Shown in pieces: positions 1 to 64,000 of a DNA stretch of 64,000 bases. The DNA is from Anaerolineae bacterium (lineage in GTDB: Bacteria > Chloroflexota > Anaerolineae > Aggregatilineales > UBA2796): assembly GCA_019637555.1 (NCBI GenBank), contig JAHBVK010000012.1:1-64000 (forward strand), written 5' to 3'. Numbering within the stretch: position 1 is the stretch's first letter; every line of letters begins with the position of its first letter. The notes under the pieces are model-generated. The model searched no databases. It was given only the letters and a program-made list of their open reading frames with translations, and was not told the DNA's origin. The translations under genes and the position numbers were made by a program.

Positions 1-68
1 CGCGGTCCTATCACGTCTCACTTGTTAAGGTGCTCTACGTCTCTTCTGAACTTGCCAGCTAGAGGGAC

Positions 69-89
69 AAAAAACCGACTCAAAGTCGG
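69..89 (-). terminator. rho-independent terminator
   Basis: On the minus strand CCGACT (89-84), a TTG loop and AGTCGG (80-75) are followed directly by six T residues (74-69). The plus strand has no T run after the stem, so the signal is for minus-strand transcription. The only thing upstream on that strand before the divergent gene at 310 is the candidate RNA. Confidence 0.6.
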
Positions 90-170
90 CTATTCATCTC
101 TCTCGTTGGTTGCTATCGACCTCGACGGTGCGTCCCGTCTGCTTCCATAGCCTGTTCTTGCGAACGTGCC
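69..170 (-). ncRNA. candidate small structured RNA, about 100 nt
   Basis: No convincing reading frame occupies this stretch, but on the minus strand it has the parts of an independent small RNA gene. A promoter-like pair lies just upstream (175-202). The transcript would hold a perfect 4-bp hairpin with a GCAA tetraloop (154-165), a 5-bp GACGG/CCGTC hairpin (124-139), and a possible longer pairing of GGCTAT (147-152) with ATAGC (112-116). It ends at a short stem followed by six T residues (69-89). The segment CAGG...GGAAGCAG faintly recalls the SRP RNA apical loop, but the surrounding pairing does not fit. I cannot assign an RNA family. The function is unknown; that it is an RNA gene is inference from promoter, structure and terminator together. 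Confidence 0.5.
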
Positions 171-174
171 GTGA

Positions 175-202
175 ATATTAACACGCTTTTATTCCTTTGC
201 AA
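175..202 (-). promoter_or_regulatory. sigma70-type promoter for the small RNA
   Basis: On the minus strand a -35-like TTGCAA (202-197) is separated by 16 bp from a -10-like TAATAT (180-175). Transcription would begin near 168-170, at the first base of the structured region. Spacing is acceptable, and each box matches four or five of six consensus bases. Confidence 0.45.
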
Positions 203-309
203 GGGTCAGTTTTGGAGATTTTGCAAGGAATTTCCGAAGAACGCCGAGAAATAAATCGATCAAAACTGAAACACCCTGAGTTTTCCAGACAACGCTACAC
301 TAATCACGA

Positions 310-2868
310 TTGAATGCTGCCATTGAAAGTTGTTGTATGTCTGCTCCTGATAACGGCAAATTTGACTCGCCATTTCGACTCACACGTTGGCTTGGTGGGC
401 TGGCTATCGTCAGTGTCGGTGCAGGGATAATGCTGTTTGCACGCAATATCCTAGCGCGATTGCGCAACACTTCTCCAACAAACGAGTTAGTGTCGAACGA
501 ACCAATCGAACTTAGTAACCCGCTAATCATCGAGCCTCCTTCTCCCGTTGCAGTTGCTATGACTCAAGCAACAGAGGCAATCCCAAGGTCGACCGCGCTA
601 GTAATTGAGGCTACAACAGATCCTGACTCCAGTGGTACGACCGTATCAGATTCCAATATAGAAGACCGCCAAGTAGATGATACGGAAGAACCACTAATTA
701 TCCGGCTGCAGTTCTCGCCATTAATAGCTCTGGGTATGATGCTAGCATTGGCAGCAATCGCAATATTTGGCTCATTTGCCGTGCAATCAAGCGGTACTGA
801 TTCGAATCTGCCCTTTCCTCTAGAAGGGTATCTGCTTCCCGCTGCTGGCATAGCACTCTTGATATTAGTGCTCCCAACGATCAAATTTGTGCCCTTTGTT
901 TCGTCAGCACAGTCATTGATCAGTAGTCACTCGATGTTGCTACTCAACTTATTGCTTCGCTACGCGTTAGCAATTGTGTTCACCTTTCTAGCGTGGACAT
1001 CCTATTGGAATGAACCAGAAACGATTGTTAGCTTTACCTTACCCAACATTATCTGGTGGTTACTAGCGATTATCATGTGGGTAGTAGCATTTACGCGCTA
1101 CTCATGGAACGATGTGCGCAATTGGATGAAACGCCTAAGATCGCAGCGCCTTCGTCTCCAAGTGCTTCACCTCGTAATGGTTGGCATCGTGTTAGTTGGC
1201 GGATTCCTGATTTTTCGCGATTTGACTGGCTATCCTCCCGATATGGATAGCGATCACTTTGAGGACATCAATGAAATCTGGCATATCACCGAACTTGGTC
1301 AACGCCCTGTCTATATGTATCGCGCTTATGGACGTGAACCCGGACATTTCTATTTAGCTGCCTTAATTCACGATTTAACAGGGCAGCCACTCGACTTTAC
1401 GCTGCTCAAACTAACAACGGGACTAGAAGGGCTAACTATTATCATTGCCTCCTTCTGGGTAGGGCGTGCGTTGTTCTATGAGGAGGATCGGCGTTTCGGC
1501 ATTCTCATTGGTGTTGTGATGGCGGCGTTCGTGGCGACGAGTTGGTGGACACTGCTGCTTTCCCGCAATGGACTGCGAGCTGTATCAATGGTGACCATCA
1601 TCGCCATAACCTTTGTCTATACAGCGCGTGCGATCCGCTATAACAGACGCATTGATTATGTGGTAGCTGGACTCGCAACCGGGGCTTCTCTACTCACTTA
1701 TCAGTCAACACGCCTAGTGCCATTCATGGTGGGAATCGGCTGGTTAATCGGCATGGCGTATCAGGTGCGCTCGATTAAGCAGTTGCGTAGCTGGGTGTTT
1801 AACTTTATCGCCTTAGGGATCACTGCGGCGATTGTTGCGCTGCCAATCCTCTATTTTGCCCAGCAAGCACCTGATATGTACTTTGCCCGATCCTTCGCGC
1901 GATTGGTTGGAGACGGTCAAAATGCGTTTGGAGAGAATTCCGGTAATATTTTGGCAAACTTTCTCCAATTACTTCCCAACTTGACTGAAAACATTAGTAA
2001 AGTACTGCTTGCGATGAACTGGCGCGGTGATGTTACATGGGCGTACGGCGTTTTTGATGGTTCACCCGTCCTTGATCCCATCACCGGAGGGCTATTCGTT
2101 TTAGGGTTAGGTATTGTGCTGGCACGCATATTCACCCGCCGCGATCCATTCGATCTGTTTTTGCCGATTGCACTATTCGTCATGCTGATGCCATCTGCAT
2201 TGTCTCTGGCGAATCTGATTGAGGTACCGAGCGGCTCTCGAATGGCGGGCGCATTACCGATGGTCTTCATCATTATTGCCTTATGCGTTGTGACCATCTG
2301 GCAATATGCGGCTACAGCAACTACAGATCGAAAAGCCCGTATCGTGATTGCCGTTATTTTTGCTGGACTGTGGGTATGGAGCGCCACGATAAACTTCAAC
2401 ACTTATTTCGTTAAGGTCTTTAAAGGACAGCGAGAAAATACCCAGACTTATCATCACGCTGGCGAGATATTTCGCGAATTCGTGAGCCGTACTGATGCTC
2501 CGGGAAATGTCTTCATGCTCTGGTCACAATTCTGGTGGGATGGGCGACTGCTGCGTATCGAAGCCGGAGAATGGGATTGGGATACCTTCATCGAAAACGA
2601 TGACATCTTGAACAAAACTATTGCTGAGATGCAGCGATTTGAGGGTACACGCTATGCTTTCAAGCCAGACAGTCCGGTACTTGTCTTCTTCGATCAGGCA
2701 AACACAGATGCACCGGAACTTCTGAAAGAGTTATTTCCCGGTGGTGATTTCACTATCGTTGAAACGCCTTACACAGATCGCCGTTTTGTGGTCTATGAAG
2801 CTCCAGCACAGGGTTGCACATGGTACAAAGATTACTCGCCTGATTGGATTCCTGCCGCCTGCTCCTGA
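310..2868 (+). CDS. GT-C fold membrane glycosyltransferase (GT39/ArnT-like)
   Basis: A protein of about 850 residues with a soluble, Ser/Thr/acid-rich N-terminal stretch (to about residue 140) followed by a dozen or so hydrophobic segments and a soluble C-terminal domain. After an early membrane segment comes an acidic loop, PDMDSDHFED, like the metal/donor-binding loop of GT-C enzymes, and a following GREPGHFY segment. That layout suggests transfer of sugar from a polyprenyl-phosphate donor at the outer face of the membrane. The TTG at 310 gives the longest frame; an ATG at 337 is equally possible and neither has a strong ribosome site. The last 37 bp overlap the 3' end of the convergent histidine kinase gene. 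The family assignment is from topology and motif only; the acceptor is unknown. Confidence 0.7.
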   Translation: MNAAIESCCMSAPDNGKFDSPFRLTRWLGGLAIVSVGAGIMLFARNILARLRNTSPTNELVSNEPIELSNPLIIEPPSPVAVAMTQATEAIPRSTALVIEATTDPDSSGTTVSDSNIEDRQVDDTEEPLIIRLQFSPLIALGMMLALAAIAIFGSFAVQSSGTDSNLPFPLEGYLLPAAGIALLILVLPTIKFVPFVSSAQSLISSHSMLLLNLLLRYALAIVFTFLAWTSYWNEPETIVSFTLPNIIWWLLAIIMWVVAFTRYSWNDVRNWMKRLRSQRLRLQVLHLVMVGIVLVGGFLIFRDLTGYPPDMDSDHFEDINEIWHITELGQRPVYMYRAYGREPGHFYLAALIHDLTGQPLDFTLLKLTTGLEGLTIIIASFWVGRALFYEEDRRFGILIGVVMAAFVATSWWTLLLSRNGLRAVSMVTIIAITFVYTARAIRYNRRIDYVVAGLATGASLLTYQSTRLVPFMVGIGWLIGMAYQVRSIKQLRSWVFNFIALGITAAIVALPILYFAQQAPDMYFARSFARLVGDGQNAFGENSGNILANFLQLLPNLTENISKVLLAMNWRGDVTWAYGVFDGSPVLDPITGGLFVLGLGIVLARIFTRRDPFDLFLPIALFVMLMPSALSLANLIEVPSGSRMAGALPMVFIIIALCVVTIWQYAATATTDRKARIVIAVIFAGLWVWSATINFNTYFVKVFKGQRENTQTYHHAGEIFREFVSRTDAPGNVFMLWSQFWWDGRLLRIEAGEWDWDTFIENDDILNKTIAEMQRFEGTRYAFKPDSPVLVFFDQANTDAPELLKELFPGGDFTIVETPYTDRRFVVYEAPAQGCTWYKDYSPDWIPAACS

Positions 2869-4151
2869 ACGCGTATAACATGCTCAGGGGCTGGTAGCTT
2901 GAACCAGAACGTACTGCCCGCTCCTAATTCGCTTTCAATACCAACTTGACCATTGAGGCGGGTTACGATGCGATGAACAATGGATAATCCAAGCCCAACT
3001 CCTTCGGCTTTGGTTGTATGCAAGCGCTCAAACATCTTGAATAAGCGTGTTTGATCTTCGGGCGCGACCCCAACACCCGAATCCTTGATCGCAAATTTGA
3101 CATAGCTTCCCTCGCGGCTGCCAGTGATTGAAATCCACGGAGACGGATTATCCGCGCCCATATACTTAATTGCATTACCGATGAGGTTAGCAAAGACCTC
3201 CTCCAGCCATTGTGCATGACCTAGCACATCTGGCAGTTCGGTTAACTCCTCGACATGAATCTGCTGTGTGGCAATGGTCTCTTTATGACGTTCTAGTGCG
3301 CGTTCGACAATTGGTTTAGGTGTTACCACTTCGGCAGTATCAGCAGCATTACGCAGTTTCGCCAACCACAGCAGTTGATCAATCATGCGCGTCATGCTGT
3401 TGGCAGAAGCCTTAATATCGGTGATATAGGATTGAGCTTTAGGCGCTGCAGAGGTCTGTGCTTGCCCTAACAGATATAACTTAACAAGGATTGCGGCAAT
3501 TGGTGTTTTCAGATCATGCGCGATTGTATGGCTGAAGGCATTCAATTCGTCGTTTGTAGCTTCCAGTTCATCCGCGTATTGTGCTAAATGTTCCTTTGCC
3601 CGCTGCAATTCTTCGAACTGTTGAGCATTGCGAATAGCCGCCGCTAATTGCAGTGCCAGAAGATAACCAACGCGCATATCTTCTTGGTTGTATTCATCGG
3701 TTGCACGCCGTGCGAAGTTGATCGAGCCGAGTATTTCGTTATCACTGGTCAGCGGAATGATGATCGAGGTGGCATAATCGCGCAGCGTTGCGTAATAGTT
3801 CTTTTCCCTTACTAATCGCGCTTGTCCGCTGCGCAATACCGCTCCAATATCAGTACTAGCCGCCAGTGACTCGCTGTTAGTTTCTATTTTTTCGCCAAAC
3901 AGCGTCCATAACTTCCATGAACCATCGACTTGACGGACACATACGCTCAAATGCTCGTAATCGAGCAGCCATTTTGCTTGTCTAGCCACTACTTCAAGGA
4001 TATTTTGCAGATCGTGGGTTCGTAGGATGGCGATGCCGATCTCATTAACGGCAGAGACTCGTGCCGATAGAGCTTCTGCCTCCACCAGTAAGCGGCGTGC
4101 CGTTGACAGCAGCTGATCTCGATCTTGCTCGTCAAGTCTAGTTTTATACAT
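2832..4151 (-). CDS. GAF-domain sensor histidine kinase
   Basis: A 439-residue soluble kinase without membrane segments. A short N-terminal helix leads to a GAF domain (about residues 25-180), a coiled linker, then a HisKA dimerisation domain with H-box FSHTIAHDLKTP and an HATPase_c domain with N-box NLIGNAIKY, G1 DSGVGV and G2 GVGLGLS. It should autophosphorylate on the H-box histidine in response to a cytoplasmic signal sensed by GAF. No cognate regulator is adjacent. It starts 26 bp downstream of the AhpD-like gene on the same strand, so the two may be cotranscribed. Its 3' end overlaps the glycosyltransferase gene by 37 bp tail to tail. Confidence 0.9.
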   Translation of the reverse strand: MYKTRLDEQDRDQLLSTARRLLVEAEALSARVSAVNEIGIAILRTHDLQNILEVVARQAKWLLDYEHLSVCVRQVDGSWKLWTLFGEKIETNSESLAASTDIGAVLRSGQARLVREKNYYATLRDYATSIIIPLTSDNEILGSINFARRATDEYNQEDMRVGYLLALQLAAAIRNAQQFEELQRAKEHLAQYADELEATNDELNAFSHTIAHDLKTPIAAILVKLYLLGQAQTSAAPKAQSYITDIKASANSMTRMIDQLLWLAKLRNAADTAEVVTPKPIVERALERHKETIATQQIHVEELTELPDVLGHAQWLEEVFANLIGNAIKYMGADNPSPWISITGSREGSYVKFAIKDSGVGVAPEDQTRLFKMFERLHTTKAEGVGLGLSIVHRIVTRLNGQVGIESELGAGSTFWFKLPAPEHVIRVQEQAAGIQSGE

Positions 4152-4177
4152 AGGAAATCAATTAGCAGCGCTATCGA

Positions 4178-4720
4178 TTACAGCGCGTCAATTTCTAGCT
4201 TAATAGCGTCGGTATACTGGTTTACAGCAGTGAATAAATTGGCAGTCGCCACGATCTCGAATATTTCGGCTGAACTTAAGCCCAGTTGTTCCAGCCGCTG
4301 GTAATCTTCCTGCTTCAACGTCTGTGGGTCAATACCAGCCTGCCGACCAAAGGCAATCACAGCTTTCTCTCGTACTGGCAGCGGACACGCATCAAAATCC
4401 GAGATCAGTAAACGAAGTACTTCTTCGCTCATGCCCAATGCCGAAAGCCCATGCAGATGCACGCGCAAGGCATATTCACTGTTATTAGCCTGTGAAATCG
4501 CCACGCCGATCATCTCTTTCAAGGTACGTGGAAGCAGACCGCGCAATACAATTCCTTGGAACTTGCGCCAGTTGGCATAAAGGAAAGCCGGATTCTGTGC
4601 CATTGATTTGAATAGATTGGGGACGATACCGAAACCCAACTCTGCCATAATCTCGTTATATACAGCTTGAACAGTGGGATCAGCGACGACATCTGCTTCA
4701 ACCAATTGAAACTGGCTCAT
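4178..4720 (-). CDS. AhpD-like (carboxymuconolactone decarboxylase family) protein lacking the CxxC
   Basis: A 180-residue all-helical protein of the AhpD/CMD superfamily. PNLFKSMAQNPAFLYANWRKF and the LKEMIGVAISQ helix match peroxidase-related members of the family. Where active AhpD proteins carry a Cys-x-x-Cys ahead of a conserved His, this one reads NSEYALRVHLHG: both cysteines are replaced (Ser and Ala positions) while the His remains. It therefore cannot run the usual thiol peroxidase or disulfide chemistry and may be a lyase-like or binding member. It lies directly upstream of the GAF histidine kinase on the same strand (26 bp), which makes a sensory partnership possible but unproven. 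Confidence 0.75.
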   Translation of the reverse strand: MSQFQLVEADVVADPTVQAVYNEIMAELGFGIVPNLFKSMAQNPAFLYANWRKFQGIVLRGLLPRTLKEMIGVAISQANNSEYALRVHLHGLSALGMSEEVLRLLISDFDACPLPVREKAVIAFGRQAGIDPQTLKQEDYQRLEQLGLSSAEIFEIVATANLFTAVNQYTDAIKLEIDAL

Positions 4721-4874
4721 TACAATTCCTTAGATTCTAGTTTGGGCATACGTAGTTGTTAGTGATGCTAACGCTCCGTAGTATATAGCTATGCTCGAAA
4801 AAAAGTGGCTGTAGCCCGTGAATTAGTTATGAAATCCATACAGCGAATTACGCATCATTCCAACACAACACGAA

Positions 4875-4902
4875 CAGCCTGACGTTGATCTGCGTCAGGC
4901 TG
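4875..4902 (-). terminator. stem-loop terminator after the PP2C gene
   Basis: A perfect 10-bp stem, CAGCCTGACG/CGTCAGGCTG, with an 8-nt loop lies 33 bp past the stop codon of the minus-strand phosphatase gene. On the minus strand it is followed by a T-rich but interrupted tail, so termination is likely rather than certain. The rest of the 4721-4934 gap shows no reading frame of note. Confidence 0.55.
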
Positions 4903-4934
4903 CATTTGACGGACGTATGCAAAGAGGGAAGAAA

Positions 4935-5933
4935 CTAGATAGAGATCAGACCGCTAGCGTGGATGTCATCTACAGGGGTCATCGCGATGACGACGACAGA
5001 GATATTATCTTCCCCGCCCCGCTCGTTGGCGATTTCGATTAGCTTAAGCGTACTGTCATCTGGACGGGGATATTGGGCGATCACTTTCCCGATTTCGTTA
5101 GGAGTCAAATGTTTGGAAAGCCCATCAGAACACAAGACCAAACTGTCACCAGCGTGCAGTGTTTTAGCATAGGTATCGACATCCAAATCGAGTGATTGAC
5201 CAAGTGCGCGGTAGAGTACGTTGCCCATTGGATGCTGATTAGCTTCCTCTGGGGTCAGATGACCGCTCGCCACCAGCGCCTGCACGAAACTGTGATCGCT
5301 AGTGACTTGGGCAATTGCTCCAGTGCGATCCACTATATAAGCGCGGCTGTCGCCCACATGCGCCACTAGCAGTCGATTTCCGCGTATCAATGCCAGTGTC
5401 GAGGTTGTACCCATTCCGCGCAAGTTGACATCACTTAGTGCGCGGTCCAACACAGCGCGGTTGGCATCTAAAATGGCATCACTGAGGCGTTTTTCGAGAT
5501 CCGGCTCAGTGAGTACCTGAAATTGACCGGAATCACCTTTGGGAATCGTGAAGTCTTTCTCCACTGTTTCGACTACCAAGCGACTGGCTTCTTCACCCGC
5601 CGCTGCGCCGCCCATCCCGTCGGCGATCAGCGCCAAGATTACGCCTTCACCAGCCCAAAGATGTAGGTTGTCTTCGTTATTTTTGCGTACTTGACCTACA
5701 TGCGTGCGTCCAGAAACGAGAGGTAGAAGATTCATCTCCTCATCGGGAACGACCAGCAGCGCACCACAATGAGAACAAGCCTTAGCACTAGGCTCGTTCA
5801 GTGTGTTGCAGCGCAGACAGGTTAATAGTTCGCGTTCGGTCTGAAATGGAAAGCTGTCCGGTTGCACCATAAATTCCGTACTCAGGTTGAGCACCTGCGC
5901 TGGTAGACCGTTGTGCATCAAATTGTATAACAA
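4935..5933 (-). CDS. zinc-ribbon PP2C-type Ser/Thr protein phosphatase
   Basis: A 332-residue cytosolic phosphatase. The N-terminal 40 residues or so are followed by a zinc ribbon, CLRC...CSHC (CxxC-x12-CxxC). The PP2C catalytic domain (about residues 75-325) has the metal-binding motifs GQVRKNNEDN, LIADGMGG, VGDSRAY, LCSDGLS and GGEDNISVV, all with the expected aspartates. It should remove phosphate from Ser/Thr-phosphorylated proteins using Mn/Mg. Zinc-ribbon or FHA fusions of this kind usually work with Hanks-type kinases, but none is in the window. An internal ATG about 22 residues in could be the real start, which would shorten only the tail before the ribbon. Confidence 0.92.
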   Translation of the reverse strand: MLYNLMHNGLPAQVLNLSTEFMVQPDSFPFQTERELLTCLRCNTLNEPSAKACSHCGALLVVPDEEMNLLPLVSGRTHVGQVRKNNEDNLHLWAGEGVILALIADGMGGAAAGEEASRLVVETVEKDFTIPKGDSGQFQVLTEPDLEKRLSDAILDANRAVLDRALSDVNLRGMGTTSTLALIRGNRLLVAHVGDSRAYIVDRTGAIAQVTSDHSFVQALVASGHLTPEEANQHPMGNVLYRALGQSLDLDVDTYAKTLHAGDSLVLCSDGLSKHLTPNEIGKVIAQYPRPDDSTLKLIEIANERGGEDNISVVVIAMTPVDDIHASGLISI

Positions 5934-5992
5934 ACTATTCAGTCCGCCAATCTACCGATCAGGCTAGGAATACGGCATCTAGACTCGCCTGT

Positions 5993-6841
5993 CTACTTAG
6001 CCAAGAAGTCCAGTACTATGCGGTTAAAGGCAGCAGGTTGTTCGAGATTGACAATGTGTGCGGCTCCAGCAATCACGACTAGGTGTGCGTTAGAAATCCC
6101 TTCTGCTAACACGCTTCCAACCCTCACTGTATCAGGTTCATCTCGATTACCAACGATTATCAGAGTCGGCGATTGGATCTCGCCGAGACGTTCGATCTGT
6201 GGTTTATAGGCTGGGATTGGGACTTCCGCAGTCGTTGGTTGTTCTGACATTTGAACTTCGCTTTGATCTTCGGGCGATTCGGTAGCGTCTGGCGGGAAGA
6301 AATTGGCAAAAGTGTACGTTTCCATCATCTGACGAGCGTGCTCGCGGACTTCCGGTGTGGCGGGTGAGATTGGACCATCGATCACCTGCTTCAGAAAAAC
6401 CTCGCGGGCGGTAGCAAAATCGCGATTTTGAACGGGTGTGATGAAGTTATGCCAGTTCTTCTGCGAAATTTCTGAGTATTCGTAGCCTTCCAAGCCGCTG
6501 GACGCCAACACTAGCTTTTTTACACGATCCGGATGTGATAGCGTGAAGTTCAGCGCGATCTCCGCTCCTATAGACAATCCCACTAGATGCACACTGCCAA
6601 TGTTTAACTGATCTAGCAAGGCGATCAGATCGTCTACGTCAGAAGCGGTCACGGGTTGAGATTTGCCAAATCCACTGAGATCGTAACGCAGCACTTTGTA
6701 ATCGCCGCTAAACGCCGACATCTGATCGTCCCACATGCCGCTATGTAGCAGCAGCGAGTGAATCAGTACCAACGGCTGTCCTTCACCTTCAACTTCGTAA
6801 TAGATCGACGCACCGTTTAGTGATGCAAAACCAGTAGTCAT
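5993..6841 (-). CDS. alpha/beta-fold hydrolase
   Basis: A 282-residue alpha/beta hydrolase of the 3-oxoadipate enol-lactonase/haloperoxidase type. The oxyanion region is VLIHSLLLHSGMW, the nucleophile elbow is GLSIG (Ser), the acid is probably the Asp in VGNRDEPD, and the histidine is in GAAHIVNLEQP, so the triad looks complete. There is an acidic insertion (DATESPEDQSEVQ) in the lid region. A ribosome site GAGGAA sits 5 bp before the ATG. It is divergent from the WYL regulator at 6935, which is therefore a likely controller. The substrate cannot be read from sequence. Confidence 0.88.
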   Translation of the reverse strand: MTTGFASLNGASIYYEVEGEGQPLVLIHSLLLHSGMWDDQMSAFSGDYKVLRYDLSGFGKSQPVTASDVDDLIALLDQLNIGSVHLVGLSIGAEIALNFTLSHPDRVKKLVLASSGLEGYEYSEISQKNWHNFITPVQNRDFATAREVFLKQVIDGPISPATPEVREHARQMMETYTFANFFPPDATESPEDQSEVQMSEQPTTAEVPIPAYKPQIERLGEIQSPTLIIVGNRDEPDTVRVGSVLAEGISNAHLVVIAGAAHIVNLEQPAAFNRIVLDFLAK

Positions 6842-6934
6842 CGTCGTTCCTCATTGTTTGCCACAGTCCTCCTTAACTGTAAGCTTGAATCAGGACATAA
6901 TCGATCCGGATTAATCTTACGAGAAGCGAGATTC

Positions 6935-7885
6935 ATGTATTACCCAACAACGCGAGTCCTTACTGTGCTGGAATTGCTGCAATCGCGTCCACAAATCAGT
7001 GGGGTCGAGATTGCTCGGCATCTAGAGGTCAATACGCGCACAGTACGTCGCTACATCACCATGTTGCAGGATTTGGGCATTCCGGTGGAATCGGATCGTG
7101 GTCGTTACGGCGCATATCGGCTGACGCCCGGATTTAAGCTGCCACCACTGATGTTTAGTAGTGATGAAGCCCTGCAAATCACGCTGGGACTATTGGTCTC
7201 AGGGAAGTTGGGACTGACGACAGTGGCAGCGGAAAGCGCGCTTTCAAAACTAAGCCGCGTAATGCCACAACACTTGGCACGCCGCCTTGACGCAGTACGG
7301 AACACACTGATCGTCAACCTGTCGCTGCCGAAGTTCATGCCAGCAGGCGAGATCGTTGTTGATCTATGCGTTGCCATCGCTGAGCAGCGGACGATCTCTA
7401 TTCGCTATCAGGCATGGAACGGTGATCTCACTGAGCGTAACCTCAATCCTTATGGCATCGTGCTTCACGATGGGTTCTGGTACGCCGTCGGATACTGCCA
7501 CTTGCGGGATGACATACGAACCTTTCGGCTAGATCGCATCGCCTCGTTGGAATTGCAGGACACGCGCTTTATAGCACCAGCCTACTTCGATCCGTTAGCG
7601 GAAGTGATGCGTGCCTTGGCGAGGACTCCTGGAATCTTTGAGATTGAAGTCATCCTCCATACGTCGCTGGAACAGGCACAAAGGCTTATTCCGCCATCGC
7701 TTGGACTGCTAAAACAAACTGAGAATGGGATCAGGTTTACCTGTTATTTCCAGCGACTCGAATGGATCACGCATTTCCTCGCCGGACTCGATGTGCCGAT
7801 GACGTTGATCAAGCCACTGGAATTACGCAACGAGATGCAAAAACTGGCGCAGCGCATCGAACGAATCAGAGTCGCCGCGTTATAA
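6935..7885 (+). CDS. YafY-type HTH-WYL transcriptional regulator
   Basis: A 316-residue regulator with an N-terminal winged helix-turn-helix (ISGVEIARHLEVNTRTVRRY, about residues 20-40), a WYL domain (FWYAVGYCHLRDDIRTFRLDRI) and a C-terminal WYL-associated domain. WYL domains bind small ligands or nucleic acid ends and set the DNA-binding activity of the HTH. I chose the ATG at 6935, preceded by GAAGCGAG, over an in-frame TTG at 6854 that would leave only 12 bp to the divergent hydrolase. The 93-bp divergent gap fits an operator controlling both genes. It ends 49 bp before the M24 peptidase. Confidence 0.88.
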   Translation: MYYPTTRVLTVLELLQSRPQISGVEIARHLEVNTRTVRRYITMLQDLGIPVESDRGRYGAYRLTPGFKLPPLMFSSDEALQITLGLLVSGKLGLTTVAAESALSKLSRVMPQHLARRLDAVRNTLIVNLSLPKFMPAGEIVVDLCVAIAEQRTISIRYQAWNGDLTERNLNPYGIVLHDGFWYAVGYCHLRDDIRTFRLDRIASLELQDTRFIAPAYFDPLAEVMRALARTPGIFEIEVILHTSLEQAQRLIPPSLGLLKQTENGIRFTCYFQRLEWITHFLAGLDVPMTLIKPLELRNEMQKLAQRIERIRVAAL

Positions 7886-7934
7886 TTACGCAACTTGTCC
7901 ATTTGCTCAATTCACTCAAGGGGTAATTGCATCA

Positions 7935-9122
7935 ATGCCAGTGAAAGACTACACGATTCAGCATGAGAAGCTCGCTCAGGCAGTTCAAATTCTGAACGAA
8001 CAGAACGTGGACGCATGGATGACCTTCGTGCGTGAAACTCGCCTCACCAACGATCCGGCACTTGGATTAGTGCTCGGCGAAGATATGACTTGGCACTCCG
8101 CCTTTATTGTCACCAAAACAGGGAAGAAGATTGCCATCGTTGGGCGCTATGATGGCGACATTGTGAAAGCGGTGGGTGCTTATGATGAAGTGATCGGCTA
8201 TGACCAGAGCATCAAGCCCGCTTTGCTAGATGCCTTGGGCAAACTAAACATCCGTCAGATCGCCGTCAATTATTCTGAGAGCGATGCGGCGGCTGATGGT
8301 TTGAACGTGGGTATGTATAACTCCCTCAAGCGTTATCTGGAAGGCACGCAGTACGAACTAATCAGTGCGGAAGAAGTCTTGAATCATCTGCGCGGGCGTA
8401 AATCGCCGGGCGAGATCGCTCGCATTCGCAGCGCTGTCAAGCTAACCGAGCAGATCGTTGAATCAATTGGAGATTTCATCAAGCCCGGTTTGAGCGAGCT
8501 ACAAATCAGCGACTACATTCACGGCTTGTTCAAAGAAAATAGCGTCACCCCTTCCTTCACACCGACAGTGAATACGGGTCCTGAGTCATCAATGGGACAC
8601 GGTGGTCCCAAGGGCGATCTCAAAGTTGCGCCCGGGCACGTCGTACATATCGATCTTGGTGTCGTGTTAAAGGAGTACGTCAGCGATATTCAACGTATCT
8701 GGTACGTGGCGAAATCGGGCGAGACCAGCGTTCCTGAACCTGTGCAGAAAGCATTTGATGCTGTACGTAAGGCGATCCTAGCGGCGGCGGCGGTACTTAA
8801 GCCGGGGGTGCAAGGCGCAGTTGTCGATGACGCTTCACGTGCGTCGATCATCGCCAGCGGCTACCCTGAATATAAGCACGCCGTCGGACATCACATTGGA
8901 CGAACAGTGCATGACGGTTCTACCCTGCTTGGTCCACGCTGGGAGCGTTACGGCAATTCGCCCTATGGCATCGTAGAAGCAGGCAACATTTTCACGCTGG
9001 AGCTTGGCGTCATGGTCGAAGGCTACGGCATCGTCAGCCTAGAAGAAGATGTCCTAGTCACGGATAATGGCTTGGAATGGGTTGGTGCGCCACAAACCGA
9101 AGTGATGGTACTGCGCTCGTAA
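7935..9122 (+). CDS. M24 family metallopeptidase (Xaa-Pro aminopeptidase type)
   Basis: A 395-residue pita-bread-fold peptidase with a creatinase-type N-terminal domain (about residues 1-150) and a catalytic domain. Metal-binding residues are visible as the two aspartates of VHIDLGVVLKEYVSDIQR, the histidine of VGHHIGRTVHDG, and glutamates in TLELGVMVEG and VSLEEDV. It probably removes N-terminal residues before proline or cleaves related dipeptides in the cytoplasm. The usual TR after the second Asp is replaced by QRIW, so substrate choice may differ. A ribosome site AAGGGG lies ahead of the ATG. Confidence 0.88.
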   Translation: MPVKDYTIQHEKLAQAVQILNEQNVDAWMTFVRETRLTNDPALGLVLGEDMTWHSAFIVTKTGKKIAIVGRYDGDIVKAVGAYDEVIGYDQSIKPALLDALGKLNIRQIAVNYSESDAAADGLNVGMYNSLKRYLEGTQYELISAEEVLNHLRGRKSPGEIARIRSAVKLTEQIVESIGDFIKPGLSELQISDYIHGLFKENSVTPSFTPTVNTGPESSMGHGGPKGDLKVAPGHVVHIDLGVVLKEYVSDIQRIWYVAKSGETSVPEPVQKAFDAVRKAILAAAAVLKPGVQGAVVDDASRASIIASGYPEYKHAVGHHIGRTVHDGSTLLGPRWERYGNSPYGIVEAGNIFTLELGVMVEGYGIVSLEEDVLVTDNGLEWVGAPQTEVMVLRS

Positions 9123-9138
9123 GTATTCACTTCAAACT

Positions 9139-9179
9139 AGTAACGAGTTGCCATGCTGGATCAGTAGCAACTCGTTACT
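9139..9179. terminator. bidirectional hairpin between convergent genes
   Basis: A perfect 13-bp inverted repeat, AGTAACGAGTTGC (9139-9151) with GCAACTCGTTACT (9167-9179), separates the M24 peptidase gene from the convergent decarboxylase gene and includes the latter's stop codon. There is no long T run, so it may act as a bidirectional terminator or mRNA 3' end stabiliser. Confidence 0.5.
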
Positions 9180-9190
9180 CATTACTCGTC
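9170..9190. repeat. three tandem 7-mers
   Basis: Three consecutive heptamers, ACTCGTT, ACTCATT and ACTCGTC, overlap the right arm of the hairpin. A closely related run occurs at 31801-31825. The heptamer period and the shared pattern ACTCRTY are seen directly; any role is unknown. Confidence 0.5.
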
Positions 9191-9960
9191 TTGTCTGCTT
9201 TCTCTGCCAGATAGTCGTGGATTACACTTCCAAACGGCAGCACAAAATCGGTACGCCAGTAAAATCCCTCGATCACTTCTACCACAGGCAGCTTGTAAAC
9301 AGGCGCTTGGGCATTCGGTCTAAGCTCCATCGTCGCAGCACCACGCCAGCACTCATGAATATGTACGTCAGCAAAGGTACGTGCAGTTAGCTGTCGGATC
9401 GCTGTCGTTCCGTCTACATGAGGCACGACCTTCAAATTGATGTTGGTGCGGAAATCGCAATAATTGAGCATATCAGTGACTTCCGCTCGCTTCTGCTTAT
9501 AGCCCAGCGTAGCAGTGATCACATCGATCCCGTTGCGTGTGACCGTCCCCACAAATAGATCATCGCGTACTTCTAAGCGCGGCTGCCCATCTTTTTTCGG
9601 CTGTCCGTAAACCTCGCGTCCTACCGCTACTGCGCCAGCGCTGCCCAGATAGAGATAGGGTGAATACGCCCCTTTTATATCTGTACCCGGCAAAAAGACC
9701 GGAATCTGTACCGCTGACTCAAAGTAGGAGCCGAAGTAGTCGCTGTCGTTCATGTGATAGATATGCACGATCACGATGTTATTAAGGATTTCTAGTGGTG
9801 GCGGCACAATGTTCCGCATCTTTTCAGGGTAAGTTTCGTAGAAAACGGTCAAAATTTCAGTGTTCCGCATTTGCATGGGAAACTGAGGAATTAGAGGATT
9901 ATCGAACGGGGTGGCGAAAGTGTCTGTAATATTTTCCCGCTGCATTGAAAGGTTCTCCAA
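9175..9960 (-). CDS. acetoacetate decarboxylase family protein
   Basis: A 261-residue member of the ADC superfamily. The active-site segment GREVYGQPKKDGQPRLEV contains the paired lysines; in acetoacetate decarboxylase the first forms the Schiff base and the second lowers its pKa. The N-terminal part (TVFYETYPEKMRNIVPPPLEI) also fits the family. It may decarboxylate acetoacetate or act on a related beta-keto acid or sugar-derived substrate, since many family members do not work on acetoacetate. It is convergent with the M24 peptidase and divergent from the Clp_N-RidA operon, with a 188-bp gap at 9961-10148 that shows no convincing gene. Confidence 0.85.
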   Translation of the reverse strand: MENLSMQRENITDTFATPFDNPLIPQFPMQMRNTEILTVFYETYPEKMRNIVPPPLEILNNIVIVHIYHMNDSDYFGSYFESAVQIPVFLPGTDIKGAYSPYLYLGSAGAVAVGREVYGQPKKDGQPRLEVRDDLFVGTVTRNGIDVITATLGYKQKRAEVTDMLNYCDFRTNINLKVVPHVDGTTAIRQLTARTFADVHIHECWRGAATMELRPNAQAPVYKLPVVEVIEGFYWRTDFVLPFGSVIHDYLAEKADKTSNE

Positions 9961-10148
9961 GACACGTAAGACTAAAATTATACATTACCGAATGTTAACG
10001 TCAGCACATCACTACTGCCCAAACTTTGAGCGCGAACTTGAATGGCGATTGCTGCCTAAAGCGCAGTCTCCCGCTTATACTAGACACTATCTAGTAACAC
10101 CGACTTTTAACTGCGAACAATTTACCAGCGCTTTATTTAAGTCGATTG

Positions 10149-11063
10149 ATGTATAGAGATGATCAAACGATGCCTACTAAAATGGAAAGTTTTACTCAAC
10201 GGGCGCGCCGGGTCCTGAGCAAGTCACAAGAAGCCGCCGAGCGTTATCAGCACAACTCTATCGAACCTGAGCATTTATTGCTGGGGCTATATCAAGAGGA
10301 AGAAGGTGTCGCCTCCAAAGTGCTGCGTGCGCTCGGCATCAAGATCACCCAGATCGAGTCACACATCGAGCGCCTTCAACCGCCACCTTCACATAAGGGT
10401 GATGAACATCTAGGACTTTCAACAAACACCAAACGGGTGCTGGAACTAGCAGTGGATGAGGCGCGACGTACCGGACATCAGGAAATCGGCACGGAACAAC
10501 TACTGATCGGACTGACCAAGTTTGGCACTGAACGTGATTATCCGCTTACCACCGAACTACGACTGCAGACTGGCACTGTGCAGCAGCAAGTTCTGGAAAT
10601 CTTGAGTTTGCCGCCCGCGCTTCCATCCGCTCCAGCGATGCTCCATCCAACTTTCACTACTGCCGCGTCGGCTGTTCGTTCGCAGGTATCTTCCGGAACA
10701 ATCTGGGAGGATCAATATGGCTACGCCCGCGCGGTGAGAGTCGGCAACTGGATTAGCGTATCGGGCACAACAGCCGCTGACGAAAACAGTCAGGTTGTTG
10801 GATTGGATGATCCTGCCGAGCAGACTCGCTATATCCTCAAAAAGATCGAGCGGGCATTGACGCAGCTTGGTGGCTCACTTAAGGATGTGATCCGCACGCG
10901 CATGTACGTCGTCCACGAAGATCACTGGGAACGGGTAGCGCTGGCACATGGCGAAGTGTTCCGCGACATCAAGCCGGTAAGCACGCTAATTCTGGTAAAA
11001 GGTTTGATCGACCCGAAGATGCTGGTTGAGATTGAGGTGGATGCCATCGTCGGAGGGAGCTAA
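10149..11063 (+). CDS. Clp_N domain fused to a RidA/YjgF domain
   Basis: An unusual two-part protein of about 304 residues. The first half (about 12-150) is a double Clp N-terminal repeat like that of ClpC/ClpB: FTQRARRVLSKSQEAA, IEPEHLLLGLYQEEEGVA and IGTEQLLIGLTKFG. The second half (about 180-303) is a RidA-family domain with VRVGNWISVSGTTAA and LVEIEVDAIV. There is no AAA+ module, so it cannot be an unfoldase itself. The RidA arginine that binds the imine carboxylate is replaced (KPVSTLILV where active forms have PARS). Start is uncertain: ATGs at 10149, 10170 and 10182 are all in frame, the last matching the usual Clp_N start. It is the first gene of a tight operon with the channel and PPK2 genes. 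Confidence 0.85.
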   Translation: MYRDDQTMPTKMESFTQRARRVLSKSQEAAERYQHNSIEPEHLLLGLYQEEEGVASKVLRALGIKITQIESHIERLQPPPSHKGDEHLGLSTNTKRVLELAVDEARRTGHQEIGTEQLLIGLTKFGTERDYPLTTELRLQTGTVQQQVLEILSLPPALPSAPAMLHPTFTTAASAVRSQVSSGTIWEDQYGYARAVRVGNWISVSGTTAADENSQVVGLDDPAEQTRYILKKIERALTQLGGSLKDVIRTRMYVVHEDHWERVALAHGEVFRDIKPVSTLILVKGLIDPKMLVEIEVDAIVGGS

Positions 11064-11064
11064 C

Positions 11065-13170
11065 TTGAACACTTTCCAGCAGCGGCTTCGCCAGCGTCAA
11101 GTTGCTGCACGTCGTCGTCGCGTTAACCGTTGGGATGTGTGGCATTGTGACATCGCAACGCTGAACAAAATGCGCGCCGAAGTCGAGCAGGAGATGGGCA
11201 AGCTTGACGCACAGATGCAAAACACTGAACGTCAGTTTGATCGGCTCTTGATCGCAAGCGATCCAATTGTGATCGAGGAAGTGCGGGCTGAAATGCACTC
11301 GCTCGGCGAAAAGTGGGATACGCTGCGGCGACGTGGTGACGAGATTGATGATGCCATCCGCGAGAAAACACAGGAACAGCGACTGATTGCTTTTGGCGCT
11401 AAGGCACTGGGCATCGCCAATTTCTCTACATGGCTGCAAAATGTGCGCGCTACCTTATTGGCGATTAGCATCGTTGCCGTCACTATCCCATTGATTACCA
11501 CCCCGGATCACAGCACGATAGAGTCGCTGAACTTCCTCAATCTGGTCTGCTCGCTCTTGCTGACACTTGATTTTGCCATCCGCTTATGGATCGTGGAGCA
11601 GCGCGGCTTATATTTTCGCCGTCGCGCCGTCGATATTGTCCTGTCGTTACCACTGCTCAACATCTTTGCCGCTTACCCCGAAATGGCACAGATAGTACGT
11701 TTAGTGACCATTCTGCGTATAGGTCGTCTTCTGCGCTTGACGGTAGGACGTGTCTTGCACATCCGTGAGCTGCGTTTTCTGCGTTCCGTGGAATTCTCAC
11801 TTTTACAGCGTACCGTCGTTATCGCTATCGTGCTGTTGACACTAGGGGCGCTAACGATCACTAAATTGGAGGGTACACGCACAGGCGGCGAGGAAGTACG
11901 TTCGCTGCCAGATGCACTGTGGTGGGGTGCGAAAATTGTACTGACCGCCAATGTCGATTACAGCCCACAGTCGATGCTAGGCAGGGCGATCACTTTGGGT
12001 ATTATCCTCGTGGGTTTGGGTATTGGCGGTGTGGTCATCGCTACTATTACCTCGATCCTCATGGACGCCTCCGACGAGCGCAATTCGCTAGAACGACAAC
12101 AAGAAGAATTTTCCGAACGCCTCTCGATCATACGCCAGAACATCGATCTGCTGACCAACGCTAAACGCGCAGCAGCCATCGCAGCGACAAAACTGGCGCA
12201 GCGCATAGTCACCGAGCCTGATCGGTCGCTTCTGCCACAGCACGTTGCCGATAACTTAGTCCACGAATTTGGCTGCATCCAAGCATCTATTCATATGATC
12301 ACCGAAAATCCGCGTGTGGTCATGCGTGTGGCGGAAGCAGGCGATGAGCATTTCCATCCAGCGCAGACGCTGCAATTTGAGGAAGGCTTGGTCGGGCGTA
12401 TGGCAGCGCAAGCACGACGCGGCATCATCACCGAACTCCCTGATTTTGAGGTCGAACCGCTGCCGCTGGCTGATGGTGGTGCACTGGCATTCCCGCTAGC
12501 AGTTCGTCGAGCGGCGATTGGTGTGCTTCATCTGGTCGTGCCAGAAGCGTGGCTGCGCGATGATCTGATTCGCCAACTGCTTTCCATGATCGTGACCTTA
12601 ACGGCGCTTCATCTGCGCGCAGACGAAGTAGAAACGGTACATAGCAATCTGCTCGAGAGCATTTCCGATCTGCAAAACACGATGCAGAGCGTGACTATGA
12701 CGCGTGAATACGGCAAACTTCTGTTTGCCATTGCCGAAGGTGCAGCCGCGCTGCTGAACAGTGAAGCCAGCAAAGTGATGCTGCTGGACCACGCTGGACA
12801 AGAATTGGTCGGTGCCGCATGGTTTGGCATGGATGCGGATCTTGGTCAGTCGCTGCGAAGTAAGATAGGTGAAGGTCTAACCGGATTAGCGGCACAAACG
12901 GGCATAGCCGTCAAAAGCAGCAACCTACTCACTGATCAGCGCGTCACCAATGAATCAAGTCAGGCGCGGCGAAGTGGTATGCGCGCCGAACTCAGTGTCC
13001 CGATCCGCGCTGGTGGGGTGCTGCTCGGCGTCCTCAGTGTGATGAGCAGACAGTACAAACGCTTCACCACGGAGGAAGAAGTCCTTCTCGGCGCTTTGGC
13101 AGGGCAGGCAGGTGCAGCGATCCTGAACGCCCGGGTCAGTGACCGGAATTTCGGACTAGAGGCTACCTAA
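11065..13170 (+). CDS. six-TM voltage-gated-type ion channel with two C-terminal GAF domains
   Basis: About 701 residues. Order: Arg-rich start, a coiled coil (about 20-110), six membrane segments with an S4-like helix (RLVTILRIGRLLRLTVGR), a pore helix ALWWGAKIVL followed by TANVDYSP, S6, a short coiled coil, and two GAF domains (about 390-510 and 545-690). The pore helix is channel-like, but the potassium filter TVGYGD is replaced, so selectivity is probably altered. The start is TTG at 11065, one base after the upstream stop, with an ideal GGAGGGAG ribosome site inside the end of the preceding gene. This architecture suggests ion flux gated by voltage and by a ligand bound to GAF. Confidence 0.82.
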   Translation: MNTFQQRLRQRQVAARRRRVNRWDVWHCDIATLNKMRAEVEQEMGKLDAQMQNTERQFDRLLIASDPIVIEEVRAEMHSLGEKWDTLRRRGDEIDDAIREKTQEQRLIAFGAKALGIANFSTWLQNVRATLLAISIVAVTIPLITTPDHSTIESLNFLNLVCSLLLTLDFAIRLWIVEQRGLYFRRRAVDIVLSLPLLNIFAAYPEMAQIVRLVTILRIGRLLRLTVGRVLHIRELRFLRSVEFSLLQRTVVIAIVLLTLGALTITKLEGTRTGGEEVRSLPDALWWGAKIVLTANVDYSPQSMLGRAITLGIILVGLGIGGVVIATITSILMDASDERNSLERQQEEFSERLSIIRQNIDLLTNAKRAAAIAATKLAQRIVTEPDRSLLPQHVADNLVHEFGCIQASIHMITENPRVVMRVAEAGDEHFHPAQTLQFEEGLVGRMAAQARRGIITELPDFEVEPLPLADGGALAFPLAVRRAAIGVLHLVVPEAWLRDDLIRQLLSMIVTLTALHLRADEVETVHSNLLESISDLQNTMQSVTMTREYGKLLFAIAEGAAALLNSEASKVMLLDHAGQELVGAAWFGMDADLGQSLRSKIGEGLTGLAAQTGIAVKSSNLLTDQRVTNESSQARRSGMRAELSVPIRAGGVLLGVLSVMSRQYKRFTTEEEVLLGALAGQAGAAILNARVSDRNFGLEAT

Positions 13171-13186
13171 GCTTAGGAGGAGTATC

Positions 13187-14104
13187 ATGAGCAAAGACAA
13201 AGATAAGAAGTCCAAGAAATCCAAAAAAGCAGTTCGTGAGGCGGAGCTATCGCTCCAAAACGGAACTACTGATCAGCCAACTGGCAAGTTGGAGAAACTG
13301 TCTCGCAAGTATTATGAGACTGAACTTTCACATCTCCAATTTGAATTGGTCAGGCTGCAATACTGGGTTAAAGAGACCGGACAACGTCTTGTGCTCATCT
13401 TTGAAGGGCGTGATGCAGCAGGTAAGGGTGGCACGATCAAAAGCCTGATCGAGCCACTCAATCCGCGCGGTGTGCGCCTCGTGGCGTTAGGCAAACCCTC
13501 CGACATCGAACGGACTCAATGGTATTTTCAACGCTACGTGAGACAGCTACCCTCCGCAGGCGAGATCGTGGTTTTTGACCGTAGCTGGTACAACCGTGCT
13601 GGCGTCGAACATGTAATGGGTTTCTGCAGTGAGGAAGAATATTGGGATTTCTTACGCGCTTGTCCACAGTTTGAACGTTTGCTCGTTTCTGCTGGCTTGA
13701 AAGTCATGAAATACTGGCTCTCCGTTAGTGACGAAGAGCAGGAGAAGCGTTTTCAGGAGCGTGCTGGCAATCCCGCCAAACTATGGAAACTCAGTCCGAT
13801 GGATTTGGTCTCACGCGAAAAGTGGGTGGAATATTCCAAAGCGAAAGATCGCATGATGGAATATACCGATATTTCGGAAGCACCGTGGTATCAGATCGAG
13901 GCGGATGACAAGCGACGAGCACACCTAAACTGCTTGCGTCATCTACTTTCGTTGTATCCCGAGTACGAGAAGATGCAACCTGAGCCAGTAAAGCTTAAAT
14001 CCCGCCCGCCTGCCGATGAAAACTACGTGCGTCCTCCACGCAACGCTCATTACATCGTGCCAGATTTCTATGCCGACTATAAGCGTGAACACTCACACGA
14101 ATGA
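13187..14104 (+). CDS. ppk2: polyphosphate kinase 2 (PPK2 family)
   Basis: A 305-residue class I-like PPK2. It has a Lys-rich N-terminal tail, Walker A GRDAAGKGG, Walker B VVFDRSWYNR, and the lid region GNPAKLWKLSPMDL. The enzyme moves phosphate between polyphosphate and nucleoside diphosphates or monophosphates. It follows the channel gene by 16 bp with a strong TAGGAGGAG ribosome site, so it is almost certainly in the same transcript. That ties nucleotide and polyphosphate balance to the channel and the Clp_N-RidA protein. The lysine-rich tail (KDKDKKSKKSKK) may bind polyphosphate, which is inference. Confidence 0.95.
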   Translation: MSKDKDKKSKKSKKAVREAELSLQNGTTDQPTGKLEKLSRKYYETELSHLQFELVRLQYWVKETGQRLVLIFEGRDAAGKGGTIKSLIEPLNPRGVRLVALGKPSDIERTQWYFQRYVRQLPSAGEIVVFDRSWYNRAGVEHVMGFCSEEEYWDFLRACPQFERLLVSAGLKVMKYWLSVSDEEQEKRFQERAGNPAKLWKLSPMDLVSREKWVEYSKAKDRMMEYTDISEAPWYQIEADDKRRAHLNCLRHLLSLYPEYEKMQPEPVKLKSRPPADENYVRPPRNAHYIVPDFYADYKREHSHE

Positions 14105-14108
14105 AAGT

Positions 14109-14143
14109 ATGGGCTAGCAGGTCAAAACTACGTGCTAGCCCAT
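14109..14143. terminator. terminator of the Clp_N-RidA/channel/PPK2 operon
   Basis: A perfect 11-bp stem, ATGGGCTAGCA (14109-14119) with TGCTAGCCCAT (14133-14143), lies 4 bp after the ppk2 stop and 7 bp before the end of the convergent acylase gene. It is followed by TTTCT, so it probably serves both strands. Confidence 0.65.
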
Positions 14144-14150
14144 TTCTAGG

Positions 14151-16730
14151 CTAATTCTTCGGGGTCAACGTCAGTGTTTCCACCGCGTTGTTCTTTACTG
14201 CCGTCAGTGTAAACGGCATATTGTTATACTCAATGAAGCGCCATTTATCGATCTGGTCACGGTAGTGCGGGCTGGTCGGATGTCCGCTGATGCCCGTCGT
14301 GATGATCCAGCGGCTGTTATCGAAGTTGCTGAAATCAACGATCATGCGGAACGACGGCAGCGAACGCACTGAGAATGGATTCCCGGCACTATAACCCGTC
14401 GCATTGACGATATTCCGCCCACCGCTTACAGGCACGGGACCACCGTTGACAAAGTTTTCGATCAGGTCGATACCGCTTTGCCCCAATGGATTGCTGACGA
14501 AAGTCGCTGTGTGCAGTTTGCCCCACGACCACTGTTTGTAATCTGAACCCATGCGGGCGACAGCCTCTTGATAGGCAGCGATATAGGCAGTCTTCAAGAT
14601 GTCATCACGGGTTTCCTTGATATTGGTCGTGGTGACGTCATCCCACCACGCTTGATCGGGGTTGTTTAGGAGCGCATCCAATGCCGTGATCAAGCCATCG
14701 TCTCCCGGTACGAAGCCCAGTTCGTCGCCCCACAGGTGCTTGCACAGTTCCCAGAAATAAAGTTCGGAGAGCGCTGCCGGACCGGAATCCATCTTCATCT
14801 GGTAATCCGTCCAGCTTGCCAGCCAATCCGTAACTTCTTTTGGTACTTCACTCACCCCGCCGATGATCGGTAAGGCAGCAGGCAGCAACGTTGCTGCTGC
14901 GGTACTGTAATCATCACCGTGAATCGCAGCAACCGTATCAGGCGTATGCTTCGCCGTCGCTTCGATCAGGTGGACGATTCGCTGCGAACGCTGTCCATAC
15001 GCCCACTGTGTACTGATCGTATAGTTCGACTTGTCGCCAAACTCGCTGCCCAATTCCTGCGCGACTTGAGTGTAGTAATCCTCAGGGACAACCGCTTGAT
15101 TCGCTGTAGAAATGTAGCCGCGACCGGGATTGTAGAGGTGCGGCAGATATTCGCGCGGATAGTATCCCTTCCAATCATATTTGGTCGTCGAGCCATCGAC
15201 GGGCGTTAAGCCACTGTGACCCTCGGCGCGAATCACCGTCCAGCCTGTTGTCTGATAGCCGATGTTGCCATCCACATCGGCATAAACGAAGTTCTGCGCC
15301 AGCGTATCCCAGTAAGACAGTGCCTCGCGGAAACTATCCCAATCACTGGCACGGTTCAATTTGAGAATCGAGGTGAGGTTGCGATCCGGTTTCTCCATTG
15401 GCGCCCAACGCAATGCCAGCGGCTGCCCGAATTCATCTGCTGTGCCCGTATCAGTGATGATCGAACCCCACCGCGTGATGCGTACTCGCACCGTCTTTGG
15501 TTCGCTGACGCCACCGATCTTGATCGTCTCCTCGACCACCTGCATATCCACCATCTTGCCATCAAGTTCATACTTCAGGTCATCATTTGGATCGACCTTA
15601 ATAACGTACAAGTCTTGAGTGTCCGGTCCGACGTTGGTTACTCCCCACGCGATCCGTCCATTGTGCCCCATAGCCACGCCGGGAACGCTGGGAATGGTGA
15701 AGCCAACCACATCGTAGGGGCAGTCAGCGCTGACTACGACGCAATGTAAACCAACCTGATACCACAACGCAGGCATCTGAATCCCCAAGTGCGGATCGTC
15801 TGCCAGCAGCGGTTTACCTGTTTCAGTACGCGCACCGCTGATCGTCCAATTATTGCTGCCGATGCCCGTTTCTGTACGCATCAGTGCATAGTCATTGGTC
15901 AGGTCACGCACCGATTTACCGCCAAGGATCGTAGTTGATACTTTCGTCAGATCTGTGCCGGGCGCGACTAGCGGTTGCTGATAAGCCGATGACACAATCG
16001 GGTCAGCGACAGCACTGTACTCGCCTTCGCGGATAATCGGTAGGTTCTTTTCGTATGGATAAGGCGGCAGGTAATAACGGAGCATTTCTTCAGCGTTGTC
16101 GCCAAATTTCTTATATAAGTCGGCGAATTCCAGTTCTCGCTCCCAGTTTTCCGCTAAGCCCCACGACATCACATTGGTGAAGGCTACGCTATCAAGTGGC
16201 GTCCACGGCTCAACCGGAATATTCACGCCGATCAAACTGAGTACCGAGTATTCCACCGCCAGATCAGCGCCGGACTTGCCTGCGAGATAGGCGTTCACAC
16301 CAGCGGTGTAATCATCCAGTACTGTGCGCGACTCTGCATCTAGCGCATCAAGATCGGCTTGTGCGGCGCGATTCCAGCCAACGGTGCGGATGAAAATGTC
16401 GTTATTCAGCGCGGCTTCGCTTTCACCGGTGAGTTCGCTGATCCTGCCCAGCGCAGTGTGGCGATTGAACTCCATATGCCACCAGCGATCTTGCGCCGTG
16501 ATCACGCCCTGCGCGAAAAACAGATCGTGGGTATTTTTAGCATAGATGTGGGGGACTCCCGCCGCGTCACGATAAACCTCGACAGTATCTTGCAGTCCGG
16601 GGATTGCTAACGTCCCTGTCGTCTGCGGCAGCATTCGGCGCACGGTGTAAATGCCGTAACCCACTCCTGCGCCGAGCAGTACAGCGGCGATAACCAACAA
16701 AATAACCAATATTCGCAAAACTCTTCGCAT
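14151..16730 (-). CDS. penicillin acylase family Ntn hydrolase
   Basis: A precursor of about 859 residues with an N-terminal membrane or signal segment (RILVILLVIAAVLLGAGVGYGIY), an alpha-chain region, and an internal GIGSNNWTISG. The Ser of GSNNW should become the N-terminal nucleophile of the beta chain after autocatalytic cleavage. The following LLADDPHL and the VVGFTIPSVPGVAMGHNGRIAWG stretch are standard for the family. Members cleave beta-lactam side chains, acyl-homoserine lactones or other amides outside the membrane. The ATG at 16730 has a GGAG site 6 bp upstream, so I prefer it over the TTG at 16742. The substrate is not predictable; quorum quenching is one possibility. Confidence 0.92.
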   Translation of the reverse strand: MRRVLRILVILLVIAAVLLGAGVGYGIYTVRRMLPQTTGTLAIPGLQDTVEVYRDAAGVPHIYAKNTHDLFFAQGVITAQDRWWHMEFNRHTALGRISELTGESEAALNNDIFIRTVGWNRAAQADLDALDAESRTVLDDYTAGVNAYLAGKSGADLAVEYSVLSLIGVNIPVEPWTPLDSVAFTNVMSWGLAENWERELEFADLYKKFGDNAEEMLRYYLPPYPYEKNLPIIREGEYSAVADPIVSSAYQQPLVAPGTDLTKVSTTILGGKSVRDLTNDYALMRTETGIGSNNWTISGARTETGKPLLADDPHLGIQMPALWYQVGLHCVVVSADCPYDVVGFTIPSVPGVAMGHNGRIAWGVTNVGPDTQDLYVIKVDPNDDLKYELDGKMVDMQVVEETIKIGGVSEPKTVRVRITRWGSIITDTGTADEFGQPLALRWAPMEKPDRNLTSILKLNRASDWDSFREALSYWDTLAQNFVYADVDGNIGYQTTGWTVIRAEGHSGLTPVDGSTTKYDWKGYYPREYLPHLYNPGRGYISTANQAVVPEDYYTQVAQELGSEFGDKSNYTISTQWAYGQRSQRIVHLIEATAKHTPDTVAAIHGDDYSTAAATLLPAALPIIGGVSEVPKEVTDWLASWTDYQMKMDSGPAALSELYFWELCKHLWGDELGFVPGDDGLITALDALLNNPDQAWWDDVTTTNIKETRDDILKTAYIAAYQEAVARMGSDYKQWSWGKLHTATFVSNPLGQSGIDLIENFVNGGPVPVSGGRNIVNATGYSAGNPFSVRSLPSFRMIVDFSNFDNSRWIITTGISGHPTSPHYRDQIDKWRFIEYNNMPFTLTAVKNNAVETLTLTPKN

Positions 16731-16913
16731 GGAGGTCTCCAAAATTAAAAGTTCAAAAATACAATTTAGCGCAAGTGAAGTGTTCTGCTTTTGTCAGCAC
16801 TCCATCTTTAAGCATCGGGCACTTTCCACTTTGCACTATCTTTCATGGCTGAGAATACCACTTCCTCGCTAGGTTTCAATCCGATTCGCGCCGATGTTTC
16901 GTAGAGATGAGAC

Positions 16914-17642
16914 ATGGACACATTGAACATCTTTCTCGACGCTTACGGTGTGGCGGCGATCTTCGTTGTGCTGTTAGCGAAGTCCATCGGCATACCAATT
17001 CCCATCCCTGCCGATGCGATTATGCTGCTGATGTCGGCACGGGCAGCGGAAGGGCGACTCTCCTTAGCGCCAGCTTTCATCGCCAGCCTGATTGCGCTGG
17101 TGGTTGGCGGCGTGATCCAGTTTGCCGCCGTGCGCGGACCGGGACGCAATCTCCTCTATCGCTTTGGGCGCTACATGGGCTTAACTCCGGCGCGGCTTGA
17201 TGCAGCATCGAAGCGTGTACCCACAAACAGTCCACTTGGGATCGGGTTAGCAGTACTGACTCCCGGTGTACGCTCCGTAGTCGTTATAGGCTGCGGGTTG
17301 GCAGGTGTCACGCTATCAACTTTTGCGGTTGGGTTGGCGCTCGGCAGTGCTGCATTTTTGGCGCTGCATTTCTTCCTCGGCTTCGCGGGCAGATCGCTAT
17401 TGTTGGCGCTTGGCATTTCCGCCCCAGCGGCATTGGGAATCCTCGTCGCCGTGTTAATTCTCGGACTGGTGACTTGGGTCATCATCCGACGCCGACGCCA
17501 ACCAAACGCACCGACTCAGCAGATCGTGGCACAAGCAATCGGCGCGTGGCATGAGGCAACGTGCCCTGTTTGTCTGGCATTGAACGCGATCAGTCCGGTG
17601 GAGGGTGCGGTGATCGCCTCACAGCATGATCACTCGCACTAG
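16914..17642 (+). CDS. DedA/VTT-family membrane protein with metal-binding-like tail
   Basis: A 242-residue protein with five or six hydrophobic segments. The IGIPIPIPADAIMLL motif and TPGVRSVVVIGCGLAGV are the two re-entrant-loop signatures of DedA (SNARE-associated, VTT) proteins, which move polyprenyl phosphate or phospholipids across the membrane. The C-terminal cytoplasmic tail carries CPVC and ends in HDHSH, a likely metal site not typical of the family. It is convergent with the amidase gene, and the two stop codons overlap in a CTAG (17639-17642). Confidence 0.8.
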   Translation: MDTLNIFLDAYGVAAIFVVLLAKSIGIPIPIPADAIMLLMSARAAEGRLSLAPAFIASLIALVVGGVIQFAAVRGPGRNLLYRFGRYMGLTPARLDAASKRVPTNSPLGIGLAVLTPGVRSVVVIGCGLAGVTLSTFAVGLALGSAAFLALHFFLGFAGRSLLLALGISAPAALGILVAVLILGLVTWVIIRRRRQPNAPTQQIVAQAIGAWHEATCPVCLALNAISPVEGAVIASQHDHSH

Positions 17643-19066
17643 CGATGTTCCCATGCCCATGCTGCGCGGATCACCCGCGATTCCTGCCACACGCCGCCGA
17701 TGATCTGCAAGCCGATGGGCATATTCCCTGCATTGACGCCGCAAGGCACACTGATAGCGGGAACACCTGCCATGTTGAATGGCGCGGTAAAGCGTGAGTA
17801 GTGCAGCCGTCCCTTATCCATCGCTGTCGTATCATCACGCCGGACAGCAGGGAACGGAACCGTCGGTAGCAGCAGCAGATCAAACTCACGGAAAAATCGG
17901 TCAAATTGGCGCTTCAGTACCATCTGATCATGTCTGATCTGAGCGTACGCCGCGGCATTTGGCGGTTGATCCCCGCGAAGACGTTTCAGCACATCTTCGC
18001 CGAACATTTCTGGATCACTCATCAGACGAAGCTGATGAAATGCTGCCGCATCTGCCGATACCATCCCACGTGAGGCGTTGTAGGCGTAAATCAGAAATCC
18101 CATATCGACTTCGTGAGTGTTCGCCCCGAGATCGCGGAGTGTCTGTGCCGCTTGCTGATATGCCGTTCGTACTTCGGCACTCACAATCTCGCTGTCGCCT
18201 GTGTAACTCCCTGTATCAACAGCGATTCGCCAGCCTTGAATACCATTCTTCATGTCGGCGGTGAAATCTTCAGTAGGCGTGTTGCTGCTAAACGGATCAT
18301 CGGCATCGTAACCCGAGATAGCATTGAGCAGCAGGGCGGCATCTTCCACCGTTCGCGTCATTGGACCACCATGATCCAGATTCCAGCTTAGGGGATACGC
18401 GCCGTTCAAACTGACCCGCCCATAAGTTGGTTTCAGCCCCACGATGCCACACAATGCCGCCGGAATACGGATCGATCCGCGTGTGTCGCTGCCGAGCGTC
18501 CCCATCGCCATGTGCGCCGCCGTTGCAGCTGCTGATCCGCTGCTGGAGCCGCCACAAATTCGTTCAGGATCGTGTGGATTGCGACAAACCCCAAAATGCG
18601 GATTGTCGCCAGTCACGCCGAGCGCCCATTCATGCATGTTCAACTTGCCCAGCAAGATTGCGCCAGCTTCATACAACTTTCGCATCGCCGTTGAATCTTT
18701 AGGGCTGATGTTATTCCGCAAGAACGGCGATCCAGCACTAGTCCGCAGTCCTTTCGTCTCGTACAAATCTTTAAGCGCCAGCGGAATCCCGTGCAACGCC
18801 CCACGATACTGACCGTGTAATATCTCAGTCTCGGCAGTTCTTGCCTGTTCCAACGCCAAGTCACTACTGACCAACAAATAGGCGTTGAGCTTGGGATTTA
18901 ATGTTTCGATTCGTTCGAGGTGGGCACGGGTCAATTCCACAGGCGAGATCGCTTTGGCGGCGATCTGTGTGCTGGCTTCGGCAATGCTGAGGTCGGTAAG
19001 TTGAGACATGGAGCTAGGAGGTGTTAAGGATGAATCTTCGCTAGATTGCTGCCTAGTTTCACCCAT
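17639..19066 (-). CDS. amidase (amidase-signature family)
   Basis: A 475-residue amidase of the GatA/AS family. The Ser-cisSer-Lys triad is visible as the Lys in ALKDLYETKG, the Gly/Ser-rich CGGSSSGSAAA and GSDTRGSIRIP. There are no partner GatB/GatC genes nearby, so this is more likely a free-standing amide hydrolase than the tRNA amidotransferase. A shorter start at an internal ATG (19009) is possible; the first 19 residues are polar and unconserved-looking. It follows the RbsC-type permease gene by 27 bp on the same strand, which may place it at the end of the sugar cluster transcript. Confidence 0.9.
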   Translation of the reverse strand: MGETRQQSSEDSSLTPPSSMSQLTDLSIAEASTQIAAKAISPVELTRAHLERIETLNPKLNAYLLVSSDLALEQARTAETEILHGQYRGALHGIPLALKDLYETKGLRTSAGSPFLRNNISPKDSTAMRKLYEAGAILLGKLNMHEWALGVTGDNPHFGVCRNPHDPERICGGSSSGSAAATAAHMAMGTLGSDTRGSIRIPAALCGIVGLKPTYGRVSLNGAYPLSWNLDHGGPMTRTVEDAALLLNAISGYDADDPFSSNTPTEDFTADMKNGIQGWRIAVDTGSYTGDSEIVSAEVRTAYQQAAQTLRDLGANTHEVDMGFLIYAYNASRGMVSADAAAFHQLRLMSDPEMFGEDVLKRLRGDQPPNAAAYAQIRHDQMVLKRQFDRFFREFDLLLLPTVPFPAVRRDDTTAMDKGRLHYSRFTAPFNMAGVPAISVPCGVNAGNMPIGLQIIGGVWQESRVIRAAWAWEHR

Positions 19067-19093
19067 ACAGTCCGAAAATTCAAAATGTCGAGC

Positions 19094-20110
19094 TTAGTAA
19101 TACTTGATCCGTCTGCGAATCACATCCAGGATCGCTGAGGCGATCAGGATCGCGCCGATGACTACGCCCTGCGCATTCGTCTTGATCTGTGCTGCCCCCA
19201 GTCCTAACTTTATTATCTGAATCAAGATCGCGCCTAAAAACCCACCAATGATCGAACCTAAGCCGCCGCTGAAACTACTGCCACCGATCACGGCGATAGC
19301 GATTACCCACAACTGCCAGCCATCGCCAATTTGCTGATCAGCAGCAGTTCCCGCTTTCATCACCAGCAGACCACCAATTGCGGAGCAAACAGCAACTAGT
19401 ACGAAACAAGCGGTTTTCACCATCGTCGTGTTGATTCCCGCTACATCAGCCGCACGCCGGTTGCCACCGGTAGCGGAAAGGATCGCGCCAACCTTCGACC
19501 TGCGAATCAGAAATTCCGCAGCTAATACTGCTAGTACATAAACGATAAACATCCATGGCAAGTTAAAAAGTGGACTAGGTGATGCTAATCCCGTCAAAAA
19601 CGGAATCTTATCCTCTATGAAAATCCACTCCCCTTTTAAGATTGCTTGAGTTACACCGAGGACGAAGAAGTGTGTACCCAGGGTGCCGAAGAAAGAAGGC
19701 ACTCCAATCTTGAGCACAACTAGACTGTTAAGCAGACCTACAAGCACGGCAGCTAACAACGCTGCCGCGATTCCAACCCATTCTGGCATTCCCATATTTA
19801 CGATCACAACAGCAGAAACAGCCGCCGCTAATCCAGCCACCGATCCCGTCGAAAGATCAATTTCACCTGCCAGCATTAGGTGACTCATGCCGAATGCCGC
19901 CACGCCCATATAGACCACCTGCGTAAACAGCAGCACGATCCCATCGGGTGTTGCCATACTCTTATCCAGTGCTGTGAACATGCTGAAAAAGATAATAATG
20001 GCGACGGTGACGCCCAATTCGGGTGTGCTAACGAAGAGCCGTCCTAAGCCCTGAAACAACGAGGGTCTCGGAGTTGTAGGCATTAATTTATTGCTGGCAT
20101 CTGCTTCCAC
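19094..20110 (-). CDS. ABC transporter permease, RbsC type (second of two)
   Basis: A 338-residue membrane protein with about ten hydrophobic segments and the family signature LAGEIDLSTGSVAG, plus ATGGNRRAADVAGIN, which contacts the ATPase. It belongs to the sugar-uptake (CUT2) class. Together with the other permease at 23505 it could form a heterodimeric channel for the binding protein at 22332 and the ATPase at 21376. It is separated from the ATPase by the SDR and lipoprotein genes but lies on the same strand with short gaps (41 bp to the SDR). Confidence 0.92.
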   Translation of the reverse strand: MEADASNKLMPTTPRPSLFQGLGRLFVSTPELGVTVAIIIFFSMFTALDKSMATPDGIVLLFTQVVYMGVAAFGMSHLMLAGEIDLSTGSVAGLAAAVSAVVIVNMGMPEWVGIAAALLAAVLVGLLNSLVVLKIGVPSFFGTLGTHFFVLGVTQAILKGEWIFIEDKIPFLTGLASPSPLFNLPWMFIVYVLAVLAAEFLIRRSKVGAILSATGGNRRAADVAGINTTMVKTACFVLVAVCSAIGGLLVMKAGTAADQQIGDGWQLWVIAIAVIGGSSFSGGLGSIIGGFLGAILIQIIKLGLGAAQIKTNAQGVVIGAILIASAILDVIRRRIKYY

Positions 20111-20151
20111 GGAAGATTCCTTTCGGCGCTCGTTGTGCTATAAGTCTATTT

Positions 20152-21000
20152 CTAGCTTGATTGTGGCTGGCGCTCACCAGCTTGTGGCTGAATTGGCAGT
20201 GCCATCTTCGCCGTTAGTCCGCCGTCAAAATGCAGCACTTGTCCGGTCAAAAATTCTGCCGCGTCGGAGAGTAAATACGCCGCAAAATAGCCGCAATCCT
20301 GCGGCAGACCGATGCGCCCCCATGGCACGAGAGTGTTACCCAGTTCGCGGTTATAAGTGGGATCGCTGAAATAGCTTTGCACTTCGATAGACCCCGGTGC
20401 AAGTACATTCACGCGGATGTGAGCTGAACTCAGTTCCACCGCCAGTTCGCGGCTGAAAGCGTTGATCGCGCCCTTTGTACCCGCATAGACCGAATGACCT
20501 GAGCAGCCTACATAACCATGCACGGAGGAGATATTGACGATACTACCGCCTGCCCATGAGCCATCTCGTTGACGACGCACTTCACCGTGCTGCAACATAT
20601 AACGTACAGCCCGCTGCGAGGTGAAAAATTGTCCCCGAATATTCACGGCATAAAGGCGATTGAACTGTTCTTCGGTGACGTTCAGAAAATCGTTTGTCAG
20701 GGTGATTCCCGCGTTATTGACCACACCATCGAGTCCGCCGAGGAAGTTGACCGCTTCATCAACCAACTTCTGACAATCCTCAACTTTGCTCAAATCAGCG
20801 TGGATAGCGATAGCACGACGCCCCATCCCCTTGATCTCTTCTACAGCTTCTAGCGCTCCCTGTGTGCTATCTATGTAAGATGACAGCACTACATCCGCAC
20901 CTTGACGGGCGACTTCCAGCGCGATCCCTTTGCCAATGCCCGTGCCAGCGCCAGTGACCAGCACCAACTTACCTTCAAGGCTATAAGGATTTTTGGTCAT
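20152..21000 (-). CDS. short-chain dehydrogenase/reductase (SDR)
   Basis: A 282-residue classical SDR. The nucleotide-binding motif is TGAGTGIGKG, followed by NNAGIT, the catalytic Ser in VNISSVHG, and YAGTKGA with the catalytic Tyr and Lys. The C-terminal FLTGQVLHFDGGL is also typical. It oxidises or reduces a sugar or keto compound using NAD(P). Its place within the sugar transporter cluster suggests a sugar or sugar-acid dehydrogenase. The last 20 residues are polar and extend past the usual end. Confidence 0.9.
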   Translation of the reverse strand: MTKNPYSLEGKLVLVTGAGTGIGKGIALEVARQGADVVLSSYIDSTQGALEAVEEIKGMGRRAIAIHADLSKVEDCQKLVDEAVNFLGGLDGVVNNAGITLTNDFLNVTEEQFNRLYAVNIRGQFFTSQRAVRYMLQHGEVRRQRDGSWAGGSIVNISSVHGYVGCSGHSVYAGTKGAINAFSRELAVELSSAHIRVNVLAPGSIEVQSYFSDPTYNRELGNTLVPWGRIGLPQDCGYFAAYLLSDAAEFLTGQVLHFDGGLTAKMALPIQPQAGERQPQSS

Positions 21001-21023
21001 GATGATTGATGTCTAGCTCTTAA

Positions 21024-21371
21024 CTATTTCGCTCTGCTGTACACAAACTGCACATTTTCTGCTTGGTTGATCCACGTCATTTGATCGCCCGTGATCCTGA
21101 TCTCGACCACTGAACCGGTCAGCCCAACCATATTTAGTTCAATGTGCGAATCATCTTTGAAGGTGTAATTGAACGAATAAGCAGGAATATCGCCGACGGC
21201 GGGAATTACCCCCGTTCCATCGGCACGGAATTCTATAGCACCACCGCCACCATTGACCCACTTGCCAATAATCGCTTCTTTTATGGGTGTCGCATCGCAG
21301 GCTGTGATCAGCGTGAACATGACGAACAACGCTATCAAGTAGATTAGCCGCTTGGTGCTCACGTTTTCCAT
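21024..21371 (-). CDS. small lipoprotein, beta-rich
   Basis: About 115 residues. The signal peptide ends in a lipobox, FTLITAC, so the cysteine should be lipidated and the protein anchored outside the membrane. The mature part (GKWVNGGGGAIEFRADGTG and further short strands) looks like a small beta-barrel of the lipocalin-like/DUF5640 sort. I chose the ATG at 21371, five bases after the ATPase gene stop, over one at 21389 that would run into the ATPase gene. It sits between the ATPase and SDR genes; a specific role in sugar uptake is not known. Confidence 0.7.
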   Translation of the reverse strand: MENVSTKRLIYLIALFVMFTLITACDATPIKEAIIGKWVNGGGGAIEFRADGTGVIPAVGDIPAYSFNYTFKDDSHIELNMVGLTGSVVEIRITGDQMTWINQAENVQFVYSRAK

Positions 21372-21375
21372 CGCC

Positions 21376-22185
21376 TTAATCCGCCACATCGCCTTTGATC
21401 GCGCCTGTGATCAAGCCAACAATTTCTTCTTTTGTGGTTGCTGATTTCTGCCGCGTACCCACTCGATGTCCGCGTCGCAGCACAATCAACCGATCTGCGA
21501 CTTTGAACACGTGCTCTAAATTGTGACTGATCAATACGATGGTGCTGCCGTGCTCCTTCAGATCAGCGATCAATTGGTTGACTTTATCCTGCTGTTCAAC
21601 GCCCAGTGCTGCTGTCGGTTCATCCAACAGGAATATTCTCTGCCCACGTGCCAATGCGCGTGCAATCGCCACCGCCTGCCGCTGTCCACCGGACAAATCG
21701 CCTACGTTGACTTTTACTGAGGGCATGGTGATGCGTAGGCGGCTGATGATCTCTGCTGCATCGGCATACATTTTCTTGAAATTGATGAACGGACCGAACC
21801 ACGTCGGTTCGATATTCAAATAAATGTTGGAAGCGACGTCACGGACATCAACCAGCGCTAGGTCCTGATACACCGTCGAAATACCTGCTAACCGCTGTGC
21901 ATCAACAGGACCGTGAAACTCGACTGGTTTGCCTTCCACGAAAATCTCGCCCGAATCCTTATGATAGATTCCAGAAAGGATTTTCACGAGCGTGGACTTT
22001 CCCGCGCCGTTATCCCCGATCAGTGCCACTACTTCAGAGGGATATACCTCAAAATCGACCTTGTCCAGCGCCTGCACGTGACCAAACGCCTTAGAAATGC
22101 CCTTAGCCTCCAGAATAGGAGTGGAGGGGGAAGTTGAAGCGGCAGATTCAGATGAACCCTGTACGCTGCTCACCGCTTGCGCCAT
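21376..22185 (-). CDS. sugar ABC transporter ATP-binding protein, single domain
   Basis: A 269-residue ATPase with Walker A GDNGAGKST, Q-loop region YQDLALVDVRDVASN, signature LSGGQRQ, Walker B IFLLDEPTAALG and H-loop LISHN. Ribose-type transporters usually carry a tandem ATPase of about 500 residues; this one has a single domain, like FrcA-type transporters, and should act as a homodimer. The first 25 residues form a Ser-rich tail before the ATPase domain. It follows the binding protein gene after a 146-bp gap with a strong stem-loop. Confidence 0.95.
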   Translation of the reverse strand: MAQAVSSVQGSSESAASTSPSTPILEAKGISKAFGHVQALDKVDFEVYPSEVVALIGDNGAGKSTLVKILSGIYHKDSGEIFVEGKPVEFHGPVDAQRLAGISTVYQDLALVDVRDVASNIYLNIEPTWFGPFINFKKMYADAAEIISRLRITMPSVKVNVGDLSGGQRQAVAIARALARGQRIFLLDEPTAALGVEQQDKVNQLIADLKEHGSTIVLISHNLEHVFKVADRLIVLRRGHRVGTRQKSATTKEEIVGLITGAIKGDVAD

Positions 22186-22246
22186 AAGACGTTGCTCCTG
22201 CCAAACTCTTTAACTTGAACCATAATCTAGCAGTCATAACTCCGAT

Positions 22247-22287
22247 GATCCCTCCGAACGCCAGCTATGACCACGTTCAGAGGGATC
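22247..22287 (-). other. intercistronic stem-loop between binding-protein and ATPase genes
   Basis: A 14-bp inverted repeat with one mismatch (22247-22260 with 22274-22287, arms GATCCCTCCGAACG and CGTTCAGAGGGATC) lies in the gap after the binding-protein gene. There is no T run on the minus strand, so it is more likely an mRNA 3' end stabiliser than a full terminator. This is a common way to make more binding protein than ATPase. Confidence 0.6.
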
Positions 22288-22331
22288 AACTCGCTTTATC
22301 AGTTTAGGTGTTTACCACCAGCGCAGCGGAA

Positions 22332-23339
22332 TTACTGCGAAGGCGTTGGGGTTGGGCGCATCTTTGGCTCGAACTTATCCAGAATGGTGTAGTAATCATC
22401 CAGATTGTCCACCGTTACCAATGGTGCATCCAGAACCGTCCAGTACGGAACTTTCTCACCATTCGCCATCTTATACAGCAGTTCGGCTGAACCCTTGCAC
22501 TCATCGTATAGGGGCTGCGCGACGATGCCGAAGATCTGACCCGACTTGACCAGATCGAGGTTGACGCGGGTGTAGTCCATGCCGACAGCGACGATCTGCT
22601 TACCAGTTTCCTTCTGTGCGCCAGCCCATGTGGTTGGTCCGCCGCCTGTGGTGGAGAACGCTGCGATGATGTCGGGGTTCGCCTGCATGATGGAAACAGC
22701 CTTAGCGATTGCCTTAGTTGGCTCCGGTCCCTCTTCTTCTGGTGCCAGCACCGTTAGATCAGGGCAATATTCGTTCATGCTCTTGGTGAACACTTCCGCA
22801 ACCGTGTCTTCAGTAGCGTTGTGGTTGTTGATGGTGACGGCTACGGAGCCAGTCTGCCCCTTCAGTTTCTCGCACATCGCCTTGGCTACAGGATCGGGGT
22901 ACTTCGTCGTATCAGCCGAGATCTGCACGGCGTTGTCAGCGAATGTGCCTTCAGGGACGGGGAAGTGAGGCAGTGCGATGACGATACCCTTCTCTTTTGC
23001 CTTTTCGATGATCGGCTTCACAACGGGTAGACCACCCGCCCACATGGCGATACCCTTGGCATCCTCGCGCGCAACCGTTTGCTCGGCAATAGCAACCAGC
23101 GCTTCAATCGAGGTGTCGTCGGTGGTCGCTAGTTCGCAGGTCAGTTTCAGTTCTTCGCAACCAGCGAGGAAGCTGAGTTGTGTTAACTGATGGACGGGAT
23201 GCCACGCAGTGTTTTGTACCCAGTAAAAGGTACCAGTTACTTTATCCTGCGCGCTGGCTACCTTTGATTGCGCGCCACCAAAAATCATGGCAAGGACTGC
23301 TGCCGCAATGAATAACTTTGATAACAATTTGTTGGACAT
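22332..23339 (-). CDS. sugar ABC transporter substrate-binding protein
   Basis: A 335-residue type I periplasmic binding protein (RbsB-like). It has a signal peptide with a VASAQD cleavage site rather than a lipobox, which is unusual for a monoderm-like cell because the protein would be free. The mature part shows two Rossmann-like lobes (GIAMWAGGLPVVKPIIEKAKEKGI; ADIIAAFSTTGGGPTTWAGA; VAVGMDYTRVNLDLVKSG). It captures a monosaccharide or related compound and hands it to the permeases at 23505 and 19094. The ligand is not identifiable from sequence. Confidence 0.92.
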   Translation of the reverse strand: MSNKLLSKLFIAAAVLAMIFGGAQSKVASAQDKVTGTFYWVQNTAWHPVHQLTQLSFLAGCEELKLTCELATTDDTSIEALVAIAEQTVAREDAKGIAMWAGGLPVVKPIIEKAKEKGIVIALPHFPVPEGTFADNAVQISADTTKYPDPVAKAMCEKLKGQTGSVAVTINNHNATEDTVAEVFTKSMNEYCPDLTVLAPEEEGPEPTKAIAKAVSIMQANPDIIAAFSTTGGGPTTWAGAQKETGKQIVAVGMDYTRVNLDLVKSGQIFGIVAQPLYDECKGSAELLYKMANGEKVPYWTVLDAPLVTVDNLDDYYTILDKFEPKMRPTPTPSQ

Positions 23340-23504
23340 TTGAATCTCCTGTCAGCCTAATACGTATTCAAAGAGTTGGCTTCTAGCCCCAAAGTGATGT
23401 GTAACAATCTGCTAGATTGCTTCCGTTTGGAAGCGAAGCCCTGTGCTGCTGTGTGACTACTGTGTTACTGCTGACTCCTTTCTATGCATGTTGATCCAGC
23501 GGCA

Positions 23505-24524
23505 TCATCTTTCCCGACGACGGTGCCTGATCACATCAACGGAAGCGGCTAGGATCATGAGAATGCCCAGTACGGGAACTTGTAGGTATGGATCGAAGCG
23601 GGCGACCACCATGCCAGTACGCACGATTTGCATCAGCATCACGCCAAATAGCGTACCGACTGCCGATCCCCGCCCGCCGAAGAAGCTGACGCCTCCTAGA
23701 ATGACGCCAGCGATGATGTCCAGTTCCAGATTTCTACCGATGATCGGATCGCCAGCGGGCATCGGCAGTTGGCTCATGTACAGCAAGCCCGAACAACCCG
23801 CTAGAAAACTGGTTGCGACGAAACATAACGTTTTTACTAGGTTGGTATTGATGCCACTGGTTTGTGCCGCCAGCTTGTTCGAGCCAGTCGCAAAGATCAT
23901 CGCTCCCCAGCGTGTGCGGTTGAGGATGAGTTGTACAACCACCATCACGATCAACATCAGGGTAAAGGCGGATGAAACGCCCAACGGTCTGAGTGAACCA
24001 AATTCGGTTACTTCCGGCGGCAGCGGATAAATCGGTAAACCGTTAGAGAACATGTAACTGATTCCGCGCACTGCGAAGCCGACACCAAGTGTCGTCAGCA
24101 CCGCATGGACGCCGATCTTGACTGTTAGTAAGGCATTGACCAACCCCACTACTATTGCCACCACCAACGCGCAGATCGATGCCACCAAGAACGACATCCC
24201 TGCATCACGCATCAGCACCGAGGCAAAGACGGCGGTGAGACTCATCACCGAAGCAGTCGACAGATCGATCTCACCGGAGATCATCAACATGACCATACCC
24301 ATACCAATCAAGCCGGGTAGTGCCATCGTTCGCAAGATCGAAGTGACTGTCAGCGGCGAAAGCATCGCCGCATTACGCAAGTAAAAGAACAGGGTCAGCA
24401 CAATGAACGGGATCAGCACGGCTGCCTCTTGTCTCGCCAGCAGCCCGCGCAGGAATATGCCGACGCTTTGTGCGGCTGTCGGTTTATTCGTGCTAAGGTT
24501 GGTGTTGGTATCCGTGACCGCCAT
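23505..24524 (-). CDS. ABC transporter permease, RbsC type (first of two)
   Basis: A 339-residue membrane protein with about ten hydrophobic segments, MISGEIDLSTASVMSL and FATGSNKLAAQTSGIN. It is a CUT2-class permease and a paralog of the one at 19094. It lies 18 bp downstream of the DapA-family gene and 165 bp upstream of the binding-protein gene. Two different permeases for one binding protein and one ATPase imply a heterodimeric membrane domain. Confidence 0.93.
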   Translation of the reverse strand: MAVTDTNTNLSTNKPTAAQSVGIFLRGLLARQEAAVLIPFIVLTLFFYLRNAAMLSPLTVTSILRTMALPGLIGMGMVMLMISGEIDLSTASVMSLTAVFASVLMRDAGMSFLVASICALVVAIVVGLVNALLTVKIGVHAVLTTLGVGFAVRGISYMFSNGLPIYPLPPEVTEFGSLRPLGVSSAFTLMLIVMVVVQLILNRTRWGAMIFATGSNKLAAQTSGINTNLVKTLCFVATSFLAGCSGLLYMSQLPMPAGDPIIGRNLELDIIAGVILGGVSFFGGRGSAVGTLFGVMLMQIVRTGMVVARFDPYLQVPVLGILMILAASVDVIRHRRRER

Positions 24525-24542
24525 GCTCGTTATCCTGTAATC

Positions 24543-25478
24543 TCACTGCTCTGCCAGAACAGGCAGCGAATTCTCGATCTGTGCGATGGTCTCTGCCACG
24601 CGGCGCACGTAAGCTAAGCCGGATCCAGTAAGCGGCTGTATGGGCAGCAGCGGATCGCCAACTTCGTCGCCTAGCGCTACCAATGCCGCTTTGACCACGG
24701 CGATGATATGTGCGTTCGGTAGTTCCGCCGGATACGGACCAAACTCTAGTCGCACGAATGCAGTCAAGTGCGACCACAACCGTCGTGCTTCTGCCAGTTC
24801 GCCCTGCTGCACGAGATTGAAGATACGGGTGGTTAGACGTGGGAACACAATGGGCGAACCAGAGATCCAGCCATCCGCACCAGCACACAAGGCTTCAAAG
24901 GCGCTGGCATCATGCCCGATGAACACCGCGCACTTATCACCCACGCGCAGCTTCAGATCGCGTGCCAGACTAGGATCACGTTGGGAAATCTTGGCGGCGG
25001 CGATCACGCCTTCTTCCGCCAGCTTGGTTAGCGTTTCCAGACTCAGCTTTACACCGACCGTTTCGGGGTGGTACATCATGATCGGTTTGGTTACGGCATC
25101 GCGCAGGCGGCGGAAGTGGTCAGCAATGTCCTGCTCCAGTGGCCACATCAGCCACGGGATTAACACCATGAAACCGTCCGCGCCTTCTGCTTCCGCCCAC
25201 TTGGTCAGCTTGATTGTGTCTCTTGTCGAATAGCAGCCCGTTCCAGCAAACACAGGGACTCGTCCGCCGCTTGCTTCGATACCCATTGAGAAGAGTTGTT
25301 GACGCTCCTCAGTGGTTAATCCCACGAATTCACCGCCGCTGCCGCCGGGGCACAGCCCATGTACACCAGCGTCAACAAGCCGCTTCATGTGCCGCAGCGT
25401 TGCTGCCGTGTCAATACCATCTTCGGTCATTGCCGTGACAGTCGGTGAATAGACGCCTCTAATCTCGGTTGGAAGCAT
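24543..25478 (-). CDS. DapA/NAL-family class I aldolase
   Basis: About 311 residues of the dihydrodipicolinate synthase/N-acetylneuraminate lyase family. The Schiff-base lysine is in AAAKISQRDP, the tyrosine in IMMYHPETVG, and the anion-binding loop reads GGSGGEFVGLTTEE where true DapA has GTTGE. The changed loop and the sugar cluster context favour a 2-keto-3-deoxy sugar acid aldolase or dehydratase over lysine synthesis. I chose the ATG at 25478 with GGGG ahead of it; a longer frame to 25568 would overlap the upstream gene by about 90 bp. Confidence 0.85.
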   Translation of the reverse strand: MLPTEIRGVYSPTVTAMTEDGIDTAATLRHMKRLVDAGVHGLCPGGSGGEFVGLTTEERQQLFSMGIEASGGRVPVFAGTGCYSTRDTIKLTKWAEAEGADGFMVLIPWLMWPLEQDIADHFRRLRDAVTKPIMMYHPETVGVKLSLETLTKLAEEGVIAAAKISQRDPSLARDLKLRVGDKCAVFIGHDASAFEALCAGADGWISGSPIVFPRLTTRIFNLVQQGELAEARRLWSHLTAFVRLEFGPYPAELPNAHIIAVVKAALVALGDEVGDPLLPIQPLTGSGLAYVRRVAETIAQIENSLPVLAEQ

Positions 25479-25480
25479 AA

Positions 25481-26506
25481 CTACCCCACTCTCCTTCCCT
25501 GTTCCATCATTATTTGGCTGATTGTTTCGGCAGAATCCGCTTGCCCCAGATGCACTCTCAGCGACCATTCGGCGCTGCCGTAACCCGCTAATGTCTTGTG
25601 TTCATCTCCTGCTATCGCCTGATCTAATCTGTCTGGGCATCCAGTGCATGGTTCAAGCGCTACCCAATATCCCGGTATTCCCTCGAAAGGCCAGCCGCCG
25701 TGGTCGATGCAGATGCCCACGAACGGCGTTTTCTCCGGCGAGAACAGGATGGCTAGGAAATCTCCTGACTGCGGTTCGTGAAGGGCACACCATCCCTCGG
25801 CGGGAGCGTTGGCGTAAACCTTATCGTTGGCATCCAACGCTACCGAACCAATCAAGCTGTAATCGACCAGACCACCAGAAGGTTCAGGTAGCATCGACCA
25901 GCGATACTTCTGTAGAAACTCTCCGCTGATCCGATTACCGAGCGCGAAGGCGAAACGCACCTCTGGATCGCTTGGTAGCACAATCCGCATGCCTTCTTGT
26001 GCAGCGAACAAAGGATGCGCCGACCACAGGTACTTGAACTCGAACGGCGAAAGATTGCTAATGCGGTAGGAAATCTCGAAAGAGGCGGCATCTGAACCTA
26101 AAGTGATCCATTTCTCGAAGTGATAGGGGAAATGGATACCATAGGCGTGAACGTAAATAGTTGAGTCAGTTAGCTCAGACTGCCACGGAATACACCACAA
26201 TTCACCATGATCGGGGATTGCAACGTCTGCCCATGGATAGTCAGGATAATTACACGCGCCAATACTGGGAAAACACTCATCGAATCCGCTGATGTCGTAA
26301 TTGCCGAACTCGTCGCCGTAGCGCTGGGAGCGATAAGGGCGTGTCTCATCCTGCCACAGAAATTCTCTGCCACTGGCGCGGGATTGGATGGACACAATCT
26401 TGCCACCGAGTTGTGGTATCACCACAACACAGACATGCGCATTTTCTAAATAGAGAGCGTTCCAGTTCCGAAAAATGCCGGAACGGCTGACGACGGCACT
26501 AGGCAT
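25481..26506 (-). CDS. aldose 1-epimerase-like (galactose mutarotase fold) protein
   Basis: About 341 residues with the beta-sandwich pattern of mutarotase-like proteins (DUF4432/DUF5107 relatives). VVIPQLGGKIVSI opens the fold, WSAHPLFA supplies a candidate catalytic His, and WVALEPCTG a candidate Glu. It may interconvert anomers of the imported sugar or bind it. The ATG at 26506 starts close to the conserved region; a TTG at 26599 would add 31 residues that look unrelated. It sits between the regulator and the aldolase gene, three bases from the latter's start. Confidence 0.75.
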   Translation of the reverse strand: MPSAVVSRSGIFRNWNALYLENAHVCVVVIPQLGGKIVSIQSRASGREFLWQDETRPYRSQRYGDEFGNYDISGFDECFPSIGACNYPDYPWADVAIPDHGELWCIPWQSELTDSTIYVHAYGIHFPYHFEKWITLGSDAASFEISYRISNLSPFEFKYLWSAHPLFAAQEGMRIVLPSDPEVRFAFALGNRISGEFLQKYRWSMLPEPSGGLVDYSLIGSVALDANDKVYANAPAEGWCALHEPQSGDFLAILFSPEKTPFVGICIDHGGWPFEGIPGYWVALEPCTGCPDRLDQAIAGDEHKTLAGYGSAEWSLRVHLGQADSAETISQIMMEQGRRVG

Positions 26507-26619
26507 GTAAAAATGATCCTGCAAAGGAATATTTGTAAACTGTAAATTGTTAACAGACGTAATTCCAAGCAGGATACCATAGCCCGGAAGCACACTCAAT
26601 TCCGAAAAGTTTTGTCTTA

Positions 26620-27879
26620 CTATCGAAAAGTTTGATGTTTGCGGTACATATGCGGAGAAACCTGAAAGGTGCGCTTGAACAACGTATAAAAATGATTCAA
26701 GCTCTGAAATCCCGCCAGTTCCGCGATCCGCTCGATGGTGTGATCGGTGGTTGAAAGTAGCTGCGCACTGTATTGCAAACGCAGTTGATTCAAGTGATCT
26801 GTGAAGCGCTTGCCGAATACCTGCCGAAACTGATGCGAGAAGTAGTTGGGATCAAGTCCCACCACATCAGCAACTTGTGCTACAGAGAGATTTTCGCGGA
26901 AATGATCCTGAAGGTAGCGCAATGCCAGTTCCCAACGCTCGGCGGTTGGTGTCAACTTGGTCGATGAGGCACGTACTACTAGTGTTGGTGTCGCCAGCAA
27001 CTGATACGGCGACACCTCTTCGCCTTCATGGCGCAGACGGTAAAGCAGTCGTTCTACTGCCATCCGTCCCGATTGCCGCAGATCGACGCGCACGGTGGTC
27101 AGCGGGATGCTAGTCAGGGAGTAAGGCAGCGCATCATCGTAGCCTACTAGGGCAATATCATCGGGTATGCTCAGCCCCATATCCTGAATACATTCGATCA
27201 CTTCGCTTGCCAGCCAATCAGCACAGATAAACAGTGCCTTCGGCAGTTCAGGTTGCGCTAGAAATTCCCGAATCAAAGGCAAGCGGTCCCGACGATCTGA
27301 GTCGGTCAAGCCGTATGGCAGCGCCAGTATCCAGTTTTCTCTGATCGGCAAATTCGCTTGCTGCAATGCATCGCGGAATGCCTGATGCCGTTCGGTGACT
27401 GCCTCAATCGCTGGTATCAGAGTTAGGTGTCCAATATCTCGATGACCGAGCTGAATCAAATGCCGAACAGCGGACATTGCGCCGCCATAATCATCACCGG
27501 AGATGTAATCAAGCTGCGGGATCGGTTTGCGATCTCCGACCTGAACACAAGGACATTTAGCGACGATTTGGGCATATAAGTCGAGGTTTGCTGGGGAATG
27601 ATCCCACAGGAAAATGCAGCCTTGCACTTGTGCATCACAGATCGCTTGCAACAAGATGCGCTCGCGATCAGGGGAACGGTGGAAATCAAGAGTGATCAGT
27701 TGGTAGCCCTGTGAAAAGGCAGTCTGATTCGCGCCAGCGGCAACTTCGCCCACGTACCAGTGAGATAAATCTTGTGCCAGCATAATGACCGTCTTGTCGT
27801 GGCAGCGATCCAGAAATGCGCTCAGACCGCGCACCGTAACATCGGAACGATCAATTGCTAAAGGAACAGATGCATTCAT
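26620..27879 (-). CDS. LacI-type sensor fused to AraC-type HTH (XylR-like regulator)
   Basis: A 419-residue regulator. Residues about 30-305 form a PurR/LacI-type ligand-binding domain (HRDIGHLTLIPA; LVGYDDALPYSLTSIPLTTVRVD), and about 315-418 an AraC family double helix-turn-helix (LSVAQVADVVGLDPNYFSHQF; IERIAELAGFQSLNHFYTLFKRTF). This is the architecture of E. coli XylR, which activates sugar operons when sugar binds. It heads the minus-strand sugar cluster and is the obvious local regulator. Upstream, 27880-28081 contains no gene and should hold its promoter and operators. Confidence 0.93.
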   Translation of the reverse strand: MNASVPLAIDRSDVTVRGLSAFLDRCHDKTVIMLAQDLSHWYVGEVAAGANQTAFSQGYQLITLDFHRSPDRERILLQAICDAQVQGCIFLWDHSPANLDLYAQIVAKCPCVQVGDRKPIPQLDYISGDDYGGAMSAVRHLIQLGHRDIGHLTLIPAIEAVTERHQAFRDALQQANLPIRENWILALPYGLTDSDRRDRLPLIREFLAQPELPKALFICADWLASEVIECIQDMGLSIPDDIALVGYDDALPYSLTSIPLTTVRVDLRQSGRMAVERLLYRLRHEGEEVSPYQLLATPTLVVRASSTKLTPTAERWELALRYLQDHFRENLSVAQVADVVGLDPNYFSHQFRQVFGKRFTDHLNQLRLQYSAQLLSTTDHTIERIAELAGFQSLNHFYTLFKRTFQVSPHMYRKHQTFR

Positions 27880-28081
27880 TTTTCGACCTGCACAAAAGCA
27901 CTAGTTGATCAGTAAAAACTTCTACGCTCGTTGATTGCCAAGTAAGACTGAAATGGTACGAGCAGGCTATCAGAGCAGGTGAAATTAACCTCGCTTTTGT
28001 TCTTGAATATAATTTTTCGGGGCATGAATGTCAACAAACCCTCATCAAAAATGATCCTCCATTCGTCGGATATTAACCCTC

Positions 28082-28110
28082 TTGACGTTACCGCTCGCCT
28101 CCTTTAGAAT
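28082..28110 (+). promoter_or_regulatory. strong sigma70-type promoter
   Basis: TTGACG (28082-28087) and TAGAAT (28105-28110) are separated by exactly 17 bp, giving five of six matches in each box. Transcription would start near 28117, about 275 bp ahead of the ABC-F gene. Confidence 0.65.
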
Positions 28111-28116
28111 GAGCTT

Positions 28117-28341
28117 ATCGCTCGTGGCGAAGTGTAACACTTTGTCATCCGCGACTATCGTCAACTGAGTCTGGATGAAGCTAATGACAGGTTTGGTTAA
28201 TAATCGCTAGTCCCCAACGGTGGACTTCCACGGTTATCTTGACCATGCCTGCTGCCTGATTCCAATGACTTACGGGTCATAGCTCACAGCTCCATTTCGG
28301 TTCAGATCGCGCCGCACGGAAGCCTCCGTCGGCGCGTTTTT
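28117..28341 (+). ncRNA. structured leader or small RNA ending in a terminator
   Basis: The 28117-28341 stretch lies between a strong promoter and a strong terminator and is rich in small inverted repeats (for example AAGTG/CACTT near 28130 and GTGG/CCAC near 28230). Because the terminator precedes the ABC-F gene by 50 bp, the RNA could be an attenuator leader for that gene or a separate small RNA of about 225 nt. A possible 11-codon open frame, MKLMTGLVNNR, lies at 28175-28210 and might act as a sensing leader peptide, but its ribosome site is weak. No T-box or known riboswitch motif was recognised. Confidence 0.45.
28308..28341 (+). terminator. rho-independent terminator upstream of the ABC-F gene
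   Basis: A GC-rich stem, CGCGCCG (28308-28314) with CGGCGCG (28330-28336), continues after one bulged base as ACGGA/TCCGT closing an AGCC loop, and is followed by five T residues. It lies 50 bp before the ABC-F start codon, where either premature termination or the end of a small RNA is expected. Confidence 0.8.
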
Positions 28342-28391
28342 GATTCCGCTAATCCGCTGATACACAAGTTATCACTATGAGGTGAGCATAT

Positions 28392-30053
28392 ATGGCTGAA
28401 CAAGTCTTAGAACTTCACAACATCACTAAAACCTACGGCGCAAAGGTCATCCTTGATCGCGTGTCGTTAATAATCAACCGCAAAGACCGGATCGGACTGG
28501 TGGGCGAGAACGGCGCAGGTAAAACCACCTTCGCCGCCATTATCATGGGCGAGATCAAGCCGGATGAAGGTGACATCCGCCCGACACCCGGACTAGAGAT
28601 CGGCTATCTGCCGCAGGAGGCAGGCTTTGATGAATCACTGACCGTCGCGCAATTCTTGGAAAACGCGATGGGTGGCTTGGAACTGCTGCGTACGCAGATG
28701 ACGGAGTTGGAGACGCACTTAGCCGCGCCAGCACTCAGTGCCGCCGCCATGAGCGATCTACTGGATCGTTACGGCGTGGTACAAGATGAGTTCGCCCGTC
28801 GTGGAGGCTACGACTCCGAACATCAGATGGATCAAGTATTGGCGGGTCTCGATCTTGCGTACATCGATCCCACTCGTTTGGCATCCACTCTCAGCGGAGG
28901 CGAGAAGACTCGCTTGGCATTAGCGGGTCTGCTGCTGCGATCACCGTTGCTGCTGATCCTTGACGAGCCGACCAATCATCTGGACATAGCAGCACTGGAA
29001 TGGTTGGAGAATTACCTGAGTTCTTATGCAGGGGCGCTGCTGGCAATATCGCATGACCGTCGCTTCCTGAATGAGGTCGTCAACCAGATCGTTGAGCTGA
29101 CGCCGCACGATCACAGGTTCACAGTCTTTCACGGCAACTATGACGCCTTTGCCTCTGAACGTGAGCGACTGCACGACCAGCAGCAAGAGGCTTACGAGGC
29201 ACAGCAAGAGGAGATCAAAACGCTGCAACGCCAGATCAAGATGACCCATCACAATGCTGGCTCAGGACGTCCGCCTTCCGATAACGACAAGTTTGCCAAA
29301 GGCTTCTTCATGGGCAGAAATGATGTCCTCAAGAGCCGCGAACTAAAGCAGTACAAACGCAAACTGGAAGAACTGCTGGAAAATCCCATCGAACGTCCAT
29401 CGCATGGCTGGTCGATCAACCCCGACTTTGCGCCCGATGAATTGGTCAGCCGGGATGTGATCCGGATCAACCACCTCTCCAAGTCTTTCGATGGTCGCGT
29501 GCTGTTCGATGACATCACAGCAGTGATCACGGCTGGCGAACGAGTGGTGCTGCAAGGACCAAATGGTGTCGGCAAAACCACGCTGCTCAAGATCATCCTT
29601 GGGCTAGAATCGCCTGATTGCGGTGAGGTGCGAGTCGCATCCGGTGCCCAGATCGGCTATCTCGATCAAGAACAGGAGTCACTTGATCCCAACGAAACGG
29701 TTTTGCAGGCTTATAGTCGTGGCTTGATAGGCTCGGAGACAGAGCATCGTTCCAGTCTGCACAAGTATGGACTGTTTTCCGATGAACAGGCGCTTCAGCA
29801 GATCGGCAACCTCAGTGTGGGGATGCGGCGCAAACTGCAAATCGCGCGGATGGTTGGTACGCGGGCAAATGTACTAGTCCTAGACGAACCAACCAATCAC
29901 CTCGATCTCGAAAGTGTGGAAAATTTCGAGCGTGCGCTGCGCGAGTTTCCCGGTACAGTGTTCGCCATCTCACATGACCGCACTTTTGCCGAGCACGTCG
30001 CTACCGCCATCTGGACGATCCAGGATCATCATCTGGTGGTCACACCACGCTAG
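28392..30053 (+). CDS. ABC-F family ATPase
   Basis: A 553-residue soluble protein with two ABC domains joined by a charged linker. Domain 1: GENGAGKTT, LSGGEKTRLALAG and LLILDEPTNHLD. Domain 2: GPNGVGKTT, LSVGMRRKLQIAR (an altered signature) and VLVLDEPTNHLD. There are no membrane segments, so it should act on the ribosome like EttA, Uup or the antibiotic-protection ABC-F proteins. The helical interdomain region runs roughly residues 245-345. The start has a clear GAGGTGAG site. The leader with terminator just upstream would suit an antibiotic-induced member, but housekeeping function is equally possible. Confidence 0.93.
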   Translation: MAEQVLELHNITKTYGAKVILDRVSLIINRKDRIGLVGENGAGKTTFAAIIMGEIKPDEGDIRPTPGLEIGYLPQEAGFDESLTVAQFLENAMGGLELLRTQMTELETHLAAPALSAAAMSDLLDRYGVVQDEFARRGGYDSEHQMDQVLAGLDLAYIDPTRLASTLSGGEKTRLALAGLLLRSPLLLILDEPTNHLDIAALEWLENYLSSYAGALLAISHDRRFLNEVVNQIVELTPHDHRFTVFHGNYDAFASERERLHDQQQEAYEAQQEEIKTLQRQIKMTHHNAGSGRPPSDNDKFAKGFFMGRNDVLKSRELKQYKRKLEELLENPIERPSHGWSINPDFAPDELVSRDVIRINHLSKSFDGRVLFDDITAVITAGERVVLQGPNGVGKTTLLKIILGLESPDCGEVRVASGAQIGYLDQEQESLDPNETVLQAYSRGLIGSETEHRSSLHKYGLFSDEQALQQIGNLSVGMRRKLQIARMVGTRANVLVLDEPTNHLDLESVENFERALREFPGTVFAISHDRTFAEHVATAIWTIQDHHLVVTPR

Positions 30054-30067
30054 TAAATGTAGGCTGT

Positions 30068-30096
30068 AGCCCGAAGGATTAACTTAACTTCGGGCT
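30068..30096. terminator. terminator hairpin between ABC-F and HAD genes
   Basis: A 9-bp stem, AGCCCGAAG (30068-30076) with CTTCGGGCT (30088-30096), lies 15 bp after the ABC-F stop. The loop contains the stop codon of the convergent HAD gene. It can serve both strands. Confidence 0.55.
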
Positions 30097-30893
30097 GCCG
30101 CTTTCCATCCCTCTAATATCCCTGCCAGACTCGCGTATACGCCGTCAGCCTGCCGATCCTCCGGTACAACTTTAGTCTCATCAGCAGTTACGCCAGTCAG
30201 TACTAGCGCCGTTTTCATGCCGACGCCTTTCGCACCGAGGATGTCCGACTCCGGCCTATCGCCGATCATCAGCGCTTCATCGGCGTGGACGCCCAATCGT
30301 TCGAGGATTACGCGAAACATCATTGGTTGCGGTTTGCCCATGATCAACGGCGCAACACCAGTCATCGTTTGCAGCGCACCAAGAAATGCCCCACTGCCGG
30401 GGATCACCTTGCCACCGGGAATCGGCAGCGTCACGTCACCATTCGTGCCGATGAACTGTGCGCCCGCCAGAATCCGCTGTCCGGCGATTCGTAAGCGATC
30501 GTAGGTCAGCCGCAAGTCCAGCCCCACGACCACGACTTTCGCTTCCTCTGGATCAAGCACATAACCACACTCGATCAACGTCGTTTCCACCGCTTCGCTG
30601 CCGAGCACATACATCGGTGTATCGCGCGGATACCGTTCGCGCAGGTATTCCGCAGTTACTACAACCGAAGTAATGATCTGCTCCGGCGTGATTGGGACCC
30701 CTAGCGCACTCACGCGATCTACATACTGTTGTACTGTCCGTGTGCTGTTATTGGTCGCCAGCGCATACGGAATGCCCTGCTGGTGCAAGTACTGGAACAA
30801 CTCTGGCGTACCGGGCAATGTTTCTTCACCACGCCACAATACGCCATCCATGTCCGCGACGACTGCGCGAATCTGCGTCAGATCAATACTCAT
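30084..30893 (-). CDS. HAD-IIA family phosphatase (NagD-like)
   Basis: A 269-residue HAD hydrolase of the IIA cap type. The nucleophile motif is DMDGVLWRG, motif II is LATNNST, the lysine is in IMGKPQPM, and motif IV is MIGDRPESDILGAKG. Such enzymes remove phosphate from nucleotides, pyridoxal phosphate, glycerol phosphate or p-nitrophenyl phosphate. The start codon overlaps the end of the DUF1028 gene by 4 bp, so the two are translationally coupled. Confidence 0.93.
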   Translation of the reverse strand: MSIDLTQIRAVVADMDGVLWRGEETLPGTPELFQYLHQQGIPYALATNNSTRTVQQYVDRVSALGVPITPEQIITSVVVTAEYLRERYPRDTPMYVLGSEAVETTLIECGYVLDPEEAKVVVVGLDLRLTYDRLRIAGQRILAGAQFIGTNGDVTLPIPGGKVIPGSGAFLGALQTMTGVAPLIMGKPQPMMFRVILERLGVHADEALMIGDRPESDILGAKGVGMKTALVLTGVTADETKVVPEDRQADGVYASLAGILEGWKAAARS

Positions 30894-31756
30894 TTTGGAA
30901 AACGCTCCCGCAGAAAGTCCAAAACCACCGGATCGATCAACTCTGCGTGATCGTCGGGCGACCAGCGTTCCTCTAAATTCTCCACACCGACCAATTCCCA
31001 GAAGGCGTCTTTCGTCGTTTCATCCCACATGCCATTAATCGCGCCACCGTAATGCCCTAGATGCTTGAGCAACCCCTGCAATTCGCTGGCAATTGTCTTA
31101 TCGATAGGTATCCGTGTAGATACTTCCGATTTACCAAAATACAGATGGTGAAGCTTGGCGAGTTCCCTCAGTCGCATCACGGGATCAGGGTGATCATCCA
31201 CGCGCAGATCGATATAGCGATCATTGTCACCGCCATAGCCGCCGTTCTCCTTGACTACTAGCACGCCCGCACTTTGTCGCCCCCGCCGATCACCACCTGC
31301 ACGATCTCCTGCTAGCAGCGCTACGATCAGACGATCCGCCAGTTCACCCGACGCGCTGCGATACGCCGCAGCCATCTCCTCTAGCACTTGCCGACCAACG
31401 AGAATATTGCCCTGACAGGTGAAACCCTCGCCCACTAGATGCCCCTTATAGTCGAAGCAGTCCTCGCCGGTGTGTGCAGCAGCGTTACCCTTTGCATCGA
31501 CCACGCCGACCTGCCGATCCTCGGCATCCTCATCGGTGGAGAGCAGCTTCGCCAGCATTTCCTCTGCCGAAAGTCCACCCGCCATTAGCGCCAAGCCATC
31601 AGCACCAAAGCTGACCTTTGCGAACGCCTGTGTTGCCACTGCACCAGCACTTGCCCGTGCCCAACTCACTACCGCCGGAGCAGCCAGAAACTTGCTGGCG
31701 ACAGCAACACCCCATGCTTGCTCATCGCGGCTGTAGGCGACAATCGAAAACGTCAT
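30890..31756 (-). CDS. DUF1028 protein with C-terminal peptidoglycan-binding-like domain
   Basis: A 288-residue protein. Residues about 1-205 are DUF1028: TFSIVAYSRDEQAWGVAVAS at the start, a GADGLALMAGGLSAEEML helix and AHTGEDCFDYKGHLVGEGFTC. The family is thought to have an Ntn-hydrolase-like fold. The C-terminal 75 residues (LQGLLKHLGHYGGAINGMWD) match the short peptidoglycan-binding-like domain often attached to it. There is no signal peptide, so a cytoplasmic role is likely despite that domain's name. It overlaps the HAD gene by 4 bp and has a GGAG site. Confidence 0.85.
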   Translation of the reverse strand: MTFSIVAYSRDEQAWGVAVASKFLAAPAVVSWARASAGAVATQAFAKVSFGADGLALMAGGLSAEEMLAKLLSTDEDAEDRQVGVVDAKGNAAAHTGEDCFDYKGHLVGEGFTCQGNILVGRQVLEEMAAAYRSASGELADRLIVALLAGDRAGGDRRGRQSAGVLVVKENGGYGGDNDRYIDLRVDDHPDPVMRLRELAKLHHLYFGKSEVSTRIPIDKTIASELQGLLKHLGHYGGAINGMWDETTKDAFWELVGVENLEERWSPDDHAELIDPVVLDFLRERFPK

Positions 31757-31800
31757 ATTTTTCTCCAGTCAATTGCCATGAGTAATGTATTTTTCACGCG

Positions 31801-31825
31801 TTACTCATCACTCATTGCTCGTCAC
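31801..31825. repeat. tandem 7-mers related to those at 9170
   Basis: TTACTCATC, ACTCATT and GCTCGTC follow one another, again with a 7-base period and the ACTCRTY-like core. The left part also pairs with ATGAGTAA at 31778-31785 to form an 8-bp stem (31801-31808). It lies in the divergent gap between the DUF1028 and Clp-RF genes. Confidence 0.45.
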
Positions 31826-31921
31826 TATCTTTTTCTTTCCTCTCCCCATCATACCGAAATGTTAGCGGGTAAACGAAAGATTAATGCTTTGAAAAATTCA
31901 CGAATAAATGGACAGGGTGTC

Positions 31922-31950
31922 TGGAAAATCATATATCTTTCTGCTACACT
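31922..31950 (+). promoter_or_regulatory. putative promoter of the Clp-RF fusion gene
   Basis: TGGAAA (31922-31927) and TACACT (31945-31950) are 17 bp apart, with four of six consensus matches each. Transcription would begin near 31957, leaving a short 5' leader that includes the GTGAGGA ribosome site before the ATG at 31981. Confidence 0.4.
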
Positions 31951-31980
31951 GAAAATCCAGACTGTGCGGGTGAGGACAAC

Positions 31981-34900
31981 ATGAAGTTCAAGTTTCACCT
32001 GTTCGTGCAGAAGCACCAGAACCGAACATACACGGTTACGGTGCTGCCGTTCGGTGATTTAACGAGCTTCGGCATCAACTTCGATGAGATCAAGAGTGAA
32101 CTCAGCGAGGCTATCAAAGAGCGTGTCCGCAGCACCCCGCCCCAGCATCTGCAGCACCTCGAATTCGATCCGCGTATCGGGCTGCAAAAAGTCACTGTGA
32201 CGCTGCGTCCGGCGGATCGCAAAAACGCCCGGAAACGCCGCGAACAAGTGAAGATGGTTTTCAGCGTCCTCGTCAAACCCGAAGATGACGGACAGCTACT
32301 TGTGACTGTACCTAAGCTGGGTCAGCCTGCACTCTCCTTCTATGTCTTCAATAAGGATGAACTGGAACAGCAAGCCTCCGTTGAGATCGCCGCATGGCTG
32401 GATGGCGTCCCGCTGGAGCGGTTGATCGAGTATCGCCATGCCCGCAGCGAAACGCTGGAAACAATGGAGATCGATATACCGCTGCGGAAGTCGAAAGATC
32501 AAGACGAAGATGCAGCGCTGAAACGCGATGAATCCTTCTGGGCGCTGCGCGAAGTCGGCGTCAACATGACGGCGCAGGCTGCGGAAGGGCGCTTCCGTCG
32601 CACTTACCGACGGGATCTACTGGTCGATGAATTGCTGCGCACGGTGATCGGTTCTCGGCATAACAGCATCCTACTTACAGGTGCCAGCGAAGTTGGTAAG
32701 ACAGCAGTGCTACACGAATTGGTGCGCCGCATCCAGCGCAAGGAATGCGATGAAAAGCTGCACGATCGCCAGGTCTGGATGCTCACGCCGGATCGACTGA
32801 TCGCGGGTGCTCAGTACATTGGTACTTGGGAAGAACGCATCAAGGACATCACCAACGAATGCCGCGTCAAGCAGCACATTCTCTACGTCGAGGATTTGCC
32901 CGGCTTGCTGGAAGTTGGGCGCTGGTCGAAAAGTGACTCTAACATCGGCATGGCGCTGCGCCCCTACGTCGCCGCTGGCGAGGTGATCATTATCGGAGAG
33001 AGCAGCCCCGAACGGCTGACGATGGGCATGAACACGGGTAGCAGCTTCATGAATCTGTTCCGCGTCTTCAATGTGGATGCACTAGCGGAAGATGAGACGC
33101 TCTCCGTTCTCAATAATGTCGCCCGCGATCTCGAACGCGAACTTGATCTGCGCATTGAGCCGAAAGCGTTGGAGACAACGATCACGCTGTCGCGTCGCTT
33201 CCTGCCCTATCGTGCCTTCCCCGGTAAAGCGATCCGCTTGCTGGAAGAAACGGTTGCCGATGCCAACAAGAAATTTGTACCGCGTCCCGATAATAGCGGC
33301 ACCTTTGGGACGACGGGCAGTTTATTGGCGCGGATCGGCACTCAACCACGCCTAACAGTCAGTCGCAATCTTGTGATCAACACCTTCAGCCGCCAATCGG
33401 GATTGCCAGAATTCATCGTTAACGACGATCTTCAACTACGACTCGATGAAGCGGAACAATTCTTCCGTGATCGCATCATCGGGCAGGATCAAGCGCTTGA
33501 AGCGATGATCAACATGATCGCCACCATCAAGGCAGGTCTGAACGATCCTAAGAAACCATTGGGAACTTTCCTGTTCATCGGACCAACGGGCGTTGGCAAG
33601 ACCGAGATGGCAAAGACCCTCGCGACCTATCTGTTCGGTGATCCCGCCCGTATGATTCGTTTCGACATGAGCGAGTACGGCAGTCTCGACGGTGTATCCC
33701 GTCTGATCGGTGCGTTCACCACTGAAGGCGAACTGACCCGCCGCGTGCGCGAACAGCCATTCTGCGTTGTCTTGCTGGACGAATTCGAAAAAGCCGATCC
33801 GCGCATCTACGACATTTTCCTGCAAGTCTTGGGCGAAGGTCGCCTCACCGATGCGCGTGGCAAGACCACCTCGTTCCACAACGCCATTATCATCTTGACC
33901 AGCAACTTGGGTTCTGGTCAGAAGCAGACTCGTCCACGTGGTTTCAGCACTGGCGATGAGGTCGATCACGATCTGATCACGACTTCGTTGACGCAGCACT
34001 ACAAAGCGCAGATCGAGCGCTATTTCCGTCCGGAGTTCGTCAACCGCATCGATCAGATCGTCACCTTCACGCAGCTAACACGTCCCGCGCTGCGCCAGAT
34101 CGCCACCCGCGAACTGAGCGAAATCCTGCGCCGTGATGGTATTCAGCGTCGCAATATGCCTGTAGAGATCGCGGACTCGGTGATCGAATTGGTGTTGGAG
34201 GAAGGTTACAGTCCTGTTTATGGAGCGCGTCCGCTGAAACGCGAGATCGAACGGTTGGTCGTCGCACCGATGGCACGGGTACTTTCCGAGACTCGCGGCG
34301 CCAAGCAAAAACTGCTGCGTCTCAGCGCCGAAGCTGGACATTTGCAGATTGAAACTGTGCCTATCGAAGAAGCGCCAGCAGAAATGGTCACGCTCACCGC
34401 CTCAGGTAGCGATGCCGAAAAACGGCGCATGGATGTTCCCGCGCTGATCGAGGCGTTAGCTGCACTGCGCCGCAAACTGGCGGATTGGGTCAACAGCGAT
34501 CCGATCCGCGAGATGCAGCACGAGAAAGTGCATTTGCTAGAACAGACGCAGAAGCCAGACTTCTGGCAGAACAGCGACGAAGCCCGCAACGGTATGTCTC
34601 GCTTCTATTTCGTGGATCGCTTGCTCTCGCGGCTGAACGATCTGGTCGAACGCGCTGAATATCTGGAAGATTTCGCCAGTATGATCGATAAAGAACGTGC
34701 CATCAGCTACCAGTCCGATCTGGCGCGGGATTACGAGGCTCTGCACCTGCAGGTCAGTTTCCTTGACATCGAATTGATGACGGCGCATCTGCCGCACCGC
34801 AACCAGACGATCCTCTTGATCCGTCCGTTCAGCGATCAGCCCTTCGCTTCAAGTGCGACAAACGATACATGGGCGCGCCAGCTAGCCACGATGTATCTAC

Positions 34901-35475
34901 ATTGGGCGGAGCGCAAAGGCTACGAATACGATCTCTACATGCTCGATTCCAAAGAGGGTGTTCCTGGCGGGATGAACTTCGCGTTGGTCAACGGCGGAAA
35001 CTTCGCCGATTTGCAGGAGAAGTTCGCAGCGCACACCGCCTCGCCGGAGATCGCCTTATTCGTGCGTGGAACCAACGCTTTCGGCTTTCTCAAGGGTGAA
35101 CGCGGACTCCACCGACTGCACGGACGCGATAGCAGTTCACAGGATCAACTGGCATTGGTGCGCGTGTTCGCCATCCCAGACGGCAAATCCGTTCCCCGTT
35201 GGCTGCGCGATTATCAATTCATCAAGTCGGAGATCATGGAAGGGCGGCGTCCTGAACCCGAATCGGAGACGCGCAAACCCGGCTACACCATCATCCGCGA
35301 CTACAGCCTCGATAAAACCGAGCGTTACGCCCGCGATCTGCGTACTGGCGTGCGGCTGACGGACACCAAATCGGTCTTCGGTGGCGCGATGGACGAATTC
35401 ATCCTTGCCTATCTCCGCACACAAGACTCCACGATCCTCTGGGAAGATCGCTATCCGCCAACCTTCCCTTACTAA
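31981..35475 (+). CDS. double-AAA+ Clp-like ATPase fused to a GGQ-less release-factor-2-like domain
   Basis: A 1164-residue protein with three parts. Residues about 1-150 are a non-Clp_N N-terminal domain I do not recognise. Residues about 190-800 hold two Clp/Hsp100 AAA+ modules: AAA1 with TGASEVGKT and pore tyrosine loop GAQYIGTWEER, but a weak Walker B (LYVEDLPG); AAA2 with GPTGVGKTEM (near 536), LLDEFEKA and sensor-2 PVYGARPLKREI. The AAA2 pore loop (GYVG in ClpB) is missing: LIGA runs straight into FTTEGEL. Residues about 817-1160 resemble RF2: a PCRF-like helical part, FLKGERGLHRLH, then RDYSLDK...DLRTGVRLTDTKSVFGG. The GGQ loop and SPF motif are absent. It has a good GAGG site and no cotranscribed neighbours. 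Confidence 0.88.
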   Translation: MKFKFHLFVQKHQNRTYTVTVLPFGDLTSFGINFDEIKSELSEAIKERVRSTPPQHLQHLEFDPRIGLQKVTVTLRPADRKNARKRREQVKMVFSVLVKPEDDGQLLVTVPKLGQPALSFYVFNKDELEQQASVEIAAWLDGVPLERLIEYRHARSETLETMEIDIPLRKSKDQDEDAALKRDESFWALREVGVNMTAQAAEGRFRRTYRRDLLVDELLRTVIGSRHNSILLTGASEVGKTAVLHELVRRIQRKECDEKLHDRQVWMLTPDRLIAGAQYIGTWEERIKDITNECRVKQHILYVEDLPGLLEVGRWSKSDSNIGMALRPYVAAGEVIIIGESSPERLTMGMNTGSSFMNLFRVFNVDALAEDETLSVLNNVARDLERELDLRIEPKALETTITLSRRFLPYRAFPGKAIRLLEETVADANKKFVPRPDNSGTFGTTGSLLARIGTQPRLTVSRNLVINTFSRQSGLPEFIVNDDLQLRLDEAEQFFRDRIIGQDQALEAMINMIATIKAGLNDPKKPLGTFLFIGPTGVGKTEMAKTLATYLFGDPARMIRFDMSEYGSLDGVSRLIGAFTTEGELTRRVREQPFCVVLLDEFEKADPRIYDIFLQVLGEGRLTDARGKTTSFHNAIIILTSNLGSGQKQTRPRGFSTGDEVDHDLITTSLTQHYKAQIERYFRPEFVNRIDQIVTFTQLTRPALRQIATRELSEILRRDGIQRRNMPVEIADSVIELVLEEGYSPVYGARPLKREIERLVVAPMARVLSETRGAKQKLLRLSAEAGHLQIETVPIEEAPAEMVTLTASGSDAEKRRMDVPALIEALAALRRKLADWVNSDPIREMQHEKVHLLEQTQKPDFWQNSDEARNGMSRFYFVDRLLSRLNDLVERAEYLEDFASMIDKERAISYQSDLARDYEALHLQVSFLDIELMTAHLPHRNQTILLIRPFSDQPFASSATNDTWARQLATMYLHWAERKGYEYDLYMLDSKEGVPGGMNFALVNGGNFADLQEKFAAHTASPEIALFVRGTNAFGFLKGERGLHRLHGRDSSSQDQLALVRVFAIPDGKSVPRWLRDYQFIKSEIMEGRRPEPESETRKPGYTIIRDYSLDKTERYARDLRTGVRLTDTKSVFGGAMDEFILAYLRTQDSTILWEDRYPPTFPY

Positions 35476-35489
35476 ATCTATAGGAGCTT

Positions 35490-35530
35490 CCCCTCTCCCC
35501 GCAGTGTACTCGCGCAGCGTGGGAGAGAGG
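35490..35530. repeat. palindromic repeat, copy 1
   Basis: A CCCTCTCCC arm and a GGGAGAGAGG arm flank GCAGTGTACTCGCGCAGCGT. A second copy with the same core is at 49473-49517. This copy lies between the convergent Clp-RF and peptidase genes and can form a hairpin that may end both transcripts. It is a REP-like intergenic element. Confidence 0.65.
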
Positions 35531-35543
35531 TGGTGGTAAGGGT

Positions 35544-36767
35544 CTACGGCTTGAACGTCGGTGTCGGCGGGAATGTGAATCCTAGCGTTGGCAGCGCCGT
35601 CGGCACAGTCGGATCAGGCAAACCAAGCCACACGCGGTAATCGTACTCGATCTCCTCCAACGGCTTACCTACCGCCTCCGAGATTGCGTCAAACAGAGTT
35701 CGGTTACCACGCAGCAGTTCAGTGATCCTCAGATGCACCTCGATCCCGTAGGTTTCCACCAGATAACGGATGAAAGCATAGCCGAAGTCATAGTCACCCC
35801 GAACACCAGTTGCAACACCCCAGTTATCTCGGATCGATCCCAATCCCTTGCTACGCACGATTTGCTTAACTCGGGCGAGATAATCGTACATTACGCCCTT
35901 ATTCATCTCGAAAAAGGTAGCTTGTCCCTCATACCACCAGCGAATGCCAGTTGGCTGCCGCTTATCCGATTGATAGAGGTGCGCTATCTCATGCAGAATA
36001 GTGCCGTAAGCACCCTCCACGAGATTGCCATTGTAGTTATATTGTACGGTACCGCCCCACGATGAGACAGTCTGTCCGACATCATTCCGCCCTACAGTTC
36101 CCGAATTCAAGTCCCACTCGTAATAGCTCTGCTTGGTGGCGTAAAAAATCGCGCGCGGCTTGTAAGAGAGCAAACTGCCCCATGCGGCACGATAAAACTC
36201 TCGCTGTTCTTTCATCGCATCCAGCGCCAACTGACCGAAACTATCGGGGATCGGATGCTCCCAGAACACGATGATGTCTTCAGACTCCGCGCGTCCCCAC
36301 GATTTTGTATCGTCGGCGTATTCCGCTTGCCAAGTCTGTGTCTGGTAGGTATTGCCTTGTTCATCTTCCAGCACGAACCAATATTGCAGACCTACCCACG
36401 CCGGAACCGGAGCAGAGGTTGATTCCCAACGAAACTCCCACTGCTCTGACTGCTCGTTGAATGTACCGCCGACGCGCTGCAACGTTACAGGTGACAACTT
36501 CCACTGCACCGTCGCATTCTTGATTCTACCCGCGCTGCTTGATGCCTTTAGTGTAAAGTTGAATCCGTAGGGATAATCACTGGTGAACGTCTGCTCCCCG
36601 ATCTCCCACTGCGCCGATCCGCCGTTATTAGTGGGACTCGGCGGCGGGGTAAGTGTTGGGAACGTCGCATCCTGCGCCGTCACCGTCCATGAAGTAATCC
36701 CCACACCTGCCAGCAATACAGCTACCACGAAGATTAAGAGCGCGCGACCAAACTGTTTCATCATCAC
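35544..36767 (-). CDS. exported HExxH peptidase (peptidase MA-like)
   Basis: A 407-residue protein with an N-terminal signal or anchor segment (ALLIFVVAVLLAGVGITSWTV), a beta-rich region (about 45-150), and a gluzincin-type catalytic part. The zinc motif is ILHEIAHLYQ, and the third ligand is probably the Glu in WWYEGQATFFE, as in peptidase-MA-like proteins. The C-terminus is a Pro/Thr-rich tail. It is the last gene of the ArsA-UbiB operon, with a 4-bp overlap (36764-36767) with the preceding gene. The substrate is unknown; it should act outside the membrane. Confidence 0.85.
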   Translation of the reverse strand: MMMKQFGRALLIFVVAVLLAGVGITSWTVTAQDATFPTLTPPPSPTNNGGSAQWEIGEQTFTSDYPYGFNFTLKASSSAGRIKNATVQWKLSPVTLQRVGGTFNEQSEQWEFRWESTSAPVPAWVGLQYWFVLEDEQGNTYQTQTWQAEYADDTKSWGRAESEDIIVFWEHPIPDSFGQLALDAMKEQREFYRAAWGSLLSYKPRAIFYATKQSYYEWDLNSGTVGRNDVGQTVSSWGGTVQYNYNGNLVEGAYGTILHEIAHLYQSDKRQPTGIRWWYEGQATFFEMNKGVMYDYLARVKQIVRSKGLGSIRDNWGVATGVRGDYDFGYAFIRYLVETYGIEVHLRITELLRGNRTLFDAISEAVGKPLEEIEYDYRVWLGLPDPTVPTALPTLGFTFPPTPTFKP

Positions 36768-37573
36768 TTTCCCATATAAATCGCTTGATAGTCGATAGCG
36801 CCAGCTACTTTGTTCAATGCTTGCTTCTCATCAGGTAACAGCAGCGCCTTTGGATTACGCGCCAGACGCCTAGCCACCTGATAAGCCTCCCGCAACGAGT
36901 TGAAGTCAGGATCGCGCCAGTTCGACGGCAGTACTAACGACTCCACTAGCGTAAGCAGCTTGCGCGCCTGCGGACTGCCCCAATCGACATCTGCTTGTGC
37001 TTGACTGAGCAACGCCTTCGCCTGATCTTTAAGTGCCCCAGCTTCACCGCTGCTTTGCCGGTCCATTTTACCGAATAGCTGACCAGTCAATCGGTTGATC
37101 AGCTTATCCGCCTGCTGTGGATTGACGCCACGTGCTTCCGCGAACTGCGCCAGTTCTGGCGCTAGATTAGTCGATGCACTCTTGTTGACAACGCCAAGTG
37201 CGGGACGTTGTTCTGCCTTAGCCAGATCATCTAGAGATTTGCCCACCGTCAGATAGTCCGCTATTGCTGACGCGTCAGCTACACCATCGCGATATGCCAT
37301 AACTCCGCAGTTATCGTCGCTGATCCACGCCCGAAGGAAATTCAACGGCAGAGTGACATTCTCCGGCAGTCCGCCGATCACGCGCACAATTCCATCCACT
37401 GGCGGTGCGACGAATAATTTCACCGTCTCCTTGATACCTATCGGCGTGCCAGCGCCACCGGGAAACGGATCGAAGCGTTGATACCCCGCACTCGTCAATG
37501 TAGCGATCAATGCTTCTGCTACGGCAGTCGTACTATCGGTGCGAACGTAGAGGGAGTCCCACTGTGCTGTCAT
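36764..37573 (-). CDS. protein of unknown function in the ArsA-UbiB operon
   Basis: 269 residues, soluble, no signal peptide and no motif I recognise. The first 130 residues look alpha/beta (LYVRTDSTTAVAEALIATL; KLFVAPPVDGIVRVIGGLP), the rest helical and charged. It follows the B3/B4 gene by 12 bp and overlaps the peptidase gene by 4 bp, so it is clearly part of the operon. I do not assign a function. Confidence 0.75.
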   Translation of the reverse strand: MTAQWDSLYVRTDSTTAVAEALIATLTSAGYQRFDPFPGGAGTPIGIKETVKLFVAPPVDGIVRVIGGLPENVTLPLNFLRAWISDDNCGVMAYRDGVADASAIADYLTVGKSLDDLAKAEQRPALGVVNKSASTNLAPELAQFAEARGVNPQQADKLINRLTGQLFGKMDRQSSGEAGALKDQAKALLSQAQADVDWGSPQARKLLTLVESLVLPSNWRDPDFNSLREAYQVARRLARNPKALLLPDEKQALNKVAGAIDYQAIYMGK

Positions 37574-37585
37574 TGTGCATCTCGA

Positions 37586-38296
37586 TCAAATGGCTGGATT
37601 AGCGGCGTCAAGGATAGCTATATTCATACTATCCGCTTCGGCGCCAGCATAGCGTTCCAAAAGCGCACTCAGATTATGCAGCGCCGCCTCGATCTCTGGT
37701 CGCGCGTTGCTGTGGTGCGCTTCTACAGTCACGATCACATTGCTGGTTGTTTCGTTCGCCGCACTCTGGGCGCTCTGTCGCCAGCACCACCGCCGCGCTG
37801 AAACCAGATCAGCCTCATCTACGAAGATCACCTCGCCCGCTTCAGGATGCTCTGGGTCGCTCTGACCAAGCACAGTGAATCGCTCATCACCGCGCGCCAA
37901 TCGCACGGTCACCGCGCCCGTTGTATCCTGTGTGTCGAATACAGCAACTGGCAGCGCATACCGGATACTTACCAGATTCGCCAGATCGACCATTGTATTG
38001 ATGAAGGGAATATCGCCTTGTTTGGTCAGCCGTCGAAGTAATGCCTCTGCCGCGTTGCGATACTGTGTCGGATCGACTCCAAAGCCGCGAAACACACCGC
38101 GCCAAGCAGCAAGCGACGGAAGCTCACTCAGCGGCATACTGCCGATGCGTGTGATCGTCGCTTGCTGTTCAGTTGCATATTCTGTTTTGAGTGCTTCCGG
38201 CGTTGCCGCGTTGACTAATCCCCGCGCTACGATCACGCCGCCTACCACCTTGGGATACTTCGCCAATACTTCAGGATGGTATTGGAATGTCGTCAT
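37586..38296 (-). CDS. B3/B4 domain protein (PheRS beta editing-like)
   Basis: 236 residues matching the B3/B4 domain of the phenylalanyl-tRNA synthetase beta chain as a stand-alone protein. The WRGVFRGFGVDPTQYRNAAEALLRRL segment, ending in INTMVDLANLVSI, is typical. In PheRS this domain hydrolyses mischarged Tyr-tRNA; free-standing versions are thought to edit aminoacyl-tRNA or act on free substrates. The start codon directly follows the UbiB stop (TAAATG). An internal region is acidic and variable. Confidence 0.88.
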   Translation of the reverse strand: MTTFQYHPEVLAKYPKVVGGVIVARGLVNAATPEALKTEYATEQQATITRIGSMPLSELPSLAAWRGVFRGFGVDPTQYRNAAEALLRRLTKQGDIPFINTMVDLANLVSIRYALPVAVFDTQDTTGAVTVRLARGDERFTVLGQSDPEHPEAGEVIFVDEADLVSARRWCWRQSAQSAANETTSNVIVTVEAHHSNARPEIEAALHNLSALLERYAGAEADSMNIAILDAANPAI

Positions 38297-40201
38297 TTAA
38301 TCCTTCCGCCGGAACAGAAATATCAACAGCAAAACGAGTGAGATTCCAAATCCGATCATTCCTAGTGTGTGCTCTCGCTGGGTATACAGCAGTGTACTCG
38401 CCAGCGCCACCGTCGCAAAGATCACGCCCAGCGACAGTTGATTGATCGTCGTCTCGATGCGATTCACCTGTTTGTATAGGCTGTCATTAGGCGAGATTTG
38501 TACGGTCAGTTCGCCGCGTTCAGCGCGTTGCAGTACCGTATCCGCCAACTGCGGCAGACGATAGGTGCGCGTAGCAAAATCACGGATCATCTTCACGCCC
38601 ACATCTAGCATCGCGCGGGGACCAGCGGGGATCACGTTCTTGCTGTTCTGCTCCACCATCAGTCGTTCCACGAACGGCTGCATCTGCTGCCACGGGTCGA
38701 ACGTGGGATCGAGTCCGGTGCACATACCGCTTAGAATTCCGACTGCGCGGCTCAGATAGATAAAATCCTGCGGCATCTGGAACGGCATCGACAGCAGCAG
38801 ATCGCTGAACTCGCGCGCTACACTGGATACTTCCTCGAAAGGCAAGTTCGCCAGTTCGTTCATGTTCAGCCCCCAGACCTTGCTGAACACCGCTTCTGTC
38901 GCCTGTTCAAGCCGCGTGATGTCCACATCGGGCATCAGCACGCCTAACTTCTGATAGCTGGCGACCAAACCCTTCGAGTCCTGTGTGATCACTGCGATCA
39001 ACGTATCGCGCAGACCATCCTGCAAGCGCGGCGTCAACCGCCCCACCATGCCAAAATCCACGAAGATCACATAGAAAGGACGCTTGCCCGGTTTCGCGCC
39101 GTTGCTGTATTTCTCCGGCAGCGGATAGATGAAAATGTTGCCCGGATGCGGATCGGCGTGGAAAAACCGCTTATCGAAAATCTGCGTCAGATAGCAGTTG
39201 AGCAAGCGAACTGCTACTTCCTTGCGATCAATCCCCGCCTTTTCGATAGCAGTGTAATCGTTCAGCTTGATGCTGGTCACATCTTCCAGCGTCAGCACAA
39301 AATGTGTGCTGTGTTCCAGATACACTGACGGCACGTAAATGCCCATATCATGCTCGAACATTGACGCGAAGATCAGCGCGTGATCGGCTTCCTTGCGGTA
39401 ATCCAGTTCTTCCCACATCACCCGCGCGAACTCATCCAACAGCGAGGGCACATTGGCACGTCGGCGGATCGGACCGTAGCGCATTGCCAACCGCGCCACT
39501 ACTCGCAGCGCCGCCAGATCGGTTTGAACGATGTCATTGATGTTGGGGCGCTGCACTTTCACCACCACGCGATCCCCATTGTGGAGTTGGGCGCGGTGTA
39601 CTTGTCCGAGTGACGCCGCAGCAATCGGTTCGCGGTTGAACCACAGATAAGTTTTCTCAAGAGGACCGAGTTCACGTTCTACGGTCTGTTTGATGTACTC
39701 AAACGGCACCACCGGAACTTGATCCTGCAAGCCGATCAACTCGTCGGTGATCTCAGGAGGCAGCACATCGACGCGGCTGGATACGAACTGCCCCAGCTTG
39801 ATCATGACGCCGCCCATGTCTGTCGCCAGATGCCTGAATTGGCGTGAATAGTGTCGCCAGCGTTGACTGCGACCACGTCCTACGAACCGTTCACCGAAGG
39901 CGCGGCGGATTAGCACTTCCCAGACAATGATTCGGAAGAACAAAAAGCTGAAGAACCACACCGTACGGCGGAATCGTCCGCGCTTCAGGGTATAGCCCTG
40001 ATGCGCCACATCCGCCGTTTCAGGTCGTTCTTCTAAGCTCGGATCAGGCAACGTCGATGCCGGATCGACTTGACTGGTTGCCTCCGGCATCGGCGCGAAT
40101 ATACTCAGCCGTTTGGCTAAGTCTGGATTGTCTTCGCTAATTTGCTCCAGCCTTAGCGATGAAGCGGATGTTGAGGGCTGCTTGTTCAAACTTTGCATCA
40201 C
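38297..40201 (-). CDS. ABC1/UbiB (AarF, ADCK) atypical kinase
   Basis: A 634-residue protein with the UbiB kinase-like fold. The N-terminal extension carries IKLGQFVSSR (KxGQ motif), the Ala-rich nucleotide loop is AAASLGQVHRA, then the lysine of VVVKVQRPN, FFHADPHPGNIF and VDFGMVG. Two C-terminal membrane helices (about 585-630) anchor it. UbiB proteins handle or extract isoprenoid lipids such as quinone precursors using ATP. Its 5' end overlaps the ArsA-like gene by 65 bp in another frame, indicating tight coupling. Confidence 0.94.
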   Translation of the reverse strand: MMQSLNKQPSTSASSLRLEQISEDNPDLAKRLSIFAPMPEATSQVDPASTLPDPSLEERPETADVAHQGYTLKRGRFRRTVWFFSFLFFRIIVWEVLIRRAFGERFVGRGRSQRWRHYSRQFRHLATDMGGVMIKLGQFVSSRVDVLPPEITDELIGLQDQVPVVPFEYIKQTVERELGPLEKTYLWFNREPIAAASLGQVHRAQLHNGDRVVVKVQRPNINDIVQTDLAALRVVARLAMRYGPIRRRANVPSLLDEFARVMWEELDYRKEADHALIFASMFEHDMGIYVPSVYLEHSTHFVLTLEDVTSIKLNDYTAIEKAGIDRKEVAVRLLNCYLTQIFDKRFFHADPHPGNIFIYPLPEKYSNGAKPGKRPFYVIFVDFGMVGRLTPRLQDGLRDTLIAVITQDSKGLVASYQKLGVLMPDVDITRLEQATEAVFSKVWGLNMNELANLPFEEVSSVAREFSDLLLSMPFQMPQDFIYLSRAVGILSGMCTGLDPTFDPWQQMQPFVERLMVEQNSKNVIPAGPRAMLDVGVKMIRDFATRTYRLPQLADTVLQRAERGELTVQISPNDSLYKQVNRIETTINQLSLGVIFATVALASTLLYTQREHTLGMIGFGISLVLLLIFLFRRKD

Positions 40202-41318
40202 CGATTTCCAAGTCCCACAGCGCGTGTGGCAGTACGATATTGCGGCGATACGGTCCCACGCGCAAGGTCAGTTCATCCGCCGAACGGTACAAATCGAGGT
40301 CGCTCTTATCCGCGAATGGCAGCGGCACACTCAGCAAGTAGCCACCAGCCTGATCCGGCGTGATCTGGTGCGTCGTACCCTTGAACATCACTTCAGCCGG
40401 GTTTCTGCTGCTATATAGAGCATCACCCAACCGCCGCAGTGTATCCATGCCGTTCACATCGCGGTTAAACATTGGCGCTTTCAGCAGTGGCAGTTCACCG
40501 AATGCTTCATTGATCAGCGCGATGTTCTGCTTCTGCAAATCCTTCCACTGCGCGAAGTAAGGATCGGTCACCTCGTCTGGCAGAATGCGGTTGCAGATTA
40601 CCGCGTCCGTCGCGTAGCCATACAGATTAAGATAGGTATAGGTGCGCTGCGTCTCTTTGATCACCATCTTCTCAGGGTTGACTACAAGGCGCAGACTGCT
40701 CATCTCAGGGTTGGTCAGCAATTGACGAACGCTGTCCAACGTCTTAAACAGATTATCGACCTTATCCAGCGAGTCTTGATCCGGCAGTTCGGTGCGCAGC
40801 AGCGGCTTTGCCAGCGGACGCAGGAATTTTCCCACACCGCGCGTTAAGTTGAACAACTTCTCGAACCACCAGCGGGTTACATCCGGCAGACTTAGCAAGC
40901 GCAAAGTTTCCGCCGTCGGCGCGGCATCCACGATCAGCACATCGTAGAAGTTCTCGCGCACATACTTATCAATCCACAGTAGATGTGCGCCTTCCTCAAA
41001 ACCCGGCAGGATCGTCACTTCTTCTGCTACGATGTCCTTGACGCCGCGCTGCGTGAACAACGCGATCATGTACTTCTGGATCGCACCCCAATACTTGTCC
41101 ATCGAGTAGCGGGCGTCAACTTCTTGTGCCCACAAGTTATCGCGTAGCTGCTGCGGCTCCGGTCCGATCTCTAGATCGAGTGAGTCGCCTAAGCTGTGCG
41201 CTGTATCCGTGCTGATTACGATAGTTTTCAGTCCCATCTCCGCGCAGCGCAGTGCCGTTGCCGCTGAGATGCTGGTTTTTCCTACGCCACCTTTTCCGGT
41301 GTGAACGATGATACGCAT
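40137..41318 (-). CDS. ArsA/Get3-type ATPase with HSP20-like C-terminal domain
   Basis: About 393 residues. The deviant Walker A is KGGVGKTS at the extreme N-terminus, followed by STDTAHSLGD, the signature aspartate loop of ArsA/Get3. The rest of the ATPase runs to about 310, and the last 80 residues form a beta-sandwich of the ArsA HSP20-like type (LLSVPLPFADKSDLDLY). No ArsB pump or arsR is near, so delivery of a membrane protein or lipid ligand is more likely than arsenite export. The ATG at 41318 is preferred over the TTG at 41330, which abuts its own ribosome site. It is the first gene of the five-gene operon. Confidence 0.93.
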   Translation of the reverse strand: MRIIVHTGKGGVGKTSISAATALRCAEMGLKTIVISTDTAHSLGDSLDLEIGPEPQQLRDNLWAQEVDARYSMDKYWGAIQKYMIALFTQRGVKDIVAEEVTILPGFEEGAHLLWIDKYVRENFYDVLIVDAAPTAETLRLLSLPDVTRWWFEKLFNLTRGVGKFLRPLAKPLLRTELPDQDSLDKVDNLFKTLDSVRQLLTNPEMSSLRLVVNPEKMVIKETQRTYTYLNLYGYATDAVICNRILPDEVTDPYFAQWKDLQKQNIALINEAFGELPLLKAPMFNRDVNGMDTLRRLGDALYSSRNPAEVMFKGTTHQITPDQAGGYLLSVPLPFADKSDLDLYRSADELTLRVGPYRRNIVLPHALWDLEIGDAKFEQAALNIRFIAKAGAN

Positions 41319-41648
41319 GTTACGTTTCAACCCCTACCACATGTGTGAGTATAGCAGCCTGACGGAGCCGACGCCTAACTGATAACTGTAGCAGTATGCT
41401 GCGTTCCGTCGCTGTAACGGTACATCTGCAATTGCTATACGAGGTCTTAACTGCAAAGTTTCAACCACCAACTCTAGCACTAAGGTAGCACTAGGGCGTG
41501 CGTTGCCAAAACCACGCCTTCCGTCTTATACTTCGCCTGCCCGCAACCTTTTGGCATTTCGGGCGAACTATGATAGTGACTCGCATCCTTCGATCAAGTT
41601 GCGGGTTACATATCTTCTGAAATCAATATACGCAATCTGGAGTTATCT
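41319..41648. promoter_or_regulatory. divergent regulatory gap with extended -10 promoter for the ArsA-like gene
   Basis: On the minus strand TGCTATACT (41356-41348) is an extended -10 element about 30 bp before the ArsA-like ATG, with no clear -35. The remaining 290 bp up to the UbiA gene contain no reading frame that looks real. No distinct plus-strand promoter was found, but a GGAG ribosome site precedes the UbiA start codon. Confidence 0.4.
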
Positions 41649-42563
41649 GTGACCTACGTACAATTACTTTCAACAAAAACGCGAGGTGTTCTGCGCCTCA
41701 CGCGCTGGAAGGAATTTGTGCCTTTTGTCATCCCTTTGACGGCATTCGGCGCGATTCTTGGAGCGACGGATAAACAGGTTTCCCTAGACTGGCGCTTGGC
41801 TGTCACTATCCTTGCAAACATGGCAGCCGTTGCCTATGCGTTCATGATCAACGATATTGAAGATGCACCGGATGACGCGATGGAAGCACATCGCGCCGCC
41901 CGTAATGCCATCACCAACGGCGAACTGACGCCGCGGCAAGGCTGGGCTGCTTCCGGCATCGTGGCGGCAATCACCTTCCTGCTCTATGCCCTTGTCGGTG
42001 TTTGGCCCTTCATCATCGGCGTACTCACGATGGCGCTCTCCCACTTCTATTCATGGAAACCGATTCGCCTCAAGGCATGGCCCGTCACCGACATTTTGTC
42101 CCATTCGCTGATGCTCAGTGGTTTGCTTTTCTTGGCTGGCTTCTTTGCCTACAGCAGCACTCCCGGCTTGGTCTGGGTGGTAGCATTGGCAGCGACGCTA
42201 ATCTCCGTTTATGGTCAGCTTTACAACCAACTTCGTGACTACGAAATGGATAAAGCGGCGGGCTTGAAGAACACCGCGATCATGGTTGGCAAGCGTAACG
42301 CCAAAGTATTGATGTACTCCTCGGTCGTCATGGCTGCGGCGATGATGGTCTACGCCTTATGGATGCAAGTCATACCGTTGTGGCTGCTCAGTGTGCCGCT
42401 GTTGGTACTTCCTATCTTCTACTTTATCCGTATGCCTGCCAAAGATGCGCGTGGTACGCAAAGTGAAGATATCACTGGCAGCGCTCAGGTACCGATGCTC
42501 GTGATAGTTAATATCACCATCGCTGTCTGGCTGATTGTCACCATGATCAGTTACAACTCGTAA
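41649..42563 (+). CDS. UbiA-family prenyltransferase
   Basis: A 304-residue polytopic membrane protein with eight or nine hydrophobic segments. The two Mg-diphosphate motifs are NDIEDAPDD (first Asp-rich loop) and RDYEMDKAAGLKNT (second), both complete. It transfers an isoprenyl chain onto an aromatic or lipid acceptor in quinone, chlorophyll/heme or lipid synthesis. The start is GTG with GGAG upstream. It is divergent from the UbiB/ArsA operon, which also touches isoprenoid lipids; that link is only suggestive. Confidence 0.92.
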   Translation: MTYVQLLSTKTRGVLRLTRWKEFVPFVIPLTAFGAILGATDKQVSLDWRLAVTILANMAAVAYAFMINDIEDAPDDAMEAHRAARNAITNGELTPRQGWAASGIVAAITFLLYALVGVWPFIIGVLTMALSHFYSWKPIRLKAWPVTDILSHSLMLSGLLFLAGFFAYSSTPGLVWVVALAATLISVYGQLYNQLRDYEMDKAAGLKNTAIMVGKRNAKVLMYSSVVMAAAMMVYALWMQVIPLWLLSVPLLVLPIFYFIRMPAKDARGTQSEDITGSAQVPMLVIVNITIAVWLIVTMISYNS

Positions 42564-42588
42564 CTTCAGACCAATTTCCAGACCTTAG

Positions 42589-42645
42589 CATCCTCCGTCG
42601 AACGTTAACGTTGCGCAAATTCGTTCGGACGGGGGATGTTTTTTT
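42589..42645 (+). terminator. strong rho-independent terminator after the UbiA gene
   Basis: A long stem (42589-42604 with 42622-42638) of 16 pairs with one bulged G and one G-T pair is followed by seven T residues (42639-42645). It closes the UbiA transcript, so the kinase at 42805 has its own promoter in 42646-42804, which I could not pin down. Confidence 0.85.
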
Positions 42646-42804
42646 CTGCCACTTGTGCCAATAATCGTTATAGTGTTGGTATGTATGATGCTGTCAATCA
42701 ACTCTTGGTCGCCACTAGAATCTTTTAGCATAAGGGCAGCATCAATGTTCCAGATGACTCACTCACCAAGGCGCGCTCTTTAGCGCGAATTGCTACGACA
42801 AACT

Positions 42805-45800
42805 ATGCTGGCAAAACTTCTGATCATTGATGATCAACCGCAGGAGATCTCCGGTCTTCTGGCGTGGCTACAACGTGAAGAGTACGATCTTTCGCTAATC
42901 AAGCAGGGCGATGGCGCGCTGGCACTAGCGGAACAAACTACTCCAACACTCATTATCATTAATGTCAACACCCCCGGGGTCGGTGGCTTCGATCTGTTGC
43001 ATCAACTGCGTGCCAATCCTGCCACCCGTAAAACTCCTGTCATCTTGATCGTTCCCGATAGCAATGACTATGTTCCTTCGGTTTGTTTGCTTGCAGGCGC
43101 CAATGATGTCCTCGTACAGCCCGTACAAACCAAAGTAGTGCAGAAGCGCATCCGTTCGGTGTTTGAGGGGGTCGCCTCTGGCATTGCCGATTCGGTTCGC
43201 ATGTTGGAAGATGTCTGTCAATCCGCGACAGCAATTTTCGGCTGCGATCTCGCTTGGCTGCTGGCAACTGAAGGCTCGCTATTAAGGCATCGTGCCTGTT
43301 TCTCCGAACGTGGTGCGGCAGCGGCTGAAGTGTTCGTGCGCTTACTCTCAAACAATGCTCCTGATGTCATTAGCTTTCCGCTTGTCTCCGCCCATAATGC
43401 ACTAAGTGAAGCCGCGCTCAATGAGCGCCCGCTAGTCAATATTCTCAGTACCCAGTTACGCAATATGCCCAACTCTGAAGGGTTATTGCGGGCAGCGGAG
43501 CAATTGCGGCTAACGCATTTACATTTCTTGCCGCTAATGTCGCAAAACCAGTTGATCGGGCTGCTGCTATTGGCTGGTGTCAATGAGTATCCTGTAACTG
43601 GTGGACGTGCGGTACGCATCTTGCAAGCGCTAAATCGTCAGTGCGTTACGGTGCTGGAAAACGCGCGTCTACAAGCCAATATGCAGGTGCGCGAACGTCA
43701 GATCGATACCGAGCAAATTTTCCGCCGCATGGTCTTGGATACGATGACGGAGGGGTTGATCGTCTTGGATGAGCGCGCCATCATCCGCTACGTCAACAAT
43801 CGGCTGTTGCGCCTCACCAGTTATGATCGACATGAATTATATGGCAACAGCATCGCCATGTTGTTTCATCCCGAAGCGCGCCGTCAGATCATCGAGTCGA
43901 TCCAGACACCTACCGTCGGCGGCTTAAATCAGCAAATCGTCACCAAAGTTGGTCAGGCGGTACCTGCGCTTGTCTCTCGCGCCACCATGCCAGAGAACAA
44001 TCAAAACTACCGCACAGTGTTAGTGATCAGCGACATCACTGAACAGATCAAGCGTGCGCAAGCATTGGAACGCCAGAGCGAACGGTTGCGTCTGCTCAAC
44101 GAAGCGATGCGGCGGATCACCTCGGCGCTCACTCAGGAAGATGTGATCGAAACGGTTCTGCAGGCTGCCTTTGATATTGTCCGTTGTGAAAACTCCTGCC
44201 TCTACCTATTCGATACACAGGAACCCGATACTATCCGTGTAGTAGCAGCACGTGGCATCCACGCCGATACCTTAGAGACAGTGATCCTTCATGTTGGACA
44301 GGGCATCGCGGGGCGTGTCATCCAGACACATAAAGCGGAGTTAGTCCCTGATCTCACACCGGAAGATTATGAGCCTCCAGTGATCGAACCCGAAGGCAGC
44401 TCGGTCATTGCGGTACCCATGATGGTGCTGGATACGATGGTCGGCGTCTTAGAAGTGATCAACAAAGGTGGCGGGCGTTTCGTCGATGAAGATGCTGAAG
44501 TGCTTTCCAATTTGGCGGCAGCAGCTTCCGTAGCGATGGAAAATGCACATCTATTCGGTCAAGCCCAGCGTCAGGTGACTGAACTCAGCATGATGCTCGA
44601 CGCCAGTTCCGCCGTCTCTTCCACGCTCGACATCAGCGGCATTTTGCAACTGATCACGCGGCGTCTAGCAGAAGCGATGCGCGTCAGTCGCTGTTCGATC
44701 TCTACGTGGCACAAAGAGACCAACGAATTGGTCGTTTTAGCGGAAGCTTGCAGCGCACATTGGCAGCCGGGTGAAGGACCTATCCGCCCAATTGCCGATA
44801 CACCCGTAATTTCAGCCGTCTTGCAGCGCGAACAACTGCTGATCTGCCGTGCCAACGATCCCCGCATCGATCCGCACGTTCGCGACTATTTGAAGCGCTT
44901 GGGCATGGCAAATGTGATGTTTGTACCGCTGACAGTTGGTGGAACTGTCGTCGGCTTAGTGGAGTTATTCAACCCCGGCGAGGCGCAAACCTTTAAGCTG
45001 GCGCAGTGCCACGCCGTCCGTGAGGCGATTTCTAATTGGGCGACACAGATGGCACGCGCGGAATCCCCTGTTCCGTGGCACAATCCCGATCTGCTCACCT
45101 CACTGGCTGCCAAGGCGCAGGTTGTTGGTAAAGGGACGTGGTGTACCATTTCCTCGTGGGATCGGCGTGCCCGTCAGCTTACCGTTGTGCGCGAACTTGG
45201 CTTTGCCGTATGGGACGAGCAAGATGGTCATGCTTACCGCCTCGATAACTATCCCACGCTCGGCAATAGCTTGCGTCAGGGAATGCCGATCACCTTACTG
45301 CCCGCGTTGCTATTCAATGACCTTGAAGAACAAAAAGAGATGGCGCGGCTGGGTTCCAAGACTGGCTTGATCACGCCGCTGGTCGTACATGGCGAACCGA
45401 CAGGTCTGGTCAAATTGCAGGATGTCGCCAGTGATCGCGTCTTCGATGCCGCCGAAGTGTCGCTCTGTCAGGCAATCGCCAACGTCGTCGCCAACGCGCT
45501 GGAGAACGCTCGCTTGTTCCATTCGCTGGAGAAGCGTGCCAACGCACTGCAAGCTGCCTATGACGAACTCCGCCACTCCGATAAGCTCAAAGACGATTTG
45601 ATCCAGAATCTATCGCACGAACTCAAGACGCCACTGATGCAATCCATGTTCGAGCTGTCCCTGCTCACCGATGGTGACATGGGCACCTTAAACGACGAGC
45701 AGAAAAACAGCGTCAATGCTGTCCTTCATCGCATCGAGTCACTAGGTAGTCGCGTCACTGACATGGTCTCGCTGCACGCTGCGCAAGAATTGCAGTTTAG

Positions 45801-46287
45801 CGCGGTAGAAGTTGGCGAGATTGTGGATCGGGTATTGGAGGGGGCACAGACTAAAGCCTCCCGTGCTGGTGTCAAAATCACCGCTGAAGTACCCGACGAA
45901 CCCATGCTGGTTCGCGCCGATAGTGCACGTTTAGCCGAAGTCTTCGACCAACTACTTGATAACGCCATCAAATTCAGCCCTAATACCGAGCAAGTCGTAC
46001 TCAGTATTGAAAACGGTAACGGCTACATGCTCAAAGTCTGCATTCGCGATTTCGGCATCGGCATTGACAAAGCCGAGTTTGATCGCATCTTCCAGCGCGG
46101 CTATCAGGTAGATAGCAGCGCCACGCGCCGCTTTGGTGGTACCGGTCTCGGACTCGCCATCGCGCGTCAGGTAGTAGAAGCACACGGCGGCAAAATCTGG
46201 GTCGAAAGTTCGCCCGGTTCTGGCAGCAGATTCTATTTCACTTTACCCAAATGGACTTCAGAGACAGAACGCAACACCCTAAACTGA
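42805..46287 (+). CDS. multi-GAF/PAS sensor histidine kinase with a degenerate receiver domain
   Basis: About 1160 residues, cytosolic. Order: receiver-like domain (about 5-122), GAF-like (about 130-295), PAS (about 305-415), three further GAF domains (about 430-590, 600-750, 775-915), HisKA with SHELKTP (His near 938), and HATPase_c with NAIKFSP, DFGIGI and GTGLGL. In the receiver the phosphoacceptor Asp is Asn (IIINVNTPG, Asn53) and the switch Lys is Gln (VLVQPV), so it cannot be phosphorylated normally. A TTG at 42790 would add five residues; the ATG at 42805 lacks a clear ribosome site. It has no cognate regulator nearby. Confidence 0.9.
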   Translation: MLAKLLIIDDQPQEISGLLAWLQREEYDLSLIKQGDGALALAEQTTPTLIIINVNTPGVGGFDLLHQLRANPATRKTPVILIVPDSNDYVPSVCLLAGANDVLVQPVQTKVVQKRIRSVFEGVASGIADSVRMLEDVCQSATAIFGCDLAWLLATEGSLLRHRACFSERGAAAAEVFVRLLSNNAPDVISFPLVSAHNALSEAALNERPLVNILSTQLRNMPNSEGLLRAAEQLRLTHLHFLPLMSQNQLIGLLLLAGVNEYPVTGGRAVRILQALNRQCVTVLENARLQANMQVRERQIDTEQIFRRMVLDTMTEGLIVLDERAIIRYVNNRLLRLTSYDRHELYGNSIAMLFHPEARRQIIESIQTPTVGGLNQQIVTKVGQAVPALVSRATMPENNQNYRTVLVISDITEQIKRAQALERQSERLRLLNEAMRRITSALTQEDVIETVLQAAFDIVRCENSCLYLFDTQEPDTIRVVAARGIHADTLETVILHVGQGIAGRVIQTHKAELVPDLTPEDYEPPVIEPEGSSVIAVPMMVLDTMVGVLEVINKGGGRFVDEDAEVLSNLAAAASVAMENAHLFGQAQRQVTELSMMLDASSAVSSTLDISGILQLITRRLAEAMRVSRCSISTWHKETNELVVLAEACSAHWQPGEGPIRPIADTPVISAVLQREQLLICRANDPRIDPHVRDYLKRLGMANVMFVPLTVGGTVVGLVELFNPGEAQTFKLAQCHAVREAISNWATQMARAESPVPWHNPDLLTSLAAKAQVVGKGTWCTISSWDRRARQLTVVRELGFAVWDEQDGHAYRLDNYPTLGNSLRQGMPITLLPALLFNDLEEQKEMARLGSKTGLITPLVVHGEPTGLVKLQDVASDRVFDAAEVSLCQAIANVVANALENARLFHSLEKRANALQAAYDELRHSDKLKDDLIQNLSHELKTPLMQSMFELSLLTDGDMGTLNDEQKNSVNAVLHRIESLGSRVTDMVSLHAAQELQFSAVEVGEIVDRVLEGAQTKASRAGVKITAEVPDEPMLVRADSARLAEVFDQLLDNAIKFSPNTEQVVLSIENGNGYMLKVCIRDFGIGIDKAEFDRIFQRGYQVDSSATRRFGGTGLGLAIARQVVEAHGGKIWVESSPGSGSRFYFTLPKWTSETERNTLN

Positions 46288-46288
46288 G

Positions 46289-46603
46289 TTAGCTCGCCGC
46301 AGACCAGATTCCTGCGGACTGCTTGTCATCATCGGATCTTGAAGGGCGGCGCGTTGGTGTCGCTGTAGCACGTCGTTGATTACGCGGAGTCGCTGTGATT
46401 GTTGGTGGATGTTCTGCCCGCCACGTCTGTGTCACTCCTAACGTCGCATTGTAGGGGATGAACACACTTTGATCAGATCCTGATCCCATCACGATCAGCA
46501 GTACGATCCCGACGATGAGGATGATCGTTCCTATGATGCGATTATCCCAGAACGGCGCACTTTGCGGCTTGGGTGGCGGACTAAATTCGGGCGGTGAAAA
46601 CAC
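46289..46603 (-). CDS. small single-pass membrane protein of unknown function
   Basis: 104 residues: a Pro-rich cytoplasmic start (FSPPEFSPPPKPQSAPF), one membrane helix (IGTIILIVGIVLLIVMG), a short extracellular part (SVFIPYNATLGVTQTWRAEHP) and a Thr/Arg/Pro-rich tail. It is convergent with the multi-GAF kinase, ending one base past its stop, and follows the epimerase gene by 84 bp. I recognise no family. Confidence 0.6.
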   Translation of the reverse strand: MFSPPEFSPPPKPQSAPFWDNRIIGTIILIVGIVLLIVMGSGSDQSVFIPYNATLGVTQTWRAEHPPTITATPRNQRRATATPTRRPSRSDDDKQSAGIWSAAS

Positions 46604-46687
46604 GTTGTAATCCTTGATCGCTATTCCGCTTCAATCATAAACAAGCAAACAAATCCAAGCCACACTACCTAACTACCTCTTTACTCG

Positions 46688-47644
46688 TTACTGCCTTTCC
46701 CGCCCATTCGCATACCACTCGTAAGTCCGAGCCAAGCCATCTACTACATTGACCTTTGGCTCAAATCCCAACAACTGGCGGGCACGGCTGTTATCGCAGA
46801 AGGTGATCGGCGGTTCGCTTGGCGGCGCAGGCGCGTCGATCCGTTGTATTTTCGTGCTGCTGAGTTCCTCAATGATGTCCACGAACTCATTCATCGTGAT
46901 CGGATTACCACAGCCTAAATTCATCACCTCGTACCCCAGCGGATGTTCCAGCGCCGCCATCACGCCATCTACGATGTCATCAATGTACGTCCAATCACGT
47001 CCTAATTGTCCGCCATTGAATAGTGTCACGGGCGTTCCATTCGCCGCCGCGTCTAACACCTTCATTGGCATCATATCGGGGCGTCCCTGCGGACCGTACA
47101 CGTTAAAGAACCGCAAACAGGTGATATTCAAGCCGAACAAGTGGTGATACGAATGCGCCATGATTTCAGCGGCACGTTTACTGGCGGGGTACGGCGCAAG
47201 CGGACGATCAGCGGCATCGGCTTCCACGAATGGCAGCCGTGTCGTCTCGCCGTACACCGACGAAGTGGACGCCTGTATAAACTGCTTGATCCCGTACTTA
47301 CGCGCCACTTCCATCATGTTCAGGCTGCCCATCAAGTTGACCTCGAAGTACAGATGTGCCTCGTTCATCGAGTTCCGCACGCCTGCCATCGCCGCCAGAT
47401 GAGCGATCTTGTGCACCTGATGCTCACCAACCAGCCCATCCACCAGCGCCAGATCGCGCACATCGCCTTCAACCACTGTCACCCGCGGATCAGCCGCGAA
47501 CAGTGCCGCGTTAGCGCGTTTCAACTTCGGATCGTAATAGCTGTTAAAGTTATCCAGCAGGATCAGACGTTCGCCCTGTTTTCGCAGTGCCAGCGCCAAC
47601 CGACTGCCAATGAAGCCTGCGCCTCCAGTAATCAGGATGCTCAA
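46688..47644 (-). CDS. NAD-dependent sugar-nucleotide epimerase (UDP-glucuronate 4-epimerase-like)
   Basis: A 318-residue extended SDR. TGGAGFIGS binds NAD; LLDNFNSYYDPKLKRANAA is typical of UDP-glucuronate 4-epimerases; the catalytic Ser and Tyr/Lys are in ASTSSVYGE and YPASKRAAE. It inverts the C4 hydroxyl of a UDP-sugar acid for cell-surface polysaccharide. It overlaps the recJ gene by 4 bp (47641-47644), so the two are coupled despite unrelated roles. Other UDP-sugar epimerases remain possible. Confidence 0.9.
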   Translation of the reverse strand: MSILITGGAGFIGSRLALALRKQGERLILLDNFNSYYDPKLKRANAALFAADPRVTVVEGDVRDLALVDGLVGEHQVHKIAHLAAMAGVRNSMNEAHLYFEVNLMGSLNMMEVARKYGIKQFIQASTSSVYGETTRLPFVEADAADRPLAPYPASKRAAEIMAHSYHHLFGLNITCLRFFNVYGPQGRPDMMPMKVLDAAANGTPVTLFNGGQLGRDWTYIDDIVDGVMAALEHPLGYEVMNLGCGNPITMNEFVDIIEELSSTKIQRIDAPAPPSEPPITFCDNSRARQLLGFEPKVNVVDGLARTYEWYANGRERQ

Positions 47645-49362
47645 TTGCGCCGCGCCTCATAATCGTATGGACGAATATCGACCACGTTCATCTGTAAGCG
47701 CCGCTCTCCCTGCCATTCATTGATCTCTAGTTGATACGCCACATCAACCGTCATCGGCAGGTCGCGGATGTATTCACCGAATCGGAAAGCGATAGCGTCC
47801 TGTTCTAATGCACCATCAGTCAATTTCAGCTTCAGATGCGCGTTATCCTTGCCCACCGTGCGGCAGTCCGCTACGCGTAGCTTCCGCGCACACAAGATCG
47901 GCGCGGGGTAGCCATGTCCGCACGGCTCCATGCTGCTCAAAGCATCGTAAAGCCGCATGTCTAATTTGTGCAGCGGCACTTCAGCGTCGATCTCCAGTCG
48001 CGGGCGCAGATCTTTGCCTGTCAGCTCGTCCCCTGCGATCTCCATCATGCGTTCGCGGAACAGCGGCAGATTCTCGTTGTGGATTGTGAAACCTGCCGCC
48101 TGCGCGTGCCCACCATGCCGGATCAGCAGGTCAGCAACCTGATCCAGCGCCTCGGTGATGTTGAACTCCTCAATGCTGCGGCACGATCCATGACTTTCTT
48201 CTGGTCCCTGCTGCACCACAATCGACGGGCGGTAATATTCTTCGGTCAGTCGTCCCGCTACCAGACCAACAATTCCTTGTTTGAAATCCGGATTCGACGC
48301 GAAGATAAGCGGTGTATTAGCCGTCGTTTCCATACCTGCTTGTATACGTGCCAGTTCTTGCATTTCGCGTGTTAACTGCTGCCGCGTCACATTCAGCGTC
48401 TGCAATTTCTGGGCATACTCACTCGCCACAAACCGATCCGTTGTGGTCAGCAGTTCGTAAGCGGTCATCGCGCTGTCCAATCGTCCGGCGGCATTGATGC
48501 GCGGCGCGATCATGAAGCCAATCGCGTAGGCACTCACTTGCGCGGGCGTGATGCTGGCAACTTCCATCAACGCCTGCAATCCTAGGCGATTGGTCTGCTT
48601 CAGCTTTTCCAACCCCCGGATCACCAGCGCGCGGTTCTCATGGCTTTGCAGTGGCACCAAATCAGCTACCGTGCCAATCGCCACCAAGTCGAGGAAATCT
48701 TCGGCAGCTAATCCCCTCTTGTTCAGGCTAGTCTTTAAGAGTTGCTCCACCAACTTATAAGTAACACCAACGCCTGCTAACATCTTTTCTGGATATTTGC
48801 AGTTTGGTTGCTTGGGATTGATCACCGCAAAAGCATCTGGCAAATCAGGACCAACTGAATGATGATCGGTGATTATCATATCCAGTCCGATGCGTTTGGC
48901 TGTCTCCGCTTCAGCTAGTGATCGGATGCCACAATCGACGGTAATGACTAGCCGCGCGCCTTGTTTTGCTAACTTGATGAGTGCATCATCATTCAAGCCA
49001 TAACCTTCATCTACGCGATGTGGGATATATGGTTGAACATTTGCGCCTAGAGCACGCAGTGCAGAGACAAGTAGCGTCGTACTGGTTACACCATCCGCGT
49101 CGAAGTCACCGTAAACATAAATCGCTTCTTTGTTACTCACCGCTCGCATAATGCGCGGCACTGCTCTGGATATTCCCGTCATCTTTGCAGGATCAGGAAA
49201 CGCCATCTCACCACGCAAAAACGCCCGCGCACTCTGTGGATCGGTAAAGCCGCGATTGTACAGAATCTGCGCAATCACCGGATTGAGTCCCGCTTGATCC
49301 GCGAACTGTTTGCTTATCTCTACTGCTGGTTGAGGGTGGATCATCCACCGCTTGGATTTCAC
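47641..49362 (-). CDS. recJ: single-stranded-DNA-specific exonuclease RecJ
   Basis: 573 residues, the normal length. The DHH phosphoesterase core has VYGDFDADGVTST, VDCGIRS and TDHHSV; the DHHA1 domain has GLVAGRL and GGHAQAAGFT; and a C-terminal OB-like domain closes the ring. RecJ degrades single-stranded DNA 5' to 3' in recombination and mismatch or base-excision repair. All Mn-binding aspartates and histidines expected of the family are visible. A 249-bp gap separates it from the divergent serpin gene and contains the second palindromic repeat. Confidence 0.97.
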   Translation of the reverse strand: MKSKRWMIHPQPAVEISKQFADQAGLNPVIAQILYNRGFTDPQSARAFLRGEMAFPDPAKMTGISRAVPRIMRAVSNKEAIYVYGDFDADGVTSTTLLVSALRALGANVQPYIPHRVDEGYGLNDDALIKLAKQGARLVITVDCGIRSLAEAETAKRIGLDMIITDHHSVGPDLPDAFAVINPKQPNCKYPEKMLAGVGVTYKLVEQLLKTSLNKRGLAAEDFLDLVAIGTVADLVPLQSHENRALVIRGLEKLKQTNRLGLQALMEVASITPAQVSAYAIGFMIAPRINAAGRLDSAMTAYELLTTTDRFVASEYAQKLQTLNVTRQQLTREMQELARIQAGMETTANTPLIFASNPDFKQGIVGLVAGRLTEEYYRPSIVVQQGPEESHGSCRSIEEFNITEALDQVADLLIRHGGHAQAAGFTIHNENLPLFRERMMEIAGDELTGKDLRPRLEIDAEVPLHKLDMRLYDALSSMEPCGHGYPAPILCARKLRVADCRTVGKDNAHLKLKLTDGALEQDAIAFRFGEYIRDLPMTVDVAYQLEINEWQGERRLQMNVVDIRPYDYEARRN

Positions 49363-49472
49363 AACTGGACAGCTTTCTATGCTGCTTTGACTAGCGACTA
49401 ATGCTGCCTCTACGATAATCGAACTTTAACACAGCGACACGGCGGCTACAAGTTCGAGCGCAAGTCGATTTT

Positions 49473-49517
49473 CCCTCTCTCGCCCGCTAGTGTACTTACG
49501 CAGCGTGGGAGAGGGGT
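49473..49517. repeat. palindromic repeat, copy 2
   Basis: CCCTCTCTCGCCC and GGGAGAGGGG arms flank GTGTACTTACGCAGCGT, matching the copy at 35490-35530 across GTGTACT..CGCAGCGTGGGAGAG. It is followed by a GGGGTGAGGGGGTGAGAGG stretch. It lies in the divergent recJ-serpin gap, so here it cannot simply be a terminator. Confidence 0.65.
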
Positions 49518-49611
49518 GGCACGTCAGCGACGGGGTGAGGGGGTGAGAGGAACTATTCACAAGTCCTAATCGTCGTTATGCTAGAGTCTGGAATGACACG
49601 GAGGAACACAC

Positions 49612-50865
49612 ATGAAACGACTTGCAGCTTTACTGCTAACCCTTTTGCTCACAACCACAGTAATTCCTATCCACGCGCAGGACGGCAACTTGACCTCACT
49701 AGTGGCAGGTAATACTTCATTCGCCCTCGATCTCTATAAACTCGCCATTGCTGCCGATACAGACGCTGGTAATCTGGTCTTTTCACCTTATAGCATCAGT
49801 CAGGCGCTGGCGCTGACCTATGCCGGAGCGAAAGGCGATACGGCAGCACAAATGGCAGCGGTGCTCCATTTCGCGCTTCAGGACGATGAACTCCATCGCA
49901 CCTTTCTGGCACTAAACGGCGAATTACTCTCCAACGGTAACGCTGAAGCTGATCCCAACTTTGGCACCGCCGAGGCAATACTCCGCATCGCCAACGCGCT
50001 CTGGGGTGAGAAAACCTACCCCTTCCTCGCCAGCTACATTGCTAAGGTCAAAGCCAACTACGGCGCGGGTTTAGAATTAGTCGATTTCATCAACAACAGC
50101 GAAGCAACTCGCCAGCAGATCAACGATTGGGTCGCAGAGCAGACCGCTGATCGCATCCAGAACATCCTGCCCGAAGGCGTAGTCGATGCCAGTACGCGGC
50201 TGGTACTCGTCAACGCCGTCTACTTCAAGAATGCGTGGTTGTTCCCCTTCTCGTCGGATGCCACGCAGGACGCCGATTTCACGCTGCTCGATACCAGCAA
50301 AGTCACCGTGCCTATGATGACGGTGCAAAAGAACTTTGGTTACCTGCAACAGGATAACTATCAGGTCGTCTCGCTGCCCTATTCTGGTTCCAAGATGTCC
50401 ATGCTGCTGATCCTGCCGACAGAGGGACAGATCGGCGGCGTAGAGCAAAAGCTGACGCCCGAACTACTAGCGAGTCTCAGCAATGACAAGCTGCAATTCC
50501 AACTGATGAACCTCCATCTGCCGCGCTTCCAGTTCAGCTACGATCTCTCGCTCTCGTCAATGCTGCAACAACTGGGCATGACCGACGCCTTCGATCCCGC
50601 CAAAGCGGATTTCAGTGGCATGGCAGATGTCGATCCAGCGCAAAATCTCTTTCTCACAGCAGCCTTGCACAAGGCGTTCATCGCCGTTGATGAGAACGGT
50701 ACGGAAGCCGCCGCCGCCACCGCTGTGATGGCTGGCGTCACCTCCGCTCCCGCCGAGAATCCCATCGAAGTGCGCTTTGATCGTCCCTTCCTTTTTGCCA
50801 TCCGCGACGATGCCACAGGCACAATCCTGTTCATGGGTCGCGTCATGAACCCCACCACAGAATAA
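49612..50865 (+). CDS. secreted serpin (serine protease inhibitor)
   Basis: A 417-residue serpin with a Sec signal peptide (AALLLTLLLTTTVIPIHAQD). Serpin landmarks include NLVFSPYSISQALALTYAGAKG, LVNAVYFKNAW and the C-terminal DRPFLFAIRD. The hinge of the reactive centre loop is DENGTEAAAATAV, the small-residue pattern required for inhibitory serpins. Counting from the hinge puts P1-P1' near Thr-Ser in AGVTSAP, pointing to elastase-like or subtilisin-like proteases as targets. It should protect the cell surface from outside proteases. It has GGAG upstream and its own terminator, and is divergent from recJ. Confidence 0.95.
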   Translation: MKRLAALLLTLLLTTTVIPIHAQDGNLTSLVAGNTSFALDLYKLAIAADTDAGNLVFSPYSISQALALTYAGAKGDTAAQMAAVLHFALQDDELHRTFLALNGELLSNGNAEADPNFGTAEAILRIANALWGEKTYPFLASYIAKVKANYGAGLELVDFINNSEATRQQINDWVAEQTADRIQNILPEGVVDASTRLVLVNAVYFKNAWLFPFSSDATQDADFTLLDTSKVTVPMMTVQKNFGYLQQDNYQVVSLPYSGSKMSMLLILPTEGQIGGVEQKLTPELLASLSNDKLQFQLMNLHLPRFQFSYDLSLSSMLQQLGMTDAFDPAKADFSGMADVDPAQNLFLTAALHKAFIAVDENGTEAAAATAVMAGVTSAPAENPIEVRFDRPFLFAIRDDATGTILFMGRVMNPTTE

Positions 50866-50881
50866 CGAACCTCGTATCGTA

Positions 50882-50907
50882 GGGGCGGGGCGCTGCCTCG
50901 CCCTTTT
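50882..50907 (+). terminator. terminator of the serpin gene
   Basis: A 10-bp stem with two G-T pairs (50882-50891 with 50895-50904), a 3-nt loop and four T residues lies 17 bp after the serpin stop and just before the end of the convergent TIR gene. Confidence 0.7.
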
Positions 50908-50922
50908 GACTAATCACAAGGT

Positions 50923-52488
50923 TTAGGATAAATCGCGCACACATCGAATTCCAAAATAGTAACTATAATCATTTGGTTCAGTTGAAGCATTTATATGGCG
51001 ACTCGTCGTGCGCGAGTCTACGCTAGATTCAGTACACGATCCCCCACGCAAGATGCGATATCCATCGGACTCTAAGTTTTCTCTCCCATCATTTTCGTCA
51101 TAAGGATATTTCCAGAATAAGCTGCTGCACCATTCCGAGACGTTTCCACACATGTCAAGGGCATTAATCCACGATGCTCCATCACTTCTTATACCTATAC
51201 CGACTTTCGATGGTCTATCACTGGGGTGCAAAATTACTAGATCGGGATTAAATTGATTGCCCCAAGTATAAGTCAATCCTTTGGGACCGCGCGCAGCCCA
51301 TTCCCATTCTGCTTCGGTGGGCAATCTACCGCCCCGCCACCTACAGTATGCATCTGATTCGTACCACGTAACTCCTACACGAGGTTGTTGGGGATCATTA
51401 AATTCCTTACCAAAGTTATGTGGACCGATCTTGTTGCCTTTTTGTACCCACTGCCACCCTTTTTTAGTCCACCATAAAGGGTTTTTATATCCATCATCTT
51501 TCACAAACTGTTCATACATTTCATTCGTTACTGGCAGCATATCTAACCAATAAGCGTGGGAGATGACAATCTTATGTTGAGGTAGTTCGATGTCATAAGA
51601 TTCTTTTGGAGCAAAAAGCCTAAGTATAATGTTTTGACTCCGAAATTGCTCAAGCGCAGCATCAGCTTGCTGGCGCGTACTGCCCATAAGAAATGTCCAC
51701 GCTTTACTATATGTTGTTGGTGGCACATAAACCATTGATACGCCTTTATCATCAATGATTTGTTCACCGGGTTTATACGCTCGTTTAGTAGAGGATTTTG
51801 CAGTAGCAAACACCTCAATTTGCGCTGCTCTACGCGAAATTTTCTTTAAAAGTTCTCTAGCTCGTTTTTGATTCCGCGCCGTCAGCACATCGTCGCGTTG
51901 CAGCAGCCGATCCAGCAAATCCTGTGCGTGAACCGCATAAACGTCGTTCTCATACAATTCATCAATATCCAAAATAATCAACCGCTGCTGATCGTGATCA
52001 CTAGTCATCCTCACAATCCGATCCAGCAGCAAACTCACCGGATCATGCGGCACTTCTGGCTCTTTCGGCAGCGGGTCAGGCAGCGGCGGTGCGGGCGGCA
52101 AATTCCGCAGCGATTCCCGCATCGAACGTAGCTGCTCCCGACTCGCCTCTCGAAAATTGACCAACTGCACGCGCTGCAATTCCAATGGCAGTTCGCGGAT
52201 AATCACCTCATCCAGCAGCACAGGCAGTACAGGCTTGCCCAGCGCCCGCGCATAGCCATACTCACGCTTGCACGGCTCTGACTTCAATACTGGCGGCGTC
52301 AGCGCGTACAAAAACACCTCACATTGTCGAATCTGCTCAAGGATGTTCGCCCACCACTCTTGCCCGCCGCTGCGATTCAACTCCCGATCAAACCACACCG
52401 TACAGTCGAACAAATCCGTCAGATCGCTTGCCAGATTCGTCACCGTCTCTCGATCTTTGCTGCTGTAACTGATGAATATACGCTTCAT
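50923..52488 (-). CDS. TIR domain fused to an FGE/SUMF1-like domain
   Basis: 521 residues. The N-terminal TIR domain (about 1-135) has KRIFISYSSKDRE and the putative NADase glutamate Glu76 in CKREYGYA. A proline-rich linker and a helical region (about 155-235) lead to a formylglycine-generating-enzyme-like domain (about 245-520): TEAEWEWAARG, DMCGNVSEWC and RGGSC. The FGE active-site cysteine pair is incomplete (RGGSCTESSVDSR, no second Cys), so it is likely a ligand-binding module. TIR-FGE proteins occur near defence systems. Base use is mosaic: the FGE part is AT-rich (20 of 60 bases G+C at 51481-51540) while the TIR part is GC-rich (41 of 60 at 52081-52140). Confidence 0.88.
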   Translation of the reverse strand: MKRIFISYSSKDRETVTNLASDLTDLFDCTVWFDRELNRSGGQEWWANILEQIRQCEVFLYALTPPVLKSEPCKREYGYARALGKPVLPVLLDEVIIRELPLELQRVQLVNFREASREQLRSMRESLRNLPPAPPLPDPLPKEPEVPHDPVSLLLDRIVRMTSDHDQQRLIILDIDELYENDVYAVHAQDLLDRLLQRDDVLTARNQKRARELLKKISRRAAQIEVFATAKSSTKRAYKPGEQIIDDKGVSMVYVPPTTYSKAWTFLMGSTRQQADAALEQFRSQNIILRLFAPKESYDIELPQHKIVISHAYWLDMLPVTNEMYEQFVKDDGYKNPLWWTKKGWQWVQKGNKIGPHNFGKEFNDPQQPRVGVTWYESDAYCRWRGGRLPTEAEWEWAARGPKGLTYTWGNQFNPDLVILHPSDRPSKVGIGIRSDGASWINALDMCGNVSEWCSSLFWKYPYDENDGRENLESDGYRILRGGSCTESSVDSRTTSRHINASTEPNDYSYYFGIRCVRDLS

Positions 52489-52786
52489 ATCTACTCAAAT
52501 ACATTCACACAAGGTATTGCATCATTATCATCAACCTGTCATCTCTCCGCAACCACCCAAACTGCACTGGCATCACACCCATTTCCAGCACTGTCTTAGC
52601 GCCATTTATGGTGCTTCGTGCATATAGCCGGGTGCTTTAGCGCCCGGTGTAGTGAGCCTTTTTCGACACTATAACTACTAATTCACTGCTCGCATCGCCC
52701 TCAAACCCTATTCCAACAAATCAACCTGACACACCAACCAACTGCCTGAATCCCGCCCTGTATTCCCTGCGAACTTCAGGCACAAA
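52489..52786. other. intergenic region with a hairpin upstream of the TIR-FGE gene
   Basis: About 300 bp with no credible gene. It holds an 8-bp GC-rich stem, CCGGGTGC/GCGCCCGG (52628-52647) with a TTTA loop, followed 12 bases later by five T residues, possibly a plus-strand terminator remnant. The promoter of the minus-strand TIR-FGE gene must lie here but I could not place it. Confidence 0.4.
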
Positions 52787-52817
52787 ATACCCCGATCCGT
52801 ATCCCGGATCGGGGTAT
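52787..52817 (-). terminator. terminator of the pullulanase gene
   Basis: A perfect 12-bp stem, ATACCCCGATCC (52787-52798) with GGATCGGGGTAT (52806-52817) and a 7-nt loop, lies 43 bp past the pullulanase stop. On the minus strand it is followed by TTTTG. Confidence 0.75.
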
Positions 52818-52860
52818 CTTCTCTATCTTTGTCCTACCCTAGAATTATGCCTGCTACTTC

Positions 52861-55800
52861 CTACCTCTCAACCACGAACACCGCCGTCGTCCGCGCCGGA
52901 ACCGTCACCGATCCCGCCGCCGCATCCACCATTGATCCCTTCACCACCGCATCAGCGCCACCCGCCTGCACCGGATGCAGCAGCAAGTTCAACCCCTTCA
53001 GCACGTCGTCACTGATCGTCTGCTCCTCCGGCGTCGCGTTGAACACCACCACGATCTTGCTGTAGGTCGGATCAACCGCTTCGCCGCTGCTGTCATCCAG
53101 CACCACCACCACCACGCCGGGGATTTCCTCAGCGCCCGTCTTGAGGAACGATACTTTCGCCATCACCTGCTCGGCAGTGGTCAAGCGGAACAGCGGCGAA
53201 CTCTTGCGGATACGCAGGAAGTCTTGGAATACCTGTGTTGCGCCTTCGATCTCATCATGAGTTGGCTTCAGCGCCGGATCAGCCAGCAGCGGGCGCATAA
53301 TGTCCCATTTGTCTTGGTTCTTATCCGCGATAGGCAAGCCATGTCCCCAGCCGTTATCGTTCAGCGTCCAGTCGATGGCATTGAACCAGTCGCCGGAGTC
53401 GTAACTGTCCCGATCCATCGACTTGCTCCGCAGCACGTCATCGCCCGCATGGATGAATACCACGCCTTGCGAGAACATTGCCACGCTCAAGCCGAGATTG
53501 TGCATCCGAATCCGATCCACCAACGGCAAGCTGGTGGGCAGTTTCATGGCAATTGCATCGAACAATGTCTCATTGTCATGCGCCGACACGTAGATGATCT
53601 GCTCCTGTGGATCGAGGGTGTAGCCAGCGGGTGCACCCTTGTAGTCGATCTCTTTGCCCGTGACTGTCTCGCCCTTCGCGTTGACCAGTTGGTAATCTGC
53701 TAGATTGCCTGCCAATCCGAGCCGCACCCACTCCTGATAGTTCAGCAAGCGCAGCTTCTGCTCGGCATCTGTGCCTTGCCCGAAGTCATTCGGATCGGTG
53801 TACAAGCCGGACGCAAATCCCTGCGCTCGTGGATCATCGAACGGACCACCACCGCGCACGCCGTCACGCAATCTATCGCTAAACGTGCCGATGCCCGTTC
53901 CCGGCAGATTCAACTGCGTGGCATTAACACCGCGTGCATCCTTGGCGACTTCACCAAAGTCCCAACCTTCGCCGTAGACGTAAATCTTGGAGCCATCCAC
54001 GCCGTCTTTCTCTAGCGTCAGCGCATCCAACGCCTTACGCACCGCCACCATGTTGCTGACCATGTGATGACCCATCAGGTCGAAGCGGAAGCCATCGACC
54101 TTGTATTCCGTCGCCCATGTCACCACCGAATCGACCATCAGCTTCTCCATCATGTGATGTTCGCTGGCGGTATTGGCGCAGCAGGTACTGTTCTCCACGT
54201 TACCATCGCCATTCAAGCGATGGTAGTAACCCGGCACGATGCGATCCAGCACCGATTTCTGCCCTTGTCCGCTGGCGTTGGTGTGGTTGTAGACCACATC
54301 CATGATCACACGCAGACCAGTCTTATTCAGAGCTTCCACCATGCTGCGGAATTCGATGATCCGCGCCGTACCATCGGGATTAGTGGCGTAGCTCCCTTCT
54401 GGGACGGTGTAGTGCAGCGGATCGTAGCCCCAGTTGAAGCCATCACGTCCACGTCCGCGACCTACCAACGCCTGCTGTGCATCGCTATCCGCTGCTTCTT
54501 CGCGCAACCGCGTCATTGGTGGCTCGGTGCGATCCGCTGCCTTCTCGCGGATGGTGGCGATGTCGAACACGGGTAGCAGATGAATATGCGTCAAGCCCGC
54601 TTCCTGTAACGCTTCTAAGTGCTTCATCCCGTCGGAATCAGCCGCCGTGAATGCCATATACCTGCCGCGATAGTCCTCTGGCACACTCTGATCGTAGATG
54701 CTGAAGTCGCGCACATGCAGCTCGTAGATCACGATGTCTTCCGGTGCAACGAGTACTGGCTTCTCTACCGCGTCCCACCCTTCAGGGGCAAGTGCCGGAT
54801 CGTTCAGATCGATGATCTGGCTGCGTAAGCTGTCCGCCGACAGATTGAACGAGTACGGATCGGTAACCAGATTACGCTCGATCTTGCCTGTGCTGCGGAC
54901 GAATACATTGACCTCGTACAGGTAGAACTTACCCTTCCAATCCGCCTCACCAGTAACGCTCCACACGCCTGTCACCGGATCAAAGGTCATTGGCAGCACG
55001 TTGGTCGCTTTGCTGGAAACCTTGCTATCGTCAAAGACGTGCAGCTTCACATCCACTGCCGTTGGTGCCCATACCCGCAATGTCGGCACCGCTGCATCGA
55101 ACGTGACGCCAAGCGCACCCGCATAGCGATAGACATCATCTAGCACACCGGGGATTTGCAGCGAAGTCGAATCCGCGATCTTGCCATCCGTTCCCACCGC
55201 CGTAATCGCTAATTGACACTTCAGAATTTCCGGCACTTGATCCAGCACATCGGCGGGCAATTTGAACGCTTTAGCATTCGCTAGATTGGGGAACTTCTCC
55301 TTCAGCTCTGCGCTCAAACCAGCAGGATCATAGGTCAGCGGGATCGCTGTACCGCCCTTCAAGCCATCCAGTTCCAGTGTCATCGCGCCAACTGGATCGT
55401 AGTACAGCGTCACCACACTATCGGCATCAACACTGAGGCTGCTCCACGCAATCGTATCCCGTGCTATCCAATGCGCCTGTGCCAAGCTGATATTACCCTT
55501 AGGCGCACCCTCAATGCTGATCTCCATAACTTTGCTCTGTGAGTCCCATGTGAAAATAATGTTTAAGCCATCTTTGGGCGCGCTGAAGCCAATATTAGAA
55601 CCACCCGGCGCACCGCCACCGCCGTAATTTTCGTCCCATGTGCCATTAACCGCGACCTTCGCCTCGTAGTTGCCCTGCGGAATCTGATTGGTGCTGAATA
55701 CATAGATGCCGTCACCATCAGGGTCTTCTAATAATGTTCGCAAGCAATTGGGTGCCCAATCACCCTTGTCGCCTAATGTATTTGGGCAACCAAGTTCCAA

Positions 55801-56223
55801 TTGAAAGCTACCCGGCACGTTGGCGATGATGCGGTTCACGTTGTCCGCGAGGTACATCGTGCGCCGATTGAAGTAGAAATCAACCTTCTGAGCCTCGCTC
55901 ACCGATAGCTTGATCGGTGGGCGAGCCATCTTATCGGTAGGTCCATCTATCGCCGCGCTGTATTCGTAATCGCCTGCTGGCACTTCAAACGATCCTTGCC
56001 ACAGCTGATTCTGCTCATTGAAAGTTAACTGTGTAGCAGCGCAATCTGGCTGATTATCGCTCTCGCAACCCAGCGCCACCGCCAGCGATCCGATCAGCGC
56101 AACTGCTTTAGGTTGTGCCACATCCTGCGCCAGCGTGGTGATCGAAGGGATTGGTGCAAGCGCCGCGATGATCAGCGCACACCATAATAAAAGACCAAGA
56201 GCTTTCATTCTTACTCTAAACAT
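52861..56223 (-). CDS. pulA: secreted type I pullulanase (GH13)
   Basis: 1120 residues. A signal peptide ([19 protein letters not shown]) is followed by two starch-binding-like X25 modules (first about 35-125; second with [10 protein letters not shown] and [17 protein letters not shown]), a CBM48 region, and the GH13 barrel. Catalytic regions: [17 protein letters not shown] (nucleophile Asp), YGEGWDFG (acid Glu) and [10 protein letters not shown], plus the pullulanase marker NWGYDPLHY. It cuts alpha-1,6 bonds of pullulan and branched dextrins outside the cell. A GGAG ribosome site is 7 bp ahead of the ATG. No maltodextrin transporter is in the window. Confidence 0.95.
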
Positions 56224-56266
56224 GTAGCTACTCCCGAAACTAAACCATAATCTTTAGATCAGCCGA

Positions 56267-56275
56267 ATTATAGCA
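56267..56275 (-). promoter_or_regulatory. extended -10 promoter of the pullulanase gene
   Basis: On the minus strand TGCTATAAT is a perfect extended -10 element, 44 bp ahead of the start codon. No good -35 is visible because the terminator stem of the upstream gene occupies that place. Confidence 0.5.
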
Positions 56276-56277
56276 AA

Positions 56278-56308
56278 GCGTCCAATACGACGGCATCGTA
56301 TCGGACGC
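56278..56308 (-). terminator. terminator of the fasciclin gene
   Basis: A 13-bp stem with one mismatch (56278-56290 with 56296-56308) and a 5-nt loop lies 33 bp after the fasciclin gene stop. It is followed on the minus strand by TTT, directly ahead of the pullulanase promoter. Confidence 0.6.
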
Positions 56309-56341
56309 ATAGTTACTGAATATTGAACGTTATCTATCGGT

Positions 56342-57523
56342 TCACTTTGCTGGCATCAACACCTGATCTTGGATGAACCACACTGTCGTGCCATTGAGAT
56401 CGATGTACGGGAAATTCATCACCGTCGCCCCGTTCACTTCGAAAGTTGCGCCATCATCTTCGCTGGCAGTGATCATCAACTCGCCGCCTTGTAGCGTCTT
56501 AATCTTGCCCGCTGCTACCAGATCGTTATAGCTCAATTTGCCGGCTACTACGTGATATTTGAGCACGTCAGCCAGCATCAAGGGGTCAGCCATCAGCTTA
56601 CCCAGCGTCGCTTTGTCGATAGTGGCGAAAGCTGCATCGACAGGCGCAAAGATCGTATAAGGTCCACCTTGGGTCAGTACTTTGTCCACTCCAGCGGATT
56701 TAAGCGCGGCGACCAATGTCTTGAACTCGAAATATGTTTTGCTGTCGCCAGTCAGCTTCTTGTCTTTGAACGCCTCGAGAAAGGTCACAGGATCGGGCGC
56801 AACACTCAAATTGACACCACCGCCGAAGTCATAATCCTCGCCGGGGTTGCCCGGATACTTGCCCATCAGTCCCCAAAAATAGATGTTAAAAGGCTCCCAG
56901 AATCCGCCATTTCCATCTTCCTCACTGTCGAAGTCGAACAGGATATTATCCAGATCGTCACCGACCACAGCTCTGCCCGTATCCCAGAAGAATACTGGTG
57001 CGCAGATAGCCGAGTATTCGCCATACTTAACATTCTTCTCAACATACATGCCATTTTCAAAGATGCTGAAGGCATCGAGTCCTGAGATATTGTTGATAAT
57101 GATGCGAAAAACGCTCTTGGACAAATCGCAGCCTGCCATCTCCGCCGTCTCATCAATCAGCAGCGATTTCAAGCTATCGTCCGCAGTTTGACCGATGGCG
57201 GAGAGACTATAGCGATGTTCGGCTGTCAAAGTAATATCCACAGGACCTATGATCGCCTTCTCTATCCCCTCGCCAGTTGGCGTAATTGCTATTTTATGTT
57301 CACCTGCCTCCAGTTCCATGTAATCACTCACGCTGGCGGCGGCAAAATCGGTGAGTACCACCTTACCATCCACGAACACATCGACATTCGGCGCACCAGC
57401 GACATAATGCGCGGCACGAACATATACCGAATCTTCATGTCCGAAGATCGTCATGTCGGGAGCAACGATCAAGGTCACCAACAGTAGCGCGAGGCTGATT
57501 TGCTTATTCAAATTGCGGATCAC
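56342..57523 (-). CDS. exported DUF4397-fasciclin protein
   Basis: About 393 residues. A signal peptide (LALLLVTLIVAPDMTIFG) is followed by a DUF4397 beta domain (about 35-130, VRAAHYVAGAPNVDVFVDG), a middle region (130-245) ending in a Gly/Asp-rich stretch, and a C-terminal fasciclin/FAS1 domain (VLTQGGPYTIFAPVDAAF; LKYHVVAGKLS). It should sit outside the cell and act in adhesion or matrix contact. A GTG at 57523 with GGAGG 6 bp upstream is the best start; another GTG at 57544 lacks a site. It is transcribed toward the pullulanase gene but separated by a terminator. Confidence 0.88.
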   Translation of the reverse strand: MIRNLNKQISLALLLVTLIVAPDMTIFGHEDSVYVRAAHYVAGAPNVDVFVDGKVVLTDFAAASVSDYMELEAGEHKIAITPTGEGIEKAIIGPVDITLTAEHRYSLSAIGQTADDSLKSLLIDETAEMAGCDLSKSVFRIIINNISGLDAFSIFENGMYVEKNVKYGEYSAICAPVFFWDTGRAVVGDDLDNILFDFDSEEDGNGGFWEPFNIYFWGLMGKYPGNPGEDYDFGGGVNLSVAPDPVTFLEAFKDKKLTGDSKTYFEFKTLVAALKSAGVDKVLTQGGPYTIFAPVDAAFATIDKATLGKLMADPLMLADVLKYHVVAGKLSYNDLVAAGKIKTLQGGELMITASEDDGATFEVNGATVMNFPYIDLNGTTVWFIQDQVLMPAK

Positions 57524-57638
57524 GGGGTTCCTCCATATCTGCACAGAATGTACTGTTGCTAGGAGGATAGGATTAGGAATTGCTCATCAAACAGTTCAAA
57601 CTATGTTCAAGAACTGCTCATTTTTGAGAGGATTAATT

Positions 57639-58055
57639 TCAAGCGTAATTGGAATCATCCGGGCTGGGTGCGCCGATGTATTTTTGTACCATTTCCAGTA
57701 GTTGCGTCAGGTTCAGTGGCTTCGGTAGATAGTCATCACAGCCAGCGGCAAGGATTTTCTCCCTATCTCCACGCATCGCTAATGCCGTCAACGCCACGAT
57801 AGGGATATGCTTGTACTCTGGAGAATTTTTGAGTCGGGTGGCAGCTTCCTTGCCATCGATCCCCGGCATATTGATGTCTAATAAGATCAGATCGAGGTGC
57901 TCCTGCTCCACGATGCGTAACCCTGATTGTCCGTCTTCAGCCAAAATTACGTCATAACCTTTGGCGTTGAGTACTTTTTTAACGAGACGACCATTTTGGT
58001 AGTTATCCTCCATATAGAGAATTAGTTTTCGGGTCGTCGTCTCTTCATCTATCAT
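57639..58055 (-). CDS. single-domain response regulator
   Basis: A 138-residue receiver-only protein. Acidic pocket YMEDN, phosphoacceptor Asp in LILLDINMPG, Thr in VALTA and Lys in YLPKPL are all present, so it can be phosphorylated. It has no output domain. It overlaps the next receiver gene by 4 bp (58052-58055). Such CheY/DivK-like proteins relay or compete for phosphate; the kinase may be one of the orphan GAF kinases in the window, which is inference. Confidence 0.93.
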   Translation of the reverse strand: MIDEETTTRKLILYMEDNYQNGRLVKKVLNAKGYDVILAEDGQSGLRIVEQEHLDLILLDINMPGIDGKEAATRLKNSPEYKHIPIVALTALAMRGDREKILAAGCDDYLPKPLNLTQLLEMVQKYIGAPSPDDSNYA

Positions 58056-58459
58056 CGAGACACCCTTGCGGCAATTGTCTGGTCTTTTATTCCTACCCTC
58101 TCAAGAATAGCATGAATCCGGGCAGGAAACTCGCGTGTATCAATGGGTTTGCTGATGAAATCATCGCAACCGACTGCCAACGCAATTCGTTGTGCTCTGG
58201 TCCCACTTTCTGCTGTAAACGCGACAATTGGCACGTTTACCTCTCGCAAAATACTGCGCAACTGCACCACGACCGCCCTGCCGTTGAGGTCAGGCAAATC
58301 CATATCGACGAGAACCAGTGCTGAACTGAGTTCTCGTGCTGCACGTAACCCCGTCAGCCCATTAGCAGCATGCAGGACTTTATGATCATGGGGAGCGAGC
58401 ACCTTTTGCACTAGCCTAGCGCAATTCAGGTCATCCTCGATCAGTAGGATTGATACCAT
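58052..58459 (-). CDS. single-domain response regulator
   Basis: A 135-residue receiver-only protein with LIEDD, Asp in LVLVDMDLPD, Thr in VAFTAES and Lys in FISKPI. It is complete for phosphorylation and precedes the other receiver with a 4-bp overlap. A tandem of two receivers without a kinase suggests a relay step or phosphate sink. The 225-bp gap upstream (58460-58684) is shared with the divergent ArgH-like gene. Confidence 0.93.
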   Translation of the reverse strand: MVSILLIEDDLNCARLVQKVLAPHDHKVLHAANGLTGLRAARELSSALVLVDMDLPDLNGRAVVVQLRSILREVNVPIVAFTAESGTRAQRIALAVGCDDFISKPIDTREFPARIHAILERVGIKDQTIAARVSR

Positions 58460-58684
58460 TTAATCCCGTCCTTGCTACTATCAACTGAATCGACAGAGTA
58501 CGTTGAAAGTAACACATTGGAGCATTTATGAAAATAGTAAACGAATTGCATGATTGCGAATCAATTGCCTTACTGCCAGCCAATCTATTCTATCACAACA
58601 CTTTTGGCATAACACTAGTCTCAGTTGGCGCGATCAGCGGTCTTGCGGCACAATTAAGATGCGCGACAATCAGGAAACCAAGCC

Positions 58685-60052
58685 ATGACCGATCCAAGCG
58701 TCAGTCGTACTGTTTCCAATTCTGGAGATCGTACTGGAGATCGTCCAGCCCGCCGCCTGCTTCCCGCCTTATTGCGTGTCAATCGCGCTTATAGCGATGC
58801 ACTCAAAAACGCTGCCTCTCTAAGTGATGTTGAACACAAGTCACTCACTGATGCGCTCACGCAAATCGAGAAAGAGATCGAGTCTGGCAAACTTGATGAT
58901 CAATCCTTTCCACTTGGATCATTTGATGTGCGGTTAGCTGAATTGGCGAAGGATGCTGCCCGTAAACTCAATTTGGGTCGTGGCTCCGCCGAGCAGATGA
59001 GCACTGCGCTAAGACTGTGGTTGCTTGATGAAGTAGATGCGTTGAGCGCCTTAATTGCAGGGTTGCAGAGAGCACTTATTCAGCAAGCAGAGAAGCATGT
59101 AGCCACGCTCATGCCCGGCTACTTGAACTTTCGCCCAGTGCAGGTGCTCTCATGCAGTCACTGGTTGCTCAGCTATTTCTGGATGCTGACGCGCGATCAA
59201 GAACGTCTCAGCGCTGTGATCGGTCGAACTTCTTCTCTGCCGTTGGGTAGTGGGATCTTGGCTGGCTCACTCTATCGCCTAGATCGTCGTGATCTGGCGC
59301 ATGCGCTTGATTTTAGTGACGAAAGCCGCAACAGCATGGACGCCGTTGGCGATCTCGACTTTTGTGCGGAGTTCTTATTTGCAGCGGTATTGCTTGGCGT
59401 ACATCTCAATAGGTTAGCTGATGACCTATTAATGTTTGCTAATCCTTCACTTGGCTTTGTGACCATTGATGCCGCTTATGTAGGTCACACATCGCTTGAC
59501 AGTAATTTCAGTATCAAACCAGAAAAGCAAGTATCGAGTGTAAATGCTGGTAGTGCACGCCTACTCGGCGAAATGACCGGATTTATTGCAGCGCTACGCA
59601 CATTACCTGCTGCTTTCTCCGCCGAAACGCCAGAAAGTCGCCAAGCTGTCTTCGAAGCAAGTGATCTACTTCGTACCATGCTGACTACCCTTGACGGCTC
59701 AGTTTCAACGCTGACTATTCATCCTGATCGCATGTTTGATGCGCTTGAAGAACGGATTCTCGCCAGCGATTTAGTTGATTATCTGGTTGGACGTGGCGAA
59801 AGCTATGACCGAGCACACCAAGTCTTGGAAAAATTATTTGCACGTGCCGAAAATACGGGTAAACCTATCTCCGAAACCGATTTGAGTGATCTGCAAAAAG
59901 AGTCCGCTGCATTCGACGCTGATGTATTTGCCATATTTGACTATTCCCGTTCAGTGGCACAGCGCGCTACGATTGGCGGAACTGCGCCCGCTGCTATTCG
60001 CTCTCAGATTCGACAAGCAATGAATTGGTTAGTGGAAGCAGGTTTGGAATAG
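58685..60052 (+). CDS. argininosuccinate lyase-like protein, probably inactive
   Basis: 455 residues, about the length of ArgH. The core matches well: LSYFWMLTRDQERLSAVIGRTSSLPLGSG, then ILAGSLYRLDRRDLAHAL and SRNSMDAVGDLDF. But the usual HLQxAQP strip is MPGYLNFRPVQV here, losing the Thr/His site, and the signature GSSxMPxKxN reads FSIKPEKQVSSV, keeping Ser but losing Met and Asn. It is therefore unlikely to make arginine. It starts with an AGGAAA site and ends 75 bp before the PEP carboxylase gene on the same strand, so the two are probably cotranscribed. Binding a C4 acid such as fumarate is a reasonable guess only. Confidence 0.82.
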   Translation: MTDPSVSRTVSNSGDRTGDRPARRLLPALLRVNRAYSDALKNAASLSDVEHKSLTDALTQIEKEIESGKLDDQSFPLGSFDVRLAELAKDAARKLNLGRGSAEQMSTALRLWLLDEVDALSALIAGLQRALIQQAEKHVATLMPGYLNFRPVQVLSCSHWLLSYFWMLTRDQERLSAVIGRTSSLPLGSGILAGSLYRLDRRDLAHALDFSDESRNSMDAVGDLDFCAEFLFAAVLLGVHLNRLADDLLMFANPSLGFVTIDAAYVGHTSLDSNFSIKPEKQVSSVNAGSARLLGEMTGFIAALRTLPAAFSAETPESRQAVFEASDLLRTMLTTLDGSVSTLTIHPDRMFDALEERILASDLVDYLVGRGESYDRAHQVLEKLFARAENTGKPISETDLSDLQKESAAFDADVFAIFDYSRSVAQRATIGGTAPAAIRSQIRQAMNWLVEAGLE

Positions 60053-60127
60053 GCATAACGCCACGCATATAATCTTAGTGCAAACCAAACCGTCCGCCTG
60101 AATTGAATAACACGGATAGGTAATCCT

Positions 60128-62827
60128 ATGAAACCATTGCGCGAAACTGGCGAATTTCCGAGCGATAGTCTCTCTGCGCTCAGTGGCGATATTCGCTTCC
60201 TTGGCTCGTTACTTGGCAAGATCATTCGTGAGCAGCACGGTGATCAAGCATTCGATTTAGTAGAACGAGTTCGTGGCGTAGCTAAACAGCGCCGCAGCGG
60301 TATTTCTGGAGCAGCCGAACAACTCACAGAAACAATCAACTCTACGAGCATTGAAGAAAAGCGCATTTTAATTAAGGCATTTGGCAACTACTTTCAGCTC
60401 ATCAACATCGCTGAAGATTTGCAGCGCATCCGTGTCTTGCGCCAACGAGAAGCTGCCGGGCATCTCAACGAATCACTAGATTCCGCTGTTCATGCACTTC
60501 ATGAATCTGGACTTTCTGCTGAGCAGGTTCGTAGTTCGTTAAATCGTATCTGTGTGCGACTGGTGTTGACAGCGCACCCTTCAGAAGCCAAACGCAAAGA
60601 AGTTTTGATCAAGCTTCGCCACATTGCACAAATGATGGCGCGCTACGATGACCGCGAGCGATTGCTGCCACGTGAAAAGAAGCATTTGGAAGCTACCTTA
60701 CTCGAAGAAATCGAAGAACTGTGGCAAACGCGTCCAACACGCTCTGTGCGCGCCACTGTCGCTGACGAAGTCGATTTTGGTCTTTTCTTTATCACCTCAG
60801 TGATTATGGATTTGGTCGTAGATTTCTACGCCGAATTACAGGAGACACTCACTAAATACTATCCCGAGGCGGACTGGTCTGAACTGCCTACACCCATTCG
60901 CTATGCTTCGTGGATCGGTGGTGATCGAGATGGTAATCCCAACGTCACCAGCGACGTAACATGGCAGACACTGGAAACACAGCGCAACCTGGCGCGCAAA
61001 GTCTACATCGACGAGATCAATATTTTGCTCGATCATCTGACACAGGCAGTAGACGAAGTCTCCGTCGATAATGACCTGCGTGACCTCGTTGCCACTTCCA
61101 GTAATGGCACGAGTCGTTATCCCGGCGAAGTTTATCGTCAAATGTTGCTGATGATCCGTAACAGTCTGGACAAAGGTTGGTATCGTACAGGTTCGGTTTT
61201 GTTGCAAGATTTGCTCAAAATCGATCAGAGCCTCCGCCATAATAAGGGCTTACATGTAGCGGAAGGGGCACTCAAACGCCTGATCCAGAAAGTGCGAGTC
61301 TTCGGGCTGCATCTCGTTCCTTTAGATGTGCGCGAAGATGCCAATCGCAACGCACAGGCGTTGCACGAAATCTTTGCTGCTTACGGTATGTCTGAAGACT
61401 ATCTTGGATTGAACGAGGCTGAAAAACAACGCTTGCTCACCCAGGAAATCGCCTCACCTCGCCCGTTATTTCCCGGCGAGCCTAAATTCAGCGATGCAAC
61501 CAATGAGGTTATCTCCACGTGGCGCATGATCGCACGTGCCCATCGCGAGTACGGCACGGAAGTGATCGACACGGTAATCAGCAGCATGTCGCAGAATGCC
61601 AGCGATGTTTTGGCGATGTTGCTCTTGGCACACGAAGTTGGCATCCATCATGATGTCGATATCGTGCCGCTGTTCGAGACAATTGACGACTTACATGGTG
61701 CCCAAGAGATCATGATAACGCTGTTCGCTAATCCTCAGTACGCGCGGCACCTCGAAGCACGCGGCAAGCGGCAGCAGATCATGATTGGCTACTCCGATAG
61801 CAATAAGGATGGTGGATATATTGCTTCCAACTGGGGCTTATACACAGCCCAACGCGAACTGGCGGAGTTGTGTGAACGCGAAGGTATAATGTTGGAATTG
61901 TTTCATGGACGTGGCGGCAGCATCGGGCGCGGTGGTGGACCGACCAACCAAGCGATCCTTTCTCAACCTCCTGACTCGATGAAAGGGAGGATCAAGATCA
62001 CCGAGCAAGGCGAAGTTATTGCCTATCGCTATAGCAATCCTGATATCGCTCGCCGCCATCTTCACAATGTGATGCACGCTATGCTGCTGTCACTAGGCGG
62101 AGTCTCCCGCATTGAGGCGCAGTCAGATTGGTTACAGGCAATGGACGAGTTGAGTGAAGTCGGCAGGCAAGCGTATCGGCAGTTTGTCTACGAAACTCCC
62201 GGTTTCCTTGAATATTGGCAAGCAGCTACTCCAATCGATGAACTTAGCAGCCTTCCGATCAGTTCTCGTCCTGCGAAACGTCGCGGTGGTGGATTCTCGG
62301 GTCTACGGGCAATTCCTTGGGTCTTTTCATGGATGCAGAGCCGTGCCATTATCCCCAGTTGGTATGGCGTGGGAACTGCCTTGGAGCATTTTATCACTGA
62401 CCATAAGGATGGACTGGCAATCTTGCAGCACATGTACACGGATTGGCCCTTTTTCAAGGCGCTTATCGAGAATGTACAGCTCGATGTGGCGAAAGCAGAT
62501 ATGGGCATCGCCTCATTGTATGCCTCGTTGGTCAAGGACCCTGCTCTCCGTGATCGCATCTTTGAGCAGATGAAGACCGAGCATGAGCGCGCTTGTGACA
62601 TGATCTGTAAAGTCACAGGGCAACGCGAACTCCTTAGCAGCACACCGGTAATGCAGCGATCGATCGAACGCCGCAACCCCTATGTTGATCCGCTAAACTT
62701 CATTCAGGTCGCGTTGTTACGAACGCTACGTGTTTCCGAGCCGGATTCAGCGGATTATGATACAGCTTTGAACGCAGTACTAACTACAGTGAATGCCATC
62801 GCTGCAGGGATGAAGACGACAGGCTAG
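60128..62827 (+). CDS. ppc: phosphoenolpyruvate carboxylase
   Basis: 899 residues, the normal bacterial length. Catalytic motifs: LTAHPSEAKRKE (His; the usual Thr is Ser), GGDRDGNPNV, GYSDSNKDGGY, FHGRGGSIGRGGGP and the C-terminal TTG. It fixes bicarbonate onto PEP to give oxaloacetate, refilling the TCA cycle. It follows the ArgH-like gene by 75 bp. The last 4 bp overlap the convergent SRPBCC gene in a CTAG. Confidence 0.97.
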   Translation: MKPLRETGEFPSDSLSALSGDIRFLGSLLGKIIREQHGDQAFDLVERVRGVAKQRRSGISGAAEQLTETINSTSIEEKRILIKAFGNYFQLINIAEDLQRIRVLRQREAAGHLNESLDSAVHALHESGLSAEQVRSSLNRICVRLVLTAHPSEAKRKEVLIKLRHIAQMMARYDDRERLLPREKKHLEATLLEEIEELWQTRPTRSVRATVADEVDFGLFFITSVIMDLVVDFYAELQETLTKYYPEADWSELPTPIRYASWIGGDRDGNPNVTSDVTWQTLETQRNLARKVYIDEINILLDHLTQAVDEVSVDNDLRDLVATSSNGTSRYPGEVYRQMLLMIRNSLDKGWYRTGSVLLQDLLKIDQSLRHNKGLHVAEGALKRLIQKVRVFGLHLVPLDVREDANRNAQALHEIFAAYGMSEDYLGLNEAEKQRLLTQEIASPRPLFPGEPKFSDATNEVISTWRMIARAHREYGTEVIDTVISSMSQNASDVLAMLLLAHEVGIHHDVDIVPLFETIDDLHGAQEIMITLFANPQYARHLEARGKRQQIMIGYSDSNKDGGYIASNWGLYTAQRELAELCEREGIMLELFHGRGGSIGRGGGPTNQAILSQPPDSMKGRIKITEQGEVIAYRYSNPDIARRHLHNVMHAMLLSLGGVSRIEAQSDWLQAMDELSEVGRQAYRQFVYETPGFLEYWQAATPIDELSSLPISSRPAKRRGGGFSGLRAIPWVFSWMQSRAIIPSWYGVGTALEHFITDHKDGLAILQHMYTDWPFFKALIENVQLDVAKADMGIASLYASLVKDPALRDRIFEQMKTEHERACDMICKVTGQRELLSSTPVMQRSIERRNPYVDPLNFIQVALLRTLRVSEPDSADYDTALNAVLTTVNAIAAGMKTTG

Positions 62828-63309
62828 TGAGATGCGCTTGTGAGACGAGCCAACATACGATACGTCTTGGCTCGTCTAAATAAAAATAAAAAGGCAATCG
62901 CTGGATAACCAACAAGCCATGTTAGTAAGCTGCCAACTTTACCGCCGAGCAGTTCAAAGCGGGCATCATCAGTAATCGTGCTGGTGTTATCACCAAGTCC
63001 GCGGAAGGTATGGCGGTGTGTCCACAAATGAAATGGGCTGCTAATCGCGCGATCTACAAATCCGCATTCTTGCAACTCTTGGTTATAAGGCGTGAACTCG
63101 TCATAAACAGCATGCCATACAGCGCCAATCGGACCAACGCCTAATCGAAAACTCAACTCCGATCCTTGTCTTAATGGTTCGTCGAGATGCAATATTGTCA
63201 CTTGAACTGGTGGTGGCGTCAGTTCCTTAAGTGCGCTTGGATCTTCGTGCATCTGCCACACAATGCTCAACGGAGCACGAACACGAAACGTATGTGTAAA
63301 CCTAGCCAT
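62824..63309 (-). CDS. SRPBCC (START-like) family protein
   Basis: 161 residues. An N-terminal FTHTFRVRAPLSIVWQMHEDP and the beta-rich middle are typical of the SRPBCC cyclase/ligand-binding fold; residues about 130-150 form a hydrophobic stretch (LLTWLVGYPAIAFLFLF) that may anchor it. It may bind a hydrophobic ligand. It follows the B12-domain gene at 63333 by 23 bp. In several bacteria SRPBCC genes belong to CarH/LitR light-response loci, which would fit here. Confidence 0.8.
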   Translation of the reverse strand: MARFTHTFRVRAPLSIVWQMHEDPSALKELTPPPVQVTILHLDEPLRQGSELSFRLGVGPIGAVWHAVYDEFTPYNQELQECGFVDRAISSPFHLWTHRHTFRGLGDNTSTITDDARFELLGGKVGSLLTWLVGYPAIAFLFLFRRAKTYRMLARLTSASH

Positions 63310-63332
63310 GAATTACCCCGGCGGCTGTCAAC

Positions 63333-64000
63333 CTAACTTGTTGTACGAATTGCTTCACGCTGTGCGGTATGCCTCGCCTTACGACTGAACGGTGAGCGGA
63401 CGCTGTGGAAGAGTTCGCGTACTACCTGCCGTAAATCGTCGCCCCAATAGTCAATGTGCGTTATTCGCTGTCCATTGAGCACATCAAACTTCATGGCACC
63501 CTTACCACAGCAAATCAACCAGATCGGTACCCCTGCTTGATCCAGTATTACGGGTAGTTCAGCCAAACGCGCCGCATTCTCTATATTGTCTGCGTAGAAT
63601 ATCACCGTTACGGCGTTGATGCCGTTTGCCTCCTCAGCAACGATCTGCGTTCCGGTCTCGTCGTACAAAAGAATCGTGGCTGCCATTAATCCACTTCGCC
63701 GTAACAGCGCGTTGAGAATGAGTAGTTCTAGTTCGGTGCGTTCATCTGCAAAACCAACTAACAATATAGCACGCTTGGAGTATATGATTGGCGTCGCTTG
63801 CAACAAGATGGTAATGCGGCGTTTGATCGTGTTGCTCGCCATATTTTCCGCCACGATAGTGGCAATTCCAGCGGTAACTTCCTGATCAATTGTATCTAGA
63901 ACACCCATCAGGATTGTGGTCAGCACAGTTTCAGGAGTGTATAGGGCAAAAGCTTCTGTGATCAGTGTATCAGCACGGGATTCGTCCAGATCCAGTAGCG
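63333..64000 (-). CDS. B12-binding-domain protein, 5' end beyond the window
   Basis: The frame is open to the window edge with no start: translation back from 63926 gives LLDLDESRADTLITEAF with no stop, so this is the C-terminal part of a longer gene. It matches the helical cap plus Rossmann B12-binding module of CarH/LitR-type MerR regulators: ALYTPETVLTTILMGVLDTIDQEV, then AILLVGFADERTELELLILNALL. The cobalamin motif W-x9-EH is not preserved (TIVAEN), so it may not bind B12. The missing N-terminus would show whether a MerR HTH is present. The SRPBCC gene follows by 23 bp. Confidence 0.78.
   Translation of the reverse strand, partial: LLDLDESRADTLITEAFALYTPETVLTTILMGVLDTIDQEVTAGIATIVAENMASNTIKRRITILLQATPIIYSKRAILLVGFADERTELELLILNALLRRSGLMAATILLYDETGTQIVAEEANGINAVTVIFYADNIENAARLAELPVILDQAGVPIWLICCGKGAMKFDVLNGQRITHIDYWGDDLRQVVRELFHSVRSPFSRKARHTAQREAIRTTS

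Follow-up and report, generated by a model that had tools for sequence, protein, structure and literature searches.

The DNA analysed here, referred to below as the window, comprises positions 1-64,000 (forward strand) of contig JAHBVK010000012.1, from the genome assembly GCA_019637555.1 of an Anaerolineae bacterium. One of its genes encodes a protein in which a double Clp-type AAA+ ATPase is joined to a C-terminal part resembling release factor RF2 (Table 1). This architecture had been proposed in an earlier note on the same DNA, and it is confirmed by Pfam and NCBIfam searches on the single 1164-aa open reading frame (ORF). Pfam places AAA_lid_9 at residues 370-430 (8e-9), AAA_2 at 525-693 (1e-42), ClpB_D2-small at 699-772 (6e-14) and PCRF at 850-1046 (8e-13), the last of these matches (PF03462) exceeding the Pfam cut-off. 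The NCBIfam ClpB model matches at 2e-115, with 386.8 bits, far below its cut-off of 1232, and the fusion scores far below the curated NCBIfam cut-offs for both ClpB and ClpA. The NCBIfam prfB model (TIGR00020) matches at 8e-24, with 91.2 bits, and does not reach its curated cut-off of 370; the best NCBIfam RF1 match is at 0.004.

Table 1. Positions, in the window, of the fusion gene, its parts and its upstream signals.
Feature	Position	Strand	Remarks and basis
Putative -10 element TACACT and ribosome-binding site GGTGAGG	31945..31980	+	read from the sequence; inference
Clp/Hsp100-RF2 fusion gene	31981..35475	+	single uninterrupted ORF, 1164 aa, ATG start
N-terminal domain, residues 1-186, in the place of Clp_N; subgroup A only	31981..32538	+	profile and Pfam
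AAA1 (D1): Walker A GASEVGKT, pore loop AGAQYIGTWEER with tyrosine, Walker B ILYVED	32539..33390	+	
AAA2 (D2) and D2-small; GYxG pore loop deleted	33391..34305	+	Pfam and motif reading
Loop TRPRGFS, at the position of the ClpP-docking tripeptide	33928..33948	+	alignment with ClpC-like paralogue
Motor-RF2 linker, about 40 residues	34306..34428	+	from Pfam D2-small end (772) to start of RF2 match
RF2-like module, residues 817-1164, RF2 domains 1, 2 and 4; without GGQ domain and SPF	34429..35472	+	
About 40 residues at the position of RF2 domain 3 (GGQ domain)	35164..35289	+	alignments; pLDDT

The N-terminal domain is unlike Clp_N, as the earlier note had it. Clp_N gives no Pfam match, residues 1-189 match no Pfam family, and a profile of the domain (A7) confines it to one subgroup of the fusions (subgroup A, see below), since its only matches among 41 genomes are ten subgroup-A proteins. 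A search of the PDB with this domain returned no credible match. The two halves of the domain (residues 1-170, window positions 31981-32490) align weakly with one another (hhalign probability 20%), and an alignment with HicB-type antitoxin folds, in the same register, has a probability of 11%. This gives a hint, and only a hint, of a possible tandem HicB-like domain.

Judging from the putative signals ahead of the start codon, the gene is probably transcribed from a promoter of its own. The matching upstream stretch in the sister genome G001 reads TATAGT ... GGGTGAGGAC; a consensus promoter scan did not recover the putative -10 element of the window. No CIRCE heat-shock operator was seen upstream of the fusion gene, so that there is no sign of heat-shock control by HrcA. 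Two genes upstream of the fusion lies the gene of an ABC-F ATPase of the ribosomal-protection type (28392-30053, plus strand; NF000355, 425 bits, above cut-off), a neighbour that recurs in G006 only. When 20 fusion neighbourhoods were compared, no adjacent gene family recurred except among near relatives, and neither a conserved neighbourhood tying the fusion to translation nor nearby hibernation genes were found. An operon, or guilt by association, was therefore rejected as a guide to function. Membership of a defence system was also rejected, PADLOC having given generic AAA matches only.

SmpB is encoded in 19 of 19 fusion genomes and an NFACT-R (RqcH-type) gene in 17 of 19, and the window genome encodes separate, complete RF1 and RF2. 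The idea that the fusion substitutes for trans-translation or for RqcH was rejected, as both are usually present; the fusion is thus an addition to these systems.

The RF2-like module

The last 348 residues derive from RF2 by sequence and by predicted fold, in agreement with the structural reading of the earlier note, which had placed such a module on an Hsp100 motor. A profile of the C-terminal modules of 16 fusions covers RF2 along its whole length (E=5e-64, compared with 2e-32 for RF1), and a phmmer search of the window protein against solved structures leads to RF2, the C-terminal DLRTGV segment included. The RF2-like motifs quoted in the earlier note were located at residues 1034-1048 and 1105-1145.

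According to the earlier note, a predicted structure that does not superpose on RF2 would refute this assignment, which has withstood that test. An AlphaFold2 model of residues 816-1164, built from aligned relatives and with a mean pLDDT of 78.7, superposes on E. coli RF2 (1gqe) with a Z score of 22.6 and 3.9 A over 282 aligned residues. Its decoding part (model residues 122-335) compares with the ribosome-bound RF2 of B. subtilis (9fy1) at Z 18.9 and 2.2 A over 145 residues. The modelled module of Herpetosiphon aurantiacus (pLDDT 89.1) matches 1gqe at Z 29.8 and 5.3 A over 332 residues. The match of the window module to the PrfH structure 9mor is weak (Z 8.8). In the window model, pLDDT falls below 50 at model residues 262-284 (protein residues 1077-1099), within the stretch of about 40 residues that replaces RF2 domain 3; the model suggests that this stretch is probably disordered.

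Where RF2 has HRLVR.SPF, the window protein has HRLHGRDSSSQ. The loss of GGQ and SPF was confirmed, both motifs being absent from all three forward frames between positions 34429 and 35600, so that no frameshift hides either of them there. The window protein is not classed as a release factor, because it lacks GGQ and SPF and remains under the curated prfB score. The positions W..L..MY..W, G..L..E.G.H and R.Y...D.RT are invariant across the RF2 modules of the fusions.

Distribution, subgroups and motor motifs

Full-length relatives, 56-76% identical to the window protein, were found in 9 of 40 close-relative genomes, and a tenth close relative (G040) carries a more distant version of the fusion. 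With a profile of the whole fusion, at least 16 of 400 sampled Chloroflexota genomes carry it (755-1270 bits), a lower bound from a scan that covered Chloroflexota and scored the two best candidates per genome. Plain Clp ATPases reached at most 571 bits against this profile, with an alignment ending before the RF2 part. In family f42, which contains Herpetosiphon and related species, the fusion is present in all seven sampled genomes, and the complete genome of the cultured H. aurantiacus DSM 785 (CP000875.1) contains the gene, at about 5089797-5092703. The rarity claimed in the earlier note stands in qualified form: the family occurs in about 4% of the sampled Chloroflexota genomes, but in 7/7 of one family.

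Peptides of subgroup B, searched against 84,980 species genomes, identified 22 relatives, among which every record with a named lineage belongs to Chloroflexota; one (L097) is recorded as 'uncultured bacterium'. A scan with the window protein's own peptides gave no match. These peptide scans gave no sign of a spread beyond Chloroflexota. The plasmid and phage matches listed were rejected as fusions; their annotation, or else their size and identity, marks them as ordinary RF2. Five records of the phage collection (H16, H18, H19, H24 and H25), 1.5-10 kb long, carry an ordinary RF2-like gene, and these short 'phage' records look like mislabelled host DNA.

The fusions fall into three subgroups. 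Subgroup A, to which the window protein belongs (about 1150-1190 aa), has the new N-domain and about 40 residues in place of the GGQ domain. Subgroup B (about 970-1035 aa; Herpetosiphonaceae, Thermoflexales and others) is devoid of the N-domain and keeps a region of the size of the GGQ domain, but RTSGAGGQHVNRT is shortened there to forms such as R-ADGYFLRKLR. Subgroup C (family f55) also lacks the N-domain, and a divergent stretch replaces domain 3. No catalytic GGQ was found in any fusion examined in the three subgroups; the letters GGQ in L097 were rejected as a catalytic loop, since they align with the 'THIPTG' strand of RF2. No fusion examined has kept SPF; Thermoflexales-type members retain an SPK remnant. 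The Trp of the RF2 switch loop is left only in Herpetosiphonaceae and G348-type fusions, and is lost in the window's subgroup. To judge from these motifs, the release chemistry is lost from the RF2 module of the fusion, the GGQ tip and SPF being gone in all members examined.

In a tree of D2 and in a tree of the RF module, both drawn from small comparison sets and with some long branches flagged, all fusions fall together behind a single branch, which has a support of 100/100 in both. Since they share this fully supported branch in the two trees, the three subgroups look like one origin and would fit a single fusion event.

The pore loops of the window protein are as the earlier note described them, the GYxG loop of AAA2 being deleted and the tyrosine loop AGAQYIGTWEER of AAA1 being kept. 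The D2 pore-loop region reads SRLIGA------FTTEGELT, versus ARLIGSPPGYKDSQRGGQLT in the ClpC-like paralogue of the same genome. Subgroups A and C have the D2 GYxG loop deleted, and subgroup B has it altered. In D1, an aromatic pore loop was read in 9 of 10 proteins of subgroup A and in 4 of 4 of subgroup C. As for the Chloroflexota ClpC-like paralogues L167 (G000:C110) and L166 (G017:C1), their D2 pore loop is GYKD or GYKG, and their D1 loop, SLRG, is without the usual aromatic residue.

The D2 ATPase motifs of the window protein are intact (Walker A GPTGVGKT, Walker B LLDE, sensor 1 TSN, arginine finger NR, sensor 2 GAR), and the same five D2 motifs (Walker B as DE) are kept in all readable tabulated fusions. 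The exception is the fusion of G051 (L069, G051:C391, minus strand), which was read separately; its degenerate D2 motifs (GPVGVGKI, LLDD, ASNV) suggest a motor probably devoid of ATPase activity. In AAA1 of the window protein, 'ED' is found where 'DE' is expected (ILYVED), the catalytic Glu being replaced by Asp. The Walker B Glu of D1 is lost in 32 of 34 readable fusions (DE in 2/34), and Walker A of D1 is kept. Of 36 readable fusions, 34 have GF where ClpC docks on ClpP, and many of these read VGF, LGF or IGF. The tripeptide is RGF in the window protein, with Arg in place of the hydrophobic residue, LSI in G015, and VGF in the ClpC-like paralogue of the window genome, which has two ClpP genes.

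Purifying selection on the fusion gene is strong: a comparison of four Herpetosiphon species gives omega values of 0-0.005 for D2, 0-0.045 for D1 and 0.02-0.07 for the RF2 module. Such values over a dead RF2 module imply that it is maintained for a function. Identity to the sister genome G001 is 68% in the RF2 part and 79-81% in the motor.

Possible roles of the fusion

The explanation that we prefer, and to which we give about an even chance, is that a captured, catalytically dead RF2 targets a Clp/Hsp100 motor to ribosomes. Docking at the decoding centre as a ribosome remodeller, the functional reading of the earlier note, would fit the preserved RF2 fold, the strong selection and the precedent of GGQ-less relatives binding the A site (see below). 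It can be proposed that the RF2 module would hold the motor on the ribosome while the peptide is not released, the likeliest contacts being those that domains 1, 2 and 4 make in RF2, at the A site and towards uL11. On ribosomes that have stalled, are damaged or stand idle, the hexamer would then burn ATP in D2, remodelling or extracting a substrate. Candidate substrates are a bound factor, the nascent chain or a ribosomal protein that has aggregated. The part left to D1 would mainly be nucleotide binding and, by way of its aromatic loop (subgroups A and C), a hold on the substrate, which might then be handed to ClpP. The fusion would supplement trans-translation and RqcH-type quality control, replacing neither. 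More specifically, and tentatively, since we put it at somewhat less than an even chance, the fusion could be the first AAA+ unfoldase known to be built on a release factor, docking in or near the A site through its dead RF2 for ATP-driven extraction or remodelling, as a one-protein counterpart of Vms1-Cdc48.

Several observations count against these proposals. The window's subgroup has lost the switch-loop Trp along with SPF and domain 3, GYxG is gone from D2, the D2 motifs of G051 are degenerate, and the gene neighbourhoods show no conserved tie to translation. Moreover, D2 of an Hsp100 ring has its C-terminus on the exit side. The RF2 module is therefore awkwardly placed for pulling a chain from the same ribosome, unless the 40-residue linker wraps round, which could ease this geometry.

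The RF2 module might instead have ceased to be a ribosome ligand and serve as a helical scaffold, an adaptor platform for hexamer assembly, regulation or client recruitment that can be likened to the M-domain or N-domain of other Hsp100s. The fusions are without Clp_N, they have lost SPF, GGQ and usually the switch-loop Trp, and their RF2 part evolves faster than the motor, by its lower identity to G001 and its higher omega. However, the entire multi-domain RF2 fold is kept, the decoding part (domain 2/4) and the invariant positions included. RF2 domain 1 is a long helical bundle, and it alone would suffice for a scaffold, so that we regard this alternative as rather unlikely. A misassembly, a frameshift or a decaying, functionless fusion could be suspected from an RF2 part without its active site. 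Such an artefact is extremely improbable and can be taken as refuted by the same architecture in the finished genome CP000875.1 and in many species, by the omega values, which indicate purifying selection, and by the absence of GGQ in any forward frame.

Two further possibilities keep the module on the ribosome. A special form of the preferred explanation would have the fusion act as a ClpP-coupled quality-control protease, docking on stalled ribosomes and passing the nascent chain or released ribosomal proteins to ClpP. The GF loop of 34/36 fusions, often VGF, LGF or IGF, and the two ClpP genes of the genome are in its favour; RGF in the window protein, LSI in G015, the crowding of the ClpP-facing side by six RF2 modules and a D2 without its GYxG pore loop are not, and we consider it unlikely. 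Even less credit can be given to a hibernation or anti-association factor, whose dead RF2 would occupy the A site under stress and whose motor would free the module or other factors on recovery. Balon, which is likewise related to release factors and devoid of GGQ (PMC10901736), provides the analogy for it, but neither hibernation genes nearby nor an upstream CIRCE operator, and hence no sign of HrcA control, accompany the fusion.

Comparison with known systems

A fusion of a Clp motor with a dead RF2 seems not to have been described previously. The search, which covered open-access full texts, found no description, and the term Clp is absent from a survey of the evolution of release factors published in 2019; the fusion may nevertheless be listed already in a subscription paper or on a domain-architecture page. 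The known bacterial ribosome rescue factors act by releasing peptides, splitting subunits or adding tags, and substrates normally reach Clp proteases via separate adaptors. If the preferred explanation is true, ribosome rescue and Clp systems would be linked within one protein, and the release-factor fold could have a further ribosomal use, besides hydrolysis and hibernation. Direct testing is possible, since H. aurantiacus is cultured, fully sequenced and carries the gene.

The fusion is best classed among the Clp/Hsp100 ATPases, as one that carries a new module derived from a release factor. With the class 1 Hsp100 proteins ClpC, ClpA and ClpB it shares two Clp-type AAA+ modules, D2-small and intact D2 motifs, and its GF tripeptide loop, RGF in the window protein, resembles that of ClpC. 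Unlike them, it is without Clp_N and has a degenerate D1 Walker B; its D2 GYxG is lost and no M-domain insertion was recognised in it. With RF2 (PrfB, TIGR00020; PDB 1gqe, 9fy1) it shares domain order, fold and signature over domains 1, 2 and 4. It differs by the absence of GGQ and SPF, by a domain 3 that is deleted (window's subgroup) or tipless (most others), and by its place behind an Hsp100 motor. PrfH is, like the fusion module, a divergent bacterial relative of RF1/RF2, but it is associated with RtcB2, binds damaged ribosomes and has no motor.

Other release-factor relatives are used on the ribosome without release chemistry. Balon is devoid of GGQ and NIKS, yet it binds the ribosomal A site (PMC10901736), and in Pelota/Dom34, another GGQ-less relative, the fold is used as an A-site ligand (PMC6514570). 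Both belong to the aeRF1 superfamily, which is unrelated to the RF2 of the fusion, and neither is fused to a motor. A parallel to our proposal is Vms1/VLRF-1, in which a release-factor fold works with the AAA+ protein Cdc48 in ribosome quality control (PMC6514570). However, Vms1-Cdc48 is eukaryotic, has different folds and consists of two separate proteins joined via a VIM peptide, whereas in the Chloroflexota protein the motor and the RF2-derived module form one chain.
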